From contig NZ_JOFZ01000001.1 in NCBI RefSeq assembly GCF_000721265.1, positions 806,001 to 870,000 on the forward strand: 64,000 nt of DNA, in the 5' to 3' direction. Of the stretch, positions 1-64,000 are shown piece by piece; within the stretch, counting starts at the first letter, position 1, and the number at the start of each line of letters is the position of its first letter. This DNA comes from Streptomyces sp. NRRL F-5126 (GTDB lineage Bacteria; Actinomycetota; Actinomycetes; Streptomycetales; Streptomycetaceae). The position numbers and the translations under genes are program-made. A model generated the notes under the pieces. It was not told where the DNA came from and searched no databases. It saw only the letters and a program-made list of their open reading frames with translations.

Positions 1-590
1 TCCTGCCCCGTCCAGGACCGGTCGGCGAGGAGGCCCGCGGCGGCGCCCGCGATGTCGCGGGTCGCGATCGTCGCGAGAGGCTGGTCCGCCGCGCACGTCA
101 GGTAGAACGCTCCCTGCTCGGTGATCGCGTCGAGCTGGCCGAGCAGGTTCTCCATGTAGAAGGGCATCGACAGGGCCCGGTACGCGGCGCCCGACGCGGC
201 CAGCTCGGCGTCCATGGCGAAGGCCGCCGTCAGCACGCCGGCCGGCTTCGTCCAGCCGTGCCCCGCGCTCGAAACCCCCACGACATGCCCGACGCCGTGG
301 CGGGCGACGGCGGCGGCTCCCGCCCGGGCGAAGCCGACGTAGTGCGCCTCGGCGCTGGGCGCCGCCGGGTTCGGCGGGACGAGCCAGAACAGCGCGTCGG
401 CGCCGGGCAGCGCCCTGTCGAGCACGGCCGGGTCGTCGTGGGCCCCCTCGACGACCGCGACCCGCTCGCGGACCTCGCCGTCCAGACGCGAGGCGTCGCG
501 GACGACGACACGGACCTCCTCGCCCCGGTCGAGCAGCAGGCGGACCAGCGCGCGGCCGATCCGTCCTGTGGGTGTGGTGACGACGATCAT
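1..590 (-). CDS. NmrA-like NAD(P)-binding protein (partial, runs off left edge)
   Basis: Reading the minus strand from the ATG at 590 gives an open frame to the window edge. It begins MIVVTTPTGRIGRALVRLLL, a TGxxGxxG-type dinucleotide-binding turn after the first beta strand, followed by the VRVVVRD strand typical of the NmrA/atypical SDR family. Later segments (a VSSAGHGW-like strand, then SMPFYMENLLGQ) match the NmrA layout in which the active-site Tyr is not in a classical YxxxK. GGAGAT lies just upstream of the ATG. The gene is divergent from the TetR gene at 686, so it is probably that regulator's target. Such proteins act as cytosolic quinone/NAD(P)H oxidoreductases or redox sensors; which applies here cannot be told. 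The C-terminus is missing. Confidence 0.85.
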   Translation of the reverse strand, partial: MIVVTTPTGRIGRALVRLLLDRGEEVRVVVRDASRLDGEVRERVAVVEGAHDDPAVLDRALPGADALFWLVPPNPAAPSAEAHYVGFARAGAAAVARHGVGHVVGVSSAGHGWTKPAGVLTAAFAMDAELAASGAAYRALSMPFYMENLLGQLDAITEQGAFYLTCAADQPLATIATRDIAGAAAGLLADRSWTGQ

Positions 591-619
591 CGGAATCTCC
601 TCCATCACGGACCTAACAT

Positions 620-637
620 GAACCTGAACTCCGGTTC
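620..637. promoter_or_regulatory. Candidate TetR operator between NmrA-like and TetR genes
   Basis: An inverted repeat GAACC-N8-GGTTC lies in the 95-bp divergent gap, with weaker flanking symmetry (ACAT on the left, ATGT on the right). Its position between a TetR gene and its likely target suggests the operator. This is inferred from symmetry and place only. Confidence 0.45.
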
Positions 638-685
638 CGAATGTAGCCACGCCCGCCCCGCACCGTCAACTACGATTGACCGACC

Positions 686-1249
686 ATGGCCGTTTCCGAA
701 CGCCCGCTGCGCGCCGACGCCCGGCGCAACCGCGAGTCCGTGCTCGACGCCGCCGGCGAGCTGTTCGCCCAGCGGGGCGACGCCGTGCAGATGGATGAGA
801 TCGCCGAGCGCGCGGGCCTCGGCGTCGGCACGCTCTACCGCCACTTCGCCGACAAGCGCGCGCTGCTCGCGGCGATCATCGGCCGCAGGTTCGAGGCGAT
901 GACCGCCCTCGCGCGCGACGCCGACGGGGCCGAGGAGCCCTGGGCGGCGTTCGAGACGCTGCTGTACGGCTACCTGGAGGCCGCCGAGGCCGACGCCGCG
1001 TTCCGCTTCGCGCTCCTCGGCCCCGAGAAGCCCAGCTGGAACGACATCGCCGCGGAGAAGACGGACTTCTCCGCGATCACGGAACGCATCGTGCGCCGCG
1101 CCGTCGCCGCGGGCCGCCTCCGCGAGGACTTCCGCGCGGAGGACTTCGTCCTCGTCACCCGTGGCGCGATGGCGAACATGACGGCCGACGGCGCCTGGCG
1201 CAGGCACGTGGCGCTCCTGCTTGAGGGCATCCGCGGCACCGGGCACTGA
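686..1249 (+). CDS. TetR/AcrR family transcriptional regulator
   Basis: 187 residues. The N-terminus carries the TetR helix-turn-helix: RRNRESVLDAAGELFAQRG, then MDEIAERAGLGVGTLYRHFADKRALL, with the usual GVGTLYRHF recognition helix near residues 45-60. The remaining ~120 residues form the ligand-binding helical domain and have no recognisable ligand signature. It is divergent from the NmrA-like gene, with an inverted repeat between them, so autoregulation and control of that oxidoreductase are likely. Length is normal for the family. Confidence 0.92.
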   Translation: MAVSERPLRADARRNRESVLDAAGELFAQRGDAVQMDEIAERAGLGVGTLYRHFADKRALLAAIIGRRFEAMTALARDADGAEEPWAAFETLLYGYLEAAEADAAFRFALLGPEKPSWNDIAAEKTDFSAITERIVRRAVAAGRLREDFRAEDFVLVTRGAMANMTADGAWRRHVALLLEGIRGTGH

Positions 1250-1269
1250 GTCCGCAGCCGCCCGACCTC

Positions 1270-1480
1270 CGGCCCTGCGCCCGCCGCTGACGTCGCGCGA
1301 CGTGAGCACCTGCCGCCTCAGGAAGTCGGGCCGCTCCTTGTGGTTGGGCACGAGGATCGAGCCGAGGTACACGCCGAACAGGCACTGGTGCACGAAGAGG
1401 AAGGCGACCGCCTTGCCGGCGGCAGCACGACGGACAGCGCCGCGAGTCGGGGCGCGGCCAGGACACGCGCTTCGTACATA
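1270..1480 (-). pseudogene. Fatty acid desaturase fragment (decayed)
   Basis: On the minus strand two frames together give LAALSVVLPP followed by GKAVAFLFVHQCLFGVYLGS and then ILVPNHKERPDFLRRQVLTS. This is the HQ-x-L/F-G-x-YLG ... NHK ... FLRRQVLTSR block near the C-terminal part of actinobacterial membrane fatty acid desaturases. A one-base loss near 1413 (ctgccgccggcaag, where a further g would restore the frame) separates the two halves. The N-terminal histidine boxes and the last box are absent, and the frame runs on into the reverse complement of the TetR gene. Only ~70 codons remain, so this is a gene relic. It lies just downstream of the small gene at 1538-1819. Confidence 0.7.
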
Positions 1481-1537
1481 CGCCGACGGGACGGCCCGGA
1501 GTGTCCTCCGGCCGCCCCGTGGTTCGTGCCGTATGCG

Positions 1538-1819
1538 TCAGGCCAGGATGTCGCCGGGGGGCGTGGGCTCGGGCGCGGGGGCCGTGGGGGCCGGCGCGCA
1601 GGTGAAGCCCAGGCGGACGAGCGCCCTGCGGACCTCCTCCCCGGTGAAGTCCCTGCGGTCCTGCTTCGTGATGAGTGCTCCCACCTGCTTGACCGGGTAG
1701 AGCTTGCCACCGATCTTCGCGCACATCCCGGTGGCGGGCTCCGGCTTGACGCCCTTGGCCATCTGCTCCACTTCGCTCTTGATCAGGTCGAACGGGAATC
1801 GGGCGATCACACAGCGCAT
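1538..1819 (-). CDS. Small conserved actinobacterial protein (SCO5918-type, tentative)
   Basis: 93 residues beginning MRCVIARFPFDLIKSEVEQM. It contains GMCAKIGGKLYPVKQVGALI and TGEEVRRALVRLGFTC, and ends in a Pro/Ala-rich tail. I recall this protein as a small family of unknown function in streptomycetes found beside DEAD-box helicase and cold-shock genes, which is the arrangement here (helicase immediately upstream on the same strand). No catalytic motif or membrane segment is visible. It probably sits at the end of the cold-shock/helicase transcription unit. No function is proposed. Confidence 0.75.
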   Translation of the reverse strand: MRCVIARFPFDLIKSEVEQMAKGVKPEPATGMCAKIGGKLYPVKQVGALITKQDRRDFTGEEVRRALVRLGFTCAPAPTAPAPEPTPPGDILA

Positions 1820-1924
1820 GAGGTCCTCACCAAAGGGTCGATGGGCGTTCGAAAGGGCGGCGGGCCGCCGTGGCGGCGGTTCGCGCGAACCGCGTCAGCC
1901 GTGCGAGCCCCGCCTGTTGTGCGG

Positions 1925-3544
1925 TCAGCCGCGTTCCGTGCGGCGACGGCGGCGGTCCTGGGTGCCGGTGGCGTCCTTCGCCTGCCCGTCCGCCGGGCGG
2001 TGCGCCGCGCGGCGTGAGCGCGGGTTCGGGACCCCGTACGAGTCGCGCGCCGCGCCGCCGCCGGCGGAGCCCGAGCGCCGCTGCCTGCTGCCCGGCCTGC
2101 CGCGCCGGCCCTGGGACGAACCGCTGCCGCGCGCGGGGCGCTTGGCAGGCTCGGGGACGGTGATCGTCACGGGGACGCCCGACGGCGCCTGCGCGCCGGT
2201 GATCCGGGTCAGTTCCGCCTCGCCCGAGCTCACCTGGGTGGTCTCGGCCGTGATGTTCGCGTCGGCGAGCAGCCGGGTCATCTGGCGCCGCTGGTCGGGC
2301 AGGACGAGCGTGACGACGAGCCCGGACTCGCCGGCGCGCGCGGTCCTGCCGCCGCGGTGCAGGTAGTCCTTGTGGTCGGCGGGCGGGTCGACGTTGACGA
2401 CGAGGTCGAGGCTGTCGACGTGGATGCCGCGCGCCGCGACGTTGGTCGCGACCAGCACCGTCACCTGGCCGTCCTTGAACTGCGCCAGGGTGCGCGTGCG
2501 CTGGGACTGCGACTTGCCGCCGTGCAGGGCCGCGGCCCGCACGCCCTGCTTGAGCAGGTTCTTCGCCAGCCGGTCGGCGGCGTGCTTGGTGTCGAGGAAC
2601 ATCAGGACGCGTCCCTCGCGGGCCGCGATCTCGACCGTCACGGCCGCCTTGTCGAGGTCGCGGACGTGCAGCACGTGGTGCTCCATCGTCGTGACCACAC
2701 CGTCCGACAGGTCTCCCACGTGCACCACGGCGTCGCTGAGGTAGCGCTTGACGAGCCGGTCGATGTTCGCGTCGAGGGTGGCGGAGAACAGCATGTGCTG
2801 CGCGCCGGGCGCGACCTGGTCGACGAGCGCCGTCACCTGCGGCAGGAACCCCATGTCGGCCATCTGGTCCGCCTCGTCGAGGACGCTGACCGTAACGTCG
2901 GACAGCACGCAGTCGCCGCGGTCGACGAGGTCGCGCAGGCGGCCCGGGGTCGCCACGACGACCTCGGCGCCCGAGCGGAGCGCGTCGGCCTGGCGGCCGA
3001 TCGACAGCCCGCCGACGACGGTGGCCGTCCGCACGTTCAGGGCGCGCGCGTACGGCGCGAGCGCGGCCGTCACCTGCTGCGCCAGCTCCCTCGTGGGGAC
3101 GAGGACCATCGCGAGCGGCCGCCGCGGTTGTGCCCTGCGGCCCGCGGTGCGGGCGACCAGGGAGAGACCGAAGGCGAGCGTCTTGCCCGAGCCTGTGCGG
3201 CCGCGGCCGAGCACGTCACGGCCGGCCAGCGAGTTCGGCAGTGTCGCGGCCTGTACGGGGAACGGCGCGGTCACGCCCTCGGCCGCCAGTGCGGCGAGCA
3301 GCGGCGCGGGCATGTCCAGTTCGGAGAAGTCCGTCACCGCGGGCAGGGCCGGTGTGACCGGCTCGGGGACGGTGAACTCCCGTACGGGAGCGGCGGGCCG
3401 GTAGCCCCGGCCGGCGCCCGCGCCACCGCCTCCGCCGGAGCGGCGCCCGCCGCCCGCGCGGGGAGCGGATCCGGACCTGCGGCCCGCCGTGCCCCGGCGG
3501 GAGGATCCGGACGAGCGGTTGTTCGTGCTGGGTGATCGGTTCAA
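1925..3544 (-). CDS. DEAD-box ATP-dependent RNA helicase
   Basis: 539 residues from a TTG at 3544 that has GAGGAAGG upstream; a longer open frame to 3862 exists but is out of keeping with the RBS and would cross the terminator-like hairpin at 3720-3757. After a basic Ser/Gly/Arg-rich N-tail (~1-75) come helicase motifs I (GRGRTGSGKTLAF), Ia (PTRELAQQ), II (DEAD), III (SAT) and VI (HRGGRTARAG). The C-tail is again Arg/Gly-rich, as in helicases that bind structured RNA. It unwinds RNA in the cytosol. Placed after the cold-shock gene, it most likely acts in cold adaptation, removing mRNA or rRNA structures at low temperature. Confidence 0.93.
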   Translation of the reverse strand: MNRSPSTNNRSSGSSRRGTAGRRSGSAPRAGGGRRSGGGGGAGAGRGYRPAAPVREFTVPEPVTPALPAVTDFSELDMPAPLLAALAAEGVTAPFPVQAATLPNSLAGRDVLGRGRTGSGKTLAFGLSLVARTAGRRAQPRRPLAMVLVPTRELAQQVTAALAPYARALNVRTATVVGGLSIGRQADALRSGAEVVVATPGRLRDLVDRGDCVLSDVTVSVLDEADQMADMGFLPQVTALVDQVAPGAQHMLFSATLDANIDRLVKRYLSDAVVHVGDLSDGVVTTMEHHVLHVRDLDKAAVTVEIAAREGRVLMFLDTKHAADRLAKNLLKQGVRAAALHGGKSQSQRTRTLAQFKDGQVTVLVATNVAARGIHVDSLDLVVNVDPPADHKDYLHRGGRTARAGESGLVVTLVLPDQRRQMTRLLADANITAETTQVSSGEAELTRITGAQAPSGVPVTITVPEPAKRPARGSGSSQGRRGRPGSRQRRSGSAGGGAARDSYGVPNPRSRRAAHRPADGQAKDATGTQDRRRRRTERG

Positions 3545-3719
3545 TGCAGAACCTTCCTCGATGCGGCACGTATCGAGGAATTCCCGGCACCGCGGACGGT
3601 ACGAAGATTCGCAGGAACGAGCCGGGTACAGCAATGGGCGGCCCGGTCGATTTCGGCGAGGAATTACGGTCGGGCATGACCGGTGTCCTCCGTGCCGGAA
3701 CGCGTCCGGACACGGAGAC

Positions 3720-3757
3720 GCGGCCGGGGGCTGAGCAAGGCTGAGCACCCCGGCCGC
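3720..3757 (-). terminator. Hairpin after the cold-shock gene
   Basis: Perfect inverted repeat GCGGCCGGGG / CCCCGGCCGC (10 bp, extendable by one pair) with an 18-nt loop, about 20 nt past the cold-shock stop codon and before the helicase start. It could terminate most transcripts and leave read-through into the helicase. There is no U-tract, as is usual in actinobacteria. Confidence 0.6.
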
Positions 3758-3776
3758 GACGCGACCGCGCGGAAGA

Positions 3777-3980
3777 TCAGGCGGGAACGATGTTCTCGGC
3801 CTGCGGGCCCTTCTGGCCCTGCGTGACGTCGAAGGTGACCTTCTGGCCCTCCTGGAGCTCACGGTAGCCCTGCGTCGCGATGTTGGAGTAGTGGGCGAAG
3901 ACGTCGGCGCCGCCGCCGTCCTGCTCGATGAAGCCGAAGCCCTTTTCCGAGTTGAACCACTTCACGGTTCCAGTAGCCAT
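3777..3980 (-). CDS. Cold-shock protein (CspA family)
   Basis: 67 residues, one complete cold-shock domain: [20 protein letters not shown] carries RNP1 (KGFGFI), then DVFAHYSNI carries RNP2 (VFAHY). It is the normal family length. It binds single-stranded RNA/DNA as an RNA chaperone in the cytosol. RBS GGAGAT lies before the ATG. The helicase follows on the same strand after a hairpin, giving a cold-shock protein/RNA helicase pair. The ~230 nt upstream are untranslated and relatively AT-rich for this genome, compatible with a regulated mRNA leader. Confidence 0.96.
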
Positions 3981-4190
3981 GTCATATCTCCATTCGGGGC
4001 AGTTTCAGGACCACACTGTGCGGCCCTGCGTCGCCGCATGATTGCCCCGCCCGGAGATCTCGAAGATCGAGGATCTCGGAAAAACGAAAGTGCGCCCGCC
4101 AGCACATCTGTAGAAGGCCGACAAGCACACTCGAAGTCTTGGGAGTCTTGGGAACCACAACTGCAACTTCCATGAACGGTAGCACGCCGT
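3981..4190 (-). promoter_or_regulatory. Promoter and probable long leader of the cold-shock gene
   Basis: No gene was found in this stretch. It is the most AT-rich part of the first 8 kb (for example around 4080-4175). Cold-shock genes often have long structured leaders that govern translation at low temperature; that role is inferred from place and composition, not from a recognised structure. Confidence 0.35.
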
Positions 4191-4214
4191 GCGCGCGTGT
4201 GCGCGGAAAGATCT

Positions 4215-4786
4215 TCACGGGCCCGGGCGGCCGGCCGGGAGCCGCACCCGGGCCGGACGCGCGCTGCGCACGGTGGCGACGCCCAGGGCGAGCAGCCAGT
4301 AGCCGAGGAGCGCGCCCATCAGCGCCGTGGTGCCCCAGCCGTTGGCCGCGTAGAAGTTGCTGGGGTCGTTGCCGAAGAAGAGGGACGGCACGAACGCCAG
4401 GTTCACGGCGGCGAGCGCGTACGCCGTCCAGCCGGTCCAGCGCGGCAGCAGGCCGGCGCGGGAGACCGCGTGGCCGACGGAGGTCAGGAAGATCCCCAGC
4501 ATCAGGCGGGAGATCGACCCGTACAGGATCCGGCTTCGAGGCCGCTGGAGACCAGCGTGACGGTCGCGTGGACCAGGCCCGAGGCGAGGGCCGTCGTGCC
4601 GGCCCACTCGTGCTCGGGGCTGACACGCCTCACCAGCTCGCGGAAGGACGTCACGAACACGACGAGGAGCCCGAGCGCGACGATGCCGACGAGCAGTCTC
4701 GCCAGTACGTTCGAGGCCGGCGGCGGCCCTGAGTAGAGGAAGTAGAGCGGCACTTCGACGATGAGTGCCGCCGCGGCGGCGCTCAT
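4215..4786 (-). pseudogene. Frameshifted multi-spanning membrane protein (DUF4386-like, tentative)
   Basis: The N-terminal half reads MSAAAAALIVEVPLYFLYSG then LARLLVGIVALGLLVVFVTS in one frame up to about 4535. The C-terminal half continues in another frame: ILYGSISRLMLGIFLTSVGH, LLPRWTGWTAYALAAVNLAF, VPSLFFGNDPSNFYAANGWG. The joint at ~4525-4540 (after VSSGLEAG) needs an indel, and the segment normally found between these helices looks shortened. Both halves are hydrophobic and fit one 5-6 helix membrane protein of unknown function. Unless the assembly is wrong here, the gene is inactive. Confidence 0.6.
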
Positions 4787-4976
4787 CGTGGCGCGCGGGG
4801 CCGCGCCCGTCGCTGGGCCTGGGGACCGGACCCCGGGTGCACCTGCCACCACCACGAACGACTGTGCGACACGGGTGCGGGGCGGGCGCCACAAGCGGCC
4901 CGCTTCCCCATCTTCCCGGCGGAAGTGATCCGGCCGGGAATAATGAGCGAAAACGGTAGCCAACGGACAGGACGCA

Positions 4977-6629
4977 ATGAATATCGGCCGCCCCCGTCGA
5001 TCGAACAGCATGCGACAGGGCCGCGTTTCCACAGGCCCGGACCGCTCCGCGAACGACCAGATGCTCCGCTCGCTGCTGCGCAGGCGGAAGCAGCCCTTGA
5101 CGGAGGCCGACGTCACCGTCACCAACACGGAAGAGATCAGCCGTGCGGTGTCGGCGGCGGCGCTCGGCAACATGATGGAGTGGTTCGACTTCGGCGTGTA
5201 CGCCTACCTGGCGACCACGTTGGGGAAGGTCTTCTTCCCGTCGAGTTCGCCGGGCGCCCAGGTCGTCTCCACGTTCGCGACCTTCGCCGCCGCGTTCTTC
5301 GTCCGTCCGCTCGGCGGCCTGGTCTTCGGGCCGCTCGGCGACCGCATCGGCCGCAAGCGCGTGCTCGCCGTCACCATGATCATGATGGCGATCTCCACGT
5401 TCGCCGTGGGGTTCCTGCCCGGGTACGCGGCGGTCGGGTTCGCCGCGCCGATCCTGCTGCTGATCTGCCGCCTGGTGCAGGGGTTCTCCACCGGCGGCGA
5501 GTACGCGGGCGCCACCACGTACATCGCGGAGTACGCGCCCGACAAGCGCCGCGGCTTCCTCGGCAGTTGGCTCGACTTCGGCACGTTCGTCGGGTACGCG
5601 CTCGGCTCCGGCATCGTCACCCTCCTGACCGCACTGCTCGGCGCCGACGGGATGGTGGACTGGGGATGGCGCGTGCCGTTCTTCGTCGCGGGCCCGCTCG
5701 GCCTCGTCGGCCTGTACATGCGGCTGCGCCTTGAGGAGACGCCGGCGTTCCTGCGGGAGCAGGAGGCCGAGGAGGCCGCGGAGCAGCACTGGGCCGGCGC
5801 CTCCCCGGAGGCCGCCCCCGTGGAGGACGAAATCGCCAAGAGCGCACGGCAGTCGGGCAAGGGGCGGCTCAGGGAGATCTTCACCGGGCAGTGGGCGGCC
5901 ATCCTCATCTGCATGGGGCTCGTCCTGCTCTACAACGTCACCAACTACATGGTGACGTCCTACCTGCCGACCTTCATGACGGAGAACGTGGGGATCGGCG
6001 ACGTCACCGCGCAGCTGCTGATCCTCGGCACGATGGTGATGGTGGCCGTGACCATCACCGTCGTCGGGCGCTCCTCGGACCGGTGGGGCCGCCGGCCGAT
6101 GTTCCTCGGCGGCTCCATCGCGATGGTGGTGCTGGCGGCGCCCGCGGTGCTGCTGATCAGGCAGGGCGGCGTGCTGATGCCCGCGATCGGCTGCGCGATC
6201 CTCGGGCTGCTGCTGGTGTGTTTCGCGGGCACGTCCGCGTCCACACTGCCCGCCCTGTTCCCGACGAGGATCCGCTACGGCGCCCTGTCGATCTCCTTCA
6301 ACGTGTCGGTGTCCCTGTTCGGCGGCACGACGCCGCTGATCGCGTCCGCGATCGTGGAGGGGACCGGCGACGAGATGGTGCCCGCCTACTACCTGATGAT
6401 CGCGGGGCTGGTCGGGCTCATCTCGACGTTCTTCCTGCACGAGACGGCGGGCAAGCCGCTGCGCGGCTCGGGGCCGATGGTGGAGACCGAGGAGCAGGCG
6501 CGCAGCCTGGTGGCGCGCAGCCGCACGGAGGCGGGGCGCCAGGCGCGTGACGTGTGGCTGAGGGTGCGGCACCCCGGCGGGCACCACACGGAGGAGTCCC
6601 GTCGCCCGGACTGGTGGGACGGCGAGTGA
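4977..6629 (+). CDS. MFS transporter, metabolite:H+ symporter type (ProP-like)
   Basis: 550 residues. After a ~65-residue polar N-tail, the first helix has NMMEWFDFGVYAYLATTLGK, the signature start of the MHS subfamily (ProP, KgtP, ShiA). PLGDRIGRKRVL is the loop 2-3 motif of MFS proteins, and RLVQGFSTGGEYAGA is the helix-4/5 GGE motif. Twelve helices can be drawn. A second RSSDRWGRRPMF loop lies in the C-half. The family imports proline, betaine or small carboxylates with protons. The acidic cytoplasmic insert at ~260-300 resembles ProP. The exact substrate cannot be read from sequence. It stands alone, between a broken membrane gene and a terminator. Confidence 0.88.
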   Translation: MNIGRPRRSNSMRQGRVSTGPDRSANDQMLRSLLRRRKQPLTEADVTVTNTEEISRAVSAAALGNMMEWFDFGVYAYLATTLGKVFFPSSSPGAQVVSTFATFAAAFFVRPLGGLVFGPLGDRIGRKRVLAVTMIMMAISTFAVGFLPGYAAVGFAAPILLLICRLVQGFSTGGEYAGATTYIAEYAPDKRRGFLGSWLDFGTFVGYALGSGIVTLLTALLGADGMVDWGWRVPFFVAGPLGLVGLYMRLRLEETPAFLREQEAEEAAEQHWAGASPEAAPVEDEIAKSARQSGKGRLREIFTGQWAAILICMGLVLLYNVTNYMVTSYLPTFMTENVGIGDVTAQLLILGTMVMVAVTITVVGRSSDRWGRRPMFLGGSIAMVVLAAPAVLLIRQGGVLMPAIGCAILGLLLVCFAGTSASTLPALFPTRIRYGALSISFNVSVSLFGGTTPLIASAIVEGTGDEMVPAYYLMIAGLVGLISTFFLHETAGKPLRGSGPMVETEEQARSLVARSRTEAGRQARDVWLRVRHPGGHHTEESRRPDWWDGE

Positions 6630-6635
6630 CGGAAG

Positions 6636-6673
6636 CGGTGCCCGCGTCGCGCGGGTGCGCGGCGCGGGCACCG
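6636..6673. terminator. Bidirectional terminator
   Basis: Perfect 11-bp inverted repeat CGGTGCCCGCG / CGCGGGCACCG with a 16-nt loop, between the convergent stop codons of the transporter (6629) and the sedolisin (6679). Confidence 0.7.
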
Positions 6674-6678
6674 TCGGG

Positions 6679-8085
6679 TCAGTGCCTGCGCGCCAGCGCG
6701 GGGACGAACCTGTTCGCGTCGATCGTGCCGACGCCCGTCGCCATGTCGTACCCGGGCACGGCCTGGTAACCGGTGACGCCCGCGTACGAGTTGTCCGTGC
6801 CGTCCTTCACGTCCACGATGCCCGTGAAGGGGTTCCACGGCGACTGCGCCGCCAGGCTGTACAGCGCCCGGTGGATGTCGCCGAGGCGCCGGCCCGCCTG
6901 CTGGTCCGCGAGGGCGACGATGCCGGAGAAGAGCGGGCCGGCCTCGCTCGTGCCGCCGGAGACGCCCCAGCCGGTCTCCTTCGGGTCGTAGCTCGTGTAC
7001 GTCCAGGCTCCGCCGTTCACGGCGGCGGACATCGACACGTCGGGCGTGCCGCGGCGGCTGCCGACGACGCGCCTGACGGTGTTCTGGTACGAGGGCCTGG
7101 CGAACACGTGCGACTGGCCGCCGCCGCCCGCGCCGTTGTCGTTGTAGACGCTGTCGGGTGCCGTGCGGTCGCCGTTGGCGTCGAGGTGCAACTGGGTGCC
7201 GCCGATCGATGTCACCAGCGGGTCTCCGGACGGCCAGGAGTTGACCGGCATCGTGTAGTAGCCGACGCCGTCCGCCGTCGAGTCGGTGGCGCCGCCGTCG
7301 CCCGATGAGGCGAGCACGGTCACCTTGTGCCTCTTGGCGTCCTTGAACGCGTACCGCAGCTTCTGGATGCTGGAGAAGTCGCCCTTGTCGAAGCCGGGGA
7401 AGGTGTTCTCGGTCGCGCCGAAGCTCTGCGTGATGACGTCGCCGATGCCCCGGTCGATGAGGCTCTTCTCGGCGTCCATCATCTCCGGCAGGCCGGTGAC
7501 GCCCTCGGTCTCGGCGACGCCGGTCTCGACGAGGACGATGTGCGCGTCGGGCGCGACGGCGTGCGCCATCTGCACGTCGAGGCTGGTCTCGCCCGCCCAG
7601 CCGGTCATCGTCGCGTCCGTGGGGTCGAACTTCGGCACCTTGCCCCACTTCACGACGTCCACGTGCGTGCTCTTCATGCCGAACTGCTTGCTGTACACGT
7701 CGAGGTCGTGCTGCACGGTGGGCGAGCCGAAGGAGTCGACGATGACGATCGTGCGGCCCTTCCCGGTGATGCCCCGCCGGTAGAGGGGGTTCAGGTCGTA
7801 CGCCTGCCGGTACTGCGTGGGCGTGTAGCAGGCGATGCCGTACTGGGCCTCGCACTGGGCGGTGGTGAGCGGCCCGCGCGCGCCGCGGACGGCCTGGTGG
7901 CCCGCGATGGCGGGCACGGGCTGCGGCAGCGCCGCGCTCTCGGCGCGGACGGCCGCGGCGCCGGCCGCCCCCGAGCCGGAAGGCGCGCCGGGCGCGGTCA
8001 CCAGGGCGCAGGTCGCGAGGGCGGTGGCCCCTATGGCCAGCGCCGCGGCTCTCTTCCGGGGCTGAGCCGGGAGAACTCTGTGCAT
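6679..8085 (-). CDS. Secreted S53 family peptidase (sedolisin)
   Basis: 468 residues. A basic start and hydrophobic stretch (LAIGATALATCALVTA, ~16-32) form the signal sequence. Catalytic residues fit sedolisins: Glu166 and Asp170 in GETSLDVQMAHAVAPDA, Asp263 of the oxyanion site in SSGDGG, and Ser380 in SGGTSEAGP. The C-terminal DxxxG...GYDMATGVG segment supplies the calcium site. The family is made of acid-acting endopeptidases. A pro-domain is nearly absent (~60 residues between the signal and the catalytic core), as in other short actinobacterial members. AAGGAG lies 8 nt before the ATG. A 15-bp palindrome upstream may control it. Confidence 0.93.
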   Translation of the reverse strand: MHRVLPAQPRKRAAALAIGATALATCALVTAPGAPSGSGAAGAAAVRAESAALPQPVPAIAGHQAVRGARGPLTTAQCEAQYGIACYTPTQYRQAYDLNPLYRRGITGKGRTIVIVDSFGSPTVQHDLDVYSKQFGMKSTHVDVVKWGKVPKFDPTDATMTGWAGETSLDVQMAHAVAPDAHIVLVETGVAETEGVTGLPEMMDAEKSLIDRGIGDVITQSFGATENTFPGFDKGDFSSIQKLRYAFKDAKRHKVTVLASSGDGGATDSTADGVGYYTMPVNSWPSGDPLVTSIGGTQLHLDANGDRTAPDSVYNDNGAGGGGQSHVFARPSYQNTVRRVVGSRRGTPDVSMSAAVNGGAWTYTSYDPKETGWGVSGGTSEAGPLFSGIVALADQQAGRRLGDIHRALYSLAAQSPWNPFTGIVDVKDGTDNSYAGVTGYQAVPGYDMATGVGTIDANRFVPALARRH

Positions 8086-8439
8086 GGAGATGCTCCTTGC
8101 ATGGAGTGGATCATGCCGACCGATCGGATGATCGATATGACGATCAGATCGTCAGGTCGGTCCCGGGACAAGGATCCGGGCGCCAACGGGCCGCCTGTTT
8201 ACCCCTGTCAGCCGAATAATTTGCCGGTGCATGACATTTCTGTGACCCCGCGCGCGCGTCGGAGGGCCGGACCCGGCCAGGGCGGAGCCATGCCAGGGGG
8301 CGGCAGCGAAAGCACAGGAAAAGGGCAGGTCATCCCGGAGAGGTAAGGAGCAGATAAATTTTTGCCGCTCAGCTGATTGAGCCGGGCCGAGAAGGTCACT
8401 CGAACTCGGTCACACGCCACAGCGAAGGAGGTGGCCGAG
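8086..8439. promoter_or_regulatory. Divergent promoter region with GATC-rich palindromes
   Basis: There is no gene in this 354-bp gap between the sedolisin and SPW genes. It contains a perfect 15-bp palindrome GACGATC-A-GATCGTC at 8139-8153, next to a second one, GATCG-N6-CGATC, at 8130-8145. These look like a regulator binding site for the peptidase promoter. The rest shows nothing recognisable. Confidence 0.5.
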
Positions 8440-8877
8440 ATGGCGGCACATACGTCACCCGGCATCGATCAGCACCCGGACATCATGGCCCTCCGCGCCC
8501 ACTCCGAGCGAGCCACGACCAACCCGGCGGCCCAGGCCGTCGAGGGTCTGGCCCTGCTGGCAGGTCTGTTCCTGGCGGCATCGCCGTGGATCGTCGGGTT
8601 CAGCGGCTTGACCACGCTGACCGTGACCAACCTGATCGCCGGCGTCGCGTTCACCCTGCTCACCATGGGGTTCGTCAACTCCGCCTACGAGCGCACGCAC
8701 GGCATGAGCTGGGCCGCGCTCGGCATCGGCATCTGGACGATCATCGCACCGTGGGTCGTGTCGGGGAGCGTGGACACGACGCGCACGATCTGGAGCAACT
8801 GCGTCGTCGGCGGCGTGATGGTGCTCCTCTCCCTGGCCACGGGGGCCATGGTCGCGCGAGCCGCGCGAAGGCCGTGA
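8440..8877 (+). CDS. SPW-repeat membrane protein
   Basis: 145 residues from the ATG at 8440, chosen because AAGGAGGTGG sits at ideal distance (the frame is open from 8377). Four hydrophobic helices form two repeats, each with the SPW-type motif: AASPWIVGFSG (~45) and IIAPWVVSGS (~103). This two-repeat arrangement defines the SPW family of small integral membrane proteins found in actinobacteria and proteobacteria; function is unknown. It is single, facing away from the sedolisin and convergent with the antiporter. Confidence 0.85.
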   Translation: MAAHTSPGIDQHPDIMALRAHSERATTNPAAQAVEGLALLAGLFLAASPWIVGFSGLTTLTVTNLIAGVAFTLLTMGFVNSAYERTHGMSWAALGIGIWTIIAPWVVSGSVDTTRTIWSNCVVGGVMVLLSLATGAMVARAARRP

Positions 8878-8936
8878 CCGCCGGCGTCTGCGCGGCGGTG
8901 TCCTGACACCGGCGCGGTGACGCGGCAGCAGGGTCC

Positions 8937-8976
8937 CCGGGAGCCGGCGGCACGTGTCCGTGCCGCCGGCTCCCGG
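8937..8976. terminator. Perfect 18-bp bidirectional hairpin terminator
   Basis: The arms CCGGGAGCCGGCGGCACG and CGTGCCGCCGGCTCCCGG are exact complements with a TGTC tetraloop. It lies between the convergent ends of the SPW gene (8877) and the antiporter (8988). Confidence 0.85.
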
Positions 8977-8987
8977 CTGTTCCGGGC

Positions 8988-10574
8988 TCATGCCTCGCCG
9001 AGGCTCGCCTGCTCCAGGTCGAGGGCGCGCTGCAGGCGGCGCATCGTCGCGCCGCTGATCTCGCTGCTCTCGTAGAGCCTGTGCAGCTCCGACGTCTCCG
9101 CCCTTATCAGCACGCGGCGCAGGTCGCGGTCGTCCTCGTGGAGGGTCTCCTCGCGCGGGCCGTCCGCGTCCCCCGCGCCGTGGCCGTGCGCGGCGTCGAG
9201 CCTGCGCCGCGCCTGGTCGACGGCGGTGGGCGGGGCCGCGCCGAGTTCCGCCAACCGGTCGAGCTCGGCGAGTGCACGGCCCGCCAGCGCGCCGCGCACC
9301 CACGCCTCCTCGCGGACGGTGTGCTCGGGCTCCAGGGCGATCCCCGACCAGCGCACGACGGACGTGAGGCTGAACCCCTGACCGACGAGGGTGACCACGA
9401 CCACGCCCGTGGTCAGCACCAGCACCAGCGCGCGGTGCGGCAGCGGCTGTCCCGCGTCGGTGGTCAGCGGGATCGACAGTGCGGCGGCCAGCGGCACGAC
9501 ACCCCGCGTCCCGGCCCACGTCACGACGGCCGGGACGCGCCACGACACGCGCGGCCTCCCCGCGCCACGCTCGCCGCGCCTGCCGCCTCGCACGTACTGC
9601 GTCAGCGCCGACATCGGGAAGACCCACAGCAGCCGCACGGCGAGCACCGTGCACGCGCACGCGATCACCCACAGCGGCCAGCTCCCCTCCGTGGCCTCCA
9701 ACTCCGGCACCATGACCGGCAGCTGAAGCCCGATGAGGGCGAAGACCACGCTTTCGAGCAGGAACACGATCGTCCCGTAGACGGCGTGGGTCTGGAGCCT
9801 GATGCCCGGGCTGCCCAGCCGGTGGCCGGTGCTGCCGAGCACCACCGCCGCGACCACCACCGCCGTCACACCGGACGCGTGCGACTCCTCGGCCACTACG
9901 TACGCCGCGTACGGGGTGACCAGCGCGATCACCGTCTCCAGCGTCGGGTCCTCGGTGCGGCGGCGGATGAGCACCACGAGGCCGCCGATCGCGCCGCCGA
10001 TCAGCGCGCCGCCACCGCCGAGCAGCAGGAACCGCCACGCGGCGCCCGGCAAGGACACGGCTCCCGCGGCGACCGCGCCGGAGACGGCGACCTTGAACAA
10101 CACGAGGCTCGTCGCGTCGTTGAACAGGCTCTCCCCTTGCACCATCGTCTGCACGCGCGGCGGCAGCGAGAGCCTGCGTCCGAGCGCCGTGACCGCGACC
10201 GGGTCGGTGCTCGCGAGCACCGCGCCGAGGACGAACGCCATCGACGGCGACAGCGGCGTGAAGGCCGACGCGACCAGCGCGACCGCGGCGGCCGACGCGA
10301 GGACGAGGCCGAAGGCCAGCGCGGCAACCGGCCGCCACACGGGACGCAGTTCACGCGCCGAGAGCTCCTCGGCCGACGCGTGGAGCAGTGGTGGGAGCAC
10401 GACCAGGCTGATGACCTCGGGCGGCACGCGCACGTCGGGCACCCACGGCGCGAGTCCCACGAGCAGGCCCGCCACCACGAGGAGGGACGGGGCGGGCACC
10501 TTCCAGTGCCGGGCGCCCGTCGCCACGGCGGTGGCGAGCACGACGAGGAGAAGGATGACGGTCAAGCTGGCCAT
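8988..10574 (-). CDS. Na+/H+ antiporter, CPA1 (NhaP/NHE) type
   Basis: 528 residues from the ATG at 10574 (MASLTVILLLVVLATAVATG). Twelve or so helices are visible. LASTDPVAVTALG and QGESLFNDATSLVLF are the CPA1 ion-site motifs, with the ND pair expected for electroneutral exchange. A cytosolic C-tail of ~130 residues, rich in Glu/Arg/His, follows the last helix and is likely regulatory. The protein exchanges cytosolic sodium or potassium for protons in the plasma membrane, for pH and salt tolerance. It is a single gene, closed by the strong shared terminator at 8937. Confidence 0.92.
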   Translation of the reverse strand: MASLTVILLLVVLATAVATGARHWKVPAPSLLVVAGLLVGLAPWVPDVRVPPEVISLVVLPPLLHASAEELSARELRPVWRPVAALAFGLVLASAAAVALVASAFTPLSPSMAFVLGAVLASTDPVAVTALGRRLSLPPRVQTMVQGESLFNDATSLVLFKVAVSGAVAAGAVSLPGAAWRFLLLGGGGALIGGAIGGLVVLIRRRTEDPTLETVIALVTPYAAYVVAEESHASGVTAVVVAAVVLGSTGHRLGSPGIRLQTHAVYGTIVFLLESVVFALIGLQLPVMVPELEATEGSWPLWVIACACTVLAVRLLWVFPMSALTQYVRGGRRGERGAGRPRVSWRVPAVVTWAGTRGVVPLAAALSIPLTTDAGQPLPHRALVLVLTTGVVVVTLVGQGFSLTSVVRWSGIALEPEHTVREEAWVRGALAGRALAELDRLAELGAAPPTAVDQARRRLDAAHGHGAGDADGPREETLHEDDRDLRRVLIRAETSELHRLYESSEISGATMRRLQRALDLEQASLGEA

Positions 10575-10707
10575 GGGGCTCCCTGATCGGCTGACTGACG
10601 CGACAGAGAACAGAGAGCTGTCACGCCGCCGACCAGGCTTCCCGGCACACCGCAACCCATCTTACGGGTCGGCCGGTCCGTGCCCCTCCTGCCTGCGTGT
10701 GCCGGGA

Positions 10708-11616
10708 TCAGCCGCGGGTTCGGCCGGCGGTTCGGCCGGCGGTGAAGTCCCGCAGGAGTTCGGCCAGCCGGTGCGGCTGGTCGATCGGGATGAGCGTGTA
10801 CGTGTCGTCGAGCTCCACCAGGCGCGCGTCGGGGAACAGGGCGGCGAGCCGTGGGCCGTGCGCGCGCGGCATCAGCCTGTCCTCCTTCGCCCACACGACC
10901 AGCACCGGACGGTCGAACGTCCGCATGCCGTCCGCGTAACGCAGCAGGGTGGCACGGTCGGGCACCGACAGGACGTACGCGGCGAGGTCGCGGCGTACCA
11001 GCGGATCGACGCGGCCCGGGGTGAACCAGGCGTCCATCATCGCGCCGGGCACCGGGCGCCGGCTCATCCAGCCCCATCCCCCGGGCGCCCTGCGCAGCGC
11101 GCGGAAGCGCAGCCCCTCCATCATCAGCCGCACCGTGGCCGGTGCACGGCACGCGGCCGCCACCAGGCGGCCGGGCAGACCGGGCGGGTAGTTGTCGAAC
11201 GCCTCGCACGCCGTGAGCACCAGCCGCCCTACGCGCGCGACGACCTCGGGCCGCCCCTGAGAGAGGAGGACCTGCGCGCCGCCCCAGTCGTTGAGGACGA
11301 GCGTCACGTCACGCAGGTCGAGGGCTTCGAGGAACTCCCCTACCAGCAGCGCCATCCCGCGCAGTGTGAGGTCGGCGCCGTCCCGCATGGGGATGCGGTG
11401 CGCGCCGAGCGGCAGCGTCGGGCGCACGCAGCGGAAGCCGGGGCCGAGGTCGGCGACGACCTCGTGCCAGACCGAGCTGTCCATGGTCAGCCCGTGCAGC
11501 AGCACCAGAGTCGGCCGCTCGCGCGGCTCGCCTGCCGCAGTCTCGCCCGCCGCCGTCTCGCCGTGGGCGGTGTCCTCGTACTCGATCGTGCCGGCCGAGA
11601 GCGTCACCTCGGGCAT
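10708..11616 (-). CDS. Alpha/beta hydrolase with Asp nucleophile and no catalytic His
   Basis: 302 residues from the ATG at 11616 (GGAGGT upstream). LVLLHGLTMDSSVWHEVV supplies the oxyanion HG. The nucleophile elbow is LVLNDWGGAQVLL: Asp in the DWGG of haloalkane dehalogenase-type enzymes rather than Ser in GxSxG. A candidate acid lies in VVWAKEDRLMP. At the place where the catalytic His should stand (normally ...GHF.P...P) the protein reads DDTYTLIPIDQPHRLAELL, with no His. I recall other actinobacterial homologues with a similar YTLIP segment. It may be a dehalogenase-like protein using another residue, or a non-catalytic binder. Divergent from the alcohol dehydrogenase. Confidence 0.8.
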   Translation of the reverse strand: MPEVTLSAGTIEYEDTAHGETAAGETAAGEPRERPTLVLLHGLTMDSSVWHEVVADLGPGFRCVRPTLPLGAHRIPMRDGADLTLRGMALLVGEFLEALDLRDVTLVLNDWGGAQVLLSQGRPEVVARVGRLVLTACEAFDNYPPGLPGRLVAAACRAPATVRLMMEGLRFRALRRAPGGWGWMSRRPVPGAMMDAWFTPGRVDPLVRRDLAAYVLSVPDRATLLRYADGMRTFDRPVLVVWAKEDRLMPRAHGPRLAALFPDARLVELDDTYTLIPIDQPHRLAELLRDFTAGRTAGRTRG

Positions 11617-11735
11617 CGGTACCTCCGGGCTCGGTGTGCGAATGCGCCGACTCTGCCGGCCTACGGTAGGCCCGGGACCGGCGCGGGCCAACCAGCACCG
11701 CCGTGCCCATAGGACCGGGAAGGGGCGTGACGGGG

Positions 11736-12839
11736 ATGCGGGCCGTGGTGTTCGAGGAGTTCGGCGCGGTTCCGGAGGTGCGCGAGGTGCCGGATCCGGC
11801 GCCGTCGCCCGACGGTGTCGTCGTGCGGGTCGGCGCGACGGGCCTGTGCCGCAGCGACTGGCACGGCTGGATGGGCCACGACGACGGCATCGCGCTGCCG
11901 CACGTCCCGGGGCACGAGCTGGCGGGCCACGTGGTGGCCGTGGGCTCCGGCGTCGCCAACTGGCGGGTGGGGCAGCGCGTGACGGTGCCGTTCGTGTGCG
12001 CGTGCGGGCGGTGCCCGGCGTGCGCGACGGGCGACCAGCAGGTGTGCGAGGCGCAGGAGCAGCCCGGCTTCACGCACTGGGGCTCGTTCGCCGAGTACGT
12101 GCCGCTGCGCCACGCGGACGCGAACCTCGTCGCCGTGCCGGGCTCGATGTCCTTCCTGACGGCCGCGTCGCTCGGCTGCCGGTTCGCCACCGCGTACCGC
12201 GCGGTCGTGGAGCGGGCGCGCGTCCTGCCGGGCGAGTGGCTCGCGGTGCACGGCTGCGGCGGGGCCGGCCTGTCCGCCGTGATGATCGCGGCGGCGAGCG
12301 GCGCCCGGGTCGTCGCGATCGACGTGGCGCCGCGCGCGCTGGAGCTGGCGCGCGAGTTCGGCGCGGCGGTGTGCGTCGACGCCGCGTCCGTGCCGGACAC
12401 GGCGGCCGCGGTGCGCGACGCCACCGGCGGCGGCGCCCACGCCTCGCTCGACGCGCTGGGCTCGCCCGCCACGTGCGCGGCGTCGGTCATGTCGCTGCGG
12501 CGCCGGGGCAGGCATGTACAGGTCGGGCTGCTGCCGGGCGACGGCACGCCGCTGCCGATGGACCGGGTCGTGGCGTACGAGATCGACGTCCTCGGCTCGC
12601 ACGGCATGGCGGCGCACGCCTATCCGCGGCTGATGCGGCAGGTGGCGGCGGGCGCCCTGCGGCCCGACCTGCTGGTGACGTCGGTGATCGGCCTGGACGC
12701 GGCACCGGCGGCGCTCGCGGCGATGGGCGAGCGGGTGACGGCGCCGTCGCCGTCACCATCGCCGTCACCGTCGCCGGGCATGACGGTGATCACGCCGCGT
12801 TCGGCACTGCGGCCGGACCTTGCCCCACCCGCCGGGTAG
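11736..12839 (+). CDS. Zinc-dependent alcohol dehydrogenase (MDR family)
   Basis: 367 residues from the ATG at 11736. Catalytic zinc ligands are seen in [11 protein letters not shown] (Cys) and [11 protein letters not shown] (His-Glu). The structural zinc loop is [17 protein letters not shown] with four cysteines. [14 protein letters not shown] is the NAD(P)-binding turn of the Rossmann domain. It oxidises alcohols or reduces aldehydes; the substrate is unknown. Oddly, a (Pro-Ser)5 run, encoded by a tcgccg/tcacca microsatellite at ~12746-12776, interrupts the C-terminus just before the usual GMTVITP strand. The gene is divergent from the alpha/beta hydrolase, with 119 bp between starts. Confidence 0.92.
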
Positions 12840-12893
12840 GGTCGGGTCCGCCGTCTACTACGTGGACATGACATATCAGCCGAGTTCGGGACA

Positions 12894-12927
12894 GGCATAA
12901 CGGACACACCCGGATCCGGCATAACGG
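12894..12927. repeat. Direct repeat GGCATAACGG x2
   Basis: GGCATAACGG occurs at 12894-12903 and again at 12918-12927, 24 bp apart, in the otherwise empty gap upstream of the acyltransferase gene. The spacing is near two helical turns, so it could be a regulator site. Confidence 0.4.
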
Positions 12928-13024
12928 TACGGCAAACTCACCGCATCGATACGGCCACTATGAGTTTTGGCTTAATGCATGGCGGACACCGTGTGGGCCC
13001 GCGCTTTCCGGGCACGGGCACGAC

Positions 13025-14509
13025 GTGGACGCTACCCCTGGAACCGACACGGCAGCGGCCGGCCGCACACGCGACTCGGCCGAGGAAGCGAACGGCGGCG
13101 GCAGACGCGATGCCCGGCCGCAGTCCTGCGCGCCCGCGCGAGCCGCCCCCGGCTCCGGCGGGTCCGGCGGGTCCGGCGGGTCCGCGCAGGACGGTGCGTC
13201 AGAGGGGGCCGAGGCGTCCGCCGTCGCCGGTACGGGTGGCGGCCCCGGGTCCGACGCCAGCGCCTCGGGCGAGTCGCACGGCGGCATGCCCGTCCAGCCG
13301 AAACTCGCGGCGCCGGGCGGTGGGCGGGGTTTCCCGTCCGCGATCCGGCGCAGCGGGCGGGTGCCGGGCGTCGACGGGATGCGGACGCTCGCCGTCGGGC
13401 TCGTGATGGTCTACCACCTGGAGCCGGGGCTGCTGCCCGGCGGCTCGATCGGGGTGGACATCTTCTTCACCATCAGCGGTTTCGTGATCACGCGCCTGCT
13501 CGTCGCCGAGTACGCGCGTACGGGCAACGTCGCCATGGCCCCCTTCTACTGGCGGCGCTGGCTGCGGCTCGTCCCCGCGCTGCTGACCGTGTGCGCGCTG
13601 TGCGCGGTGCTGGCCGGGGTGACGAAGCTCGCCGGGTTCGACGGGGCGTGGACGTCGCTGCTGCTGTCCGTGACGTTCCTGGTCAACCTCGTACGGGCGA
13701 CCGAGCCCGGGCCGTACTCGAACGGCACCGCGCTCCTCGCGCAGAACTGGTCGCTCGGCGTGGAGGAGCAGTTCTACCTGCTCTGGCCGCCGCTGCTGCG
13801 CGCGCTGCTGCGCAAGGTGCGTCCGCGCACCGTGCTGATCTGGGCCGGCGTGCTCTGCCTGCTGCCGGTCGCCTGGCGGTGGCTGCTGTGGAACCCCACC
13901 GAGGCGCACCGCATCTACAACGGCACCGACACGCGCGCCGACCAGCTGCTCGCCGGGGCGCTCCTCGCGATCGCCGTGGCCAGGCTGCGCCACGACGACC
14001 CGCGGCTCGCGGCGCTGCGGCGGTGGGCCGGGCGGCTGGCCTGGCCGTGCATGATCCTGCTCGGGCTGATCGTGTGGCAGATCCCGGTGACGGGCGCGAC
14101 GGCGTGGACGGAGAGCTGGTACACGGTCGGCTTCCTGGCCACGGCGCTGTTCTCGGCGGCGATCATCGCAGCGCTCGAGCTGCGGCCGCGCTCGGCGCTC
14201 TCCTGGGTGCTGTCGCTCGCGCCGCTCGCCTGGATCGGGCGCAACCTCAGCTACGGGCTCTACCTGTGGCACTACCCGCTGGGACGGCTGATGGCCGACC
14301 TGGGTGTGACCCGCTGGCACCTGGTGGCGACGCTGGCCGCGTCGTTCGCCGCGGCGACCGCGTCGTACTACCTCGTCGAACGGCCGCTGAACCGGCGCTG
14401 GCGGCGCCGCGGTCCCGGCGCGTCGCGTGAGCGCCGCGCGGCGGCAGCGGGAGCGGGAGCGGCGGGCGCGGGCCGCGACCGCGAGCGGGAGGCGGTCGCG
14501 GTGTCGTGA
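13025..14509 (+). CDS. Membrane acyltransferase (acyltransferase 3/OafA-type)
   Basis: 494 residues from a GTG at 13025; a later in-frame ATG at 13286 lacks a good RBS but would skip a Gly/Ser/Ala-rich, probably disordered segment. The conserved core begins GVDGMRTLAVGLVMVYHLEP with the essential His, followed by GVDIFFTISGFVITRLL and FYWRRWLRLVPALL, all hallmarks of acyltransferase 3. NWSLGVEEQFYLLWP is another family motif. About ten transmembrane helices are present; no SGNH domain follows. These enzymes O-acylate cell-surface glycans, lipids or antibiotics; the acceptor is unknown. The stop codon lies inside the first 41-bp tandem repeat. Confidence 0.92.
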   Translation: MDATPGTDTAAAGRTRDSAEEANGGGRRDARPQSCAPARAAPGSGGSGGSGGSAQDGASEGAEASAVAGTGGGPGSDASASGESHGGMPVQPKLAAPGGGRGFPSAIRRSGRVPGVDGMRTLAVGLVMVYHLEPGLLPGGSIGVDIFFTISGFVITRLLVAEYARTGNVAMAPFYWRRWLRLVPALLTVCALCAVLAGVTKLAGFDGAWTSLLLSVTFLVNLVRATEPGPYSNGTALLAQNWSLGVEEQFYLLWPPLLRALLRKVRPRTVLIWAGVLCLLPVAWRWLLWNPTEAHRIYNGTDTRADQLLAGALLAIAVARLRHDDPRLAALRRWAGRLAWPCMILLGLIVWQIPVTGATAWTESWYTVGFLATALFSAAIIAALELRPRSALSWVLSLAPLAWIGRNLSYGLYLWHYPLGRLMADLGVTRWHLVATLAASFAAATASYYLVERPLNRRWRRRGPGASRERRAAAAGAGAAGAGRDREREAVAVS

Positions 14510-14602
14510 CCCACGGCGCGCGTGCCGCTGCCCACGGGGCGGTGCCGTGACCCACGGCGCGCGTGCCGCTGCCCACGGGGCGGTGCCGTGACCCACGGCG
14601 CG
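14506..14602. repeat. 41-bp tandem repeat, two copies plus a partial third
   Basis: A unit starting GTGACCCACGGCGCGCGTGC runs 14506-14546, repeats identically at 14547-14587, and begins a third time at 14588. The first unit contains the acyltransferase stop codon. It merges into the following degenerate array. Confidence 0.85.
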
Positions 14603-14639
14603 GGGGCAGCGTCGGGGCGGGGTCCAGCCCGGGCGGACA

Positions 14640-15310
14640 GCACCGGGCGGGTCGCGCCCGGGTACACCACACCGGACAGGTCAGGCCCCGGAAGCACGGC
14701 GCCGCGCAGGTCCAAGCCGCAGCAGACGGCACCGGACAGGTCCAGCCCGGGCACACCACACCGCGCGGGGCCGAGCCGCAGCAGGCGGAGCCCCGTGGGA
14801 CCGAACCACCGCAGGCGGCACCGGGCAGAGGACAGGCCCAAGCAACCCACACCGCGCAGGTCAGGCCCGGACGCACAGCGCCGCACAGGCCCGAACCGCA
14901 GCAGACGGAGCCCGGTGGGTGCGAGCCACCGCAGGCGGCACCGGGCCGGGGCCGGGCACACCGCACCCCGCAGGTCCGAGCCCGAGCGGTCGGCGCCGCG
15001 CAGATCTAGCCCGGCACACCACACCGCGCAGGTCAGGCCCGGACGGGCGGCACCGCGCAGGTCCGAGCCCCAGCAGACCGCACCGGACAGGTCCAGCCCG
15101 GGCACACCACACCGGACAGGTCCGAGCCGCGGCGGGCTGCGCCGGGCGGGACCGGGCCACCGCAGGCGGCACCGGGCAGAGGCCAGGCCCAAGCAACCCA
15201 CACCGCGCGGGTCAGGCCCGGACGCACAGCGCCGCGCGGGGCCGAGCCGCAGCAGGCGGAGCCCCGTGGGACCGAACCACCGCAGGCGGCACCGGGCCGG
15301 GGCCGGGCGG
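14640..15310. repeat. Degenerate ~30-bp tandem array, non-coding
   Basis: The gap between the convergent acyltransferase and XRE genes is filled with variants of a 30-bp unit such as CACCGCGCAGGTCCGAGCCG followed by CAGCAGACGG. Higher-order copies exist: a 65-bp block at 14761-14825 recurs unchanged at 15232-15296, and 14811-14884 recurs with two differences at 15163-15236. All frames are repetitive; the minus strand would give a 10-residue repeat like GLDLRGAVCP, but no start/RBS or stable frame supports translation. It looks like replication-slippage DNA. Confidence 0.8.
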
Positions 15311-15317
15311 GGCGCCC

Positions 15318-16184
15318 TCAGCCCAGGTCGTCGCGGAACCGCTCCAGCAGCCGCCGCGTGCCGGTGGCGGACTCGGCCATGGCGACCATGCGGTCCATGG
15401 CCTCCATGTGCTCGGAGACCTCGTTCTCCTCGTCCAGGTAGAGCGCGCCGGTCAGGTACTCGATGTAGACCATGTCCGGGATCTCGGGGACGTCGAACCT
15501 GAACAGGACGAAGGGGCTGTACGTGCCCGGGTGGTGGCCCGCCCCCAGCGTCGCTATCTGGAGGGTCACGTTGGGCAGTTCCGTCATCTCCAGCAGCCGC
15601 TCGACCTGTTCGCGCATCAGCTCGGGGCCGCCGACCGGCCTGCGCAGCACCGTCTCGTCGATGACGGCCCAGAACGTCGGGGGCGCCTCGGCGCGGGTGA
15701 GGAACGACTGGCGGCGCATGCGCAGGGCGACCTGGCGCTCGACGCGCTCCGGGTCGGGCTGGCCGACGGCGCCGTTGATGAGGATCTCGCGCGTGTACGC
15801 CTCGGTCTGCAGGACGCCGGGCACGAAGTGCGGCTCGTACTCGCGGATGGTCTTGGCGGACTCCTCCAGGCTCACGTACCCGCCGAACCAGTCGGGCAGG
15901 ACGTCGTGGAACCGCTGCCACCAGCCGGGCTTGTTGGCCTCTTCGGTGAGCTCCAGGTACGCGGTGATCTCGTCGGGCGCCACGCCGTAGGCGGGCAGCA
16001 GCACCTGGAGGTACGGGATCTTCAGCGCGACCTCGGCCGACTCCATCCGGCGGATGGTGGCGACGGTCACATGCAGGAACTTGGCCGCTTCCTCGCGGCT
16101 GACCTTCGCGCCCTCGCGCAGAGCCCGAAGCTGTCTGCTCAGGACGAGTTGACCGATCGTCGGGGCAGAACGCGGCTCACTCAT
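15318..16184 (-). CDS. XRE-family regulator with DUF5753-type sensory domain
   Basis: 288 residues from the ATG at 16184. The helix-turn-helix is at ~15-70: LVLSRQLRALREGAKVSREE then AAKFLHVTVATIRRMES. From ~95 on comes the DUF5753-like region: WWQRFHDVLPDWFGGYVSLE, YEPHFVPGVLQTEAYTREIL, and an RRQSFL segment. This is the WhiJ-like architecture common in streptomycetes, often paired with a DUF397 protein; no such partner is adjacent here. It is transcribed toward the repeat array and divergent from the glycosyltransferase, whose promoter region carries an 11-bp tandem repeat. Confidence 0.9.
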   Translation of the reverse strand: MSEPRSAPTIGQLVLSRQLRALREGAKVSREEAAKFLHVTVATIRRMESAEVALKIPYLQVLLPAYGVAPDEITAYLELTEEANKPGWWQRFHDVLPDWFGGYVSLEESAKTIREYEPHFVPGVLQTEAYTREILINGAVGQPDPERVERQVALRMRRQSFLTRAEAPPTFWAVIDETVLRRPVGGPELMREQVERLLEMTELPNVTLQIATLGAGHHPGTYSPFVLFRFDVPEIPDMVYIEYLTGALYLDEENEVSEHMEAMDRMVAMAESATGTRRLLERFRDDLG

Positions 16185-16368
16185 GCCCACCCCTCGTCCG
16201 CCGTCCGCGCTGAACCATTCCGGCAGTCTGACACAAGGGGATCGCCGGCGGACCTGCACGGTACACATTGTTCCGCCGCCGTTCGCGTGCCCGCCGCAAC
16301 GCGATCGCGACGTGACCGGAGGTGATCGTTCCACGCGGGGGCGCCCGCGCCGCGGCTTCGGTGCCGGA

Positions 16369-16412
16369 TATGTGCCGAGTACGTGCCCGGTACGTGCCGG
16401 GTACGTGCCGGG
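16369..16412. repeat. Four tandem 11-bp repeats (TACGTGCCGGG)
   Basis: TATGTGCCGAG, TACGTGCCCGG and two TACGTGCCGGG copies run head to tail at 16369-16412. They lie in the 381-bp gap between the divergent XRE and glycosyltransferase genes, which otherwise shows nothing. An 11-bp period places each copy on the same DNA face, as in regulator-binding iterons. Confidence 0.6.
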
Positions 16413-16565
16413 CAAGGTGAACCCGGGGCGTCGGCGGCGATACCTTGCAGTGGCCTGACGGTGGAGAGGGCCCTATAGGCTCGGTACGACAGACCCCGCG
16501 GCCAGGAAATCCCGGCAGGCCGCCGGTATGCGCACGGGGCCCGAAGCAGAGCGGAGTGATGCGGC

Positions 16566-17441
16566 GTGACGCGACCACGCGTGGGAGTGGCCGTCCTGAC
16601 CATGGGGACCAGGCCCGTCGAGCTGCGCGCGCTGCTGGACTCCGTCGCCAAGCAGCAGGAGCCCGCACAGCGGATCGTCGTCGTCTGCAACGGTGCGCCG
16701 CTGCCCGAGCTGCCCGAGGGGGTCACCGGCGTGGAGCTCCCGGAGAACCTGGGCGTCACGGGCGGCCGCAACGCGGCGATCGCGGAGCTGCGGAAGACGG
16801 GCGACGTGGACCTGCTCGTCGATCTCGACGACGACGGCCTGCTGATCGACACGGACGTGTTCACCCGGGTCGCGGACCTGCACGAGGCGGACCCGCGGCT
16901 CGGCATCGTCTCCTTCCGCATCGCGGACGAGACCGGGTACACCGCCCGCAGGCACGTGCCGCGGCTGCGGGCGGACGACCCGATGCGGGGCGGCGAGGTC
17001 ACCACGTTCCTCGGCGGCGGCCACTCCCTGTCGATGGAGATGCTGGCGGGGATCGGCGGCTGGCCCCAGGAGTTCTTCTTCGCCCACGAGGAGACGGACA
17101 TGGCCTGGCGCGCGCTCGACGCGGGCTGGACGATCCGCTACGAGCCCGAGCTGGTGCTCCAGCACCCGCGCACCTCGCCCGCGCGGCACGCCGTCTACTA
17201 CCGGATGACCGCACGCAACCGCGTCTGGCTTGCGCGCCGCAACCTCCCGGCCCCTCTCGTCCCCGTGTACCTGGGCACGTGGATCCTGCTGACGATCGCC
17301 CGCACGCGCTCGGTCTCGGGCCTGCGCGCCTGGTTCGGCGGCTTCGGCGAGGGCATGCGCAAGCCGTGCGGCGCGCGGCGGCCGATGCGGTGGCGCACGG
17401 TACGCAGAATGACGGCGCTCGGCCGGCCCCCGGTCATCTGA
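16566..17441 (+). CDS. Family 2 glycosyltransferase
   Basis: 291 residues from a GTG. RPRVGVAVLTMGTRPVELRA begins the GT-A fold, NLGVTGGRNAAIAEL is the conserved NxGxxxGRN motif, and VDLDDDGLL is the acidic DxD metal/nucleotide-sugar site (~90). FFFAHEETDMAWRALDAGW contains the ExD catalytic region of GT2 enzymes. The C-terminus has one hydrophobic stretch (VPVYLGTWILLTIA) that may anchor to the membrane. The enzyme transfers a sugar from a nucleotide donor to a cell-wall or surface glycan; the acceptor is unknown. The next gene encodes a lipoprotein resembling a glycosidase, which fits a common polysaccharide role. Confidence 0.9.
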   Translation: MTRPRVGVAVLTMGTRPVELRALLDSVAKQQEPAQRIVVVCNGAPLPELPEGVTGVELPENLGVTGGRNAAIAELRKTGDVDLLVDLDDDGLLIDTDVFTRVADLHEADPRLGIVSFRIADETGYTARRHVPRLRADDPMRGGEVTTFLGGGHSLSMEMLAGIGGWPQEFFFAHEETDMAWRALDAGWTIRYEPELVLQHPRTSPARHAVYYRMTARNRVWLARRNLPAPLVPVYLGTWILLTIARTRSVSGLRAWFGGFGEGMRKPCGARRPMRWRTVRRMTALGRPPVI

Positions 17442-17478
17442 CGCCCACTCCGCCGCCCACTCGGGCCCGCGCCCCGAA

Positions 17479-17508
17479 CCGCCACCGCCACCGCCACCGC
17501 CACCGCCA
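17479..17508. repeat. CCGCCA hexanucleotide microsatellite (5 copies)
   Basis: Five exact head-to-tail copies lie in the 140-bp gap between the glycosyltransferase and the lipoprotein gene, upstream of the latter's likely promoter. Confidence 0.85.
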
Positions 17509-17581
17509 TGTAGCGTGGCGGCGGTTATCGTCCCCGGCCTGCCGGGCCGGGTGACCGGTCGCACGGAAGGGCAGGCGGCAC

Positions 17582-18886
17582 ATGCGGGCAAGCGGGACCG
17601 GATCCGGATCCGGTGGCGGACCGGAGAACGGGACCACGTCACGGCGGCGGATGCTCGCCCTGTCCACGGGCGCCGCGCTCGCGGTCTCGGGGCTGGCAGG
17701 CTGCGGCGCGCACGGGCACGGTCACGGGCACGGAAAGCGCGGTCACGGCCGCGCGCCCGGAGCCGGCGGTTCCGCGAGCACATCGCCGTCGCCGTCCGGC
17801 GCGGGCCGGGTGAGCGCGCCGCCCGCCTCGGGCGTCCTCGCGGCCAACGTCAACGAGTCCCTGGACAAGATCGACCACGCCGAGCTCGCGGCCGTCTCCG
17901 CGACGTGGATACGCGGCTTCTACCTGATGTCCAAGGCCGACCGGTCGGATCCGGCGGCCAGGACCGGGACGGCGAAGCTGCTCCAAGCAGCCTCCAACGG
18001 CTACGGGACCGTGCTCTCCACGAAGTTCCAGTACCACGGCACGCGGCTCCCCGAGCCCGGCACCGCGGCCATGGACACCGCCCTGGCCAGGCTCGACAAG
18101 GTGCTCGCCGCCGTGCTCGGCAAGATCGACATCCTCACCATCGGCAACGAGCCCTTCTACGAGACGAGGCCGGCCGACCGCGCCACGTCCCGCATCAACG
18201 ACTTCTACGAGGCGCTCGCGCAGCACGCCGCGAAGTACCGCAGCGCCCACTTCGGCGCGCACTGCAAGACCGCCCTGTACATGGGCGCGCTCAACCGCCT
18301 TGAGGACCCCGCGTTCCGCAACGCGCAGACGAGGCGCTGGATGACCTTCGCGGCCGGAAACACCGACATCGCCGGCGTGGACATCCACCCGCACGTGACG
18401 AGCATCGGCGCGGCGCGCGAGTACACCGACTTCGTACTGCCGTACCTCCGCGCCGACCAGAAGTTCCTCGCCACCGAGTTCTCGCTGGTCAAGCTCTGGA
18501 AACAGCACATGCACGACCCGGTGGACGCCTCCTTCACCCGCGCCTACGGCACCCCGGCGGGCACGCGCGTGTGGCAGGTCATCCACGAGGCCGCCAACAA
18601 CCCGTTCACGGAGGGGAAGTGGAACGACTTCCTGCTCTCCAACAGGTGGTTCGCGAGCCACAAGACGTTCCTCACCAACGAGATGGCGCGCCTGCGCGAC
18701 ACCGGCAAGCTCGCCGTGGCCGCCTACGGCATCACGCAGGGCGGCCCGATCCGCGACTTCGGCGCGAGCAGCTCGCCGTGGGTGCTCAACAGCGTGTTCT
18801 GCCCGTACGTCTGCCGCACGGCAACGGACGGCCTGCCCGGCCGCGACCGCACCTGGGCGACGGCCTTCAAGGCGGCGCAGGGGTAG
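17582..18886 (+). CDS. Tat-type lipoprotein with a glycosidase-like barrel
   Basis: 434 residues. TSRRRMLALSTGAALAVSGLAGCG combines a twin-arginine motif with a lipobox (LAGC), so it is probably a Tat-exported lipoprotein. A His/Gly-rich linker (HGHGHGHGKRGHG) and a Ser/Pro stretch follow. The globular part has ITIGNEP-like LTIGNEPFYE and, later, FLATEFSLVKLW, the two Glu positions expected for the acid/base and nucleophile of clan GH-A TIM barrels; GVDIHPHV sits between them. A retaining glycoside hydrolase is my inference; no exact family is named. It lies downstream of the GT2 gene on the same strand. Confidence 0.7.
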   Translation: MRASGTGSGSGGGPENGTTSRRRMLALSTGAALAVSGLAGCGAHGHGHGHGKRGHGRAPGAGGSASTSPSPSGAGRVSAPPASGVLAANVNESLDKIDHAELAAVSATWIRGFYLMSKADRSDPAARTGTAKLLQAASNGYGTVLSTKFQYHGTRLPEPGTAAMDTALARLDKVLAAVLGKIDILTIGNEPFYETRPADRATSRINDFYEALAQHAAKYRSAHFGAHCKTALYMGALNRLEDPAFRNAQTRRWMTFAAGNTDIAGVDIHPHVTSIGAAREYTDFVLPYLRADQKFLATEFSLVKLWKQHMHDPVDASFTRAYGTPAGTRVWQVIHEAANNPFTEGKWNDFLLSNRWFASHKTFLTNEMARLRDTGKLAVAAYGITQGGPIRDFGASSSPWVLNSVFCPYVCRTATDGLPGRDRTWATAFKAAQG

Positions 18887-18943
18887 CGCCCGGCGCGAGG
18901 TGCGTGCAGCGGCCTCAAAGAGGCATCCCAGAGGCGAGAGAGC

Positions 18944-19657
18944 TCAGGTCTGCGTGCCCCGGAACGCGAGATACCGGCCGAAGACTTCGTGGCTGTCGGG
19001 GGTGAAGCGCCAATCCAGAAGGGCCGACCGCAGCTCCGGCTCGGTCAGCCAGCCATGCCAGGCGACCTCATCGGGATCGGGGATCACGGCGTCAGGCAAC
19101 ACGGCCTCGTGCACGCCGAGCCAGTGAGGGCTCAAACCGCTTCGGTTGACGAACGTGAACAGCAAGCGCGGTAGCACACGGATACCCAGCTCCTCGGCCA
19201 ACTCCCGTGCGGCGGCCTCTTCATAGGACTCGCCGACATTCGCGGCGCCACCGACCACGACCTCATGGAGCCCGGGGAACCGCGGCACCTGCTCCGACCG
19301 CCGGTGGACGAGGACCCGGCCGCTCTCGTCACGACACAGCGTCACGGCGACCCGATGCAGCCAGCCCTCCCGGATGGCCTCCCGACGGCTGACCACCCCC
19401 AGTACACGATCTCGACCATCGACGCGCTCCACCAGTTCATCCACGATGCACACCCTTGCAGAGCCCACCGACAACGCCGTTTCTCGGCCAGTCGCAGACT
19501 CGGACGAAGAGCATCTGCGCAAGGCGCCGGCGCCGGACAGGGGGCGCTCGGTCTGGTGGGGGTGCTTCCAGATCGCGGTGACGCCGTGCTCCTCGCAGTA
19601 GGCCCCGTGTTCGTCCTCGATGGGGAAGTCGTGGCCGCCCTTGTAGCACTGCGTCAT
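18944..19657 (-). CDS. Nudix hydrolase, possibly fused to a short zinc-knuckle-like leader
   Basis: 237 residues. The Nudix box GGAANVGESYEEAAARELAEELGI matches GX5EX7REUXEEXGU. ERVDGRDRVLGVVSRREAIR at its start is typical of IPP-isomerase-like or general Nudix enzymes that cleave nucleoside diphosphate derivatives. The first ~75 residues (MTQCYKGGHDFPIEDEHGAY, then CEEHGVTAIWKHP) are not part of a Nudix fold and look like a separate small Cys/His protein joined in frame. An internal GTG at 19444 preceded by AAGGGTG could start the Nudix protein alone. It overlaps the upstream gene by 4 bp (ATGA). Confidence 0.82.
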   Translation of the reverse strand: MTQCYKGGHDFPIEDEHGAYCEEHGVTAIWKHPHQTERPLSGAGALRRCSSSESATGRETALSVGSARVCIVDELVERVDGRDRVLGVVSRREAIREGWLHRVAVTLCRDESGRVLVHRRSEQVPRFPGLHEVVVGGAANVGESYEEAAARELAEELGIRVLPRLLFTFVNRSGLSPHWLGVHEAVLPDAVIPDPDEVAWHGWLTEPELRSALLDWRFTPDSHEVFGRYLAFRGTQT

Positions 19658-19869
19658 CTGGCACCGCCTGGCAGGCAGCCCTGGTGTGCGCGGAGGAAGA
19701 TCCGCACGCCGTCGGTGTCGTGGCGTACGCCGAGGTCGACGGCGCTACCGGTCGATACGGGCAGCCCGCAGTACGCGCATGCCGCGCCGCGGCGCTGTTC
19801 GTCGGACAGGGCAGGCTCTGTGAGGGGCACGGGTGGTGCGGGGGGTTCATTGCCCCGGCTTCGGGCCAT
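19654..19869 (-). CDS. Small CxxC protein
   Basis: 71 residues from the ATG at 19869 with GGAG upstream (the frame is open to 19905). GAACAYCGLPVSTG and HQGCLPGG give a CxxC...HxxC arrangement that could bind zinc. The stop overlaps the start of the Nudix gene, so the two are probably translated together, downstream of the XRE regulator. The family is unknown to me by function; similar small proteins occur next to XRE regulators in streptomycetes. Confidence 0.65.
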   Translation of the reverse strand: MARSRGNEPPAPPVPLTEPALSDEQRRGAACAYCGLPVSTGSAVDLGVRHDTDGVRIFLRAHQGCLPGGAR

Positions 19870-19921
19870 GGTCGGCTCCAGGTCGAGAAGGACTGGTGAC
19901 GACATGGTGGGCGGGCGACAA

Positions 19922-19957
19922 GGCCCCGACTATCACGGATTGTTGATAGCCGGGGCC
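19922..19957 (-). terminator. Hairpin between XRE gene and small CxxC gene
   Basis: GGCCCCGACTATCA pairs with TGATAGCCGGGGCC (one mismatch) around an 8-nt loop, 17 nt after the XRE stop codon. Confidence 0.6.
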
Positions 19958-19973
19958 AGAAGGTAGCGGGCTG

Positions 19974-21158
19974 TCAGGCGCCAAGCCAGGAGCCATACGA
20001 GAGAAAGGACTCCGGGAGTTGGCGCTTCGCTGCCTCCAGACCGGCGTACGTCTCCCGTACCGTCGCGTGATAGCGCGCCTGTTGAGGCGCGGACTTCCGA
20101 GCGAGGAGCAGGTTCTTGAACGCGCTGTCCAGCTCCCCGGTCCACATCTGTGCCCGGGCCAGCTCGGCATAGTGGTGGCTTCGCCGTGAGGCCGGCCAGT
20201 CCGCACCGAACCTGATCCGGCCGCCGACGGCCGCCGCATCCCCGTACTCGTCCAGCTCGGCGGACACGGACACCCGATGTACGGCCACATTCGTCGGCCC
20301 GAAGGACAGCCAGTGCACCCTGACGGCCTCGCCGGTGCGGTCGGCAAGCGTGTCCGCCTCTGCGAGGTGGCCATCCGCACGGGCCTTGTCCTGCGCTCTC
20401 GCGGCCATGACCGCGGCCCCAAGGTGCAACTGTCCGGTGACGACGTCGCGCTCTCGGCTCGGGTCGCTCTGCTGCAGTGTCGACAGGCCTAGGTCGACCA
20501 GGCGGTCACCGGTGCGGAACTGGCCCTCTCGTAGGTAGGTGAGGGCACGCATGTACCGGTACATACCGCCGATCACAGCGCTCGACCCACGCTGCGCCGC
20601 CCAGTCCATCCGGGTCAGCGCCATGCTCGCGAGGTCTCCGAACCCGAGCTTCGTGGTGACGTCGTAGGCGGTGCGGTACGTGGACGCGAGCAGCAGCCAC
20701 CCCTGAGTGGTGGGCGACGTGTGCGCCGCAGTCGTCACCTCCTGGATGAGGCCGGGCACCTGGCCTGCCGCCTTCTTGATCTCACCCGCACGGACGTCGG
20801 CGAGCAGCTGCTCGGCATCGTCGGCCAGCAACTGGTGGGGGCGGGGGACGATATCGGGGTCGGGCCCGAGGTCGTACACGTCCAGCGCCTCGCGGATCGG
20901 CCGGATCAGAACGTCGAGTTCGTCGGCGCGCAGCTCACTGGCGTACGGCTGTCCGGTGACAGTGGCAACGTCCACGCGCATGGCACGCGCGAGACTGGCG
21001 ATGACGTGGGGCGTCGCGGCGATGACCCCTTGCTCGGTCTTGGTCAGGGTGCTGTACGGCACCGTGGACAGGTCGGACAGAGCCCGTTGGGTGAGGTGAC
21101 GTTCCAGGCGCAAGCGCTTGATGCGTGCGCCGGTGTGGTCATGCGGCAGAGCGTGCAT
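19974..21158 (-). CDS. XRE-family regulator with TPR-like C-terminus
   Basis: 394 residues. The N-terminal HTH (~10-65) reads GARIKRLRLERHLTQRALSD, VPYSTLTKTEQG, VIASLARAMRVDVATVTGQP. The rest is all alpha-helical with repeating WA/YL/AL patterns (SALTYL-, HLAEADTL-, ELARAQMW-type helices), resembling tetratricopeptide repeats, a design used by peptide- or protein-sensing actinobacterial regulators. It heads the group of the CxxC and Nudix genes. A terminator-like hairpin follows the stop codon. Confidence 0.85.
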   Translation of the reverse strand: MHALPHDHTGARIKRLRLERHLTQRALSDLSTVPYSTLTKTEQGVIAATPHVIASLARAMRVDVATVTGQPYASELRADELDVLIRPIREALDVYDLGPDPDIVPRPHQLLADDAEQLLADVRAGEIKKAAGQVPGLIQEVTTAAHTSPTTQGWLLLASTYRTAYDVTTKLGFGDLASMALTRMDWAAQRGSSAVIGGMYRYMRALTYLREGQFRTGDRLVDLGLSTLQQSDPSRERDVVTGQLHLGAAVMAARAQDKARADGHLAEADTLADRTGEAVRVHWLSFGPTNVAVHRVSVSAELDEYGDAAAVGGRIRFGADWPASRRSHHYAELARAQMWTGELDSAFKNLLLARKSAPQQARYHATVRETYAGLEAAKRQLPESFLSYGSWLGA

Positions 21159-21310
21159 ACCGGCTCCTGTTCTGACTCGACACCAGAACGGTACCCGTCG
21201 GCGATGAACGCGTGCCCCTGCAAGGCCACCGCTCCAGGCAGCGCCGTGGCGCCTTCTGAGTACGCAAGCAGCGAGCCCATGTCGTCGCAGACATACCCCG
21301 GCGGACGCAG

Positions 21311-21724
21311 TCAGGCCGGCATGTGACGGGCGAGCTCTCGCGTCGTCTGCCGCAACGCGGCTGTACGCCCCCTTGCGTGAGGATCCGACGTCATTGGGAG
21401 ATCGTCACGCTCGGCGCCCTCGACCGCCTGCCAGTTCACTTCGATGTTCGCCCTCTCGGCAAGGACGAGCGTCGTGGCGACGAACCCTTCGGACAGAGCG
21501 ACCATCACGGCGTGCCCCGTCCTGCCGTGCCAGGCGAGCAGGGCATTGACGAACGCTGCGAACACGACGGGATCGATCTGGCACTCGTCTGCCTCCATGG
21601 GCCCGATACCGGACGGCAGACCCACTTCGGCCTGATGGGCGGTGACCTGGGTCATGAACAGCCGGGACGCGCTGTTGGACGGGTTCCACAGGGTCTGATC
21701 GCCCACGTCGTAGTACTGGCTCAA
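21311..21724 (-). CDS. Conserved streptomycete protein (DUF6086-like, tentative)
   Basis: 137 residues beginning MSQYYDVGDQTLWNPSNSAS. The segment GIGPMEADECQIDPVVFAAF and the final ERANIEVNW look conserved in a family I remember as DUF6086, but the number is uncertain. No signal, membrane helix or catalytic motif is visible. A 19-bp palindrome lies 25 bp upstream of the start codon and probably marks its promoter or operator. Function unknown. Confidence 0.6.
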   Translation of the reverse strand: MSQYYDVGDQTLWNPSNSASRLFMTQVTAHQAEVGLPSGIGPMEADECQIDPVVFAAFVNALLAWHGRTGHAVMVALSEGFVATTLVLAERANIEVNWQAVEGAERDDLPMTSDPHARGRTAALRQTTRELARHMPA

Positions 21725-21748
21725 GCGGAACTCCCCGTACGGGTCGGA

Positions 21749-21767
21749 TCAGGTGAGGATCACCTGA
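21749..21767. promoter_or_regulatory. 19-bp palindrome upstream of the 137-residue gene
   Basis: TCAGGTGA-GGA-TCACCTGA is perfect in both 8-bp arms, set in AT-richer DNA just before a minus-strand start. A candidate operator; binding by the neighbouring XRE regulator is a guess. Confidence 0.45.
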
Positions 21768-21872
21768 CATTACGGGTAGCCGATCGACTGATGCATCGGT
21801 ATTACGGGACACGACGGTCTGCCGGGCGGACGCATGTTCACGAGTACGGACCCACCCCGGCCCAGAGGGCCC

Positions 21873-22421
21873 TCACCCGGTGGACCGGGAGATCACCGAG
21901 TCGATGGTTGCGACACGCTCGGGCAGGTCGGCGGCCGGGATGTCGATGAGCTCGTACCCGAACGCGCGGTAGCTCTGCTCGTGGATCTCTTCGAAGACCA
22001 GCGACTCGTGGTAGCTGATCCGGCGGGCCGCGGTGGGCTCGCAGAAGCCCAGATTGCGCACGAAGAGCACTTGCCGCTCGTAGACGTCCATGGAGGTGAT
22101 GCGTTCGAGCTCCGCTGCCAGCGCCCGTGACACCGGCCACCCCAGGTAGGTGGCGAGCGCGTGAGTGCAGACCGGGGAGCGGTCGTACACCTGGACCGGG
22201 CTGGTGGTGACGGCCGTCTCCAACTGCCGCTGTCGTTGCATCGCGACGATCTCGTCGATGAAGGACGCCCGTGTCCACGGCTCGTCCACGCCCCGCGCCT
22301 GCGACCGCGCGATGACCGAGGTCGCCGCCTCCTCGACGACCTCGTGGCCAAGCTCGGCAAGGCGCCGCAGGATCGACGTCTTGCCCGCACCTGGCGTGCC
22401 CGTGAGTACGTACCGCCTCAT
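21873..22421 (-). CDS. P-loop ATPase (AAA_28/NadR-like)
   Basis: 182 residues from the ATG at 22421: MRRYVLTGTPGAGKTSILRR contains a Walker A loop (GTPGAGKTS). VYDRSPVCTHALATYLG carries the D of a kinase-like Walker B, and RNLGFCEPTAARRISYHESL resembles the lid region of NadR/AAA_28 proteins. ISYHESLVFEEIHEQSYRAF GYEL is shared by this family. It is probably a small-molecule or nucleoside kinase-like NTPase; the substrate is unknown. Divergent from the MFS gene at 22489. Confidence 0.82.
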   Translation of the reverse strand: MRRYVLTGTPGAGKTSILRRLAELGHEVVEEAATSVIARSQARGVDEPWTRASFIDEIVAMQRQRQLETAVTTSPVQVYDRSPVCTHALATYLGWPVSRALAAELERITSMDVYERQVLFVRNLGFCEPTAARRISYHESLVFEEIHEQSYRAFGYELIDIPAADLPERVATIDSVISRSTG

Positions 22422-22488
22422 TGATCCGTAAGCCTTTCGCTGGTGGTCACATTGGACACGCGTGCCGTTCGAACCTAGAACGGAACCC

Positions 22489-23733
22489 ATGTCCGCATTC
22501 CGCCTGCTGCTCCTCTCCACGCTCGGGGCTTTCGCCAACTACGCGCCGCTGCTGCCCGTCGTCCCCGTCTGGGCCGCGCACGGCGGTGCCTCGTCGGCCG
22601 GGCTCGGGGCCACGACCGGTGTGACGATGGCGACGACCGTCGGGGCGCAGTTCGCGATGCGGCGGCTGATCCCGCGGTTCGGGCTGCGGCGCCTGGCCGC
22701 CGCCGGGTCGCTGCTGATGGGGCTGCCGACGTTCGGATACGTCGTCTCGGACGCGCTCGCGCCCGTGCTGGCCGTGTCCGCGGTGCGGGGCGTCGGGTTC
22801 GGGATGGTGACGGTGGCCGGGAGCGCGCTCACCGCCGTCCTCGTACCCGCCGAACGGCGCGGGCGGGCCGTGGGGCTGTACGGGGCGGCGATCGGCGTCC
22901 CGCAGCTCGTCGGGCTGCCGCTGGGGCTGTGGGCGGCGGAACACCTCGGTTTCACGGCCGTGTTCGTCGTCGCCGCGCTGCTCAGCGTGGCCGCGGCGCC
23001 GCTGGCCTGGGCGATCCGGGAGCCGGACGCCTCCGCCTCCGCGACGGCGACCGCCTCCGCCGACTCCACCGCGGCGCGGCCGGTCCCGCCGCACATGCCC
23101 GGCGCGGGGCGCGAGCTCGTCCGGCCCACTGCGCTGATGGTGGCCGCGGCGATCGCGCTCGGCGTGCTCAGCGCGTTCCTCGCGCTCACCCCCGGGGTCT
23201 CCTCGGCCACCGTCTCGGGTGCGCTGTTCCTGCTCCCGGCCGGGATCACGGCCGGCCGGTGGGCCGCCGGGCACTGGTCCGACCGGCACGGCGCCGGCGG
23301 GCTCCAGCTTCCCTCCGCCGCCGCGTCCGCCCTCGGCCTCGGCGCCCTGGCCGCCTCCGCGGCCGGCGGCTCCGCCGCGGGCGTCCTCGCCGGGGCCGCC
23401 CTCTACGGGCTGGGCTTCGGGGCGCTGCAGAACGACACGCTCAGCGTGATGTTCCTGCACACCGACGCGCACCGGGCGGGGACGGTGTGGAACGTCGCCT
23501 ACGACGGCGGCACCGGGATCGGCTCGTTCGGCGGCGGAATGGTGAGCCACGCGACGGGCGTACCGGGCGCGTTCGCCACGGCCGCCGCCGTGCTCGCGGC
23601 CACGACGGCGGCGGCGGTACGCCGCAGGCGCGCCGCCGGGGGCACGGCGTCCGCGCACGAGGTCACGGCGGCGTCGGCGAAGGTACCCCGGCCGGGTGGC
23701 GAAGCCAGTACGTGTTCGCGAGATCGACGATGA
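22489..23733 (+). CDS. MFS transporter
   Basis: 414 residues from the ATG at 22489 (MSAFRLLLLSTLGAFANYAP); an upstream in-frame ATG at 22462 is less likely. Twelve helices in two halves of six are separated by a polar linker (~180-210). VPAERRGRAVGLYGAAIGVP is a typical helix 4-5 loop, and HWSDRHGAGG is the half-2 loop motif. The protein looks like a small-molecule efflux member of the major facilitator superfamily, membrane-located; the substrate is not readable. It stands alone with a 66-bp promoter gap shared with the NadR-like gene. Confidence 0.85.
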   Translation: MSAFRLLLLSTLGAFANYAPLLPVVPVWAAHGGASSAGLGATTGVTMATTVGAQFAMRRLIPRFGLRRLAAAGSLLMGLPTFGYVVSDALAPVLAVSAVRGVGFGMVTVAGSALTAVLVPAERRGRAVGLYGAAIGVPQLVGLPLGLWAAEHLGFTAVFVVAALLSVAAAPLAWAIREPDASASATATASADSTAARPVPPHMPGAGRELVRPTALMVAAAIALGVLSAFLALTPGVSSATVSGALFLLPAGITAGRWAAGHWSDRHGAGGLQLPSAAASALGLGALAASAAGGSAAGVLAGAALYGLGFGALQNDTLSVMFLHTDAHRAGTVWNVAYDGGTGIGSFGGGMVSHATGVPGAFATAAAVLAATTAAAVRRRRAAGGTASAHEVTAASAKVPRPGGEASTCSRDRR

Positions 23734-23784
23734 GGAGGGCAGAGGGCTGCCGGCGAACGTGGCCCAACACGACGCCGGCCGGGT

Positions 23785-24396
23785 TCACGGGGTCGCCGCG
23801 CCGGCGTCACGGGTCCCGAGGGTCAGTGCCCGGGTGAGTGCGGCGCGGATGTCGTCCGCCAGGGTGCGCGGATTGTTGCCGAGGCGTTTGGCGGTCTGAA
23901 AGCAGGCAAGCGCGATCTGGCCGGCGAGGACGGCGGCTGCTTCATCGGATCCGCGTCGGATGAGCAGTTCGCTCAGCTTGTCCCCGAGCTGCTGCATCTT
24001 CACGGCGTCGCGGTCGCGCAGTTCCGGATGCTGCTCGATCAGCGCGAAGTGGCGCGTGTAGGCCGCGGGGTCGGCGGTCGCCCGGGCGCACAGGGCGAGC
24101 AGGACCGGGCCCAGCTGCTCGACGGCCTCGGTGACGCTGCGCGGAGTCGGCGCGCGGTCCGCCCGGCCGGCCTCGGCGACCAGGTCGAGCAATTCCTGCT
24201 CCCTGGCGAACACGACCTCCTGCTTGTCGCGGAAGTGGCGGAAGAACGTGGTGCGTCCGACCTCGGCGCGTTCGGCGATGTCGCCGACCGAGACGCCGTC
24301 GAAGCCGTGCTCGTGGAACAGCTCCTGGGCAGCCTCGATGATGCGCTGCCGCGCCTGGCGCTGCTTGCGTTCGACAAGAGGCCGCGACGAGGTCAT
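23785..24396 (-). CDS. TetR/AcrR family transcriptional regulator
   Basis: 203 residues. The HTH reads RQARQRIIEAAQELFHEHGF then VSVGDIAERAEVGRTTFFRHFRDK. The ligand domain has no known signature. It is divergent from an NTF2-like protein and an MBL-fold hydrolase, with a 17-bp palindrome between them, and most likely represses that operon and itself. Normal family length. Confidence 0.92.
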   Translation of the reverse strand: MTSSRPLVERKQRQARQRIIEAAQELFHEHGFDGVSVGDIAERAEVGRTTFFRHFRDKQEVVFAREQELLDLVAEAGRADRAPTPRSVTEAVEQLGPVLLALCARATADPAAYTRHFALIEQHPELRDRDAVKMQQLGDKLSELLIRRGSDEAAAVLAGQIALACFQTAKRLGNNPRTLADDIRAALTRALTLGTRDAGAATP

Positions 24397-24447
24397 GCAC
24401 GCAGCATACCCCGGGCGGTTGCCGTACCGTACGGAACTGGGTATCTT

Positions 24448-24464
24448 TTGGTACGCAGTACCAA
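24448..24464. promoter_or_regulatory. TetR operator candidate (TTGGTAC-GCA-GTACCAA)
   Basis: A perfect 7+7 bp inverted repeat with 3-bp centre lies between the divergent TetR gene (start 24396) and the NTF2-like gene (24482). An extra CCGTACGG palindrome lies at 24427-24434. Confidence 0.7.
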
Positions 24465-24481
24465 CACGAACGGAGAATCAG

Positions 24482-24916
24482 ATGATGCGCGAACTGACCA
24501 CGGAAGACCACCGGGCCATCGACCGGACCCTGGCTCTGACAGGGCACATCTTCGACCGGGGCGAGCTGGACCGGCTCGATGAGATCTTCACGCCCGAGGC
24601 CGTCTACGACCTCAGCGACGTGGGAGCCGGTACGTTCGAGGGCATCGCGGCGATCAGGGACGGCGCCGTCGCACTCGGCGCGGGCAACCCCGTCGCGCAC
24701 CACATCACGAACATCGTGATCACCGGTCACGAGGATGACCGCGCCACCGCGCAGTCCAAAGGACTCATCATCATGGCCGACGGATCCGTCGGCAGCGTGA
24801 CGCACCGCGACACCCTGCGGCGCGAGAACGGCAGTTGGCGGATCAGCCGGCGCGCCATCCTGGCGCAGCGCACACCGCTCGGCGGCCTGCACCTGACGCA
24901 CGCGTCCGAGCGCTGA
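24482..24916 (+). CDS. SnoaL/NTF2-like protein
   Basis: 144 residues (MMRELTTEDHRAIDRTLALT...). The alpha+beta barrel pattern is seen: HIFDRGELDRLDEIFTPEAV, then VAHHITNIVITGHEDDR, THRDTLRRENGSWRISRRAI. This is the SnoaL-like fold used by polyketide cyclases, isomerases and many steroid-type enzymes. Two consecutive ATGs with GGAGA upstream mark the start. It is the first gene of a likely two-gene unit with the MBL hydrolase, controlled by the divergent TetR. Confidence 0.85.
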   Translation: MMRELTTEDHRAIDRTLALTGHIFDRGELDRLDEIFTPEAVYDLSDVGAGTFEGIAAIRDGAVALGAGNPVAHHITNIVITGHEDDRATAQSKGLIIMADGSVGSVTHRDTLRRENGSWRISRRAILAQRTPLGGLHLTHASER

Positions 24917-24998
24917 GCGTGCGCTCCGCCCGCGGGGACGGAACCGCGCCCGGCCCGCCCGCCTCAATTCCCTTCGCTCGCCCGACGAGGAAAACCCC

Positions 24999-25754
24999 AT
25001 GACCGAGCCGCTCGTCATCACCCGGATCACCCACAGCTGCCACCTGATCCAGATCGGCGGCCTCACCGTGCTGACCGACCCCTGGTTCTCCCAACGCGCC
25101 TTCTACCACCCTGGCGAACCGATCGCCCTGCGGCCCGAGGCACTGCCGCGCCTCGACGCGGTCGTGATCAGCCACGAGCACTACGACCACTGCGATCTCG
25201 ATACCTTCAGCCGCTACCCCCGCAAGGACGTGCCGCTGCTGGTCGCCGGACCGGTCCTCGGGAAGGCCCGTAAGGCGGGATTCAGCGACGTCCGCGCGCT
25301 CGACCCGTGGCAGTCCGCGCGGGTCGGCGACCTGACCGTCTCCGCGGCACCCGGCAAGCACGGCGTCCACGAGGTCACCTACGTGATCAGCGGCGGCGGG
25401 CGCAGCGTCTACTTCGCCGGAGACACCCTGCTCATCCCGGAGCTGCACACCCTCACCGACCGCTACGGCCCGCTCGACGCCGCGCTGCTCCCCGTCAACG
25501 GCCTGCGCACCCGGATACCACGCAGCAGGCAAGTCGTCATGAACGCCGAAGAGGCCGCCGAACTCACCGCCCGCCTCCGCCCCAAGATCGCCATCCCACA
25601 GCACTACGCCTTCACCGGCGGCACCGTGGGCGACGCGCTCTTCCTCAAGAGCGACAAGGATCCCGCCCTCTTCGTCGACGCCGTCCACCGCCTCGTCCCC
25701 GACGTCCCGGTCGAAGTCATCAACCCCGGCGAACCACTGACCATCCCCCACTGA
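24999..25754 (+). CDS. MBL-fold metallo-hydrolase (UlaG-like)
   Basis: 251 residues. The metal-binding motif is AVVISHEHYDHCDLDTFSRY (HxHxDH). VYFAGDTLLI supplies the bridging Asp, and AIPQHYAFTGG a further His. The domain order and the PWFSQRAFYHPG segment match the UlaG/phospholipase D-like branch of the beta-lactamase fold, which uses one or two zinc ions to hydrolyse esters or lactones. It lies 82 bp after the NTF2-like gene on the same strand. The substrate is unknown. Confidence 0.9.
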   Translation: MTEPLVITRITHSCHLIQIGGLTVLTDPWFSQRAFYHPGEPIALRPEALPRLDAVVISHEHYDHCDLDTFSRYPRKDVPLLVAGPVLGKARKAGFSDVRALDPWQSARVGDLTVSAAPGKHGVHEVTYVISGGGRSVYFAGDTLLIPELHTLTDRYGPLDAALLPVNGLRTRIPRSRQVVMNAEEAAELTARLRPKIAIPQHYAFTGGTVGDALFLKSDKDPALFVDAVHRLVPDVPVEVINPGEPLTIPH

Positions 25755-25852
25755 CCCGAGCCGGCCGCCCGGCACGGCGATGAGATTTTCCGGCCCGGGG
25801 AGTCCCACCCTCGTCATCACCGTCACCATCACCGGATCGCCGGAGGCAATAC

Positions 25853-26503
25853 GTGAAGCAGCTACTGAGGGTGCAGAACTTCAACGTCTCGAGTGACGGA
25901 ATCGGCGCCGGGGAGGACCAGACCCTGGAGCGGCCCTTCGGCCATGTCGACCCCGAGAGGCTGTTCGCCTGGGCCGGCGCCACGGCGAGCTGGCCCATGC
26001 GCAGCGACCCCGGCGGGAGCCGTGGCCTGGACGACTACCTCACGCGGGATTACGGACGCAACATCGGCGCCGAGATCATGGGACGCAACAAGTTCGGGCC
26101 CCAGCGCGGGCCCTGGCAGGACGACGAGTGGCGCGGCTGGTGGGGCGACGAGCCCCCGTTCCACTCGCCCGTGTTCGTCATGACGCACCACGAGCGTCCG
26201 TCGCTCACCCTCTCCGACACCACGTTCCACTTCGTCGACGGCGACCCGGCCACGGTCCTCGAACAGGCGCGGGAGGCCGCGCGGGGCAAGGACGTGCGGC
26301 TCGGCGGCGGGGCCACCACCATCCGGGAGTTCCTCGACGCCGACCTCGTCGACAGCCTGCACGTGGCGGTGTCGCCGATGAAGCTCGAAACCGGGGTGCG
26401 CCTGTGGGAGTCACCCGACGAGCTGCTCGACCGGTTCCATCTGGATGTCGTGCCGAGCCCGAGCGGAGTGACGCACTACCTGTTCTGGCACCGTAATCTC
26501 TGA
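25853..26503 (+). CDS. RibD/dihydrofolate reductase-like protein
   Basis: 216 residues from a GTG with GGAGG upstream. The fold follows the DHFR/RibD C-domain: QNFNVSSDGIGAGEDQTLER at the start, NIGAEIMGRNKFGPQRG for the NADPH-binding turn, PVFVMTHHERPSLTLSDTTF, KDVRLGGGATTIREFLDADL (the GGxxT cofactor motif), DSLHVAVSPMKLETG. These proteins are standalone reductases of uncertain substrate, widespread in actinobacteria. It lies 13 bp before the MarR-GNAT gene, so they may be co-transcribed. Confidence 0.88.
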   Translation: MKQLLRVQNFNVSSDGIGAGEDQTLERPFGHVDPERLFAWAGATASWPMRSDPGGSRGLDDYLTRDYGRNIGAEIMGRNKFGPQRGPWQDDEWRGWWGDEPPFHSPVFVMTHHERPSLTLSDTTFHFVDGDPATVLEQAREAARGKDVRLGGGATTIREFLDADLVDSLHVAVSPMKLETGVRLWESPDELLDRFHLDVVPSPSGVTHYLFWHRNL

Positions 26504-26516
26504 CTAGAGTCAGGCA

Positions 26517-27428
26517 ATGGACGAGACGCAGATTCAGCAGGTGCGGCGGTTCAACCGCACCGTCACCCAGCGCGTGGGCGTGCTCCACGATCACTACCTG
26601 GGCCGCGACCGGCCTGTCGGCGAGGCGCGGCTGCTGTGGGAGATCGGCGGGCACGGGCAGGACGTGCGGCGGCTGCGTGAGCGGCTCGGGCTCGACTCCG
26701 GGTACGTCAGCCGGCTGCTGCGGTCCCTGGAGGACGACGGCCTCGTCGTCGTGGAGCCCGTGCCGGGCGACCGGCGCGTGCGGAGCGTGCGCCTCACCGA
26801 GGCGGGGCGGGCCGAGCACGCGCTGCTCGACGCCCGCAGCGACGAACTCGCCGGGTCGCTGCTCGAACCGCTCAACGCGGGGCAGCGCGCCCGGCTCGTC
26901 GCCGCCATGGCCGAGGCCGAGCGGCTGCTGACGGCCGCGACCGTCACGCTCGACGTCGTCGACCCGGCCCACCCCGACGCCGAGAGCTGCCTGCGCCACT
27001 ACTTCGAGGAGCTTGCGGAACGCTTCGAGACGGGGTTCGACCCGGCGCGCAGCCTGCTGCCCGACGCGGGCGAACTCCGGCCGCCGCGCGGCCTGTTCCT
27101 GGTGGCCAGGCTGCACGTCGAGCCGGTCGGCTGCGCCGGGCTGAAGCTCCCGGCGGGCGCCCCCGCCGAGATCAAGCGCATGTGGGTGGCGCCCCGCGCC
27201 CGCGGACTCGGGCTCGGCCGCCGCTTCCTCGCCGATCTTGAGGCGCGCGCCGCCGAGCACGGGCGCGAGGTGCTGCGGCTGGACACGAACAAGACGTTGT
27301 CCGCGGCGATCGGGCTCTACCACTCCGCGGGGTTTGAGGAAGTGCCCGCCTTCAACGACGAGCCGTACGCCCACCACTGGTTCGAGAAGCGGGTGGCGGC
27401 AGCGGGCCGCGCCTTCCCGTGCACGTAA
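26517..27428 (+). CDS. MarR-GNAT fusion protein
   Basis: 303 residues. The N-half (1-150) is a MarR-type winged helix: RPVGEARLLWEIGGHGQDVR, LRERLGLDSGYVSRLLRSLE, DDGLVVVEPVPGDRRVRSVR. The C-half (~160-300) is a GNAT domain with the acetyl-CoA loop MWVAPRARGLGLGRRFLADL and LRLDTNKTLSAAIGLYHSAG. This fused architecture recurs across bacteria; the transferase may modify a small molecule sensed by the repressor half. The ATG follows the RibD-like gene by 13 bp. Confidence 0.92.
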   Translation: MDETQIQQVRRFNRTVTQRVGVLHDHYLGRDRPVGEARLLWEIGGHGQDVRRLRERLGLDSGYVSRLLRSLEDDGLVVVEPVPGDRRVRSVRLTEAGRAEHALLDARSDELAGSLLEPLNAGQRARLVAAMAEAERLLTAATVTLDVVDPAHPDAESCLRHYFEELAERFETGFDPARSLLPDAGELRPPRGLFLVARLHVEPVGCAGLKLPAGAPAEIKRMWVAPRARGLGLGRRFLADLEARAAEHGREVLRLDTNKTLSAAIGLYHSAGFEEVPAFNDEPYAHHWFEKRVAAAGRAFPCT

Positions 27429-27481
27429 CACGGCTGGGCTGAAAGGGACTTGAGACGCCGTCCCGGCGTGGGCTAGGTTCG

Positions 27482-27500
27482 GTGGGTTAGGTTCACCTAA
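27482..27500. promoter_or_regulatory. Iron box (DmdR/IdeR type)
   Basis: GTGGGTTAGGTTCACCTAA matches the actinobacterial iron box TTAGGTTAGGCTCACCTAA at 16 of 19 positions. The 16-bp palindrome GTTAGGTTCACCTAAC lies within it, 35 bp before the siderophore-binding lipoprotein. Confidence 0.85.
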
Positions 27501-27534
27501 CTTCGTCGTACCGGCTGAGGGGGAGGCGCTGATC

Positions 27535-28545
27535 GTGGTGTTGTTGCGACGCAGTACGCGCGTCGGGGCGGGGGCCGTCGCCGTCGCGCTCGGGGCGGCG
27601 CTGGCCGCCTGCGGCGGGAGCGGGAGCCCCGGCGGGGACGGCGGCGGGGGCGGGGCCGCCGCCTCCGGGAGCGGCGCGCACACGCTGAAGACGGCGATGG
27701 GCAGCGTCACCGTGAGCGCCCATCCGCACCGCGTCGTCGTGCTCGACACGGACGCCCTGGACTCCGCCGTCACCCTCGGCGTCACGCCCGTCGGCGCCAC
27801 CAGCGTCGCCGCCGGGGCGCCGCTGTCCACGTACCTGCCGAAGTCGCGGCTCGCGGGCGTGCGGTCCGTCGGCGTCATCGGCTCCCCCGACCTGGAGGCC
27901 ATCGCGTCCCTCAAGCCCGACCTGATCCTCGGCAGCAAGGCGCGCGACGGGAAGAGCTACAAGGAGCTCTCGAAGATCGCGCCAACCGTCTTCACCAACA
28001 CCACGGGCCCCACCTGGCGCGCCAACTTCACGGTGCACGCCCGCGCACTGGGCGAGACCGCGCGCGCCGCGCGCGTCGAGCGCGACTACACGGCGCACGT
28101 GCGGCAGGTCGTGCACGCGCTGGGCGGGCCCGCCAAGGCCAAGGCCACCAAGGTCGGTTTCGTGCGGTTCGTGGAAGGCGCCGACATCCGCCTGTACCTC
28201 AACGACACGTTCGTCGGCTCGATCTTCCACGACCTGGGCCTTGGCAGGCCCGCCGACCAGGACAAGAACGGGTTCTCGCTGGACGTGAGCCCCGAGCGGA
28301 TCGACAAGGCCGACGCGGACCTCCTCTTCTACTCGACGTACGGCGACCCGAAGAAGGCCGGGGAGACCGCCGTCGTCGCGGGGCCGCTGTGGCACGGGCT
28401 CACGGCGGTGCGCGCGGGGCGCGCGTTCCGGGTGGACGACAACCTCTGGATGCTCGGCATCGGGTACACCGGCGCCGGGCGGATCCTCTCCCAGATCGAG
28501 TCCGACTGGTCCAAGGCGGCGGCCGCTCCTGCCGGGACCGGCTGA
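27535..28545 (+). CDS. Iron-siderophore ABC transporter substrate-binding lipoprotein
   Basis: 336 residues from a GTG. The start VVLLRRSTRVGAGAVAVALG then AALAACGG gives a lipoprotein signal and lipobox, then a Gly/Ser linker. The periplasmic-binding fold of the FecB/FhuD type is seen: HPHRVVVLDTDALDSAVTLG, SPDLEAIASLKPDLILGSKA, IAPTVFTNT, FVRFVEGADIRLYLNDTFVG. It captures ferric siderophores outside the cell for an ABC importer. No permease or ATPase gene is adjacent, so it must use a shared importer elsewhere. The iron box upstream indicates repression when iron is plentiful. Confidence 0.93.
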   Translation: MVLLRRSTRVGAGAVAVALGAALAACGGSGSPGGDGGGGGAAASGSGAHTLKTAMGSVTVSAHPHRVVVLDTDALDSAVTLGVTPVGATSVAAGAPLSTYLPKSRLAGVRSVGVIGSPDLEAIASLKPDLILGSKARDGKSYKELSKIAPTVFTNTTGPTWRANFTVHARALGETARAARVERDYTAHVRQVVHALGGPAKAKATKVGFVRFVEGADIRLYLNDTFVGSIFHDLGLGRPADQDKNGFSLDVSPERIDKADADLLFYSTYGDPKKAGETAVVAGPLWHGLTAVRAGRAFRVDDNLWMLGIGYTGAGRILSQIESDWSKAAAAPAGTG

Positions 28546-28826
28546 CGCGCATGTCCCCGGCCTGCGGGCCGAGCGCGCCCCGGGACCCCGCCCCGGACGC
28601 CGGTGGCGGGCCGGGGGCCGCCCGCGGCCCGTACCGAGCCGGGCGCCGCCCGCTCGCCCGGTGCAACGCGGAACTGACACCCCGACCTGCGGTAGCGGGC
28701 TGACGCCACCGTGCCCCGCCACCCGCGCGGGGCCGGGCCCCGCCCCCTGGCGGGGGCTGAGGCAACCGCGCTTCGGGCGGGCGATGCCGGGCCGGGAAAC
28801 GGCCATTGGTGGCGGGCCCGGCCCGT
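28546..28826. other. GC-rich convergent intergenic gap with weak hairpin
   Basis: No gene is seen. GGGCCGC-CC-GCGGCCC at 28615-28630 is the only clear hairpin and may be a weak terminator for either side. Confidence 0.35.
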
Positions 28827-29393
28827 TCAGGCGCGCAGGGCGCGGCCCCAGATCTCGGTGGCCCGGCCCGTGCCGACGGACGGCACCTGCGTGTCGTCCG
28901 CGCCGGCTGTGCCAAGGCGCACCCAGCCCCACGAGCGCAGCGCCGCGAGCGCGCCCGCGTTGGCCGGGTCGACGCGCGTGACGGCGAGCGCCGCGTCCGT
29001 GCGGGTGAGCAGCGCGTCCAGCAGCCGGCCCGCCACGCCCGTACGCCTGAACGGGGGACGTACGGTCAACTCGGCGAGCGCGAACACCTGGCCGGAGACC
29101 GTCAGTTCCTCCACGTCCCATGGCTCGTCCGAGCCGAGCCCGCGCCACCAACCGCCCGACCTGTCGATCAGGTACCCGTACGCGTGGCCCGCGGTCCTGC
29201 CCGCCGCGCCGGCCACCACCATGTCGAAACCGTCCCTGGTGAAGGCGCGGTTGAACGCCTTCAGGAACGCCTGCCGGTCGTCGTACTCCGCGCCGTGCGC
29301 CCGCCGGTACGTCTCGATGAACTCGTCTGCGAGCTCTTCCTGCTGCTGCTCGGCCTGCCACCTGCTCAGATGGCGCAAGAAGACTTCTGCCAC
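28827..29393 (-). CDS. GNAT family N-acetyltransferase
   Basis: 188 residues from a GTG at 29393 preceded by GGGAGGA (the frame is open further to 29552, without a better start). VFALAELTVRPPFRRTGVAGRL carries the acetyl-CoA-binding R-x-x-G-x-G/A loop, and TRVDPANAGALAALRSWGW is the usual C-terminal alpha4/beta6 part. The N-terminal helix is Gln/Glu-rich. The acceptor is unknown. It is a single gene convergent with the iron-binding lipoprotein. Confidence 0.85.
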   Translation of the reverse strand: MAEVFLRHLSRWQAEQQQEELADEFIETYRRAHGAEYDDRQAFLKAFNRAFTRDGFDMVVAGAAGRTAGHAYGYLIDRSGGWWRGLGSDEPWDVEELTVSGQVFALAELTVRPPFRRTGVAGRLLDALLTRTDAALAVTRVDPANAGALAALRSWGWVRLGTAGADDTQVPSVGTGRATEIWGRALRA

Positions 29394-29652
29394 GTGAGGT
29401 TGTCCTCCCACCTGGGCCCGTGCGGACCGTGAACGTCTGCGTCCATCGTCGCAGGACGGACGGCGGCCGGGAAACCGCAGCGGGGATCTTTCACAGCGCG
29501 ATGGGGGTTCTTCGTATTGACATACAGTGACGTTCGGCATGCTTGCCGTCACCCGCCGTGCACGGGGCGGCTATTGTGTGCGGGACGGCGCGGGACTGCT
29601 TCACGAGACCGCTTCGGGTGTCGCAGGACAGCTGAGGGACACTTGACCCACC

Positions 29653-29715
29653 GGGTGCCGCGCCGGCACCCGCAACAACAGGAGCCGCCGAAAGGCCCGT
29701 ACACCTCGTACGGGC
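29653..29715 (+). promoter_or_regulatory. Two hairpins in the leader of the L,D-transpeptidase gene
   Basis: GGGTGCCG-CGC-CGGCACCC (29653-29671) and GCCCGTAC-ACCTC-GTACGGGC (29695-29715) are perfect 8-bp stems in the 30-95 nt before the ATG at 29746. They could act in transcription or translation control; no known riboswitch was recognised. Confidence 0.45.
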
Positions 29716-29745
29716 GGGCGGCCTCGTACCGCGAAGGGCTCGTCC

Positions 29746-30636
29746 ATGTCTCTGCCGTCCGTCCGCCCCCGCCTCCGCCGCGCGCTGCGCGGCGGGCAAC
29801 GGCCGGCGGCCGCACTGCTGGTCGGGGGACTGCTGCTGGCCGGCTGCGGCACCGCAGGCCCGGCATCCGTCCACCACGACGCGGCGGGCGACAAGTCGGC
29901 GGGCAGTCCCGAGTCCGACGCGGACGGCGGACGCGGCGGGCACGGCGGCCAGGGCGCGCAGTCCTCCGACGACGGCAAGGGGAACGCGAACCGCTCGGAG
30001 ACGCGCTCCGCGCTGACCGCCCGCATCCCCGACCAGTCCGCGCCCACGCTCCCCGGCGTCGGCCCCCTGATGACCGGCGAGATCTCCCCGTCGACCCGCC
30101 AGGCCGTCCTCGTGACGGGCGCGGACAGCGACACCAACACCGCCACCTTCCGCCTCTACGAGCGCGACAGCGCGGGCTCCCCTTGGCGGCCCGTCACCGA
30201 CGTGTGGCGCGCGCACAACGCCCTGCACGGCTGGACGCGGCACCACATGATGGACGACCGCCGCTCGCCCGTGGGCGTCTTCTCGCTCACGGACGCCGGC
30301 GGCAAGCTCACCGACCCCGGCACGCGGATGCCGTACGACCACAGCTTCCACTTCACGGCCTACGGGTACGGGTTCCACGGGGAGCCGCTCTCGGGCGCGT
30401 TCGACTACGTCGTGGCCATCAACTACAACCGCGACCCGGGCACGAGCCCGCTCGACAAGGACAAGCCGATGGGCGACGCGCGCGGCGGGGGCATCTGGAT
30501 CCACGTCGACCACGGCGGGCCCACGCAGGGCTGCGTCTCCATCTCCAAGGACCACATCAGGAAGCTGCTGCGCCTGCTCGACCCGGCGAGCCACCCGGTC
30601 GTGGTGATGGGCGACGCGGCGTCACTCGCGCGCTGA
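29746..30636 (+). CDS. L,D-transpeptidase (YkuD) lipoprotein
   Basis: 296 residues. RRALRGGQRPAAALLVGGLL then LAGCG is a signal with lipobox (Cys ~35). A disordered Asp/Gly/Ser linker follows. The catalytic segment GGIWIHVDHGGPTQGCVSIS contains the His and the Cys nucleophile of the YkuD fold, although it is a variant of the usual HG...SxGC motif. Such proteins form 3-3 cross-links or attach proteins to peptidoglycan outside the membrane. It is probably single, with two small hairpins before the start. Confidence 0.88.
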   Translation: MSLPSVRPRLRRALRGGQRPAAALLVGGLLLAGCGTAGPASVHHDAAGDKSAGSPESDADGGRGGHGGQGAQSSDDGKGNANRSETRSALTARIPDQSAPTLPGVGPLMTGEISPSTRQAVLVTGADSDTNTATFRLYERDSAGSPWRPVTDVWRAHNALHGWTRHHMMDDRRSPVGVFSLTDAGGKLTDPGTRMPYDHSFHFTAYGYGFHGEPLSGAFDYVVAINYNRDPGTSPLDKDKPMGDARGGGIWIHVDHGGPTQGCVSISKDHIRKLLRLLDPASHPVVVMGDAASLAR

Positions 30637-30661
30637 CGCCTCGGGTTGCGATGGTGGGGGC

Positions 30662-31459
30662 ATGCGCGGACGCGAGGCACGTGACGGCGGACCGCCCGGG
30701 CCCGTCGGCACCGAGCCCGTCGTCCCCGAGCCGCCCGGCGGCCATCTGCGGCGCCCGCTGCTGACGCAGCAGTGGCGTGACCTGGCCATGCTGCACTGGG
30801 CCGTCGATCCCGAGGCGGTGGCGCCGCTGCTCCCCGCGGGGACGGTGCCGGACGTCTTCGACGGCGCGGCCTACGTGGGGCTGATCGCGTTCCGGATGCA
30901 CCGGGTGGGGTTCTTCCGGCTGCCCGGCGTGCCCTACCTCGGCACGTTCCCTGAGACGAACGTGCGGCTGTACTCCGTTGACGGGCGCGGCCGGCGCGCC
31001 GTCGTGTTCCGGTCGCTCGACGCGTCACGCCTCGTCCCGGTGCTGGTGGCGCGCGCGTCGCTGCGATTGCCGTACATGTGGGCGCGGATGCGGATCAGGC
31101 AGGACGAGCCCGGCGTGTTCACGTACACCAGCGGGCGGCGGTGGCCGGGTCCCGTGGGCGCCGCCACCCGGATCGGCGTCCGGGTCGGCGAGGCCATCGC
31201 GGAGCCGACCCCGCTCGAACACTTCCTGACCGCGCGCTGGGCGCTGCACACGACCGTGCTCGGCCGCCTCATGCACCTGCCGAACACGCATGCGCGCTGG
31301 CCGCTGCACCGCGCGGAACTCCTCGACTGCCGCGAGACGGTGATCACCGCGGCCGGGCTCCCGGCGCCGGTGGGCCCCCCGGCGAGCGTGCTGTACTCGC
31401 CCGGGGTCGCGGTCCGCTTCGGCCACCCGGACCTGCGGGCGGGCGGCGGACGGCGCTGA
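30662..31459 (+). CDS. YqjF/DUF2071 family protein
   Basis: 265 residues. RPLLTQQWRDLAMLHWAVDP and VAPLLPAGTVPDVFDGAAYV, GLIAFRMHRVGFFRLPGVPY, FPETNVRLYSVDGRGRRAVV are the conserved YqjF (DUF2071) blocks, which form a beta-barrel protein of unknown function. GGTGGGGG precedes the ATG. It follows the transpeptidase by 25 bp and may share its transcript. Confidence 0.88.
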   Translation: MRGREARDGGPPGPVGTEPVVPEPPGGHLRRPLLTQQWRDLAMLHWAVDPEAVAPLLPAGTVPDVFDGAAYVGLIAFRMHRVGFFRLPGVPYLGTFPETNVRLYSVDGRGRRAVVFRSLDASRLVPVLVARASLRLPYMWARMRIRQDEPGVFTYTSGRRWPGPVGAATRIGVRVGEAIAEPTPLEHFLTARWALHTTVLGRLMHLPNTHARWPLHRAELLDCRETVITAAGLPAPVGPPASVLYSPGVAVRFGHPDLRAGGGRR

Positions 31460-31514
31460 GGGGGCCGTCCGCATCGCGGACATGGGCGGGCCCTGCCGTG
31501 GGGTGTCCCCTTCC

Positions 31515-32051
31515 CTACCGGTGCGTGCGGAGTCCGTCGAGGATGAGTGCGAGCATGCGGGGCGACCGGTCTTCGGGTCCGGACGCGGCGCGCCAGAGTG
31601 CACCGGTGAGCTGGAGGAAGTCGCCGGGGTCGGCGTCCGCGCGGATGGTTCCGTCCTTCTTGCCCGCGTCGAGGAGCTGCGTGATCGCGGCGATGACCGG
31701 CCCGTAGGTCTGTTCGGTGATCGCCTGGTGCGCGCCGGGGCTGAGCGCGTCGCCGAGGCCGTGCTTCCTGCGCATCGCCTCGACGAGGTCGGTCGTCCAG
31801 TGGCGGAGCGCTTCCAGCGGCGGCTTCCCGGACAGCAGCCCGGGCACGGTGCCGGTAATGCGCGCGACCTCGTCCTGGTAGACGGCGAGAGCGAGTGCTT
31901 CGCGGGTGGGGAAGTTGCGGTACAGGGTGCCCGGGCCCACACCGGCGCGCTGGGCGATCTGGTTCATCGATGTGCTGCCGTCTGCCGCGAGTGCCTCGCG
32001 GGCGGCGGCGAGGATGCGCGCCCTGTTCTCGCGGGCGTCCGATCGGACCAC
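31515..32051 (-). CDS. TetR/AcrR family transcriptional regulator
   Basis: 178 residues. RENRARILAAAREALAADGS and MNQIAQRAGVGPGTLYRNFP give the HTH. It is divergent from an aldo/keto reductase, with a double palindromic site in the 90-bp gap that almost certainly is its operator. The ligand pocket has no recognisable signature; normal length. Confidence 0.92.
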   Translation of the reverse strand: MVRSDARENRARILAAAREALAADGSTSMNQIAQRAGVGPGTLYRNFPTREALALAVYQDEVARITGTVPGLLSGKPPLEALRHWTTDLVEAMRRKHGLGDALSPGAHQAITEQTYGPVIAAITQLLDAGKKDGTIRADADPGDFLQLTGALWRAASGPEDRSPRMLALILDGLRTHR

Positions 32052-32080
32052 TGGACCTCACCTTGCCGAGTGCCACCTTG

Positions 32081-32128
32081 CTATGTGGAGACCTCTCCAC
32101 TACGTTATTCGGAGAGCTCTCCACATAG
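32081..32128. promoter_or_regulatory. Double operator for the TetR/aldo-keto reductase pair
   Basis: Two GGAGA-centred palindromes, GTGGAGACCTCTCCAC (32085-32100, near perfect) and GGAGAGCTCTCC (32111-32122, perfect), are enclosed by 11-bp arms CTATGTGGAGA and TCTCCACATAG (32081-32091, 32118-32128). The centres are 24 bp apart, so two TetR dimers could bind the divergent promoters. Confidence 0.8.
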
Positions 32129-32141
32129 CTTAAGGAGCACC

Positions 32142-33191
32142 ATGCGATACATCAAGCTCGGCACGACCGGCCTGGACGTGTCCCCGATCGCGATCGGCGC
32201 GATGACCTACGGCGAACCCGACCGCGGCCATCCCGTCTGGTCGAAGTCCGAGGACGAGGCGCGCCCGCTCATCGAGCACGCGCTGGCGGCAGGCATCAAC
32301 TTCTTCGACACCGCGAACATGTACTCCAACGGGTCCAGCGAGGAGATTCTCGGCCGTGCGCTCAAGGACTTCGCGGACCGCGACGACATGGTGATCGCGA
32401 CCAAGCTCAGGCATCCGATGCGGCCAGGACCCAACGGCCGCGGCCTGTCACGCAAGGCGATCATGACGGAGGTCGACCACTCCCTGCGCCGCCTCGGCAC
32501 GGACTACATCGACCTCTACCAGATCCACCGCAACGACCACGCGACTCCGTGGGAGGAGACCCTGGAAGCGCTCAACGACCTCGTGAAGACCGGCAAGGTC
32601 CGCTACCTCGGTGCCTCGTCCATGCACGCGTGGGAGTTCGCGAAGGCGCTGCACCTGCAGAAGCAGAACGGGTGGGCGCGGTTCGTGTCGATGCAGGACC
32701 ACTACAACCTCCTCGCGCGGGAGGAAGAGCGAGAGATGCTCCCTCTGTGCCGGGACGAGGGCGTCGGCACGATCGTCTGGTCACCGCTGGCCCGGGGCCG
32801 CCTGGCCCGCGCGTGGGACGACGCTCGCTCGTCGGTGCGCTCCGAGACGGACGGGGCGTACGCGGACCTGCTCTACTCGCCCGCGCAGGAGGCGTCCAAC
32901 CACGCGATCATCGACGCGGTCGGGCAGGTGGCGGCCGCTCACGGCGTCAGCCGCGCACAGATCGCGCTCGCCTGGCTGCGCCGCCGGCCCGTCGTCACCG
33001 CACCGCTGGTCGGCGCCGGCTCCATCCGGCAGATCGACGAGGCCGTGGCCTCCCTCGACGTCACGCTCACCGAGGACGAGGTGCGCGGCTTGGAGGCCCC
33101 GTACACGCCGCGGCACGACTGGCAGGGTGTGTCGGACGAAGCCGAAATGGAGGCCATCCGCAGGCGTGTGCCACAAATGGCGCTCTCCTGA
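32142..33191 (+). CDS. Aldo/keto reductase
   Basis: 349 residues from the ATG at 32142 (AAGGAG upstream). The catalytic tetrad is visible: Asp and Tyr in NFFDTANMYSNGSSE, Lys in MVIATKLRHP, His in DLYQIHRNDHA. The NADPH site appears in IVWSPLARGRLA and the C-terminal LVGAGSIRQIDEAV. It belongs to the 12-class/YajO-like family that reduces aldehydes and ketones. Controlled by the divergent TetR. Substrate unknown. Confidence 0.93.
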   Translation: MRYIKLGTTGLDVSPIAIGAMTYGEPDRGHPVWSKSEDEARPLIEHALAAGINFFDTANMYSNGSSEEILGRALKDFADRDDMVIATKLRHPMRPGPNGRGLSRKAIMTEVDHSLRRLGTDYIDLYQIHRNDHATPWEETLEALNDLVKTGKVRYLGASSMHAWEFAKALHLQKQNGWARFVSMQDHYNLLAREEEREMLPLCRDEGVGTIVWSPLARGRLARAWDDARSSVRSETDGAYADLLYSPAQEASNHAIIDAVGQVAAAHGVSRAQIALAWLRRRPVVTAPLVGAGSIRQIDEAVASLDVTLTEDEVRGLEAPYTPRHDWQGVSDEAEMEAIRRRVPQMALS

Positions 33192-33195
33192 ACCA

Positions 33196-33225
33196 CGTCG
33201 CCGCCCCGTCGCGCACACGGCGACG
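33196..33225. terminator. Hairpin between convergent AKR and SDR genes
   Basis: CGTCGCCG and CGGCGACG (8 bp, 14-nt loop) lie just after the reductase stop codon and before the SDR stop at 33258. Confidence 0.45.
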
Positions 33226-33257
33226 GAGCGGAGACGGTTCGGCCGGATGAGAGACGC

Positions 33258-34187
33258 TCAAGCGGCGGCGGACAGCATCCGCTCCGACACCTCCCACAGG
33301 CGTGCGGCGCCGCACGGGTCGAGCGCGTAGCGGGCGACCTCGGTCATGCTTCCCGTGCGGCGGTCGACGGTGACCGCCTCCTGGCAGTCGGCGAAGTAGC
33401 GTCCGCTGACGCCCTCGACCACAGGGGATGCGGCCAGCAGGACGGAGGTGGCTGCTCCCTGCTCCACGGTCTTGATCAGTTCCGCCGGCACCCGGCCGCT
33501 GCCCTTGCCGGCGGTGTGCCGTTGGAGATTGGTGTAAATCGCCCCCGGCATCAGGGCATTCGCCGTGATGCCGTCGCCCGCCCAGCGCCGGGCCGCTTCG
33601 ACCGCGAAGAGGACATTGGCCGTCTTGGACTGGCCGTAGGCCAGCCAGGGGTCGTAGGGGCGGAAAGCGAAGTGGATGTCGTCGAACACCACCGGCGACA
33701 GCTGGTGCCCCGAGGAGCTGACGACGACGATCCGGCCGTCCCCCACGTCCGCGAGGGCCGGCCGCAGCCCGGTGGCCAGGGCGAAGTGCCCGAGGTGGTT
33801 GACGGCGAACTGCGTCTCCCAGCCCTGAGTGGTGCGGCTTTCGGGGCAGGCCATGACACCGGCGTTGTTGACCAGGATGTGCAGCGGGCCACGCCAGGCG
33901 CCGGTGAACGCGGCCACGGAGACGGGGTCGGCCAGATCGAGGTGGGCAACGCACACGTCGGCATCCGGCTCTTCCGCGACGATGTCCTTCGCCACCCGCT
34001 CTCCGGCACCGGTGTCCCGCACCGCGAGGGTGACGGCAGCGCCCGCCACCGCCAGGGCGCGTGCGGTCTCGGCGCCGAGTCCGGACGACGCCCCGGTGAC
34101 GACCGCCCGTCGCCTCGTCAGGTCGACGCCTGCGACGATGTCGGCGGCGGTGCTGGAGAAGCCGAACGGTGTGTTCGGTGTGCGCAT
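33258..34187 (-). CDS. Short-chain dehydrogenase/reductase
   Basis: 309 residues from the ATG at 34187 (GGGAG upstream). TGASSGLGAETARAL is the TGxxxGxG cofactor loop, NNAGVMACPES the NNAG motif, VVVSSSGHQLSP the active-site Ser, and YGQSKTANVLF the Tyr-Lys pair (YxxxK). This WWOX/retinol-dehydrogenase-like SDR reduces carbonyls. It is the second gene after another SDR (gap 38 bp), both divergent from a LysR regulator that probably controls them. Confidence 0.92.
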   Translation of the reverse strand: MRTPNTPFGFSSTAADIVAGVDLTRRRAVVTGASSGLGAETARALAVAGAAVTLAVRDTGAGERVAKDIVAEEPDADVCVAHLDLADPVSVAAFTGAWRGPLHILVNNAGVMACPESRTTQGWETQFAVNHLGHFALATGLRPALADVGDGRIVVVSSSGHQLSPVVFDDIHFAFRPYDPWLAYGQSKTANVLFAVEAARRWAGDGITANALMPGAIYTNLQRHTAGKGSGRVPAELIKTVEQGAATSVLLAASPVVEGVSGRYFADCQEAVTVDRRTGSMTEVARYALDPCGAARLWEVSERMLSAAA

Positions 34188-34225
34188 GGGGAGACTCCCG
34201 GCATGAGACGGGTCAGGGGTGGGAT

Positions 34226-35113
34226 TCACGGGATCAGCAGGCCTTCCTGCTCGGTCGGCCGGGTACCGCCGCGCCAGGGCAGGACTTCACCGAAGCGGAC
34301 GAGTTCGCCGTACAGGGCGGGATCCGCCGACGTCGCCAGAGCCAGGTCGAGCACGGCTTCCGCCGCCTGCTTCGGGGACTGCGCCGCGCTGTAGTCGGTG
34401 AACCAGGGCCGGGACGCGGCGGTGTCGACCATGCCCGGGCAGACCGACGCGATCATGATGTCGTTCGCGAGGTCCTGCCCTCGACGGTCGGCAGCCACCG
34501 CGCGTACCGCGGCCACCTGCGCGACCTTCGACGGCAGGTTCAGCCACAACGGCCAGCCGGTCTCACGCGCGACGCCGCGGTGGATCGACGAACGCCACGA
34601 CTCCACGACGTGCTCGACCTGATCGAGAGTGGCACCGTCGAACATGGGGTGCAGGCTCTCCGGGAGACGGCCGAGCGTACCGAGGCTGCTCGCCACGACG
34701 AGCAGGCGTCCGCCGGGTCGCAGGACCTGCGGGAACGAACGCAGCACCGCGTGGGTGCCGCCGTTGGAAACGTCGATGAACTCGTCGGCCTGCGCGGCTT
34801 GCGATACGTCGGGCCGCAGTCGGGCGGCGGCATTGGAGATCACGACGTCCGCTCCGCTGTGCCGTCCACGCAGTTCCTCTGCCAGAGCGGCGACAGCCTC
34901 GGGACGCGACACGTCCAGGACGCGGTCCTCGACGCGCGCGACAACCTTTGGCGACCGGCGGATCTCCTCGGCCGCGGCGGCGACCCTGCCCGCGTCGCGC
35001 CCTGTGAGGAGAACGGTGTCCTCGGCACGCATGCGGGCTGCCAGACCGGCTGCGAGCGCACGGCCCAGTCCTTGGTTGGCACCCGTCACCAGGGCGATTC
35101 GGGAAGTACTCAT
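34226..35113 (-). CDS. SDR lacking the catalytic tyrosine
   Basis: 295 residues. MSTSRIALVTGANQGLGRAL is the cofactor motif, and DVVISNAAARLRPD stands for NNAG. In carbonyl-reductase-like SDRs the active site reads GWPxxxYxxxK; here the segment is TGWPLWLNLPSKVAQ, so Asn occupies the Tyr place while Lys is kept. The Ser strand (LLVVASSLGTLG) is present. It may be inactive, use another base, or bind a ligand only. First gene of the SDR pair, divergent from LysR; the start gap is ~70 bp. Confidence 0.85.
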   Translation of the reverse strand: MSTSRIALVTGANQGLGRALAAGLAARMRAEDTVLLTGRDAGRVAAAAEEIRRSPKVVARVEDRVLDVSRPEAVAALAEELRGRHSGADVVISNAAARLRPDVSQAAQADEFIDVSNGGTHAVLRSFPQVLRPGGRLLVVASSLGTLGRLPESLHPMFDGATLDQVEHVVESWRSSIHRGVARETGWPLWLNLPSKVAQVAAVRAVAADRRGQDLANDIMIASVCPGMVDTAASRPWFTDYSAAQSPKQAAEAVLDLALATSADPALYGELVRFGEVLPWRGGTRPTEQEGLLIP

Positions 35114-35183
35114 GCGTCAACCGTGACGGGCGAGGGTCCATGAGTCCAACGACAATAAGGCACCTGTGGTATGCGTATCCCTC

Positions 35184-36104
35184 ATGGATATCCGCGACGC
35201 CTCCCTCACGGCTCTGAGAGTCCTGCGGGCCGTCGCGGAGAGCGGAACGTTCACCGCCGCCGCCGCGGCGCTCGGATACACGCAGTCCGCGGTCTCCCGG
35301 CAGATCGCCTCCCTGGAGCATGCCGCCGGCAGCTCCCTGCTGGAGCGGCACCGCGAGGGCGCCCGCCTGACTACGGCCGGGCGGACGCTGCTGCGCCGGG
35401 CGATCGTCGTACTCGACGAGATGGATGCGGCGGCACGGGAGTTGTCCGGGGCGTCGGCCGAGGCCGCCACCGTTCGGGTCGGCTGGCTTCCCGCAGCCGG
35501 TGCCTCGCTCCTGCCCCGGGCCCTGACCGAGCTGCGCCGCACCGACCCGGAAATCACCGTCGTGAGCCGGGAGGGCCTCACGCCGGCACTCGTACGCGCC
35601 TTGCGCGCAGGCAGTGTCGATCTCGCCGTCCTGGCCTCCGCACCGCCGTTTCGCCCACCGGACACCGAGTCGCCGCCGCTGGTGCTCACGACGCTGGCAG
35701 AACGCGGGCTGCGCCTGGCCCTGCCCGCCGGGCACCCGCTCGCCCACGGCACTTACGTGGACATAGCAGACCTGCGTGGCCGGCAGTGGATCGCGGGCCC
35801 GCCCGGTGAGGACCGCCACATGGGCGTCTGGCCGGGCCTGGACGAACGCCCCCACGTCACCCACACGGCGCGCGACTGGCTGGCCAAGCTCCAACTGGTC
35901 GCCGCGGGCGCGGGCCTGACGACAGTGTCCGTCCTCCACAGCGGCGTCGCACCGCCCGGGGTCAAGATCCTGCCCGTCCGCGGAGGCCCGCAAGAGCTGC
36001 GCCGGCTGCTGCTGGCCCGCCTGCCCGAATGCCCGGCCGACGCCGTCCTGCGGGTCGCCGAGGCGCTACGGACGGCAGCCCTGGCGGACGACGGCGCACC
36101 GTGA
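35184..36104 (+). CDS. LysR-type transcriptional regulator
   Basis: 306 residues from the ATG at 35184. The N-terminal winged helix reads LTALRVLRAVAESGTFTAAA, ALGYTQSAVSRQIASLEHAA. The C-terminal periplasmic-binding-type domain follows (RVGWLPAAGASLLPRALTEL and later). LysR proteins bind DNA as tetramers and respond to a small inducer. It is divergent from the two SDR genes. Normal length. Confidence 0.92.
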   Translation: MDIRDASLTALRVLRAVAESGTFTAAAAALGYTQSAVSRQIASLEHAAGSSLLERHREGARLTTAGRTLLRRAIVVLDEMDAAARELSGASAEAATVRVGWLPAAGASLLPRALTELRRTDPEITVVSREGLTPALVRALRAGSVDLAVLASAPPFRPPDTESPPLVLTTLAERGLRLALPAGHPLAHGTYVDIADLRGRQWIAGPPGEDRHMGVWPGLDERPHVTHTARDWLAKLQLVAAGAGLTTVSVLHSGVAPPGVKILPVRGGPQELRRLLLARLPECPADAVLRVAEALRTAALADDGAP

Positions 36105-36500
36105 GCGGGCAGTCCGCCCGCGCCGGTGCCCAGCGGCCCAAGCCTGGCTCGGGCCCGCGCCGGGACCCTGCCGGGAAGCCCGGCCAGGCAGCGGCCGCCG
36201 GAGCCGCGCCGGCGGGCCGGAGGCCGCGCCATCACAAAGGCACGGCCAGGCAGCGGCCACCGCAAGGAGGTCCGGGCCGCCACCGGCGGGGCACGGGCCG
36301 GCCCGGGCCTACGCCCCCAGGCGCCGGCCCAGGCCGGGCCCGCGTCGCCGGGGTGGGCCTGGACGCTGCCATAGCCAGGTCAGCACCGGCCCAGAGCCGA
36401 AGCCGGCGGGGCACGGGCTGACGCGAGTCCGGCGCCATCTGCCCGGCGCCGGCGCGAGCCGGGCCCGCGTCACGGCGCCACCGGGCCCGACCCGGCCCGA
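36105..36500. repeat. GC-rich repetitive non-coding stretch
   Basis: No convincing gene is seen between the convergent LysR and metG. GGCCAGGCAGCGGCC occurs twice (~36182 and 36245), and CCGGCGGGGCACGGG twice (~36286 and 36406). All reading frames are Pro/Ala/Gly/Arg-rich and lack RBSs, like the larger block at 14.6-15.3 kb. Confidence 0.6.
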
Positions 36501-36540
36501 GCGCGGCTCACGCAGCGCGGCTCACGCAGCGCGGCTCACG
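36501..36540. repeat. Three tandem 14-bp repeats over the metG stop codon
   Basis: GCGCGGCTCACGCA occurs at 36501-36514 and 36515-36528, then a partial copy runs to 36540. The metG stop (TGA on the minus strand, 36538-36536) lies in the last copy. Confidence 0.8.
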
Positions 36541-38143
36541 CCGTCGGCGGCTCTTCGAGCCTCGGGAAGAGCGCCGCGCCCTTCGTGACCGTCGTCCCCG
36601 CCGGCAGCCTGCCCCAGTCGGCGACCTCGGCCACCCGCTGGTCGGCCAGCGCGCCGAGTCCTTCCGCCGCGCCCAGGGAGTCCCACAGCTTCGCGCTGGT
36701 CCCGGGCATCACCGGGTTGAGCAGCACCGCGATCGCGCGCAGCGACTCCGCCGCCGTGTACAGGATCGTCGCGAGCCGCGCCCGTCCCTGCTCGGAGGTG
36801 TCCTTGGCGACCTTCCACGGCTCCTGTTCCGTCAGGTAGCCGTTGACCTGCTTCACGAAGTCGAAGACCGCGGCGATGCCGCCGGAGAAGTCCAGCTCGT
36901 CGCCGATGCGCCGGTCCGCCTCCGCCGCCGCCTTCGCCAGGCCGTCGTGCACCGCCTTCTCGGCGTCGCCCGCGGCCGTCGCCTCGGGCAGCTCGCCGCC
37001 GAAGTACTTGCCGATCATCGCGGCGACCCTGGACGCCAGGTTGCCGTAGTCGTTGGCCAGCTCGGAGGTGTAGCGGGCGCTGAGGTCCTCCCAGGAGAAC
37101 GAGCCGTCCTGCCCGAAGGCGATCGCGCGCAGGAAGTACCAGCGGTACGCGTCGACGCCGAAGTGGGTGGTGAGGTCCTGCGGCTTGATGCCGGTCAGGT
37201 TGGACTTCGACATCTTCTCGCCGCCGACGAGCAGCCACCCGTTCGCCGCGACCTTCCCCGGCAGCGGCAGTCCGTTCGCCATCAGCATGGCGGGCCAGAT
37301 GATGGCGTGGAAGCGGAGGATGTCCTTGCCGACGAGGTGCACGTCGGCCGGGAACGTCGACGCGAACCTGTCCTCGTCGGAGCCGTAGCCGACGGCCGTC
37401 GCGTAGTTGAGCAGCGCGTCGATCCACACGTAGATCACGTGCTTGGGGTCCCACGGGACCGGGACGCCCCAGTCGAACGTCGAGCGGGAGATCGACAGGT
37501 CCTGCAGCCCCTGCTTGACGAAGTTGACGACCTCGTTGCGCGCGGACTCGGGCTGGATGAACCCCGGGTTCGCCTCGTAGTGCGCGAGCAGCTTCGGGCC
37601 GTACTCGCTGAGCTTGAAGAAGTAGTTCTCCTCCTTGAGGAGCTCCACCGGCTTCTTGTGGACGGCGCACAGCTGCGTGCCGTCCTCGGCCTCGATGAGG
37701 TCGCCGGGGAGCTTGTACTCCTCGCAGCTCACGCAGTACGGGCCCTCGTAGCCGCCCTTGTAGATCTCGCCCTTGTCGTACAGGTCCTGGACGAACTCCT
37801 GGACGCGGTCCGTGTGGCGCTTCTCGGTGGTGCGGATGAAGTCGTCGTTCGCGACGTCGAGGTGTTCCCACAGGGGACGCCAGGACTCCTCGACGAGCTT
37901 GTCGCACCACTCCTGCGGGGTCACACCGTGCGCCTCGGCCGTGCGCAGGATCTTCTGACCGTGCTCGTCCGTGCCGGTGAGGAACCACACCTTCTCGCCG
38001 CGCTGCCGGTGCCAGCGCGTGAGCACATCGCCTGCGACGGTCGTGTAGGCGTGGCCCAGATGGGGAGCGTCGTTGACGTAATAGATGGGGGTGGAGACGT
38101 AGTACGTCTTCCCGCCTCGCGCTTCTGGTTCTGTGGCCGCCAT
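36536..38143 (-). CDS. metG: Methionine--tRNA ligase
   Basis: 535 residues. Class I synthetase signatures are clear: STPIYYVNDAPHLGHAYTTV holds HIGH (HLGH), and GGEKMSKSN is KMSKS. The connective-peptide zinc knuckle has CVSC and CAVH, the Cys/Cys-Cys/His variant. GVPVPWDPKHVIYVWIDALL is the methionine pocket region. It charges tRNA-Met in the cytosol. An essential gene, single, convergent with LysR across a repeat-rich gap, and divergent from the YbjQ cluster. No C-terminal dimerisation domain is present (as in the short forms). Confidence 0.97.
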   Translation of the reverse strand: MAATEPEARGGKTYYVSTPIYYVNDAPHLGHAYTTVAGDVLTRWHRQRGEKVWFLTGTDEHGQKILRTAEAHGVTPQEWCDKLVEESWRPLWEHLDVANDDFIRTTEKRHTDRVQEFVQDLYDKGEIYKGGYEGPYCVSCEEYKLPGDLIEAEDGTQLCAVHKKPVELLKEENYFFKLSEYGPKLLAHYEANPGFIQPESARNEVVNFVKQGLQDLSISRSTFDWGVPVPWDPKHVIYVWIDALLNYATAVGYGSDEDRFASTFPADVHLVGKDILRFHAIIWPAMLMANGLPLPGKVAANGWLLVGGEKMSKSNLTGIKPQDLTTHFGVDAYRWYFLRAIAFGQDGSFSWEDLSARYTSELANDYGNLASRVAAMIGKYFGGELPEATAAGDAEKAVHDGLAKAAAEADRRIGDELDFSGGIAAVFDFVKQVNGYLTEQEPWKVAKDTSEQGRARLATILYTAAESLRAIAVLLNPVMPGTSAKLWDSLGAAEGLGALADQRVAEVADWGRLPAGTTVTKGAALFPRLEEPPTA

Positions 38144-38400
38144 GGACGAAATGGTATCCGGCGCGTTCCGGTGGGTCCGAATCGTTTCCCGGCGGATGGA
38201 GGGGCGGACGGTGCGCGCGGCGTCCCGGCCGGCCGGGACACGGCAGACCCGTACGGCGCGGTGGCCGGGCGCTTGCGTCTAAGGTTCGGTGCCGCGGGAG
38301 CAACCGCGCGGGGCCGATCGTTCGACTTCGTGCGCCGGGTTTCCGGCGGCAGTTGTCCGGTGGGGCGGTCGTGGCAGGGAGGCAGGGAGGTGGCGGTCCG

Positions 38401-39468
38401 GTGGCGAGCGGGGTGAGTGGTGCGAGTGGGTCGGATGATGCCGGCGGTGCGGAGCCGCCCTCGTGGGGCGAGGGCGAGGTGCTGCCTCCCGCGGCCCGCG
38501 AGCGGGTGGCGCGCGCCCACCGCGGCGGCACCTGGACCTCCGCCCTGTCGACGGGCGCGTTCGCGGCGGTGCGCTCGGTCGGCTTCGAGCCCGTCGGCCA
38601 GGTCATGGGGTCCGCCGTCTACCACGTCGACCGTGCCGGGCAGTACTGGGGCTACTACGACTGCCAGTACTTCGGGGCCGGCGTCTCGCTCTCCCAGGCG
38701 CCCGCCCCCGTCGTCCTCTCCGGCACCGGCGGCGCGAGCTCGCGGCTCGTCGCCGTCTTCGACGAGGCACGCCGCACGGCCCTGACCCGGCTGCGCGCGG
38801 AGTGCACGGCGCTCGGCGGTGACGGGGTGGTGGCGGCCGAGCTGACGATAGCGCCGTTCGCGACGCAGCAGAACTGCCTGGAGTTCAAGGTCATCGGCAC
38901 CGCCGTACGGGCGCGCGGCGGGGTGCGCTCGCCGCGCCCGTTCACATGCCACCTCGACGGCCAGGGCTTCGCGAAGCTCGTCGACAGCGGGTGGGTGCCG
39001 GTGGAGCTGCTGATCGGCATGTCCATCGGCGTCACGCACGACACGTTCCTCACCGGCATGCAGGCCAACGGCTGGGACAACGCCGAGGTCGACGGGTGGA
39101 CGGAGCTCGTCGGCGGCGCCCGCGCCGATTCGCGCCACCAGCTCGAACTGCAGGCGCGCTCGCGCGGCGGCGACGGCGTCATCCTCGCCAGCGGCTCGCT
39201 GCGGGTGTGGGAGCGCTCGTGCCAGCGCAGCGTGCTGAACGGCTCGGAGGCGCGGGACCGCATCGCGGAGTCCACGATGATCGGCACGACCGTCGCAGGC
39301 TTTCGCCGCCGCCCGGCCGAGCCGCGCACGCTGGCCGTGCTGCCGCTCGGCCGCCGCTCGGAACGGCTGCGGGCGCGGCTCGCGGCCGTGGCATCGTCGC
39401 CGTACGGGGACCCGCTGGAACGCGCGCGACTCGCGGACGAACTGCGGGAACTGGGGGACCAGGGATGA
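38401..39468 (+). CDS. YbjQ/heavy-metal-binding-domain repeat protein A
   Basis: 355 residues from the GTG at 38401 (GGGAGG upstream; the frame is open from 38353). Two YbjQ-like domains are seen: VRSVGFEPVGQVMGSAVYHV and CHLDGQGFAKLVDSGWVPVE ... LLIGMSIGVTHD, each with GxDGVVxxxL type turns (GGDGVVAAELTIA, GGDGVILASGSL). YbjQ proteins form beta/alpha pentamers; the name 'heavy-metal-binding' is inherited and unproven. It starts a tightly coupled cluster: its TGA overlaps an ATG (ATGA, 39465). Confidence 0.85.
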   Translation: MASGVSGASGSDDAGGAEPPSWGEGEVLPPAARERVARAHRGGTWTSALSTGAFAAVRSVGFEPVGQVMGSAVYHVDRAGQYWGYYDCQYFGAGVSLSQAPAPVVLSGTGGASSRLVAVFDEARRTALTRLRAECTALGGDGVVAAELTIAPFATQQNCLEFKVIGTAVRARGGVRSPRPFTCHLDGQGFAKLVDSGWVPVELLIGMSIGVTHDTFLTGMQANGWDNAEVDGWTELVGGARADSRHQLELQARSRGGDGVILASGSLRVWERSCQRSVLNGSEARDRIAESTMIGTTVAGFRRRPAEPRTLAVLPLGRRSERLRARLAAVASSPYGDPLERARLADELRELGDQG

Positions 39469-39515
39469 CCAGTAGCAAAGAGGCTTTCCACACGACAGGG
39501 GTGACGACGACGTGA
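39465..39515 (+). CDS. Possible coupling micro-ORF (16 codons)
   Basis: ATG overlaps the preceding stop (ATGA), reads MTSSKEAFHTTGVTTT, and its TGA overlaps the GTG of the next gene (GTGA at 39512). It contains that gene's likely RBS. It may be only a translational relay between the two YbjQ proteins. Unproven. Confidence 0.35.
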   Translation: MTSSKEAFHTTGVTTT

Positions 39516-40348
39516 GCGGTACGCGACCGGAGTTCTCGCAGGAGGGCGTGCCCGAGGACGCCATGCGCAGGCTCTCGGAGCTCCAGCCGGGCAAGGCGGG
39601 GTCGATCTTCACCAGCGACCTGTCCGTCAACGAGTTCCTGCTGGTGCGGGAGGCCGGGTTCCGGCCCATCGGTCTTGTGCTGGGCAGTTCGATCTACCAC
39701 GTCGGCATCCAGATCGGCCGGTGGAGCAAGAACCAGGAGCTGGAGACGCTCAGCCAGGCCATGTACCACGCGCGTGAGCTGGCCATGACGCGCATGGAGG
39801 CCGAGGCTGCCCAGCTCGGGGCCGACGGCATCGTCGGCGTACGGCTCAGCGTCGAGGCGCGGGACTTCGGCAACGACATCGCCGAGTTCATCGCCATCGG
39901 CACGGCCGTCAAGGCGGACGAGCCCGCGCCGGGCGGCACGTCCTGGCGCAACAACAAGGGCCAGCCCTTCACGTCCGACCTGTCGGGCCAGGACTTCTGG
40001 ACGCTGATCAGGGCGGGGTACGCGCCGCTCGGCATGGTGATGGGCACCTGCGTCTACCACGTCGCGCACCAGCGGATGGGCGCCGCGCTGTCGAACATCG
40101 GCAAGAACGTCGAGATCGAGAAGTTCACCCAGGCTTTGTACGACGCGCGCGAGCTGGCCATGGCCCGGATGCAGGCGGAGGCGGAGGAGCTGCACGCGGA
40201 GGGCGTGGTCGGCGTCCAGCTCAACGCGCACAACCACCGGTGGGGCGGGCACACTACGGAGTTCTTCTCCATCGGCACGGCGGTGCGGCCGCTGCGCGAG
40301 GACCACGAGATCGCCCGGCCGACGATGGTGCTGAGCCTCGACGGCTGA
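39512..40348 (+). CDS. YbjQ/heavy-metal-binding-domain repeat protein B
   Basis: 278 residues from a GTG with AGGGGTG upstream. Two YbjQ domains are clear: FTSDLSVNEFLLVREAGFRP, IGLVLGSSIYHVGIQIGRW, ARELAMTRMEAEAAQLGADG then IVGVRLSVEA; and again FTSDLSGQDFWTLIRAGYAP, LGMVMGTCVYHVAHQRMG, ARELAMARMQAEAEELHAEG then VVGVQLNAHN. Each domain holds the ARExAMxRMxxEAxxLGAxGIVGV core. Closer to the family consensus than protein A. It lies in a chain of overlapping genes and probably forms mixed oligomers with A. Confidence 0.92.
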   Translation: MSGTRPEFSQEGVPEDAMRRLSELQPGKAGSIFTSDLSVNEFLLVREAGFRPIGLVLGSSIYHVGIQIGRWSKNQELETLSQAMYHARELAMTRMEAEAAQLGADGIVGVRLSVEARDFGNDIAEFIAIGTAVKADEPAPGGTSWRNNKGQPFTSDLSGQDFWTLIRAGYAPLGMVMGTCVYHVAHQRMGAALSNIGKNVEIEKFTQALYDARELAMARMQAEAEELHAEGVVGVQLNAHNHRWGGHTTEFFSIGTAVRPLREDHEIARPTMVLSLDG

Positions 40349-40374
40349 GGGGTTCGCGGACGCGAGGGGTCACC

Positions 40375-40476
40375 ATGGTCCTCGTGGTCACCATGTTCGC
40401 CATGGTCACGATGGCAGTTGTCGGAGCCGGACTCGGGGCCGGTCGTGGAGCGAGCGAAGGGGGACGTGCACGGTGA
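40375..40476 (+). CDS. Small single-helix membrane peptide (33 residues, tentative)
   Basis: From ATG 40375 (GAGGGG five nt before): MVLVVTMFAMVTMAVVGAGL, then GAGRGASEGGRAR. One hydrophobic helix and a basic tail. The TGA overlaps the GTG of the next gene (GTGA at 40473), as in the other links of this cluster. An 18-bp direct repeat GGTCAC(C/G)ATG... x3 (40368, 40386, 40404) encodes the Val-Thr-Met repeats, so a chance ORF in a repeat is possible. Confidence 0.45.
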   Translation: MVLVVTMFAMVTMAVVGAGLGAGRGASEGGRAR

Positions 40477-40979
40477 ACGCGGCGGGAGACGGGCCGGACG
40501 GGACCGGCGGGCCGATCGAGCCGAGGCGGCCGGAGGGGCCCGGGGAGCCGGTGCAGCCGGAGCAGCCGGAGGGCGGCGGCCCCGGCGCGTCCGTCGAGCT
40601 GCTCGCCGCGGCGCTGCGCAGGGACGCGGCGGACCTGGACGTCTACGCGCAGGTGCTGAGCGGCTCGCTCGCCGAGGCGCTGCCGCCTGGCGCGGTCGAG
40701 CTGGAGCGCAAGCGCTCGGTCGCGGACCGGATGGCGGGCCGTGAGGGCAGGATCCAGCGTGCCGAGGTGACACTCGGCGACGACCGGCTCGTGCTCACCA
40801 TGGCGCACGGGCGCGTCGCGGCGGAGGTCGTGAAGGTGGTGCGGGGCGTGGCCCTGTCCCGTACGCCGGTCGAGATGGACGACTGGGCGCGGCGGCTGGC
40901 CGAGGCCATCACGGCGCGCGCACGCTCGGACGCCAGGGCGCGGGCTGCGCTCGAACGCCTGGTGGTGGGCGGCCAGTAG
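40473..40979 (+). CDS. Hypothetical protein of the YbjQ cluster
   Basis: 168 residues from a GTG with GAAGGGGGA upstream. A Pro/Gly/Glu-rich N-tail (~1-40) precedes a helical domain: VELLAAALRRDAADLDVYAQ, VLSGSLAEALPPGAVELERK, RSVADRMAGREGRIQRAEVT, LGDDRLVLTMAHGRVAAEVV. No catalytic motif. It seems conserved in actinobacteria beside YbjQ pairs, as I remember it, and is likely part of one functional unit with them. Function unknown. Confidence 0.75.
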   Translation: MNAAGDGPDGTGGPIEPRRPEGPGEPVQPEQPEGGGPGASVELLAAALRRDAADLDVYAQVLSGSLAEALPPGAVELERKRSVADRMAGREGRIQRAEVTLGDDRLVLTMAHGRVAAEVVKVVRGVALSRTPVEMDDWARRLAEAITARARSDARARAALERLVVGGQ

Positions 40980-41337
40980 GCGCACAGGGGCCGGTGGTGT
41001 GGAGAGCTTTGCGAAACACCCGGTCGGGTAAGAGTGGCAGCGGCTGTCACATCTCTGGGTGAACCCGGCCGAATCCGGTGCTCAGGACCGGGACGAGGGC
41101 TGGAGGCCGGCACGACACGGCACGGCACGGCACGTGGACGGCAGGCTGAAGCCGCCCCCGGTTGCCCCGAAACGGCGTGTTCCGTCGAGGGGCGGAGGAT
41201 CATTGCCGGAGGGCCGAGTGCCGGGGCCCAGGGCCGGGACCCGGGGCCGGGCGTCGCTGGCGCAGGACGCTGGGGCACGGGCCCGCAGGGGTGCCGCGGG
41301 GCTCAAGGAACGGGGCGGAAGGCAGGAGAGACGTCGC

Positions 41338-41991
41338 ATGCGGGTGCTGGTCGCGGAGGACGAGGAGATCCTGGCGGAGCTGGTCGCCACGGGGCTGCGC
41401 CGGGCGGGGTTCGCCGTCGACACCGTCTACAGCGGTGACGCGGCACTCGCCTACCTGGGCCTGCACGACTACGACGTCGTCGTCCTCGACCGCGACCTGC
41501 CGCGCGTGCACGGTGACGACGTGGCGCGCAAGCTCGTCGCCGAGTCGTCGCGTACCCGCATCCTGATGCTCACCGCTTCCGCGTCCATGGAGGACCGGGT
41601 GGAGGGGCTCGACCTGGGCGCCGACGACTACCTGGGCAAGCCGTTCGAGTTCCCCGAGCTGGTGTCGCGGGTGCGCGCGCTGCGCCGCCGCAGCGCGAGA
41701 CCCGTCCCGCCGCAGCTCGAACGCGCGGGCGTACGGCTCGACTCCGTACGGCGCGAGGCGTCGCGCGATGGGCGCAGGCTCGACCTGTCGCCCAAGGAGT
41801 TCTCGGTGCTGCAGATCCTGCTGGAGGCGGACGGCGCTCCCGTCTCGGCGGAGGAGCTGCTGGCGCGGGCGTGGGACGCGCACGCCGACCCCTTCACGGG
41901 GGCGGTACGCGTGTGCCTGAGCAAGCTGCGCGGCAAGCTCGGGGAGCCACCGGTGATCAGGACGGTGCAGGGAGTGGGGTACGCGCTGTGA
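41338..41991 (+). CDS. OmpR/PhoB-family response regulator
   Basis: 217 residues from the ATG at 41338 (the frame is open upstream). MRVLVAEDEEILAELVATGL begins the receiver (acidic pair Glu8/Asp9), VVVLDRDLPRVHGD has the phospho-Asp (~53), and LGKPFEFPEL the Lys. The winged-helix effector reads RRLDLSPKEFSVLQILLEAD ... LLARAWDAHADPF ... VIRTVQGVGYAL. It binds DNA when phosphorylated by the next gene's kinase, which overlaps it by 4 bp. Target genes unknown. Confidence 0.94.
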   Translation: MRVLVAEDEEILAELVATGLRRAGFAVDTVYSGDAALAYLGLHDYDVVVLDRDLPRVHGDDVARKLVAESSRTRILMLTASASMEDRVEGLDLGADDYLGKPFEFPELVSRVRALRRRSARPVPPQLERAGVRLDSVRREASRDGRRLDLSPKEFSVLQILLEADGAPVSAEELLARAWDAHADPFTGAVRVCLSKLRGKLGEPPVIRTVQGVGYAL

Positions 41992-43370
41992 GTGCCACGA
42001 CGTCCGCCGCCGCGCATGTACCGGGCCCCAGGCGTGGCCCCGGCCCGGGCTCGTCCGCCGGCCCGGGCTCGTCCGCCGGCCCGGGCCGTTCGCCCCGCAA
42101 GACCGTGCTCGGCCACGGCTCGGGCGTCAGGACCCGCATCGCGCTGATCTACGGCGCGGTCTTCGTCGTACTCGGCGCGGGCCTCCTCGGTGTCGTGAAC
42201 CTGCTCTCCAGCGCCAGCACGAGCGACCAGGCCGCACGCATCGCCTCGCGCGCCGACGTCGTGCCCGTGTGGAGCGCGGTGCCGAGCGCGGGACGCGCGA
42301 TCGGCTCGCCGGGCGTCGTCGAGCAGCGGGCGAGCAGGCCGGCGCGGGTGACGCTGTTCCAGCTCACGGACCAGGTAGGCGACGCGGCACGCAACGAGCT
42401 GATGTTCTGGTCGCTGGTCGCGCTGCTTGTGATGGCGCTGTTCGCGGTGGTGGTCGGCTGGTGGACGGCGGGCCGGGTGCTGCGGCCGGTGCGTGCGATG
42501 ACGGAGAAGGCGCGCGGCCTGTCGGAGGTCAACCTGTACGAGCGGATCGCGGCGAGCGGCCCCGACGACGAGCTCAAGGAGCTCGGCGACACACTCGACG
42601 CCCTGCTCGCACGCCTGGAGAACGCGTTCGACAGCCAGCGGCGCTTCATCGCCAACGCCTCGCACGAGCTGCGCACCCCGCTGGCCACACAGCGCACGGC
42701 GATCCAGGTGGGCCTCGACGACGCGTCGTCACCCGAGGAGCTCGCCGAGACCAGGCGGACGCTGCTGGACAACAACCGCAGGAGCGAGCAGCTCATCGAG
42801 GGGCTGCTGGTGCTGGCGCGCAGCGAGCGCGGGCTCGCCGACGAGGAGCTGGAGGACGTGGACCTGCGCGAACTCGTCGCGGAGGAGGCGGCACGCCACG
42901 GCGTCGCGGCGCCCGTGGCCGGGGACGCGGGCCCCATCGCCGGGGACGCGCCCGGCCCGCCGCGCGCGGTGCGCGCCGTGCGCGCGAACCGTCTCCTCCT
43001 GTCGCGCCTGGTGGCCAACCTCCTGACGAACGCCAAGAAGTACAACGTGCCGGGAGGCACGGTCGACGTCTCGGTCGAGCACGGCACGCTGCGCGTGCGC
43101 AACACGGGCCCCACCGTCCCGGCCGACGAGATACCGGCGCTGTTCGAACCGTTCCGCAGGGGCGAGGGCAGGGACCGCCTGGGCGGCGGCACGGGCGCGG
43201 GGCTCGGCCTGTCGATCGTGCGCTCCATCGCGGAGGCGCATGGGGGCGGCGTCTCCGCGGTACCGGGCCGCGGCGAGACGGGCGGCCTGGAGATCACGGT
43301 CACCCTCCCCACCACCCGCACGGACCGCCTGGCGGCGGCGGGGGCGCGGGGGCGCGGCGGGCGCGCCTGA
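41988..43370 (+). CDS. Sensor histidine kinase
   Basis: 460 residues from the GTG overlapping the regulator stop (GTGA). A disordered N-tail with a PGSSAGPGSSAGPG repeat precedes TM1 (IALIYGAVFVVLGAGLLGVV), an extracytoplasmic loop of ~70 residues, TM2 (LVALLVMALFAVVVGWW), a HAMP linker, the H-box NASHELRTPLATQRT, the N-box NLLTNAKKYN, and G-box GGGTGAGLGLSIVRS. It autophosphorylates on His and passes phosphate to the response regulator. The signal is unknown. Confidence 0.94.
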   Translation: MSATTSAAAHVPGPRRGPGPGSSAGPGSSAGPGRSPRKTVLGHGSGVRTRIALIYGAVFVVLGAGLLGVVNLLSSASTSDQAARIASRADVVPVWSAVPSAGRAIGSPGVVEQRASRPARVTLFQLTDQVGDAARNELMFWSLVALLVMALFAVVVGWWTAGRVLRPVRAMTEKARGLSEVNLYERIAASGPDDELKELGDTLDALLARLENAFDSQRRFIANASHELRTPLATQRTAIQVGLDDASSPEELAETRRTLLDNNRRSEQLIEGLLVLARSERGLADEELEDVDLRELVAEEAARHGVAAPVAGDAGPIAGDAPGPPRAVRAVRANRLLLSRLVANLLTNAKKYNVPGGTVDVSVEHGTLRVRNTGPTVPADEIPALFEPFRRGEGRDRLGGGTGAGLGLSIVRSIAEAHGGGVSAVPGRGETGGLEITVTLPTTRTDRLAAAGARGRGGRA

Positions 43371-43466
43371 GACGGCGAGTCGGGCTCGGTCAGGTACCTG
43401 AGGTGCCCTGTGGTGAGCTGCAAAGGGAGGTGATTGCTCATGTCCGAGGGCCTCGACGATGCGAGA

Positions 43467-43493
43467 GGGCCCACCACATGTGCTGGTGGGCCC
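43467..43493. terminator. Hairpin after the toxin gene and kinase
   Basis: GGGCCCACCA and TGGTGGGCCC (10 bp) enclose a 7-nt loop, 10 nt past the toxin stop on the minus strand and ~100 bp past the kinase stop. It serves both convergent units. Confidence 0.7.
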
Positions 43494-43502
43494 CGCGCTC
43501 CG

Positions 43503-43820
43503 TCAGGGCGGTCCGGGATCGAAAATCTCGTGGCCGCCGACCCGGCGCCAGACGATGTGCGTCTCGTCGTCGCGGACCTGCGCACCGAACTGCCAGGTGG
43601 CCCGGCCGTCAGGAGCCCACGTCATCTCTATGATAGGGCTCTGACCTGCGGGAACGCTGACTCCCTGTATGGGCTTGACCCGGAGGCCGGGTCGGAACTG
43701 CCCTGCTACCACATCCGGAACGAACTTGGTCTGGATGACCTCCTCGAAGCGCTTCTTGTCTTCCGGGCTGAGCCTTTTGAAGTCGCGCTTGAAGTGGGCA
43801 GCAGTCTCAAACGTTGGCAA
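43503..43820 (-). CDS. Toxin of a type II TA module (RelE-like, tentative)
   Basis: 105 residues. MPTFETAAHFKRDFKRLSPE is a typical RelE/ParE start (a helix rich in Lys/Arg), followed by a long helix, then beta strands ending in DETHIVWRRVGGHEIF. Size and the position directly after an AbrB-type antitoxin (21 bp gap) support a TA pair. Such toxins cleave ribosome-bound mRNA or poison gyrase; the residues seen do not decide which. Confidence 0.72.
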   Translation of the reverse strand: MPTFETAAHFKRDFKRLSPEDKKRFEEVIQTKFVPDVVAGQFRPGLRVKPIQGVSVPAGQSPIIEMTWAPDGRATWQFGAQVRDDETHIVWRRVGGHEIFDPGPP

Positions 43821-43841
43821 TAGGGCCTCCGGGTGCTGGGG

Positions 43842-44135
43842 TCAGTCGTCTGCGTTGAGGTGCGCGAACATAGCGTCCGCGTCCTCGTGGACGGTGGTGC
43901 GTCCGGCGGCGATGTCCTCGCTTGCCTGGCGCTCACCCTCCCTCCACTCCCGCGTCCAGAACCACGCCTGGTCGGAGCGGATCCTTGTAAGTCCGTGGAC
44001 CTCGACAGTGCCGGCGTCGCTGACCTCGAACTCAAGCTCGTCTCCCGGGGCGACCCCCAGTGCCTCCCGTACGCGTGCCGGAAGCGTCAACTGCCCCTTT
44101 TCGCGCATCCGGGTCTGGTATGTGGCCATTGCCAT
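43842..44135 (-). CDS. AbrB/MazE-family antitoxin
   Basis: 97 residues from the ATG at 44135 (AGGAGGGAATTCC upstream, an ideal RBS). The swapped-hairpin DNA-binding domain reads TYQTRMREKGQLTLPARVRE, ALGVAPGDELEFEVSDAG. The C-tail (GERQASEDIAAGRTTVHEDA) is acidic and helical, expected to neutralise the toxin. It binds its own promoter in the AT-rich DNA upstream (44140-44215). Confidence 0.85.
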   Translation of the reverse strand: MAMATYQTRMREKGQLTLPARVREALGVAPGDELEFEVSDAGTVEVHGLTRIRSDQAWFWTREWREGERQASEDIAAGRTTVHEDADAMFAHLNADD

Positions 44136-44201
44136 GGAATTCCCTCCTATCCATGTCATCGACAGCCAGTCTACCCAGGAAATAGCAACTATCAAACTCT
44201 C

Positions 44202-44393
44202 TCACTTTCCTACTTTCTCAATTCTACTACGCTGGTTCGTAGGCATGCCCACTCTGCCGTCCCCATCACCGGGGCGAGGCGCGGGAAAGGCCCGGCCCTG
44301 GCCGCGTCCCGGGCAGGTGCCACGCGTCCGGACGGTGTGGTCCGAGCAGGTCCGGCAGACGTATCCGTCCGGCCAGGCGCCGGCCTTGTGCAC
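44202..44393 (-). pseudogene. Decayed zinc-ribbon fragment
   Basis: MHKAGAWPDGYVCRTCSDHT then VRTRGTCPGRGQGRAFPAPR resembles the YVCRTC...RTRGxCPGCG zinc-ribbon found in long streptomycete site-specific-recombinase-like proteins. The second CxxC is broken (CPGR) and the rest degenerates. A relic of a mobile-element gene is my reading; the parent family is from memory. Confidence 0.4.
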
Positions 44394-44399
44394 GGCTAG

Positions 44400-44720
44400 G
44401 ACGGCCTGGCCACGCGCCGCGAGCAGGCGACCGCGGCCCGGAAGAAGTACGAGGAGAGCGGCGAGGCGACGACCATCACCGTCTACAGCGAGACCGACAA
44501 GGACTCAGCGAACTGCGCCGTGGTCCAGGGCGCCTACGACTCCTACACCAACGAGTCGCGCGGCAACGTTCCGCAGCGCAGGAACGAGCTGGACGTCGGC
44601 CTCCGGTGCATCGGCTTGCGCTTCGATGTACCGCTTCACGCACGAGACGTCCCCGATGCCGAGTCGGGCGGGCCGCTGCGGGTGCTGCGTCCGCCCGCCG
44701 AGGCAGGCCCACACGTGTGA
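44400..44720 (+). pseudogene. Orphan coding remnant
   Basis: The plus frame after a TAG at 44397 has clear protein character: EQATAARKKYEESGEATTIT, VYSETDKDSANCAVVQGAYD, SYTNESRGNVPQRRNELDV, then becomes low-quality. No good start or RBS. Possibly the inner part of a lost gene; not recognised. Confidence 0.4.
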
Positions 44721-44829
44721 TGACCATGTGTGACCAGCGTGGTACTGTCTGTTGCGACAAACTCAATAGATGACCCCGGCAGCGCCAGCAACGCGCTCCG
44801 GGGCCGGGCACAAGGAGTACCACCTCCCC

Positions 44830-45732
44830 ATGCACATCCATCGTAGCCGCCATACGCGCGGCTTCACTGTCCTCCCCAACGAGGTGTTGCAGGACCGGCG
44901 GTTGTCCTATACCGCTCGCGGCCTGCTCGCCGACCTTCTGTCGCGGCCGGACGGCTGGCGCGAAGACGGCCGGAAGATGGCCGACACCAGCCCGCAAGGG
45001 CGCCTCGCCGTGGCGAAGGCTCTACGCGAACTCACGGCGTTCGGCTACTACCTCGTCGAACGGGTGCGACACGCGGACGGCACGTTCAGCAGTCAGGTCC
45101 ATGTCTTCGACGTGCCCCGGGGCGCCGGGGTGACGGCGCCGGGTGCCGTGAACCCGGGTCCCGGTCCAGTGGCTGCCGACGGCGCGGGCGGTCACCCCGT
45201 AAAGACCCCGGAGAAAGTACCCACCCTCCCCCGTCAGCGCGCACGGGCGGCCGGGCGGGAGACAAGCTACGCGACCATGGGCGAAGCTGCAGCGCTGCTC
45301 CACCGCGTGACGGCGCCAGAACCGCGTCTGCGTCTCGGCACGGCCGAGGCGGCGGCGCTCGCTCCGCTGGTGACACCCTGGCTGGAACGTGGCCACGGTC
45401 CCCGCGAGCTCGCGAACGCACTTCTCGGCGGCCTGCCGGGCCGGATCCACAGCGCGTCCGCGCTTCTGCGCGACCGCCTCACCCGCAAACTGCCACCGGC
45501 GGCTGAGCCACCCGCCGTCACGCCTACCGCACCGCGCTGGCACGAGTGCACGGAGTGCGGTCGGCCGACGGCACACAAAGGCACCTGCCGCCGCTGCGAG
45601 AACCTGAACACCCCACCGCCGGACGCACCTTCCCAGCACGCCACCGCAGCAGCACGAGGACGAGCCCTGGTACGCGCGTACCTTGAGAGCGACGCTCTCG
45701 AATCCGGCCCGCTAGTCCCTGTGGGCGCTTGA
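44830..45732 (+). CDS. Winged-helix, replication-initiator-like protein
   Basis: 300 residues from the ATG at 44830. MHIHRSRHTRGFTVLPNEVL, QDRRLSYTARGLLADLLSRP, ALRELTAFGYYLVERVRHAD is a winged-helix domain like those of plasmid/phage replication initiators and DnaD-type proteins. The C-part has a zinc ribbon CTECGRPTAHKGTCRRC. Similar proteins are common in streptomycete chromosomes and elements. Its 3' end overlaps the opposite-strand DUF397 gene by 21 bp. Role: DNA binding, likely from a former mobile element. Confidence 0.75.
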   Translation: MHIHRSRHTRGFTVLPNEVLQDRRLSYTARGLLADLLSRPDGWREDGRKMADTSPQGRLAVAKALRELTAFGYYLVERVRHADGTFSSQVHVFDVPRGAGVTAPGAVNPGPGPVAADGAGGHPVKTPEKVPTLPRQRARAAGRETSYATMGEAAALLHRVTAPEPRLRLGTAEAAALAPLVTPWLERGHGPRELANALLGGLPGRIHSASALLRDRLTRKLPPAAEPPAVTPTAPRWHECTECGRPTAHKGTCRRCENLNTPPPDAPSQHATAAARGRALVRAYLESDALESGPLVPVGA

Positions 45733-45927
45733 CCGGCGTCCGATGCCGGCGACGAAGCCGGTCCACGCGTCACGCGCGAACGCGAGTTGCGGGCCGGTTC
45801 GCTCCTTGGAGTCCCGTATGTGAACCACGGTGTCCTCTGGGGCGATCTCGATGCACTCGCCGCCGTCGCCACCGCTGTAGGTGCTCTTGAACCAGCGGAG
45901 CCTGTCGGCCTGTTCGCTCTTCATCAT
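45712..45927 (-). CDS. DUF397 domain protein
   Basis: 71 residues. RWFKSTYSGGDGGECIEIAP, VVHIRDSKERTGPQLAFARD, AWTGFVAGI is the whole DUF397 pattern (WxKSSYSxxxGxCVEVA...V.VRDSKDP.G..L.F....W..FV). Its start overlaps the end of the XRE gene (ATGA), so the two are co-translated. In streptomycetes DUF397 proteins pair with WhiJ-like regulators and affect development or metabolite production. Confidence 0.95.
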   Translation of the reverse strand: MMKSEQADRLRWFKSTYSGGDGGECIEIAPEDTVVHIRDSKERTGPQLAFARDAWTGFVAGIGRRSSAHRD

Positions 45928-46826
45928 TCTCCCAGCAGCTTCTCGATGAGCACCCGAGAGTCCGGCGGGGTGAGCGCCTGACCACGGATGCTTCCGTAGC
46001 GTGCGGCCAGCATACGGACCTCGTCGGGGTCCGTGATGATCCGGTTGACACTCTGGAACTCGCCGTACCCCAGCTGGGACTTGCCCTCGGGAGTAAGGAG
46101 AATGAACGGCCCCTCCATCCCCGCGTGCCCTTCGCAGGCCAACGGCAGAACCTGAATCTCCACGTTGCGCAGTCGGCTCAGTGCCACGAGATGCTCCAGT
46201 TGCCCGCGCTGCACCAGTCGCCCACCGATCTCTCGGAGCAGCACCGACTCATCGACCACAGCGGTCACTACAGGCGGCGGCCATCGTTCGAGGATCTGCT
46301 GGCGAGCGAGGCGTGTGGACACGCGCTGCTCGATGGTGTCCTCGTCGAGGATGGGACGTCGCGCGGTGAAAACGGTCCGCGCGTACTCCTCGGTCTGCAG
46401 GAGCCCCGGCACGGTCAGCGTGCTGTAGAAGCAGATCTCAACCGCCTGCGCCTCCAGCTCCGCGTAGTCGCGGAACCATTCCGGGTGCCGCAGCCGCCGC
46501 CGCTTCTTCGCCCGCTCCACGTCCTCCGCCGTGACCGCCAGCAACCCGCCGCAGCCGAGGAGTTCGTCGACCGCTGCCAAGAAGGCGGGCTGGGGGGTGC
46601 GGCGGCCCCGTTCGATGGACGAGATCTGCTCCTCGCTGTACCCCGTCCGCTCGCCCAGCTCCTTCTGGCTCAGCCCGCCCCGTTCCCGCCCGGCCTTGAC
46701 CTGGCGGCCGACTGCGCGGAACAGATCCGCCGCCTCGTCCGAGCCCGCCGGATCCTCCGGGCCTGCGTCCGGTCGTACCGCCATGTCCGCCACCCCGTTC
46801 TCGTTCTCCTGACCACCGACCGTCAT
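45924..46826 (-). CDS. WhiJ-like XRE regulator with DUF5753 domain
   Basis: 300 residues. HTH at ~38-95: VGRQVKAGRERGGLSQKELG, ERTGYSEEQISSIERGRRTP. DUF5753 follows: FRDYAELEAQAVEICFYSTL, TVPGLLQTEEYARTVF and a C-terminal IQVLPL strand. Forms the classical WhiJ/DUF397/AbaA-like group with the genes on both sides. Likely a small-molecule- or partner-controlled repressor. Confidence 0.93.
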   Translation of the reverse strand: MTVGGQENENGVADMAVRPDAGPEDPAGSDEAADLFRAVGRQVKAGRERGGLSQKELGERTGYSEEQISSIERGRRTPQPAFLAAVDELLGCGGLLAVTAEDVERAKKRRRLRHPEWFRDYAELEAQAVEICFYSTLTVPGLLQTEEYARTVFTARRPILDEDTIEQRVSTRLARQQILERWPPPVVTAVVDESVLLREIGGRLVQRGQLEHLVALSRLRNVEIQVLPLACEGHAGMEGPFILLTPEGKSQLGYGEFQSVNRIITDPDEVRMLAARYGSIRGQALTPPDSRVLIEKLLGE

Positions 46827-46961
46827 CTGCCGGTGTCACGCCCGGACGCCCGGACAAGCACGGCCCGCAGCCCGGACAACCCGCCCGTACCACCGGACAG
46901 TCGCTCACCGTACGCATTCAACTACTACCCACCGTAGCGTCGCTGCCTCACGCTCGGTGAC

Positions 46962-47417
46962 GTGAACCAGGAATCCGGGACCGCGACCCACGCCCCACTC
47001 GCGCATACCAACCACGCATGTTTCAGCAGGCCCTTCCCCACCACCAGGCGCGGCGCCCATGCCGTCCGGCACGCCGCCGATCGGTGGCTGGCGGACCAAC
47101 TGCCGTCCACCGTGTGCGATCGTGACGACCTCCTCGCCGTCGCAGCCGTTCTCGTCGGCGAACTGACCGCGAACGCGGCAGTGCACGGCCGGGTGCGCGG
47201 GCGCCGGGCGCGTCTCGATGTCCTGCTCGGCCCGGCGGAGTTGCGGATCGAGGTCTCGGACTGCCGTGGCGACCGGCTGCCGACGACGCGCCCGGAGGGC
47301 GGCGAAGGTGGCGAGTCGGGTCGTGGGCTGTTGCTCGTCGAGGCCCTGGCAGGGGAATGGGGGGTACGGCCTTACCCGCCGTCGGGCAAGACGGTGTGGG
47401 TCGTGTGCCGACGGTGA
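46962..47417 (+). CDS. AbaA/RsbW-like ATP-binding protein
   Basis: 151 residues. HATPase_c features: LVGELTANAAVHGRVRGRRA is the N-box (ExxxNAxxH), ELRIEVSDCRGDRLP the G1 region, and SGRGLLLVEALAGEWGV the G2 loop. Such single-domain proteins act as anti-sigma or anti-anti-sigma kinases, or accompany WhiJ-type loci. Divergent from the XRE gene, gap 135 bp. Confidence 0.9.
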   Translation: MNQESGTATHAPLAHTNHACFSRPFPTTRRGAHAVRHAADRWLADQLPSTVCDRDDLLAVAAVLVGELTANAAVHGRVRGRRARLDVLLGPAELRIEVSDCRGDRLPTTRPEGGEGGESGRGLLLVEALAGEWGVRPYPPSGKTVWVVCRR

Positions 47418-47453
47418 CAGGCGAGTGGCAGCGGGCCGGCCCGTCAACTCCTG

Positions 47454-48056
47454 TCAGCGTCCGCCGACCCGGGCGGCGATGTCGTCCGGAAGCGGGTAGG
47501 GCCGCTCTCGGGGAAGCAGGCCGCGAGCCTCATAGCCGTCCCCGCGGGTCACGGCTGCGTGCACCTCGTGGGCGAGCGCCGTCACGTCGCGGATCGACGT
47601 GATCCAGTCGTCCACGTACCGGTCGACCGCCTCGCCCGACAGACCGATCTGGATCGCGCGGTGCGGCAACGGGTTGAGCCCCAGATCGCGCTCCGGGTCC
47701 CACTGCACGCGGACCGGACTGCCCTGCAGCTCCTCGCGCCATGCGGACTCGGTCGGGTGGTGGTCGCGATCGAAGTGGCTGAGGGACGCGTGGGCGAGGG
47801 CCCATTCGAAGCCCTCCCGCGTGATGCCGACGGCGAGGACCCGCTCCTGGTCGGGCTTGGCCGCCCAGCCGCAGCGGTACATCATCCACAGGAACGACGG
47901 CTTGATCCACGTCATGCGCTCCCGCTTGAACGGCTCGACGAAGGTCCCCACACGCAGAGCGGGTCCGGCGATCCGGTCCGGGTAGGCCTGGTAGACCGTG
48001 ACGACCTCGGCGTCGAAGACAGCGCGGACCCCGCGTGAGGGGGGCGTGTCGGTCAT
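47454..48056 (-). CDS. DUF4291 protein
   Basis: 200 residues. VRAVFDAEVVTVYQAYPDRI, FVEPFKRERMTWIKPSFLWM and MYRCGWAAKPDQERVLAVGI are the strongly conserved DUF4291 segments; RVQWDPERDLGLNPLPHRAI and QIGLSG are also typical. The function is unknown; the fold may relate to ADP-ribosyltransferases by distant resemblance, which I cannot confirm. Single gene, convergent with the ATPase. Confidence 0.92.
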   Translation of the reverse strand: MTDTPPSRGVRAVFDAEVVTVYQAYPDRIAGPALRVGTFVEPFKRERMTWIKPSFLWMMYRCGWAAKPDQERVLAVGITREGFEWALAHASLSHFDRDHHPTESAWREELQGSPVRVQWDPERDLGLNPLPHRAIQIGLSGEAVDRYVDDWITSIRDVTALAHEVHAAVTRGDGYEARGLLPRERPYPLPDDIAARVGGR

Positions 48057-48219
48057 GCGGACGGCTCCTCAGCCCGAAAAACTGGCTTCCTCGATTTCCT
48101 CCGCGTTTCGCGGGGTATCTCCAGACGTCGATCGGTCAACGCGCCTGGCGGGTGTTCACCGGGTCTGGATCGAAGCAGGCGAGATCGTTCTGCGCAACCT
48201 TTTTTTACATCCGCAGTAG

Positions 48220-48600
48220 CTACTGCGCCGACGCGAGGGCGGCAGCACAAAACTCCGCTGGTGGTAGATAATCGCGTTGCTCAATATAGTGGATGATCAT
48301 CACGGGAGACACGTAAGTGATTCTCCGGCGACCAGCGACACGAATTTCCCCGCTCCCGAGAAAAAGGTGGCCACGCGAGGTATTCGACCGTGCAGTCTGA
48401 AATTCGGGACACAGTTCGCAAAAATGCATTCCGCGCTGCATGTTGATGGGGTCGTGGGCCATACTCACGAGTGACGTCAGTAGCCCGTCGGGCGCGTCTC
48501 CCGTATTGTAGGGATGTTCTCGTGCCAGCCAACCGATATTCAGCATTTCCTGGACGGATGGGCTGTATGAATACGGACTCAAGTCCGGGAAATAGGCCAT
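48220..48600 (-). CDS. DUF7919-like protein, candidate immunity protein
   Basis: 126 residues from the ATG at 48600 (GGTGAGG upstream). MAYFPDLSPYSYSPSVQEML, NIGWLAREHPYNTGDAPDGL, HFCELCPEF are shared by a family I recall as DUF7919, often seen near polymorphic toxin loci. CxxC is present (CELC). AT-rich compared with most of the window. It is the last gene of the Rhs operon and may protect against another toxin or act as an orphan immunity protein. Confidence 0.7.
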   Translation of the reverse strand: MAYFPDLSPYSYSPSVQEMLNIGWLAREHPYNTGDAPDGLLTSLVSMAHDPINMQRGMHFCELCPEFQTARSNTSRGHLFLGSGEIRVAGRRRITYVSPVMIIHYIEQRDYLPPAEFCAAALASAQ

Positions 48601-48688
48601 TGCCTCACCAAGGCTGCACGCATTCGAGACAGGTCGGGACATTCCCAGCACCCATCTTATCCCTCACCGCAACACTGAGCCGATATTG

Positions 48689-48988
48689 TCAGGGAACACT
48701 GTGGAGAATCATACCCACTTCAAGATCGACCGATGGCTCGTTAACCGAAAGTGAAATTTTCGCTCCGTGCGGAGCGTCGAAGAATTCCACAGACCGCCCG
48801 TACCGGTCGATCTGTTCCAGGGTCAGCAGCGAGCGCACTGCGTCCTCCCTATCATCCTGATGCTCAGGGGCAAAGTTTTGGCCGACCCGGACGACACCTC
48901 CTACGCATCGAACTACACAGGTCAGTTGGTCGGAGGCTTGCAACTCAACGGAAACGATCTGAATTCTATTTTCTTCCATTTTATCCAT
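48689..48988 (-). CDS. Candidate cognate immunity protein of the Rhs toxin
   Basis: 99 residues. MDKMEENRIQIVSVELQASD, VVRCVGGVVRVGQNFAPEH, LTLEQIDRYGRSVEFFDAPH, KISLSVNEPSVDLEVGMILH. The start codon overlaps the Rhs stop by 8 bp (ATGGATAA), so the two are translated together. Small acidic cytosolic protein, same low GC as the toxin tip. Overlap, size and place make it the cognate immunity candidate. No family recognised. Confidence 0.72.
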   Translation of the reverse strand: MDKMEENRIQIVSVELQASDQLTCVVRCVGGVVRVGQNFAPEHQDDREDAVRSLLTLEQIDRYGRSVEFFDAPHGAKISLSVNEPSVDLEVGMILHSVP

Positions 48989-51900
48989 GCCTGTAGGCTT
49001 CCCTTAGGAACTGGGTGGTCTGCTCTGGCGTGAGCTTGGGTATATCCCACTCCAGGGCATCGCTGATTCCCTGATATGAGGTCACTTTCGGTACGTGAAT
49101 TCCCATATCTGCGAGGATATCGCGCGCAGAGTCGACAGGCAGTGTCACGCTGGCGCGGCCCGCGAGTTCGCCGGCCGACAACTCTACGCCGACCTCGGCT
49201 TCCGCTGCAATGTATCCGGGAGCGGTGGCCACACCATTGAGCGCACTACGGGGGAATAGTTGGACTACAGCGTCTCCGAACTGCTCGGAGTGTCTCGCAA
49301 AGGCAGTGGCTACTCCAGCGTCTGTGGAGGTAGGTGTGTAACCGCTCGCCTGAGTACCACTACTCGCATCGTACCCCCTGGTGGTACCGCGAAATAGATG
49401 TGGTTCCTCCGGACATCCCACAGGAGCCAAGCCCAACGGATCAATAAGGGATGTGGGCGTGGGGACGTAACCAACCGGATTGGGTGAAGCCGACAAACCC
49501 ATCGGGTCCGGGTTTATATAGCGGGCTGTTTCGGGGTCGTAGTGGCGGAAGTAGTTGTAGTGGAGGCCGGATTCCGGGTCGTAGTACTGGCCTGGGAAAC
49601 GCAGGGGCGTGTACGTGGTGCTGTCGGCTGTCCAGGCCGTTGTGCCCCAGAGGGTGGAGCGGGTGCGCCAGGCGATGTCGCCATGGTCGTCGATGAGTTC
49701 GCTTGGGGTGCCGACGAGGTCGGTGACGATGGCGAAGAAGCGGGAGTCGATGTCCGGCTGGGGCGCGTCAGCGACGTCCGTGGTGGTGGTGCGGCGTTCT
49801 GTTTGCGTCAGGGGGCGCAGGCCGTGGTGGTCCCACGTGAGGGTGACGGGGGCGGGGAGAGCCGGGGACGTGGTGGTCTGTTCGCAGAGGGTCGTGCCGT
49901 CCCACGTGAAGTCGACGCGTTCGGTGACTGTTTCGCCGTCCGGTGCGAGGCGGAGTTTCGCGGTGCGTCGGCCGAGGGGGTCGTAGGTGTAGCGCCAGCG
50001 CGTGCCGTCGGGGGTGGTGACCTGGGTGAGGCGGTCCTCGGGGTCCCACTCGTAGCGCCAGGTGTCCGGCTTGCGGGACAGACGGGTCTTCTGGCGCAAG
50101 GTCGTGCGGCCGAGGGCGTCGTGTTCGTAGCGGACCCCGCCGGCGCGGGTGACGCGGGTGCCGGTGTACTCGCGAGTGCCCACGGCGTCTTGGCCGGGGT
50201 GCTCGGCCGGCCAGGACGCGTGGGTCTGGTTGCCCGCCTCGTCGTAGGCGTAGGACTCGGTCCAGTCGGACGCCTGGACGGTCGTGACGCGGCCTGACGT
50301 GTCGAGGTCGTAGTGGTGGTGGCCGGAGAGTTGGTCGTCGATGTCGGTGATGTTGCCGTCGGCGCGGTAGGTGTAGGCGCGGTGCTGAACCGGGCGGCCG
50401 CCCGCGGCCGTTACCGACTCCTCGGTCAGGCGGCCCAGGGCGTCGAAGGTGTGGTGCAGGGTGATCGCCCCGCCGATGCGGCGGGTCTGCTCGCGTCCCG
50501 CCGCGTCGTAGGTGAGGTCGATGGCCCTGCCGGAGGCGTTCATGCCGGTCAGGCGGCCCGCGGCGTCGTACGAGTACGTGGTGCTGGCGCCGGCCGGGGT
50601 GGTGCGGGCGGTGCGGCGGCCCAGGTCGTCGTAGGTGTACGTCAGGGTCCGGCCGTCGACCGTCTCCGAGCGCAGCCAGCCGTGGCGGTCGCGCAGGAGT
50701 GTGAGGGTCGTGCCGTCGGGGCCGGTCGCCTGGGCCAGGTGGTCGGTGAGGTCGTAGGCGTAGGTCGTCTCCCGGCCCGCCGCGTTCTTGCGGAGCACCT
50801 GTCCCAGGTCGTTGCGTTCGAACTCCACGCGGTCGCCGAGAGCGTTCGTCTGAGAGGCCAACCGCCCGGCGGTGTCATAGGCGTAGGCGAGGGTACGGTC
50901 GTCGAAGTCCGTCTCCTCGGCCAGGCGGCCTGCCGCGTCATAGCTGTAGGTCCAGGTCAGCCCTTGTGGGTTGGTGACGTTCGTCAGGCGCAGTTCGGTG
51001 TCGTGAGCGAACTCGTAGCGCACACCGTCGGGTCCTGTGCGGGCCGTGAGCAGGTCGAAGTGCGTGTATGCGTACCGGGACACGCCGCCGAGCGGGTCGG
51101 TGTGGCTTGTGCAGTTGCCTTCGCCGTCGTACGTCCAGGACTCGGCCGTACCGTCCGGAGCCGTGCGCCGGGTCAGGTGGCCCTCGACCGTCCACGTCAT
51201 GCGTGCCGTGGCGCCCGTCGGGTCCGTGATCGCCGTCGGGCGGCCGAAGGCGTCCCGCTGGTAGCGGGTGGTCGCGCCCAGTGGGTCGGTGACCAGCAGT
51301 GGTAGTCCGGCGGGGTCGGAGGCCACGGTTGTGGTGCTACCGAGGGGGTCCGTCACGGAGGTGAGGTGGCCGGCCGTGTTGTAGGCGAGGTGTGTGGTCC
51401 GGCCGGTGGGGTCGGTGATCGAGGTGCGGTTGCCGTGCTCGTCGTAGGTCTGCCTGGTGACCGTGCCGTCGGTGTTCATCACCTTCGTCGGCAGGCCCTG
51501 GCCGTTGTACTCGGCCCGCGTGGCTCGGCCGTCCGGGCGGGTCACGGTCACCAGGTCGCCTGCCTGGTCGTACTGGAACGACGTGGTCCGGCCGAGTGGG
51601 TCCGTGCGGGCCAGCAGGCGGCCCCGATGGTCGCGCTGGTAGCGGGTGGTCGCGCCGAGCGGGTCGGTCTCGGCGATCACCCGGCAGTGGGCGTTGACCG
51701 TGTAGTGCGTGGCGTGGCCGAGCGAGTCCGTGATGGCGGTGGTGTGTTCGCCGGTGTCCGGGTCGACCGCGCTGTAGGTGAAGTCCGAGCGCAGGTGGCC
51801 TGCGGCGCCGGACTGGTGGGTGCAGCGGTCCTGGTCGTCGTAGTTGTAGTCGAAGCGGCTGTCGTTGGTGTCGGTCCAGGACGTGATGCGGCCGTGTGCG

Positions 51901-53765
51901 TCGTAGCCGAACCGGGTAGGGCGCCCCGATGAGTTGGTGACGGTCGTGAGGTGGCCGTCCGTGTAGCCGTAGCGGAGCAGTTCCTGGTCCGCGCCGTCCG
52001 CGGCGGCACCCTCCAGGTGCAGGGCCGTCACCCGGCCGTCCGCGGTCGATATGCGCAGCCGGTACCCGCCGCTGTGGACGATGGCGCGTGGCGTGCCGTC
52101 GGCATCGCGCTCGAACGCGGTCCAGTTGCCGTTGCGGTCGTCGAGCTGCTCCAGCAGTGCGAGGCCGTCGCCGCGCTCTTCGAAGTGCCGCACCTGGCCG
52201 GTCTTGGGGTCGGTGACCGTGTAGCCGTCCTCCGTGCGGTCCAGGGCCAGGCGCGGACCGTGGGCGGGCAGGGTGGGGACGCCGGGCGCGGGATGCGGGT
52301 AGGCCAGGGTCACGCCGTCCTCGCCGACGTGCACGACGCCCTGCGCGTCGATCTCCAGACGCTCGTCGAGCGTGGAGGACCAGGTGGGCCCGAACCAGCC
52401 GCCCAGCCGGTACGACGACTCGAACTGGCGCCGCAGGATCAGCGGGAGTACTCCCGGCAGCGACACGTCGGTTGACGGCAACACCATGCGGCCGGTCGCG
52501 ACGTCGACGGGATCCTTCGCGCAGACCTTCTCGCCCGGCCGCCGCGAGACGTCCTCGGCGCCGTCCTCCACCGCCTTGCGGGCGCTCGTGCGCAGGCCCT
52601 GCTCCGCGGCCTCCTTCGCCCCGTCCTCCGCTGCCAGGCGCAGCCCGCCGCGGGCCAGGCCCACGCCTTTGGTGCCGACGAGTTCGGGGATGAGGCGGCC
52701 GACGAACTCGGCGGGGTCCTTCTTGAACCCGTTGACGGCCGTCTGGACGACCCGCTCAGGGTGCGCGGCCGTGGAGACCAGGCCCGACAGGGTCATGCTC
52801 ACGTTCTGCAGGTACGCAGCCGGGTGCGTGAGGTTGTAGGGGTCCATGGGGTCGAGGCCCCGGGCGAACGTCACCAGGCCGGCTGTGCCCTTGATGATGC
52901 CGCCGCCGACGTGGGCGAGTTCGGTGTTTACGGCCGTGTTGGCGTCGAGGAAGTCGTTGCCGAGGCGGGCCAGGGGTGGGGGCTCGGCCGGGGCGTGGGC
53001 GAGCGCCGCCTTGATCTTTCCCTGCGCCTCAGAGCCGGCGGTGTTGCGCTGCTTACGCGCCTCGGCCAGCTTGGCACGGGCCGCCTTGACGTCCGCCTCG
53101 CCGGGGTCGGTGAACGGGTCGGGTTTCGGGCCGGGGTCCTCGTTCGCGTCGACCTTCGCGTTGTACGCGTCGACCTTCTTGTTGTACGCGTTGACTGCGT
53201 CCTTGGAGGCTTTGACGCCCTTCTTGTACAGGGCGATGGCCTCCTTGGCCTGGCCCTGTGCCCAGGTGACGGTGTGCGCGTAGGCGTCGAGAGCGCCGGC
53301 AGCCGCCTCGCAGGCGGCCGCGGCCTGCGCCCACTTGGCGGGGTGGAGCCCGAACTCCTCCCGGAACGCGTCGCCGCCCTCGCCCTTCCAGCCCGATGAG
53401 TCGACCTTCTTCATCCCCGTGGCGACCTTGCCGAACGCGGAGTGGAAGTCGGTGAGGTGCTTGGCACTCTCGCGTATCTTGCCGGGATCGCCGTGGACGA
53501 GCTCGTTCGGCTCGTCGCTCTGGCCGAGTTGCTGCTCGCCAGGGGTGGCGCCCAGGTCGGACGCGAGGTCGTCACCCCAGTCCTCCACGTGATCGGCCCA
53601 GTCGTGCAGGCCGACGTGGTCCAGGCCGTCGCCGACCTTGTTCGTGGCCCAGTCGACGCCCTCGCCGGCCTTCTTCTTGCCCTCGTCGAAGAGGTGCTCG
53701 CCGTAGCCGAGGCCCTTGTTGATGCCGTGGCTGATGCCGTCGCCTATGTCCCCCAGCAGGCCCAT
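48981..53765 (-). CDS. WXG-type Rhs polymorphic toxin with ART-like tip
   Basis: 1594 residues from ATG 53765. The first ~330 residues form a helical WXG100-like export domain (SGWKGEGGDAFREEF at ~125) with a coiled coil of AYNKKVDAYNAKVD repeats. DPVDVATGRMVLPSTDVSLP opens the Rhs shell. About 25 YD/Rhs repeats follow (GRxTxxxxP-type), and the core-end box YDPETARYINPDPMGLSASP then IDPLGLAP releases the tip. The tip (~1448-1594) has FRGTTRGYDASSG, TPTSTDAGVATAFA and YIAAEAEVGVEL, matching the R-S-E (Arg, STS, ExE) pattern of ADP-ribosyltransferases. The protein would leave via a type VII route and act on rivals. Confidence 0.9.
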   Translation of the reverse strand: MGLLGDIGDGISHGINKGLGYGEHLFDEGKKKAGEGVDWATNKVGDGLDHVGLHDWADHVEDWGDDLASDLGATPGEQQLGQSDEPNELVHGDPGKIRESAKHLTDFHSAFGKVATGMKKVDSSGWKGEGGDAFREEFGLHPAKWAQAAAACEAAAGALDAYAHTVTWAQGQAKEAIALYKKGVKASKDAVNAYNKKVDAYNAKVDANEDPGPKPDPFTDPGEADVKAARAKLAEARKQRNTAGSEAQGKIKAALAHAPAEPPPLARLGNDFLDANTAVNTELAHVGGGIIKGTAGLVTFARGLDPMDPYNLTHPAAYLQNVSMTLSGLVSTAAHPERVVQTAVNGFKKDPAEFVGRLIPELVGTKGVGLARGGLRLAAEDGAKEAAEQGLRTSARKAVEDGAEDVSRRPGEKVCAKDPVDVATGRMVLPSTDVSLPGVLPLILRRQFESSYRLGGWFGPTWSSTLDERLEIDAQGVVHVGEDGVTLAYPHPAPGVPTLPAHGPRLALDRTEDGYTVTDPKTGQVRHFEERGDGLALLEQLDDRNGNWTAFERDADGTPRAIVHSGGYRLRISTADGRVTALHLEGAAADGADQELLRYGYTDGHLTTVTNSSGRPTRFGYDAHGRITSWTDTNDSRFDYNYDDQDRCTHQSGAAGHLRSDFTYSAVDPDTGEHTTAITDSLGHATHYTVNAHCRVIAETDPLGATTRYQRDHRGRLLARTDPLGRTTSFQYDQAGDLVTVTRPDGRATRAEYNGQGLPTKVMNTDGTVTRQTYDEHGNRTSITDPTGRTTHLAYNTAGHLTSVTDPLGSTTTVASDPAGLPLLVTDPLGATTRYQRDAFGRPTAITDPTGATARMTWTVEGHLTRRTAPDGTAESWTYDGEGNCTSHTDPLGGVSRYAYTHFDLLTARTGPDGVRYEFAHDTELRLTNVTNPQGLTWTYSYDAAGRLAEETDFDDRTLAYAYDTAGRLASQTNALGDRVEFERNDLGQVLRKNAAGRETTYAYDLTDHLAQATGPDGTTLTLLRDRHGWLRSETVDGRTLTYTYDDLGRRTARTTPAGASTTYSYDAAGRLTGMNASGRAIDLTYDAAGREQTRRIGGAITLHHTFDALGRLTEESVTAAGGRPVQHRAYTYRADGNITDIDDQLSGHHHYDLDTSGRVTTVQASDWTESYAYDEAGNQTHASWPAEHPGQDAVGTREYTGTRVTRAGGVRYEHDALGRTTLRQKTRLSRKPDTWRYEWDPEDRLTQVTTPDGTRWRYTYDPLGRRTAKLRLAPDGETVTERVDFTWDGTTLCEQTTTSPALPAPVTLTWDHHGLRPLTQTERRTTTTDVADAPQPDIDSRFFAIVTDLVGTPSELIDDHGDIAWRTRSTLWGTTAWTADSTTYTPLRFPGQYYDPESGLHYNYFRHYDPETARYINPDPMGLSASPNPVGYVPTPTSLIDPLGLAPVGCPEEPHLFRGTTRGYDASSGTQASGYTPTSTDAGVATAFARHSEQFGDAVVQLFPRSALNGVATAPGYIAAEAEVGVELSAGELAGRASVTLPVDSARDILADMGIHVPKVTSYQGISDALEWDIPKLTPEQTTQFLREAYRHG

Positions 53766-54369
53766 CAGCCGTTGCCGTCCTGCTGCGTGTCCTGCTGCCC
53801 GTCCGGGATGCCGAACGCGCCGTCCAGGTCCGCGGGATTCGGGCCCAGCGGGCCGAGGGGGCCGAGGGTGTGCGACGTCATCACGTCGTGGCCCGCGTCC
53901 TTCCACCCCTGCCCGATGTTCGTCAGCGCGTCGTCGAAGGACTTCTCGCTGAAGTCCGTGCTCGCCCCGGACGTGACGATGTCGCGCCAGCCGGTCTTCT
54001 CGATGTCGTCCTCGGACGCGTACGGGTTGCCGACCGCCGCGTTCGTGGCGACCTTGAAGCTGCCCTCCAGGTAGTGCTCGGTCTCGTAGTGCGCACCCGC
54101 CGACATGCCCGTCTTGGCCGCCAGCGCGTTGCCCTCGTCGACCAGCGCACGCACCCCCACTCCCAGCGGTCGCAGAACGTTCGCAATTCGTCCGTCAGGC
54201 CCTCGTGTCCGAGTTGCAGACCCGACAGTGCGATGTCGCTGAAGCCCCGCCCGGCGTCGGCCGCGCCGACCATGCCCAGCTCCTTGAGCTCGCCCAGGGC
54301 TGCCGTCAGCCCCTGTGCGATCAGGCCGAGCCCCTCGGTCTGAAGGGCCTTGCCGTCGCTGCCCGTCAT
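53765..54369 (-). pseudogene. WXG-type partner of the Rhs toxin, apparent frameshift
   Basis: Reading MTGSDGKALQTEGLGLIAQG to ELRTFCDRWEWG in one frame, and VRALVDEGNALAAKTG to GIPDGQQDTQQDGNG in the next, gives one ~200-residue ESX-like helical protein (CDRWEWG is WxG-like). The frames meet in a run of five G at 54154-54158; six would restore it. It may be a sequencing error, a phase-variable tract, or a disabled gene. The stop overlaps the Rhs ATG (TGATG); the start overlaps the SseB stop (ATGA). Confidence 0.7.
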
Positions 54370-54875
54370 GCCGCGCCCCCTTCACCCACCGGAAGGTCCA
54401 CGGCCGCCGCGTCCGGCACGATCCCGTGCAGGGGCGGGAAGACCATCCCGTCCTCCCCGTCCGCGCAGTCCAGCGCCACCCCGCACGGCACCCCCGCCGC
54501 CGGCACCGCCACGTCCAGCAGGCGCGCGCCGAGGACGGTCTGGTACGCCCACTCGCGTGCCGTCTCGCCACGCGCCACCGCGTAACGGGCCAGCGCCTGC
54601 TCGTCGGAGAACGCCAGGACGAAACGGATTCCGTTGAAGTCGGCAGTCAGCAGGCCCCGCTCCTCGTCGGGCCCCGGCCCGTCGCCCAGCGGGACCAGCA
54701 CTGCGGTGCGACGGAACTCGCCCAGCAGCTCGGCGAACGCGTGCCTGCGGGCCTTCGCCGAGCCAGTGCCGGTTTCAGCGGGTGTGGGTCCCTCCGTCGT
54801 CTGCGCCACGTCCGCCAAGCGCAGGTCGCGCGCGCCGTTGCGCGGCTGCGCCGCCTCGCCCCCGTGGTCAGACAT
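54366..54875 (-). CDS. SseB-like protein
   Basis: 169 residues from ATG 54875 (GGGAAG 9 nt upstream; ATG 54884 is also possible). RRHAFAELLGEFRRTAVLVP, RGLLTADFNGIRFVLAFSDE, QALARYAVARGETAREWAYQ, TVLGARLLDVAVPAAGVPCG, VALDCADGEDGMVFPPLHGI is the SseB N-domain (ADFNGIRWV/AFTDEEALA). SseB proteins serve secretion systems as regulators or chaperones. First gene of the operon with the WXG partner, Rhs toxin and immunity genes; the stop overlaps the next start. Confidence 0.85.
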   Translation of the reverse strand: MSDHGGEAAQPRNGARDLRLADVAQTTEGPTPAETGTGSAKARRHAFAELLGEFRRTAVLVPLGDGPGPDEERGLLTADFNGIRFVLAFSDEQALARYAVARGETAREWAYQTVLGARLLDVAVPAAGVPCGVALDCADGEDGMVFPPLHGIVPDAAAVDLPVGEGGAA

Positions 54876-54905
54876 GTGCGCCATCTTCCCAACGGCCAGG
54901 ACTGC

Positions 54906-54937
54906 GTCGCAACGACTATCTGTTGGACGCTGGTCAC
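54906..54937 (-). promoter_or_regulatory. Promoter-region motif shared with 44730-44758
   Basis: Read on the minus strand it is GTGACCAGCGT, 13 nt, GTTGCGAC, 30-60 nt upstream of the SseB start. The same two words (GTGACCAGCGT, 10 nt, GTTGCGAC) occur on the plus strand before the gene at 44830. Could be a shared promoter element or chance. Confidence 0.3.
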
Positions 54938-54972
54938 AGTGAGCCGCGAACGGGGAGCCTTGTGGGGCTGTA

Positions 54973-56376
54973 TCAGGCGCGGCCGCCCGCCGCGTCCCAG
55001 GCCGCGACGAGGCCGGTGTAGAGCTCGGCGTCGCTCAGGCCGCGGGGCTCGGGGCCCGCGTGGAAGAAGCCGACGTGGTCCATCTCCTGCTCCGCCTTGC
55101 GCAGGAAGTCGAACGCCTTGGAGTCGGACGGGCCGAACGCGACGAACGCCCAGGCCAGGGGCTTGCCCGCGACGTCGTTCAGCGCCTGGCGCGCGACGAG
55201 CTTGGCGTCGGGGGCGCCGTCGGTCTGGAAGACGACCAGCGCGGGGCGGCCCTCGGACGCGGCCTCCGACTTCTCGTAGTGCTCGACGACGTCCTCGACG
55301 GCGCGGTGGTAGCTCGTGCGGCCGAGCCGCCCGAGGCCCGCGTGCGTCTCGTCGATGACGTTCTCGTACGCGCCGAGGGTCAGGTCGGCCGAGCCGTCGA
55401 TGTCGGTGGAGAAGAACACCGTGTGGACGACGGGGTCGACGGCGTCCTCGCCGCCCAGTTGCGCGGCCAGCGCGAGCACCTGCTCGGCGAGGCCCTGCAC
55501 GCTGCCGTCCTTGTAGAACGTCCGCATGGAGCCCGACCGGTCGAGCACGAGGTAGACGGCGCGCTCGGGCGCCCTGTCACCCAGCGCCTCGCCGGCGGCG
55601 TCGTACGCGCCGCGCAGGCCATCGGGGACGTGGGCGGCGGGGGCGTCCGCCGCGTTCTTGGCGTCGGCCGGCGGTTCCGCTCCCGGCCGCTCGGGCTCCG
55701 GGGGCTCCGCAGCCTCTGACTCCGCGGTCGATGCCGCGTCCGGCTCGGGAGCCGACTCTGCGGCCGATTCCGCTTCTGGCTGCTCGGGGTGCGAGTCCTC
55801 CGGCGCCGCGGCGGGAGCCTCGGCCGGGGTGTCGGCGTGTGCTTCCTGCTCACCGGCTTCGGGGGCCAGTTCTGGCTCCGGCTCGGACGCGGGCGTCGCG
55901 GACCGCTCCTGCTCGTCGGCACCGGGGCCCGGTTCCGATCGCCCGGCCTCGGGAGCCGCCTCCGCCCGCTCGGGCTCGGGGGCCGTCTGCGGATCCTCCG
56001 GGGCCGTCGGCTCGGGCTCGGGCTCCTGCTCGGCGGCCACGCGATCGGGCTTCGTCGGCTCGGGCGTCGCCACCGCCTCGGTGATCTTCGTGTCCGGGGC
56101 GTCGTCCGGCGTTGCCTGGGCCGGGACCTTCGGGGTCGGCGGCGTCGTGGCGCGCGGGTTGTCGAAGGCCGCCGCCACCAGGTCTGCCGCGGCGTCGCCG
56201 GAGTCCGCCGGCGCGGCGGCGTCCGGGGCAGCCGGGGCCGGCTGCGTGCGGTCCGCGCGCTCGCGGTCCGCCTGCGGCGGGAGGACGGTGCCGGTCGACT
56301 CGTCGTGCCCCTCGGGGCCGCTCGTGTCGCCACCGTCGCGTCCGAACACCTTGCGCAGCAAGCTCCGAATGCCCAT
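54973..56376 (-). CDS. VWA-domain protein with long acidic linker (TerF/tellurium-type)
   Basis: 467 residues. [17 protein letters not shown] is a basic head; ~40-240 is a Glu/Pro/Ala-rich disordered stretch. The VWA domain (~260-460) has [13 protein letters not shown] (MIDAS DxSxS), [17 protein letters not shown], and [19 protein letters not shown]-TerF-like proteins occur in stress/tellurium-resistance loci and phage-response clusters. It lies upstream of the SseB operon on the same strand (gap ~90 bp). Metal-dependent protein binding is the likely role. Confidence 0.88.
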
Positions 56377-56586
56377 GAGGGAGCCCTTTCAGATCAGTTG
56401 TGGGTGCCGGCGGGAGACCTGGGGCCCGTGGTTCGGGCCCGGGTGACCCCGCAATTCTGGCCAGGGCGGGTACGTAAGGTTAGCCGCCCCGGCCGCGGAC
56501 CCCCAGCCTCGCCCCGTGCTCGGCGTTGACCTGCCCTTTTGCTCGGGCCACGGAGAGAGCCGCCCCCGCCCGTTAGGCTCGGTGGC

Positions 56587-57096
56587 ATGGCTTCCGAGGA
56601 CGCGACCGAACCGAACGCACCGGCCGCCACCGCCCCCACGCCGCACGAGTCCGCGACGGCCGAGTCCGCGCCGCGCGTGCCCACGACGGCCGAGTCCGCG
56701 CCGCGCGTGCCCGCGACGGCCGCGAGCGGCGGTCCGTCCGTGCGGGTGGACAGCTGGGTGTGGTCCGTGCGCCTGACGAAGACGCGCTCCCAGGCCGCCG
56801 CCGCGTGCAAGGGCGGCCACGTCCGCGTGAACGGTGAGCGCGTGAAGCCGTCCCAGCCGGTGAAGGCGGGCGACGAGGTGCGCGTGTGGCACGCGGGACG
56901 CGAGCGGCTCGTCGTCGTCCGGCAGGTGATCAAGAAGCGCGTGGGCGCGCCGGTGGCCGTGACGTGCTACGTCGACAACAGCCCGCCCCCGCCGCCCAAG
57001 GAGTACACGGCACCCGCCGCCCTGCGCCCCCGCGGCGCGGGCCGCCCGACGAAGCGGGAGCGCAGGGACCTGGACCGGCTGCAGGGCCACCACTGA
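56587..57096 (+). CDS. S4-domain RNA-binding protein (Hsp15-like)
   Basis: 169 residues. VRVDSWVWSVRLTKTRSQAA, AACKGGHVRVNGERVKPSQP, VKAGDEVRVWHAGRERLVVV is the S4 domain, followed by RQVIKKRVGAPVAVTCYVDN and a basic tail, as in heat-shock protein 15 that rescues stalled 50S subunits. The N-terminal ~50 residues are a disordered extension containing two exact copies of a 30-bp repeat (AESAPRVPTT / AESAPRVPAT). Divergent from the VWA gene. Confidence 0.92.
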   Translation: MASEDATEPNAPAATAPTPHESATAESAPRVPTTAESAPRVPATAASGGPSVRVDSWVWSVRLTKTRSQAAAACKGGHVRVNGERVKPSQPVKAGDEVRVWHAGRERLVVVRQVIKKRVGAPVAVTCYVDNSPPPPPKEYTAPAALRPRGAGRPTKRERRDLDRLQGHH

Positions 57097-57103
57097 TGAG
57101 CGG

Positions 57104-57121
57104 CCGGGCGGCGCCGCCCGG
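57104..57121. terminator. Short GC palindrome terminator
   Basis: CCGGGCGGCGCCGCCCGG is a perfect 18-bp palindrome between the convergent S4 and DUF2630 genes. Confidence 0.4.
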
Positions 57122-57127
57122 GTGCCC

Positions 57128-57385
57128 TCAGCCCCGGTAGCCCTCGACCTCGCCCGCCGGGCGCACCCTCGCCTCCGCCGGGTCCTCGCCGAACTCGGAC
57201 TTGGCCCTGCGCTGCCGCAGCAGGTCCCAGCACTGGTCGAGTTCGACCTCGACGGCCCTGAGCCGTGCGCGCTCCTCGTCGCCGAGTCCCTGGTTGCCGG
57301 TGGAGCGCTCGCGCAGCGCGTGTTCCTCGTCCACGAGGCCGTTGATCGTGTGCAAGATGCCCTGGTCGTCCTTCGAAGGGGTCAT
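57128..57385 (-). CDS. DUF2630 family protein
   Basis: 85 residues from ATG 57385 (AGAGGTGG 8 nt upstream; ATG 57397 alternative). ILHTINGLVDEEHALRERST, LRAVEVELDQCWDLLRQRRA, DPAEARVRPAGEVEGYRG are the DUF2630 motifs (VDEEHxL, LDQCWDLLRQRRA). A short helical cytosolic protein of unknown function, widespread in actinobacteria. Convergent with the S4 gene. Confidence 0.92.
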   Translation of the reverse strand: MTPSKDDQGILHTINGLVDEEHALRERSTGNQGLGDEERARLRAVEVELDQCWDLLRQRRAKSEFGEDPAEARVRPAGEVEGYRG

Positions 57386-57450
57386 CGCCGCATCCACCTC
57401 TCACTCGTACGGGTCGTGCTCCGCCCATCCTGCCCTCCCCGTCACCCCCG

Positions 57451-58494
57451 TCACCCGTGCAGGTCGAGGCGGACGCGCAGGGCCCGGTGGTCCGTGCCGG
57501 ACAGATCGATGAACCGCGCCTCGCGCACCTGGAATTCCCGGCTGACGAGTACGTGGTCGATCTGCACGCCCAGCGGCCGCGGCGCCGCGTGCGGCCAGGA
57601 CGGGGTGTGCGCGGCCCCGCCGTACAGGGCGCTGTCGCGCAGGCCGCCCGCCGAGAGCAGGTGGCGGAAGGCCGCGTGGTCGCGTGTCGCGTTGAAGTCG
57701 CCCGCGACGATCCCGGGCGTGCCGTCGCGGGCGGAGGCGGCCGCGTACGCCTGGATCCGGCCGAGTTCGGTGCGCCAGGCCGCCACCTGGCCGGAGATCG
57801 GGGGCAGCGGGTGGGCGAGTTGCAGCCGTACCGCTCGGCCGCCGATCGTCGCGACCGCGCCGGGCATCGCCATCGTCGAGGGGATGCCCGCCGTGTTCCG
57901 CAGCGGGTAGACGGACAGGATCGCCGACCCCTTCGAGCCGTCCTGCCTGACGACGTTCCGGTACGGATAGGCCGTGCGCGGCAGCCGCTCCAGCAGCGCG
58001 GAGCAGCGCAGCGAGCACTCCTCGACGAAGACGATCCCGGGCTTTTGCCCGTGCGCCGTCTCGCGCCGCACCTCGTCGATCAGCCGGGGCGCGGCCTGGC
58101 CGAACTCGACGTTGGACGTCAGGACGCTCACGTGGGCGACGACGGGACCGGGCGGCGCGGGCGCGGTCTCGCCCGCCCCGAAGGGCCGCGCGAACCAGGC
58201 CGTCACCGCGAGCACCACCACCGCCCACAGCGCGCCCGCGCGCCACCGCAGCGCGGCCGCTGCCGCGAGCGCCGCGCCCGCCGGCACCAGCAGCCAGGGC
58301 AGTGGCGCGAGCAACTGCGTGACGGGCGTGACCGCGTCGGTCCCCAGCACGCGGCACGCCACGACGACGGACACGACGAGCAGCGTCAGCCCGGTGGCCC
58401 AGCGCGCCAGGCTCAGCACCAACGGGCGCCGGGGGCGGGGCGGTTGGGCGCGGGGCCGATCGGCGCGCGACGGCATGGGCGTGGACGTGGGCAA
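57451..58494 (-). CDS. Membrane-anchored endonuclease/exonuclease/phosphatase protein
   Basis: 347 residues. Three N-terminal helices (LARWATGLTLLVVSVVVACR, LLAPLPWLLVPAGAALAAAA, ALWAVVVLAVTAWFA) precede an EEP domain: VSVLTSNVEFGQ, IVFVEECS, IVAGDFNATRDHAAF, LGVQIDHVLVSREFQV, SGTDHRALRVRLDL. GDFN-T, IDHV and DHRAL are the metal/catalytic motifs. Catalysis would be extracytoplasmic. Substrates may be phospholipid or nucleic acid; not decidable. The start may be at the second ATG (58476). Confidence 0.88.
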   Translation of the reverse strand: MPTSTPMPSRADRPRAQPPRPRRPLVLSLARWATGLTLLVVSVVVACRVLGTDAVTPVTQLLAPLPWLLVPAGAALAAAAALRWRAGALWAVVVLAVTAWFARPFGAGETAPAPPGPVVAHVSVLTSNVEFGQAAPRLIDEVRRETAHGQKPGIVFVEECSLRCSALLERLPRTAYPYRNVVRQDGSKGSAILSVYPLRNTAGIPSTMAMPGAVATIGGRAVRLQLAHPLPPISGQVAAWRTELGRIQAYAAASARDGTPGIVAGDFNATRDHAAFRHLLSAGGLRDSALYGGAAHTPSWPHAAPRPLGVQIDHVLVSREFQVREARFIDLSGTDHRALRVRLDLHG

Positions 58495-58640
58495 CCGGCG
58501 GCCTCTCGGGCGTCTGGCGGGCGTACGGGCGGTGGCGGTGGCGGTGGCGTGGACGGAGTCGGCCGGCGCGTACGGCGGGCCGGGCCCGCCTGCGCGCCGT
58601 CCGCATCCCTACCCACCGGGCCGCCGGCCTCACGCCGGCC

Positions 58641-59123
58641 TCACGCCGACCTGCGGCCTCCGCGGTCCCAGGCCAGCGACCAGATGACGAAGACCGAGAC
58701 GCCGAGCGCCAGGATCGCCCAGACCGGCGCGTACGGCAGGAACATGAACTGCGCGAACACGTTCAGTGCGGCCAGCGCGATGCCGGTCATCCTCGCCCAG
58801 GTGGCGCCGCGGAAGACGCCGAGCCCGACGATGACCATCAGCACGCCGAGCGCCAGGTGGATCCAGCCCCAGCTCGTGAGGTTGAACGAGTACACGTAGT
58901 TGTTCACGTGCGCGTAGACGTTGTCCCTGGCGATCGCGACGATGCCCTGGAGTATGTCCATGACGCCGGAGACGACGAGCAGCGTGCCCGCGAAGAGCGT
59001 GCCGCCCGCCGCCCAGACGGCGGCCGCGTCGTGGTCGTGCCGTCCACGTCCGGTACCCGCGTCGTGTCCCATGCCCATGTCGGAACCGGTGCTACGGGGG
59101 TGTTGTGCGGTGTTGTGGCTCAT
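58641..59123 (-). CDS. Small membrane protein (DUF7144-like)
   Basis: 160 residues from ATG 59123 (GAGGAC upstream). A His/Gly-rich N-tail leads to four helices: LFAGTLLVVSGVMDILQGIV, WGWIHLALGVLMVIVGLGVF, MTGIALAALNVFAQFMFLPY, VWAILALGVSVFVIWSLA. The helix layout with VSGxMDILQG and GWIHLxLG matches a family I recall as DUF7144. Function unknown. Upstream of the EEP gene on the same strand. Confidence 0.82.
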   Translation of the reverse strand: MSHNTAQHPRSTGSDMGMGHDAGTGRGRHDHDAAAVWAAGGTLFAGTLLVVSGVMDILQGIVAIARDNVYAHVNNYVYSFNLTSWGWIHLALGVLMVIVGLGVFRGATWARMTGIALAALNVFAQFMFLPYAPVWAILALGVSVFVIWSLAWDRGGRRSA

Positions 59124-59315
59124 GTCCTCATGGTGCGCCCATTCGGGCAAAAGGGATATTTATCTCGTTTTCACCCTCGTTGACCTGCACATTCGGCCGC
59201 CGGGCTTGCCCGGGAGCCCGGCAGAGGCATGACCGGCGCCGGGAGGGTTACTCGTGCGCCGGAGATCCGCGAACTCGTGAACGGGGCATGAGGCGCAGGC
59301 GAAGGAGGCACCGGC

Positions 59316-59747
59316 ATGGCTCACGCAGAACCGTCTCCCCGGCGGGCAACGACCAGGCGCCGCCCGGGCGTTCCGCAGCAGATGCACCCGGCGGCCGTCG
59401 GCACGGCCCTGATACTCGGCATCGCCGTCGGCGCGTTCGCCGCCTACCTGGCACGCGACGGCGGACCCGCCACCTTCGGGCAGCTCTGGCTCGCCCTGGC
59501 GTCGGGCTTCGGCTTCGCCGCGATCTGCTTCACACTCACGCGCGCGGGCCACCTCATGTCCCGCGAGTTGCGGGCGCTGCTGTGGGGTGTGCTCGTCGGC
59601 GGCACGGTCGGCTTCCTGCGCAGCGTGGGCGGCTTCAGCAACTACCGCTCGGTGTGGATCGGCATCGTGATCGGCCTCGCCACCATCCTCGTGACCTGGT
59701 ACTGGTGGTACACGCACGAGCGGCCGTCGGACACGGGCGAGGTGTAG
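59316..59747 (+). CDS. Hypothetical four-helix membrane protein
   Basis: 143 residues. A basic N-tail is followed by about four helices: AVGTALILGIAVGAFAAYLA, LWLALASGFGFAAICFTLTR, LRALLWGVLVGGTVGFLRSV, SVWIGIVIGLATILVTWYWW. No family recognised. AAGGAGGC lies 10 nt upstream. Single gene with its own terminator. Confidence 0.75.
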   Translation: MAHAEPSPRRATTRRRPGVPQQMHPAAVGTALILGIAVGAFAAYLARDGGPATFGQLWLALASGFGFAAICFTLTRAGHLMSRELRALLWGVLVGGTVGFLRSVGGFSNYRSVWIGIVIGLATILVTWYWWYTHERPSDTGEV

Positions 59748-59760
59748 GGGCGAGACGTGG

Positions 59761-59790
59761 GGGCGGCACGCCGGACTGGCGTGGCCGCCC
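59761..59790 (+). terminator. Hairpin terminator with one bulge
   Basis: GGGCGGCACGCC pairs with GGCGTGGCCGCCC around GGACT with a single bulged G, 14 nt after the membrane-protein stop codon. Confidence 0.6.
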
Positions 59791-59947
59791 GCCCCCGTCC
59801 CCTGTTCCCTGTCCCCTGTCTCACCGTGAGTCCAAGATCCCCTACCCGGAGTGCGGGAACCGCGATGGTTGACCTTGCCCGCGGGGGAAGCCCCAGCATC
59901 GTCCGTGCCGGGCGGAAACGGCCGCTCGGCAGGGGAAGGGCAACGGG

Positions 59948-61069
59948 GTGGGCGTGAGCGAACCGGGTGCGGTGGCACGGCTGACGATCGGCGCGTTCGC
60001 GAGCGCCTGCGGGCTGTCCGCGAAGGCGCTGCGGCGCTATGACGAGCTCGGGCTGCTCACGCCCGCGTACGTCGACGCGTTCACCGGCTACCGCTACTAC
60101 AGGCCCGAGCAGTTGGAGCGGGCCAGGCTGGTTGCGTGGCTGCGCCACATCGGCATGCCACTGGCCCGCATCCGGCTCGTCTGCGACCTGTTCGCAACCG
60201 ATCCACCGGCCGCGGGCCGGGAGGTCGAGGCGTACTGGGCGCGGGTCGAGGCCGAGACGGCCGCCCGCCGCGACCTCGCTGCCTTCCTCGTCGAGCATCT
60301 GACGGGCGGTCCCACGGACCGGCCGGAGAAGGGGACGGCGGTCATGGAACGGTCGACGCTGGGGATCAGGTACGCATCGCGCACGGAGCGCGGCCTCGTC
60401 AGGGAGGTCAACCAGGACGCGGTGTACGCGGGCGAGAGGCTGTTCGCGGTCGCGGACGGCTTCGGCAGGGACGGTGCGCCCGCGGGCGAGGCGGCGATCG
60501 GCGCGCTGCGCGCGGGCATCCCGGCCGGTGCGGCGGGCGCCGACCTGCTGAACGTGCTGGCGGGGTCGATGGCGGACGCCAACCGCGCCGTCGAGCGGTT
60601 CGAGGACTCGGGCACGACGCTGACGGCGATGGCGTGGACGGGCTCGCAGCTCGCGCTCGTGCACATCGGGGACACGCGCGCGTATCTGCTGCGCGACGGC
60701 GAGTTGTTCCTCGTCACGCACGACCACACGGTGGTGCAGTCGATGGTCGACGCGGGCGACCTCGATGCGGCGGAGGCCGCGTCCCATCCGCAGCGTGCCA
60801 TGCTGGTGCGCGCCCTGACCGGCGGCGACGAGGGGCTGCGCGCGGACGTGCGACTCCAGGACGTGCGGGCGGGGGACCGCTACCTGCTGTGCTCGAAGGG
60901 CCTGTCGGTGGTGGTGGCGCAGCCGGAGATCGATCGCACGCTCACGGCGCCGCCGGGCGGTACGCGGCCCACCCCGCAGGAGGCGGTCCACGCGCTGACG
61001 GCCCTGGCCCACGAGGCGGGCGCGCCGGACAACGTGGCGTGCGTGGTCGCGGACGTGGTGGCGCTTTGA
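59948..61069 (+). CDS. MerR-PP2C fusion protein
   Basis: 373 residues from a GTG. The N-terminus (~10-120) is a MerR helix-turn-helix and dimerisation helix: LTIGAFASACGLSAKALRRY, DELGLLTPAYVDAFTGYRYY, RPEQLERARLVAWLRHIGMP. From ~138 a PP2C Ser/Thr phosphatase domain follows: YASRTERGLVREVNQDAVYA, FAVADGFGRDG, ALVHIGDTRAYLLRDG, HEAGAPDNVACVV. The metal-binding Asp residues (QDAV, ADGFG, DN) are present. The fusion may link gene control to Hanks-type kinase signalling. Cytosolic. A strong terminator follows ~260 nt later. Confidence 0.9.
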   Translation: MGVSEPGAVARLTIGAFASACGLSAKALRRYDELGLLTPAYVDAFTGYRYYRPEQLERARLVAWLRHIGMPLARIRLVCDLFATDPPAAGREVEAYWARVEAETAARRDLAAFLVEHLTGGPTDRPEKGTAVMERSTLGIRYASRTERGLVREVNQDAVYAGERLFAVADGFGRDGAPAGEAAIGALRAGIPAGAAGADLLNVLAGSMADANRAVERFEDSGTTLTAMAWTGSQLALVHIGDTRAYLLRDGELFLVTHDHTVVQSMVDAGDLDAAEAASHPQRAMLVRALTGGDEGLRADVRLQDVRAGDRYLLCSKGLSVVVAQPEIDRTLTAPPGGTRPTPQEAVHALTALAHEAGAPDNVACVVADVVAL

Positions 61070-61330
61070 CGCTCCACGACTACGCGTGCGGCGGGCGCGC
61101 CGGCCGCTACGGGCATCTGCGGCTGGAGGCGGACGAGTCCCGCCGGGCCCGCGCCTGCCGCTCGGCGCGGGGCCGGTGGGCGCGGGCGCGGAGCCGCTGC
61201 GCCCGGTGGGCATCAGGGTGGCGAGCGACGCGTCGGCGAAGGCCACGGACCGTAAGCGGGGGCTGCCCGTTGACGATGTGAGCCCGGTGATCGCGAGGGT
61301 GGTGCCCCGGCGGGGGCCTATGCCCCGCTG

Positions 61331-61362
61331 CGGGCCGCCACCGGTCCCCCGGTGGCGGCCCG
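61331..61362 (+). terminator. 14-bp hairpin terminator
   Basis: CGGGCCGCCACCGG / CCGGTGGCGGCCCG with TCCC loop, followed by AAAA. It lies in the 364-bp gap after the MerR-PP2C gene, which otherwise shows no gene. Confidence 0.75.
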
Positions 61363-61433
61363 AAAACCCGTTGCGAGCGGCCCGCGCCGAATGTCTGATG
61401 GGTCGGCCGCCACCGACCAGGGAGCAGACAAAC

Positions 61434-62012
61434 ATGAGCGACTCGCTGCACGTCCCCGAGTTGCGCACCGCCCGCCTTCGGCTGCGTGCCTTCGAGGACG
61501 CGGATGCGAACGACCTCTTCTCCCTGCACAGCAGCGCACACGTCCTGCGTTACTGGGACTCGCCCCCGTGGACCGAACGCTCGCGCGCCGAGAAGTTCCT
61601 CGCCACGTGCCGGCGGATGGAGCAGGAGGGCACCGGGCTGCGGTGGGCCGTGGACCGTGTCCCCGACGGGGCGTTCATCGGCTGGTGCACACTGAACAAC
61701 TGGAACCCGGACTTCCGCAGCGCGTCGCTCGGCTACTGCTACGACGACGCGGCCTGGGGCCACGGCTACGCGACCGAGGCCGCGCGCGCCCTGCTGGACT
61801 GGGCGTTCGACACGCTGGACCTGAACCGCGTCCAGGCCGAGGTCGATACGCGCAACGGGGGTTCCGCCCGTGTGCTGGAGAAGCTCGGCTTCGTGCACGA
61901 GGGCACGTTGCGGGAGGACTGCGTCGTGGCAGGCGACGTCTCCGACTCGTGGGTCTACGGGCTACTCAGGCGGGAGTGGCAGCCGTCGCCCGAGCCGGCC
62001 GCCGGCTCCTGA
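61434..62012 (+). CDS. GNAT N-acetyltransferase (RimJ/RimL type)
   Basis: 192 residues from ATG 61434. LRTARLRLRAFEDADANDLF is the typical RimJ/L start; GYCYDDAAWGHGYATEAARA is the acetyl-CoA loop, and RVQAEVDTRNGGSARVLEKL then GFVHEGTLRED the C-terminal motif. Such enzymes acetylate N-termini of ribosomal proteins or small molecules. Single gene. Confidence 0.93.
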   Translation: MSDSLHVPELRTARLRLRAFEDADANDLFSLHSSAHVLRYWDSPPWTERSRAEKFLATCRRMEQEGTGLRWAVDRVPDGAFIGWCTLNNWNPDFRSASLGYCYDDAAWGHGYATEAARALLDWAFDTLDLNRVQAEVDTRNGGSARVLEKLGFVHEGTLREDCVVAGDVSDSWVYGLLRREWQPSPEPAAGS

Positions 62013-62167
62013 GCTCCGCCCCCGAGTGCATCCACTGCCCGTGCATCCGCAGGCGACCTGATCAGCGCCGGCCGGTGCGCGCACCTGCGGCTTCAGTTCC
62101 TCGGCGAAGGCTCGCAGGAGGCGAGGACGCGGAACAGTTCCAACTGCGCCTGGCGTTGGCGTGGTTG

Positions 62168-62214
62168 CGGCGTTGGCCGGCCACGGAGAACGCGACCCTG
62201 GCCGGCCAACGCCG
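62168..62214. repeat. 16-bp perfect inverted repeat
   Basis: CGGCGTTGGCCGGCCA (62168-62183) and TGGCCGGCCAACGCCG (62199-62214) flank a 15-nt loop in the 277-bp gap between the GNAT and hydrolase genes. It could terminate the GNAT gene or be a binding site. Confidence 0.7.
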
Positions 62215-62289
62215 GAGGGCCGGAACTCCGAACCGGATGACGCCGAGGCAGCGTGCCCGATGCCGCGGCCTTGAGAGAAAGAGACGATC

Positions 62290-62958
62290 ATGGCGACGTT
62301 CATCCTCGTGCCCGGCGGTTGGCACGGCTCCTGGTCGTTCGAGGCGGTGGTCCCGCTGCTTGAGCGGGCCGGCCATACCGTCCACGCCCTGACCCTGACC
62401 GGTCTGCGGCCTGACGACGACAGTGCGACGGTCGCGGCCGCCAACCTCGACACGCACGCCGACGACGTGTTGCGGCTCCTCGATCGCTCCCGGATCAGCG
62501 ACGTGACGCTGGTCGGCCACAGCTACGGCGGGATGGTGATCGCCGCGGCTGCTGATCGTGCAGACGGCCGGGTCTCACGCCTGGTGCATCTCGACGCGTA
62601 CGTACCGCGCGACGGCGAGTCCTGCTGGTCGTCGACGACCGAGCGCTACCGCGAGGTGTTCGCTGTCGGAGCCGCGGCCACCGGCTACGCCGTCCGGCCA
62701 CCGGACGGCGGCGATCCGCGCCGCCGTCCCCATCCCCTCGCGTCGTTCCTGCAGACGGCACGGCTGTCAGGCGCAGTTGATCAGGTCCCCCACCGGGAGT
62801 TCGTCTACTGCTCGGGCTGGGAGGATCGGACGCCGTTCGCCGGACTGCGCAGCCGGCTGCTGGCCGAACCCGGTTGGCGGGTGACCGATCTGGCAACCGG
62901 TCACGACGCCATGCACGAAGCCCCGGAGGCGGTCACCGCGCTTCTGTTCGGCGCGTGA
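62290..62958 (+). CDS. Alpha/beta hydrolase
   Basis: 222 residues. TFILVPGGWHGSWSFEAVVP is the oxyanion segment, VTLVGHSYGGMVIAAAADRA the GHSYG nucleophile Ser elbow, and LATGHDAMHEAPEAVTALLF the catalytic His. This compact form, without a large cap, resembles MenH/salicylate-esterase-like hydrolases. Substrate unknown. GAGAAAGAGACGATC lies before the ATG. Confidence 0.92.
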   Translation: MATFILVPGGWHGSWSFEAVVPLLERAGHTVHALTLTGLRPDDDSATVAAANLDTHADDVLRLLDRSRISDVTLVGHSYGGMVIAAAADRADGRVSRLVHLDAYVPRDGESCWSSTTERYREVFAVGAAATGYAVRPPDGGDPRRRPHPLASFLQTARLSGAVDQVPHREFVYCSGWEDRTPFAGLRSRLLAEPGWRVTDLATGHDAMHEAPEAVTALLFGA

Positions 62959-62980
62959 TCGCGGGCACGTCGGCGCACGG

Positions 62981-63832
62981 TCACCGCGGCCAGTACACCG
63001 TGACCAGCACCGAGACGGTGACCTGACCGGGTAGGAGGACGTCGACGTCCAGGTCCGCGCGGCGCAGGTGGCGTGCGCTCGGTGTCATCGCCACCAGGTC
63101 CAGGGACTCCGGCCCCGTCAGGGGTGCCGCGTACTCGACGTGTTCGGTGACCGCGGCGTCGAAGAACGAGTCAAGCGCCCGGTGCAGGCGCTGCTCCTTG
63201 CACGGATCGACCGTGACGGCCGCAGGCAAGCGGCCGTGCAGTTCGGCCAGGTGCCGCCCGGTGGGGCGGACGACGACCAACCGGCCCGTCGGGCGCAGCA
63301 CGCGGTGGAACTCGGCCGGATTGCGCGGGGCGAACACATCAAGCACGACATCGGCCGCCCCGTCGGCCAGGGGGAACGGGCGGAAGACGTCCCAGGACGC
63401 CGCGGCGGCTCGTTCGTGGGCACGGGCCGCCGAGCGCAGCGCCCGTACCGATGTGTCCAGGCCCAGGCCATGGGCTCCGGGCAACCGGTCGAGCACACCG
63501 GCCAGGTAGTAGCCCGTGCCGCATCCCACGTCGACGACCGTGGCCTGCCGGGGCGCGGCGCCGGCCGCCAGGCGGGCCGCGGCTTCGCGGAGGGGCGCGT
63601 AGGCACCGGTGGACAGAAAACGGCTACGGGCACGGACCATGGCCGCGTCGTCGCCGCTGGTGGCGCGGGCGCCCGTCAGCAGCCCGGCGTAGCCGTGGCG
63701 AGCGACGTCGAAGGAGTGGCCGGCCGAACAGCGCAGCGCACCGCGGTCGAACGCGAGGTCACGTGCGCGGCACGTTGGGCAGCGCAGCAGGGCGAGGGAC
63801 AGTTCGAGGGCAGGGGGAAGCGACACGGGCAC
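62981..63832 (-). CDS. 23S rRNA (guanine-N1) methyltransferase, RlmA/TlrB type
   Basis: 283 residues from GTG 63832 (AGGAG upstream; the frame is open to 63928). The N-terminal zinc knuckle is LLRCPTCRARDLAFDRGALR then CSAGHSFDVARHGYAGLL, exactly the RlmA fold. VVDVGCGTGYYLAGVLDRLP is SAM motif I. PLADGAADVVLDVFAPRNPA is the NPPF-like APRNP region. RlmA(II)/TlrB enzymes methylate G748 of 23S rRNA and can confer tylosin/mycinamicin resistance; which base is modified here is not proven. A 9-codon ORF and a hairpin lie upstream. Confidence 0.9.
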   Translation of the reverse strand: MPVSLPPALELSLALLRCPTCRARDLAFDRGALRCSAGHSFDVARHGYAGLLTGARATSGDDAAMVRARSRFLSTGAYAPLREAAARLAAGAAPRQATVVDVGCGTGYYLAGVLDRLPGAHGLGLDTSVRALRSAARAHERAAAASWDVFRPFPLADGAADVVLDVFAPRNPAEFHRVLRPTGRLVVVRPTGRHLAELHGRLPAAVTVDPCKEQRLHRALDSFFDAAVTEHVEYAAPLTGPESLDLVAMTPSARHLRRADLDVDVLLPGQVTVSVLVTVYWPR

Positions 63833-63929
63833 AGGGCACTCCTGACACAGCTGAAGGGAAGGGACCGTGCCTGCACGCGCGCTCAGAACGTCACACAGGG
63901 AGCGTGGCGCACGCGGCAGGCACACCAAG

Positions 63930-63957
63930 GAGGGCGATGCCGCCAGGCGTCGCCCTC
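63930..63957 (-). promoter_or_regulatory. Hairpin in the leader of the rRNA methyltransferase gene
   Basis: GAGGGCGATGCC / GGCGTCGCCCTC (12 bp, one G-U/T-G pair) with GCCA loop, ~100 nt before the GTG and just after the 9-codon ORF. A possible attenuator stem. Confidence 0.5.
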
Positions 63958-63969
63958 AGTGCCTTCCGG

Positions 63970-63999
63970 TCAGAGGAAGCAGCAGTGCGGGATGCTCAT
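63970..63999 (-). CDS. Possible 9-residue leader peptide
   Basis: ATG at 63999 reads MSIPHCCFL then TGA at 63970, directly ahead of the hairpin at 63930-63957 and the RlmA/TlrB-type gene. The arrangement is like translational/transcriptional attenuators of macrolide-resistance methyltransferases. The RBS would lie outside the window. Confidence 0.4.
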   Translation of the reverse strand: MSIPHCCFL

Positions 64000-64000
64000 G

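Follow-up and report, generated by a model that had tools for sequence, protein, structure and literature searches.

The window, by which we mean the whole 64,000-nucleotide stretch of Streptomyces sp. NRRL F-5126 DNA that was analysed, carries on its reverse strand an Rhs toxin gene whose variable end is predicted to be an ADP-ribosyltransferase (ART) domain, and a small gene for a putative immunity protein follows it directly. Judging from sequences and predicted models, we consider it possible, with a probability of about 0.42, that this tip is an antibacterial ART and that the immunity protein, modelled as a beta barrel, blocks the tip by standing in for EF-Tu.

Architecture of the Rhs gene and its neighbourhood

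The Rhs polymorphic toxin gene occupies positions 48981..53765 (reverse strand, stop codon included) and encodes 1594 aa; it is identified from its ORF and from Pfam and NCBIfam matches. It starts with the ATG at 53765, reading MGLLGDIGDG; an in-frame GTG upstream of this ATG, at 53906, gives a 1641-aa ORF. All features of a T7SS-type Rhs toxin are present, namely a secretion domain, YD repeats, a core end and a variable tip. The putative T7SS secretion signal domain covers residues 23-262 (52980..53699, reverse strand; Pfam PF21725, E 1e-104) and is followed by a DUF6531 domain at residues 418-489 (52299..52514, reverse strand; Pfam PF20148, E 1.8e-22). Pfam finds 19 RHS_repeat stretches plus RHS and NCBIfam finds YD repeats, and the Rhs-associated core end, closing with IDPLGL, lies at residues 1372-1446 (49428..49652, reverse strand; NCBIfam TIGR03696, E 4.5e-20). 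An EccB gene (PF05108, E 9.6e-74) is encoded in the same genome, and we infer that the Rhs protein is exported via a type VII system. Other Rhs-type genes of this genome (L202, L203 and L204, on contigs C6, C15 and C17) have tails that differ from the present tip; in the C17 gene the end comes after a stretch read as Hint-type.

Next after the immunity gene lies a DUF7919 gene (48220-48651, reverse strand; PF25535, E 2.7e-38), which, as a guess, could be one more immunity gene of the orphan kind. The neighbouring DUF4291 gene (47454-48056, reverse strand; E 7.7e-74) was weighed as another possible protective gene but set aside, having no match in the tip loci of 12 named relatives. A helix-turn-helix regulator with DUF5753 is encoded at 45924-46826 (reverse strand). 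On the other side, a 268-aa ORF without Pfam match (53765-54571, reverse strand) overlaps the start of the Rhs gene, and a TerF-like vWA protein (54973-56376, reverse strand; PF10138, E 2.7e-33) is encoded upstream of it. GC content is lowest, at 0.564, in the bin 48001-49000, which lies over the immunity gene and the gene that follows it; among the 64 one-kilobase bins the adjoining one is next-lowest (0.633) and the remaining bins range from 0.657 to 0.785. This dip might fit a recently exchanged cassette.

The tip as a predicted ADP-ribosyltransferase

The tip (48984..49430, reverse strand) is predicted to be an R-S-E-type ADP-ribosyltransferase domain on the basis of an AF2 model and a conserved triad. 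An earlier note on this DNA had described about 147 residues past the Rhs core; we count 146 after IDPLGLAP, or 149 with LAP included, and the three motifs it had named, FRGTT, TPTSTD and AEAEVGVEL, are all found there. Conservation was counted on a 41-row alignment whose members are 83 to 26% identical to the tip of the window. The predicted catalytic Arg, R14 of the tip (R1459; 49389..49391, reverse strand), is kept in 39/41 rows, the exceptions being P0075 (gap) and P0077 (Gln), and the predicted catalytic Ser of TPTSTD, S35 (S1480; 49326..49328, reverse strand), in 41/41. Within the ExE motif E77-A-E79 (E1522 and E1524; 49194..49202, reverse strand), E77 is kept in 37/41, with Asp in P0075, P0076, P0077 and P0084, and E79 in 39/41, with Asp in P0054 and Ala in P0082. 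The motifs are more than chance because R, S and ExE are nearly invariant down to 26% identity. Their order is that of ART toxins, as the note had claimed, but the spacing agrees only in part, with 21 residues from R to S and 44 from S to E79. For RhsF, an Rhs ART, the residues R1403, S1445 and E1497 lie at spacings of 42 and 52, and the triad member is described as Y1456, not S1445 (PMC13324451).

The AF2 model of the tip (pLDDT 90.6) has an ART fold: 47 of the best 50 fold rows belong to the ART superfamily, so that the proposed comparison with ART folds, together with the conserved R, S and ExE set, supports the ART-like interpretation. R14 lies in the strand 11-17, S35 in the strand 32-35 and E79 in the strand 79-82. 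The solved folds closest to the model, among the matches listed and with rows within 1 Z treated as tied, are Tpt1/KptA, tRNA 2'-phosphotransferases. A Foldseek search with the model gave no match with E ≤ 0.001.

That no described family covers the tip, as had been suspected, held in Pfam, NCBIfam, PHROGs and PADLOC, where it has no match. When the tip and the 13-row and 41-row alignments were compared with Pfam, NCBIfam and PDB sequences, only chance-level matches appeared, with the lone exception of an Rhs core match (TIGR03696) of one member of the 41. PF15633 (Tox-ART-HYD1) did not match the tip at E up to 10, nor any of the 41 members at E up to 1.

Relatives of the tip are spread widely. 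By phmmer, 12 short relatives were found among 130 candidates, and when the last 155 residues were compared with full-length proteins, 34 relatives were found among 911 candidates, every one of them with RHS repeats; one came from Amycolatopsis and the rest from Streptomyces or from sources without a name. The 13-row profile, scored on the 7996 candidates with most words in common, recovered 60 proteins, and their named sources include Chitinophaga, Aquimarina, Flavobacterium and Kitasatospora. P0054, P0076 and P0087 are relatives from Bacteroidota. Other N-termini precede some relatives, as in P0007, with an end read as Hint-type, and P0074, with the source name filamentous hemagglutinin. The tip occurs in 16/392 genomes of the same genus, its own included, whereas the phylum scan of 396 genomes gave two convincing matches, its own and that of G619; 15 further phylum matches (E 0.004 to 0.1) were judged to be chance. 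The family of G619 yielded two matches in 301 genomes, and the class scan three in 296, none additional to those already found. No relative was present in the viral contigs, plasmids or phages searched. Sequence and model together describe the tip as a member of a widespread, so far nameless family of predicted ADP-ribosyltransferases.

Among known classes, Tox-ART-RSE is similar in being an ART with R, S and E that is listed with Rhs, T7SS-type toxins and actinobacteria (PMC3482391). The tip is set apart from it by the features listed for that class in the accessible text: it has FRGTT at the Arg and no RxDxR motif, and in place of the listed partners, Imm41 and ADP-ribosyl glycohydrolase, its partner is modelled as a domain II barrel with no Pfam match above the cut-off. 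These features and a PF15633 match are absent; we file the tip as a new ART toxin family within a known system type. TreTu/TriTu likewise involves an Rhs ART toxin, described as modifying EF-Tu, and a relative of it is filed under Tox-ART-HYD1, PF15633; in contrast, the tip described here has no PF15633 match, carries R-S-E instead of the H-led motif described for HYD1, and belongs to a protein with a T7SS-type N-terminus, whereas TreTu is described as a T6SS effector. RhsF/RhsFi of Chromobacterium resembles the present pair in that an ART-like Rhs tip without database match is combined with a small immunity protein, which sits in the active-site cleft of RhsF, but its triad is R-Y-E and RhsFi is built of six helices, not as a beta barrel (PMC13324451).

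The adjacent gene and its co-diversification with the tip

The immunity gene (48689..48988, reverse strand) overlaps the toxin end by 8 nt and encodes 99 aa with a predicted EF-Tu-domain-II-like beta barrel. Relatives of the small protein were found in 64/392 genomes of the genus, and in all 16 tip-bearing genomes, including G057 and G179 in which the tip is a broken piece, tip and small protein lie at most 60 nt apart. The hypergeometric P for the co-presence of the two is 4.5e-14, with phylogeny ignored. The small-protein HMM matches at 31/31 tip loci examined, which represent 28 distinct places including the window; most of these 31 proteins were built into the HMM, those of L018, L019, L028, L036 and L122 being outside the model. 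Two out-of-genus tip loci, L039 and L122, also carry the small protein. In one Streptomyces record (P0012, locus L018) the tip end and the immunity protein run together in one frame.

Distance matrices of 21 loci correlated at 0.84 between tip and small protein (partial, 0.77), compared with 0.56 for tip against Rhs core and 0.54 for small protein against core. This set excludes broken tips, short flanks, loci without a row in the immunity alignment and contig repeats (L016, L018-L020, L024, L026, L028 and L035-L037). The small protein diverges fastest, with a mean identity of 0.36, whereas tip and core average 0.62 and 0.60. The layout is that of a toxin-immunity pair, with the cognate gene directly downstream and co-diversifying.

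The surroundings were also read for 35 members of the small-protein family that do not lie beside an intact tip. Three of these (L074, L078 and L182) lie one gene past other Rhs ends and one (L090) directly after a decayed tip. A GNAT-like gene, as recognised by reading the translations and not by a family search, is near 8/35 (L088, L091, L092 and L187-L191). The family members near GNAT-like genes may represent either an immunity gene that has been domesticated or the cellular source of the antidote. Altogether, the sequences look as is typical for an immunity gene that also has orphan copies, and the small protein is a putative neutraliser of the tip.

Predicted likeness of the putative immunity protein to EF-Tu domain II

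The predicted model of the immunity protein has the barrel fold of domain II. Family members are about 92-109 aa long with the starts chosen, and R27, G31, G36, I60 and Y63 are invariant in 23/23. The protein stands alone, unlike domain II of EF-Tu or SelB (PF03144), and the family scores under the curated Pfam cut-off, with 1/23 members at E 0.069. Searching PDB sequences with the immunity alignment gave no match, and in hhalign comparisons with single domain II sequences the signal was too weak for use.

In profile-profile comparisons the EF-Tu type scored 28.4 (best shuffle 15.2), yet with an hhalign probability of 54%, and the SelB type 27.8 (best shuffle 17.6), yet with 50%. EF-G domain II, represented by 18 rows, scored 12.8 against the immunity profile, not a match above shuffles; in an earlier profile round, in which short loci were dropped (7/11 EF-G and 3/20 EF-Tu candidates), 4 EF-G rows had been left. 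As closest type, IF2 (11.8, shuffle maximum 22.4) and LepA (16.7, shuffle maximum 16.4) were rejected, and the likeness to EF-G2 (22.9 over 34 columns) and TypA (21.5 over 41 columns) was judged local. From these comparisons 4/56 domain II stretches were excluded, two being outside the TypA pattern and two of unclear class.

Several observations count against a decoy of EF-Tu. Domain II of the SelB type is on a par with EF-Tu in score, and domain-II-like barrels are found in small proteins without a known toxin link, too. Furthermore, Phe218, Glu259 and Arg262 of EF-Tu are seemingly not kept in the immunity protein. 

As to precedent, the accessible texts among the open-literature matches listed describe no EF-Tu-like immunity protein, and the accessible part of Zhang et al. 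2012 (PMC3482391) does not mention EF-Tu.

Proposed mechanism and alternative explanations

Judged from the gene layout, the locus would encode a contact-type antibacterial toxin paired with its own antidote. A type VII system would export the Rhs protein, and its tail would enter a competitor cell, split NAD and move ADP-ribose onto EF-Tu or a close relative; protein synthesis would then stop. In cells of the producer and of its kin, the EF-Tu-docking surface of the toxin would be filled by the small protein, sparing real EF-Tu. Docking of this kind is described for CdiA-CT toxins, which bind EF-Tu domain II with the participation of Phe218, Glu259 and Arg262 (PMC9071432). Similarly, the immunity protein Cpi1 and the substrate of Cpe1 are described as competing for the docking site of the toxin, but Cpe1 is a protease and the accessible text makes no mention of Cpi1 resembling the substrate fold (PMC12136450). 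More tentative is the specific proposal that the antidote descends from EF-Tu domain II and acts as a decoy, and that a new ART family ranging from Streptomyces to Bacteroidota modifies EF-Tu via that domain.

The main rival, nearly as likely and close behind the EF-Tu-decoy reading, holds that the tip is an ART with another target and that the immunity barrel is a mere scaffold plugging the active site. Occlusion of the active site is common for immunity proteins, as described for RhsFi (PMC13324451), RhsI2 and the Tni5 model, and ART toxins are known to act on many targets; stand-alone domain-II-like barrels are found elsewhere, and members of the present family occur in non-toxin contexts. 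On the other hand, profile likeness is strongest to the EF-Tu/SelB subtypes, with TypA and EF-G2 intermediate, and not to the barrel at large, and EF-Tu is already known as an ART target. We see a slim chance that EF-Tu is instead a helper for the activity or placement of the tip, and that the immunity protein replaces it. The predicted immunity fold is the same domain II that is bound by CdiA-CT of EC869 and NC101, interbacterial toxins described as using EF-Tu/EF-Ts for tRNA cleavage, but these helper-dependent toxins are BECR-fold tRNases, not ARTs, and in the accessible text their immunity proteins are not described as EF-Tu-like (PMC9071432).

Other alternatives concern the activity of the tip itself. 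It is unlikely that the tip only destroys NAD, as an ART-fold NAD glycohydrolase without transfer; Tne5 is described as just such an Rhs tip, but as barely Glu-dependent, whereas R, S and both Glu of ExE are nearly invariant here. Similarly small is the chance that the tip works on RNA, either modifying it, as described for the Rhs ART RhsP2, or acting at its ends in the manner of KptA/Tpt1. Although the latter are the closest solved folds among the matches listed, fold rank alone does not give the substrate, and rows within 1 Z count as ties; a scan of three genes downstream (DUF7919, DUF4291 and DUF5753/HTH) gave no match to a macrodomain, NADAR or ADP-ribosyl-glycohydrolase. Finally, we regard it as very unlikely that the motifs are coincidental and the tip is something other than an ART; the absence of a database family match and of a Foldseek match at the threshold used would fit this, but the near-invariant residues and the ART-superfamily fold rows speak against it.

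Implications

The analysis would add an ART toxin family absent from Pfam, NCBIfam, PHROGs and PADLOC, and an immunity protein predicted to be built like a part of the translation machinery. Should the antidote indeed stand in for EF-Tu, its fold would reveal the target of the toxin without experiment, and if antidotes mimic targets in this way, the fold of an immunity protein could also hint at what its orphan toxin attacks in other cases. A T7SS-linked actinobacterial example would then join TreTu, suggesting that EF-Tu has been hit repeatedly by unrelated ARTs.
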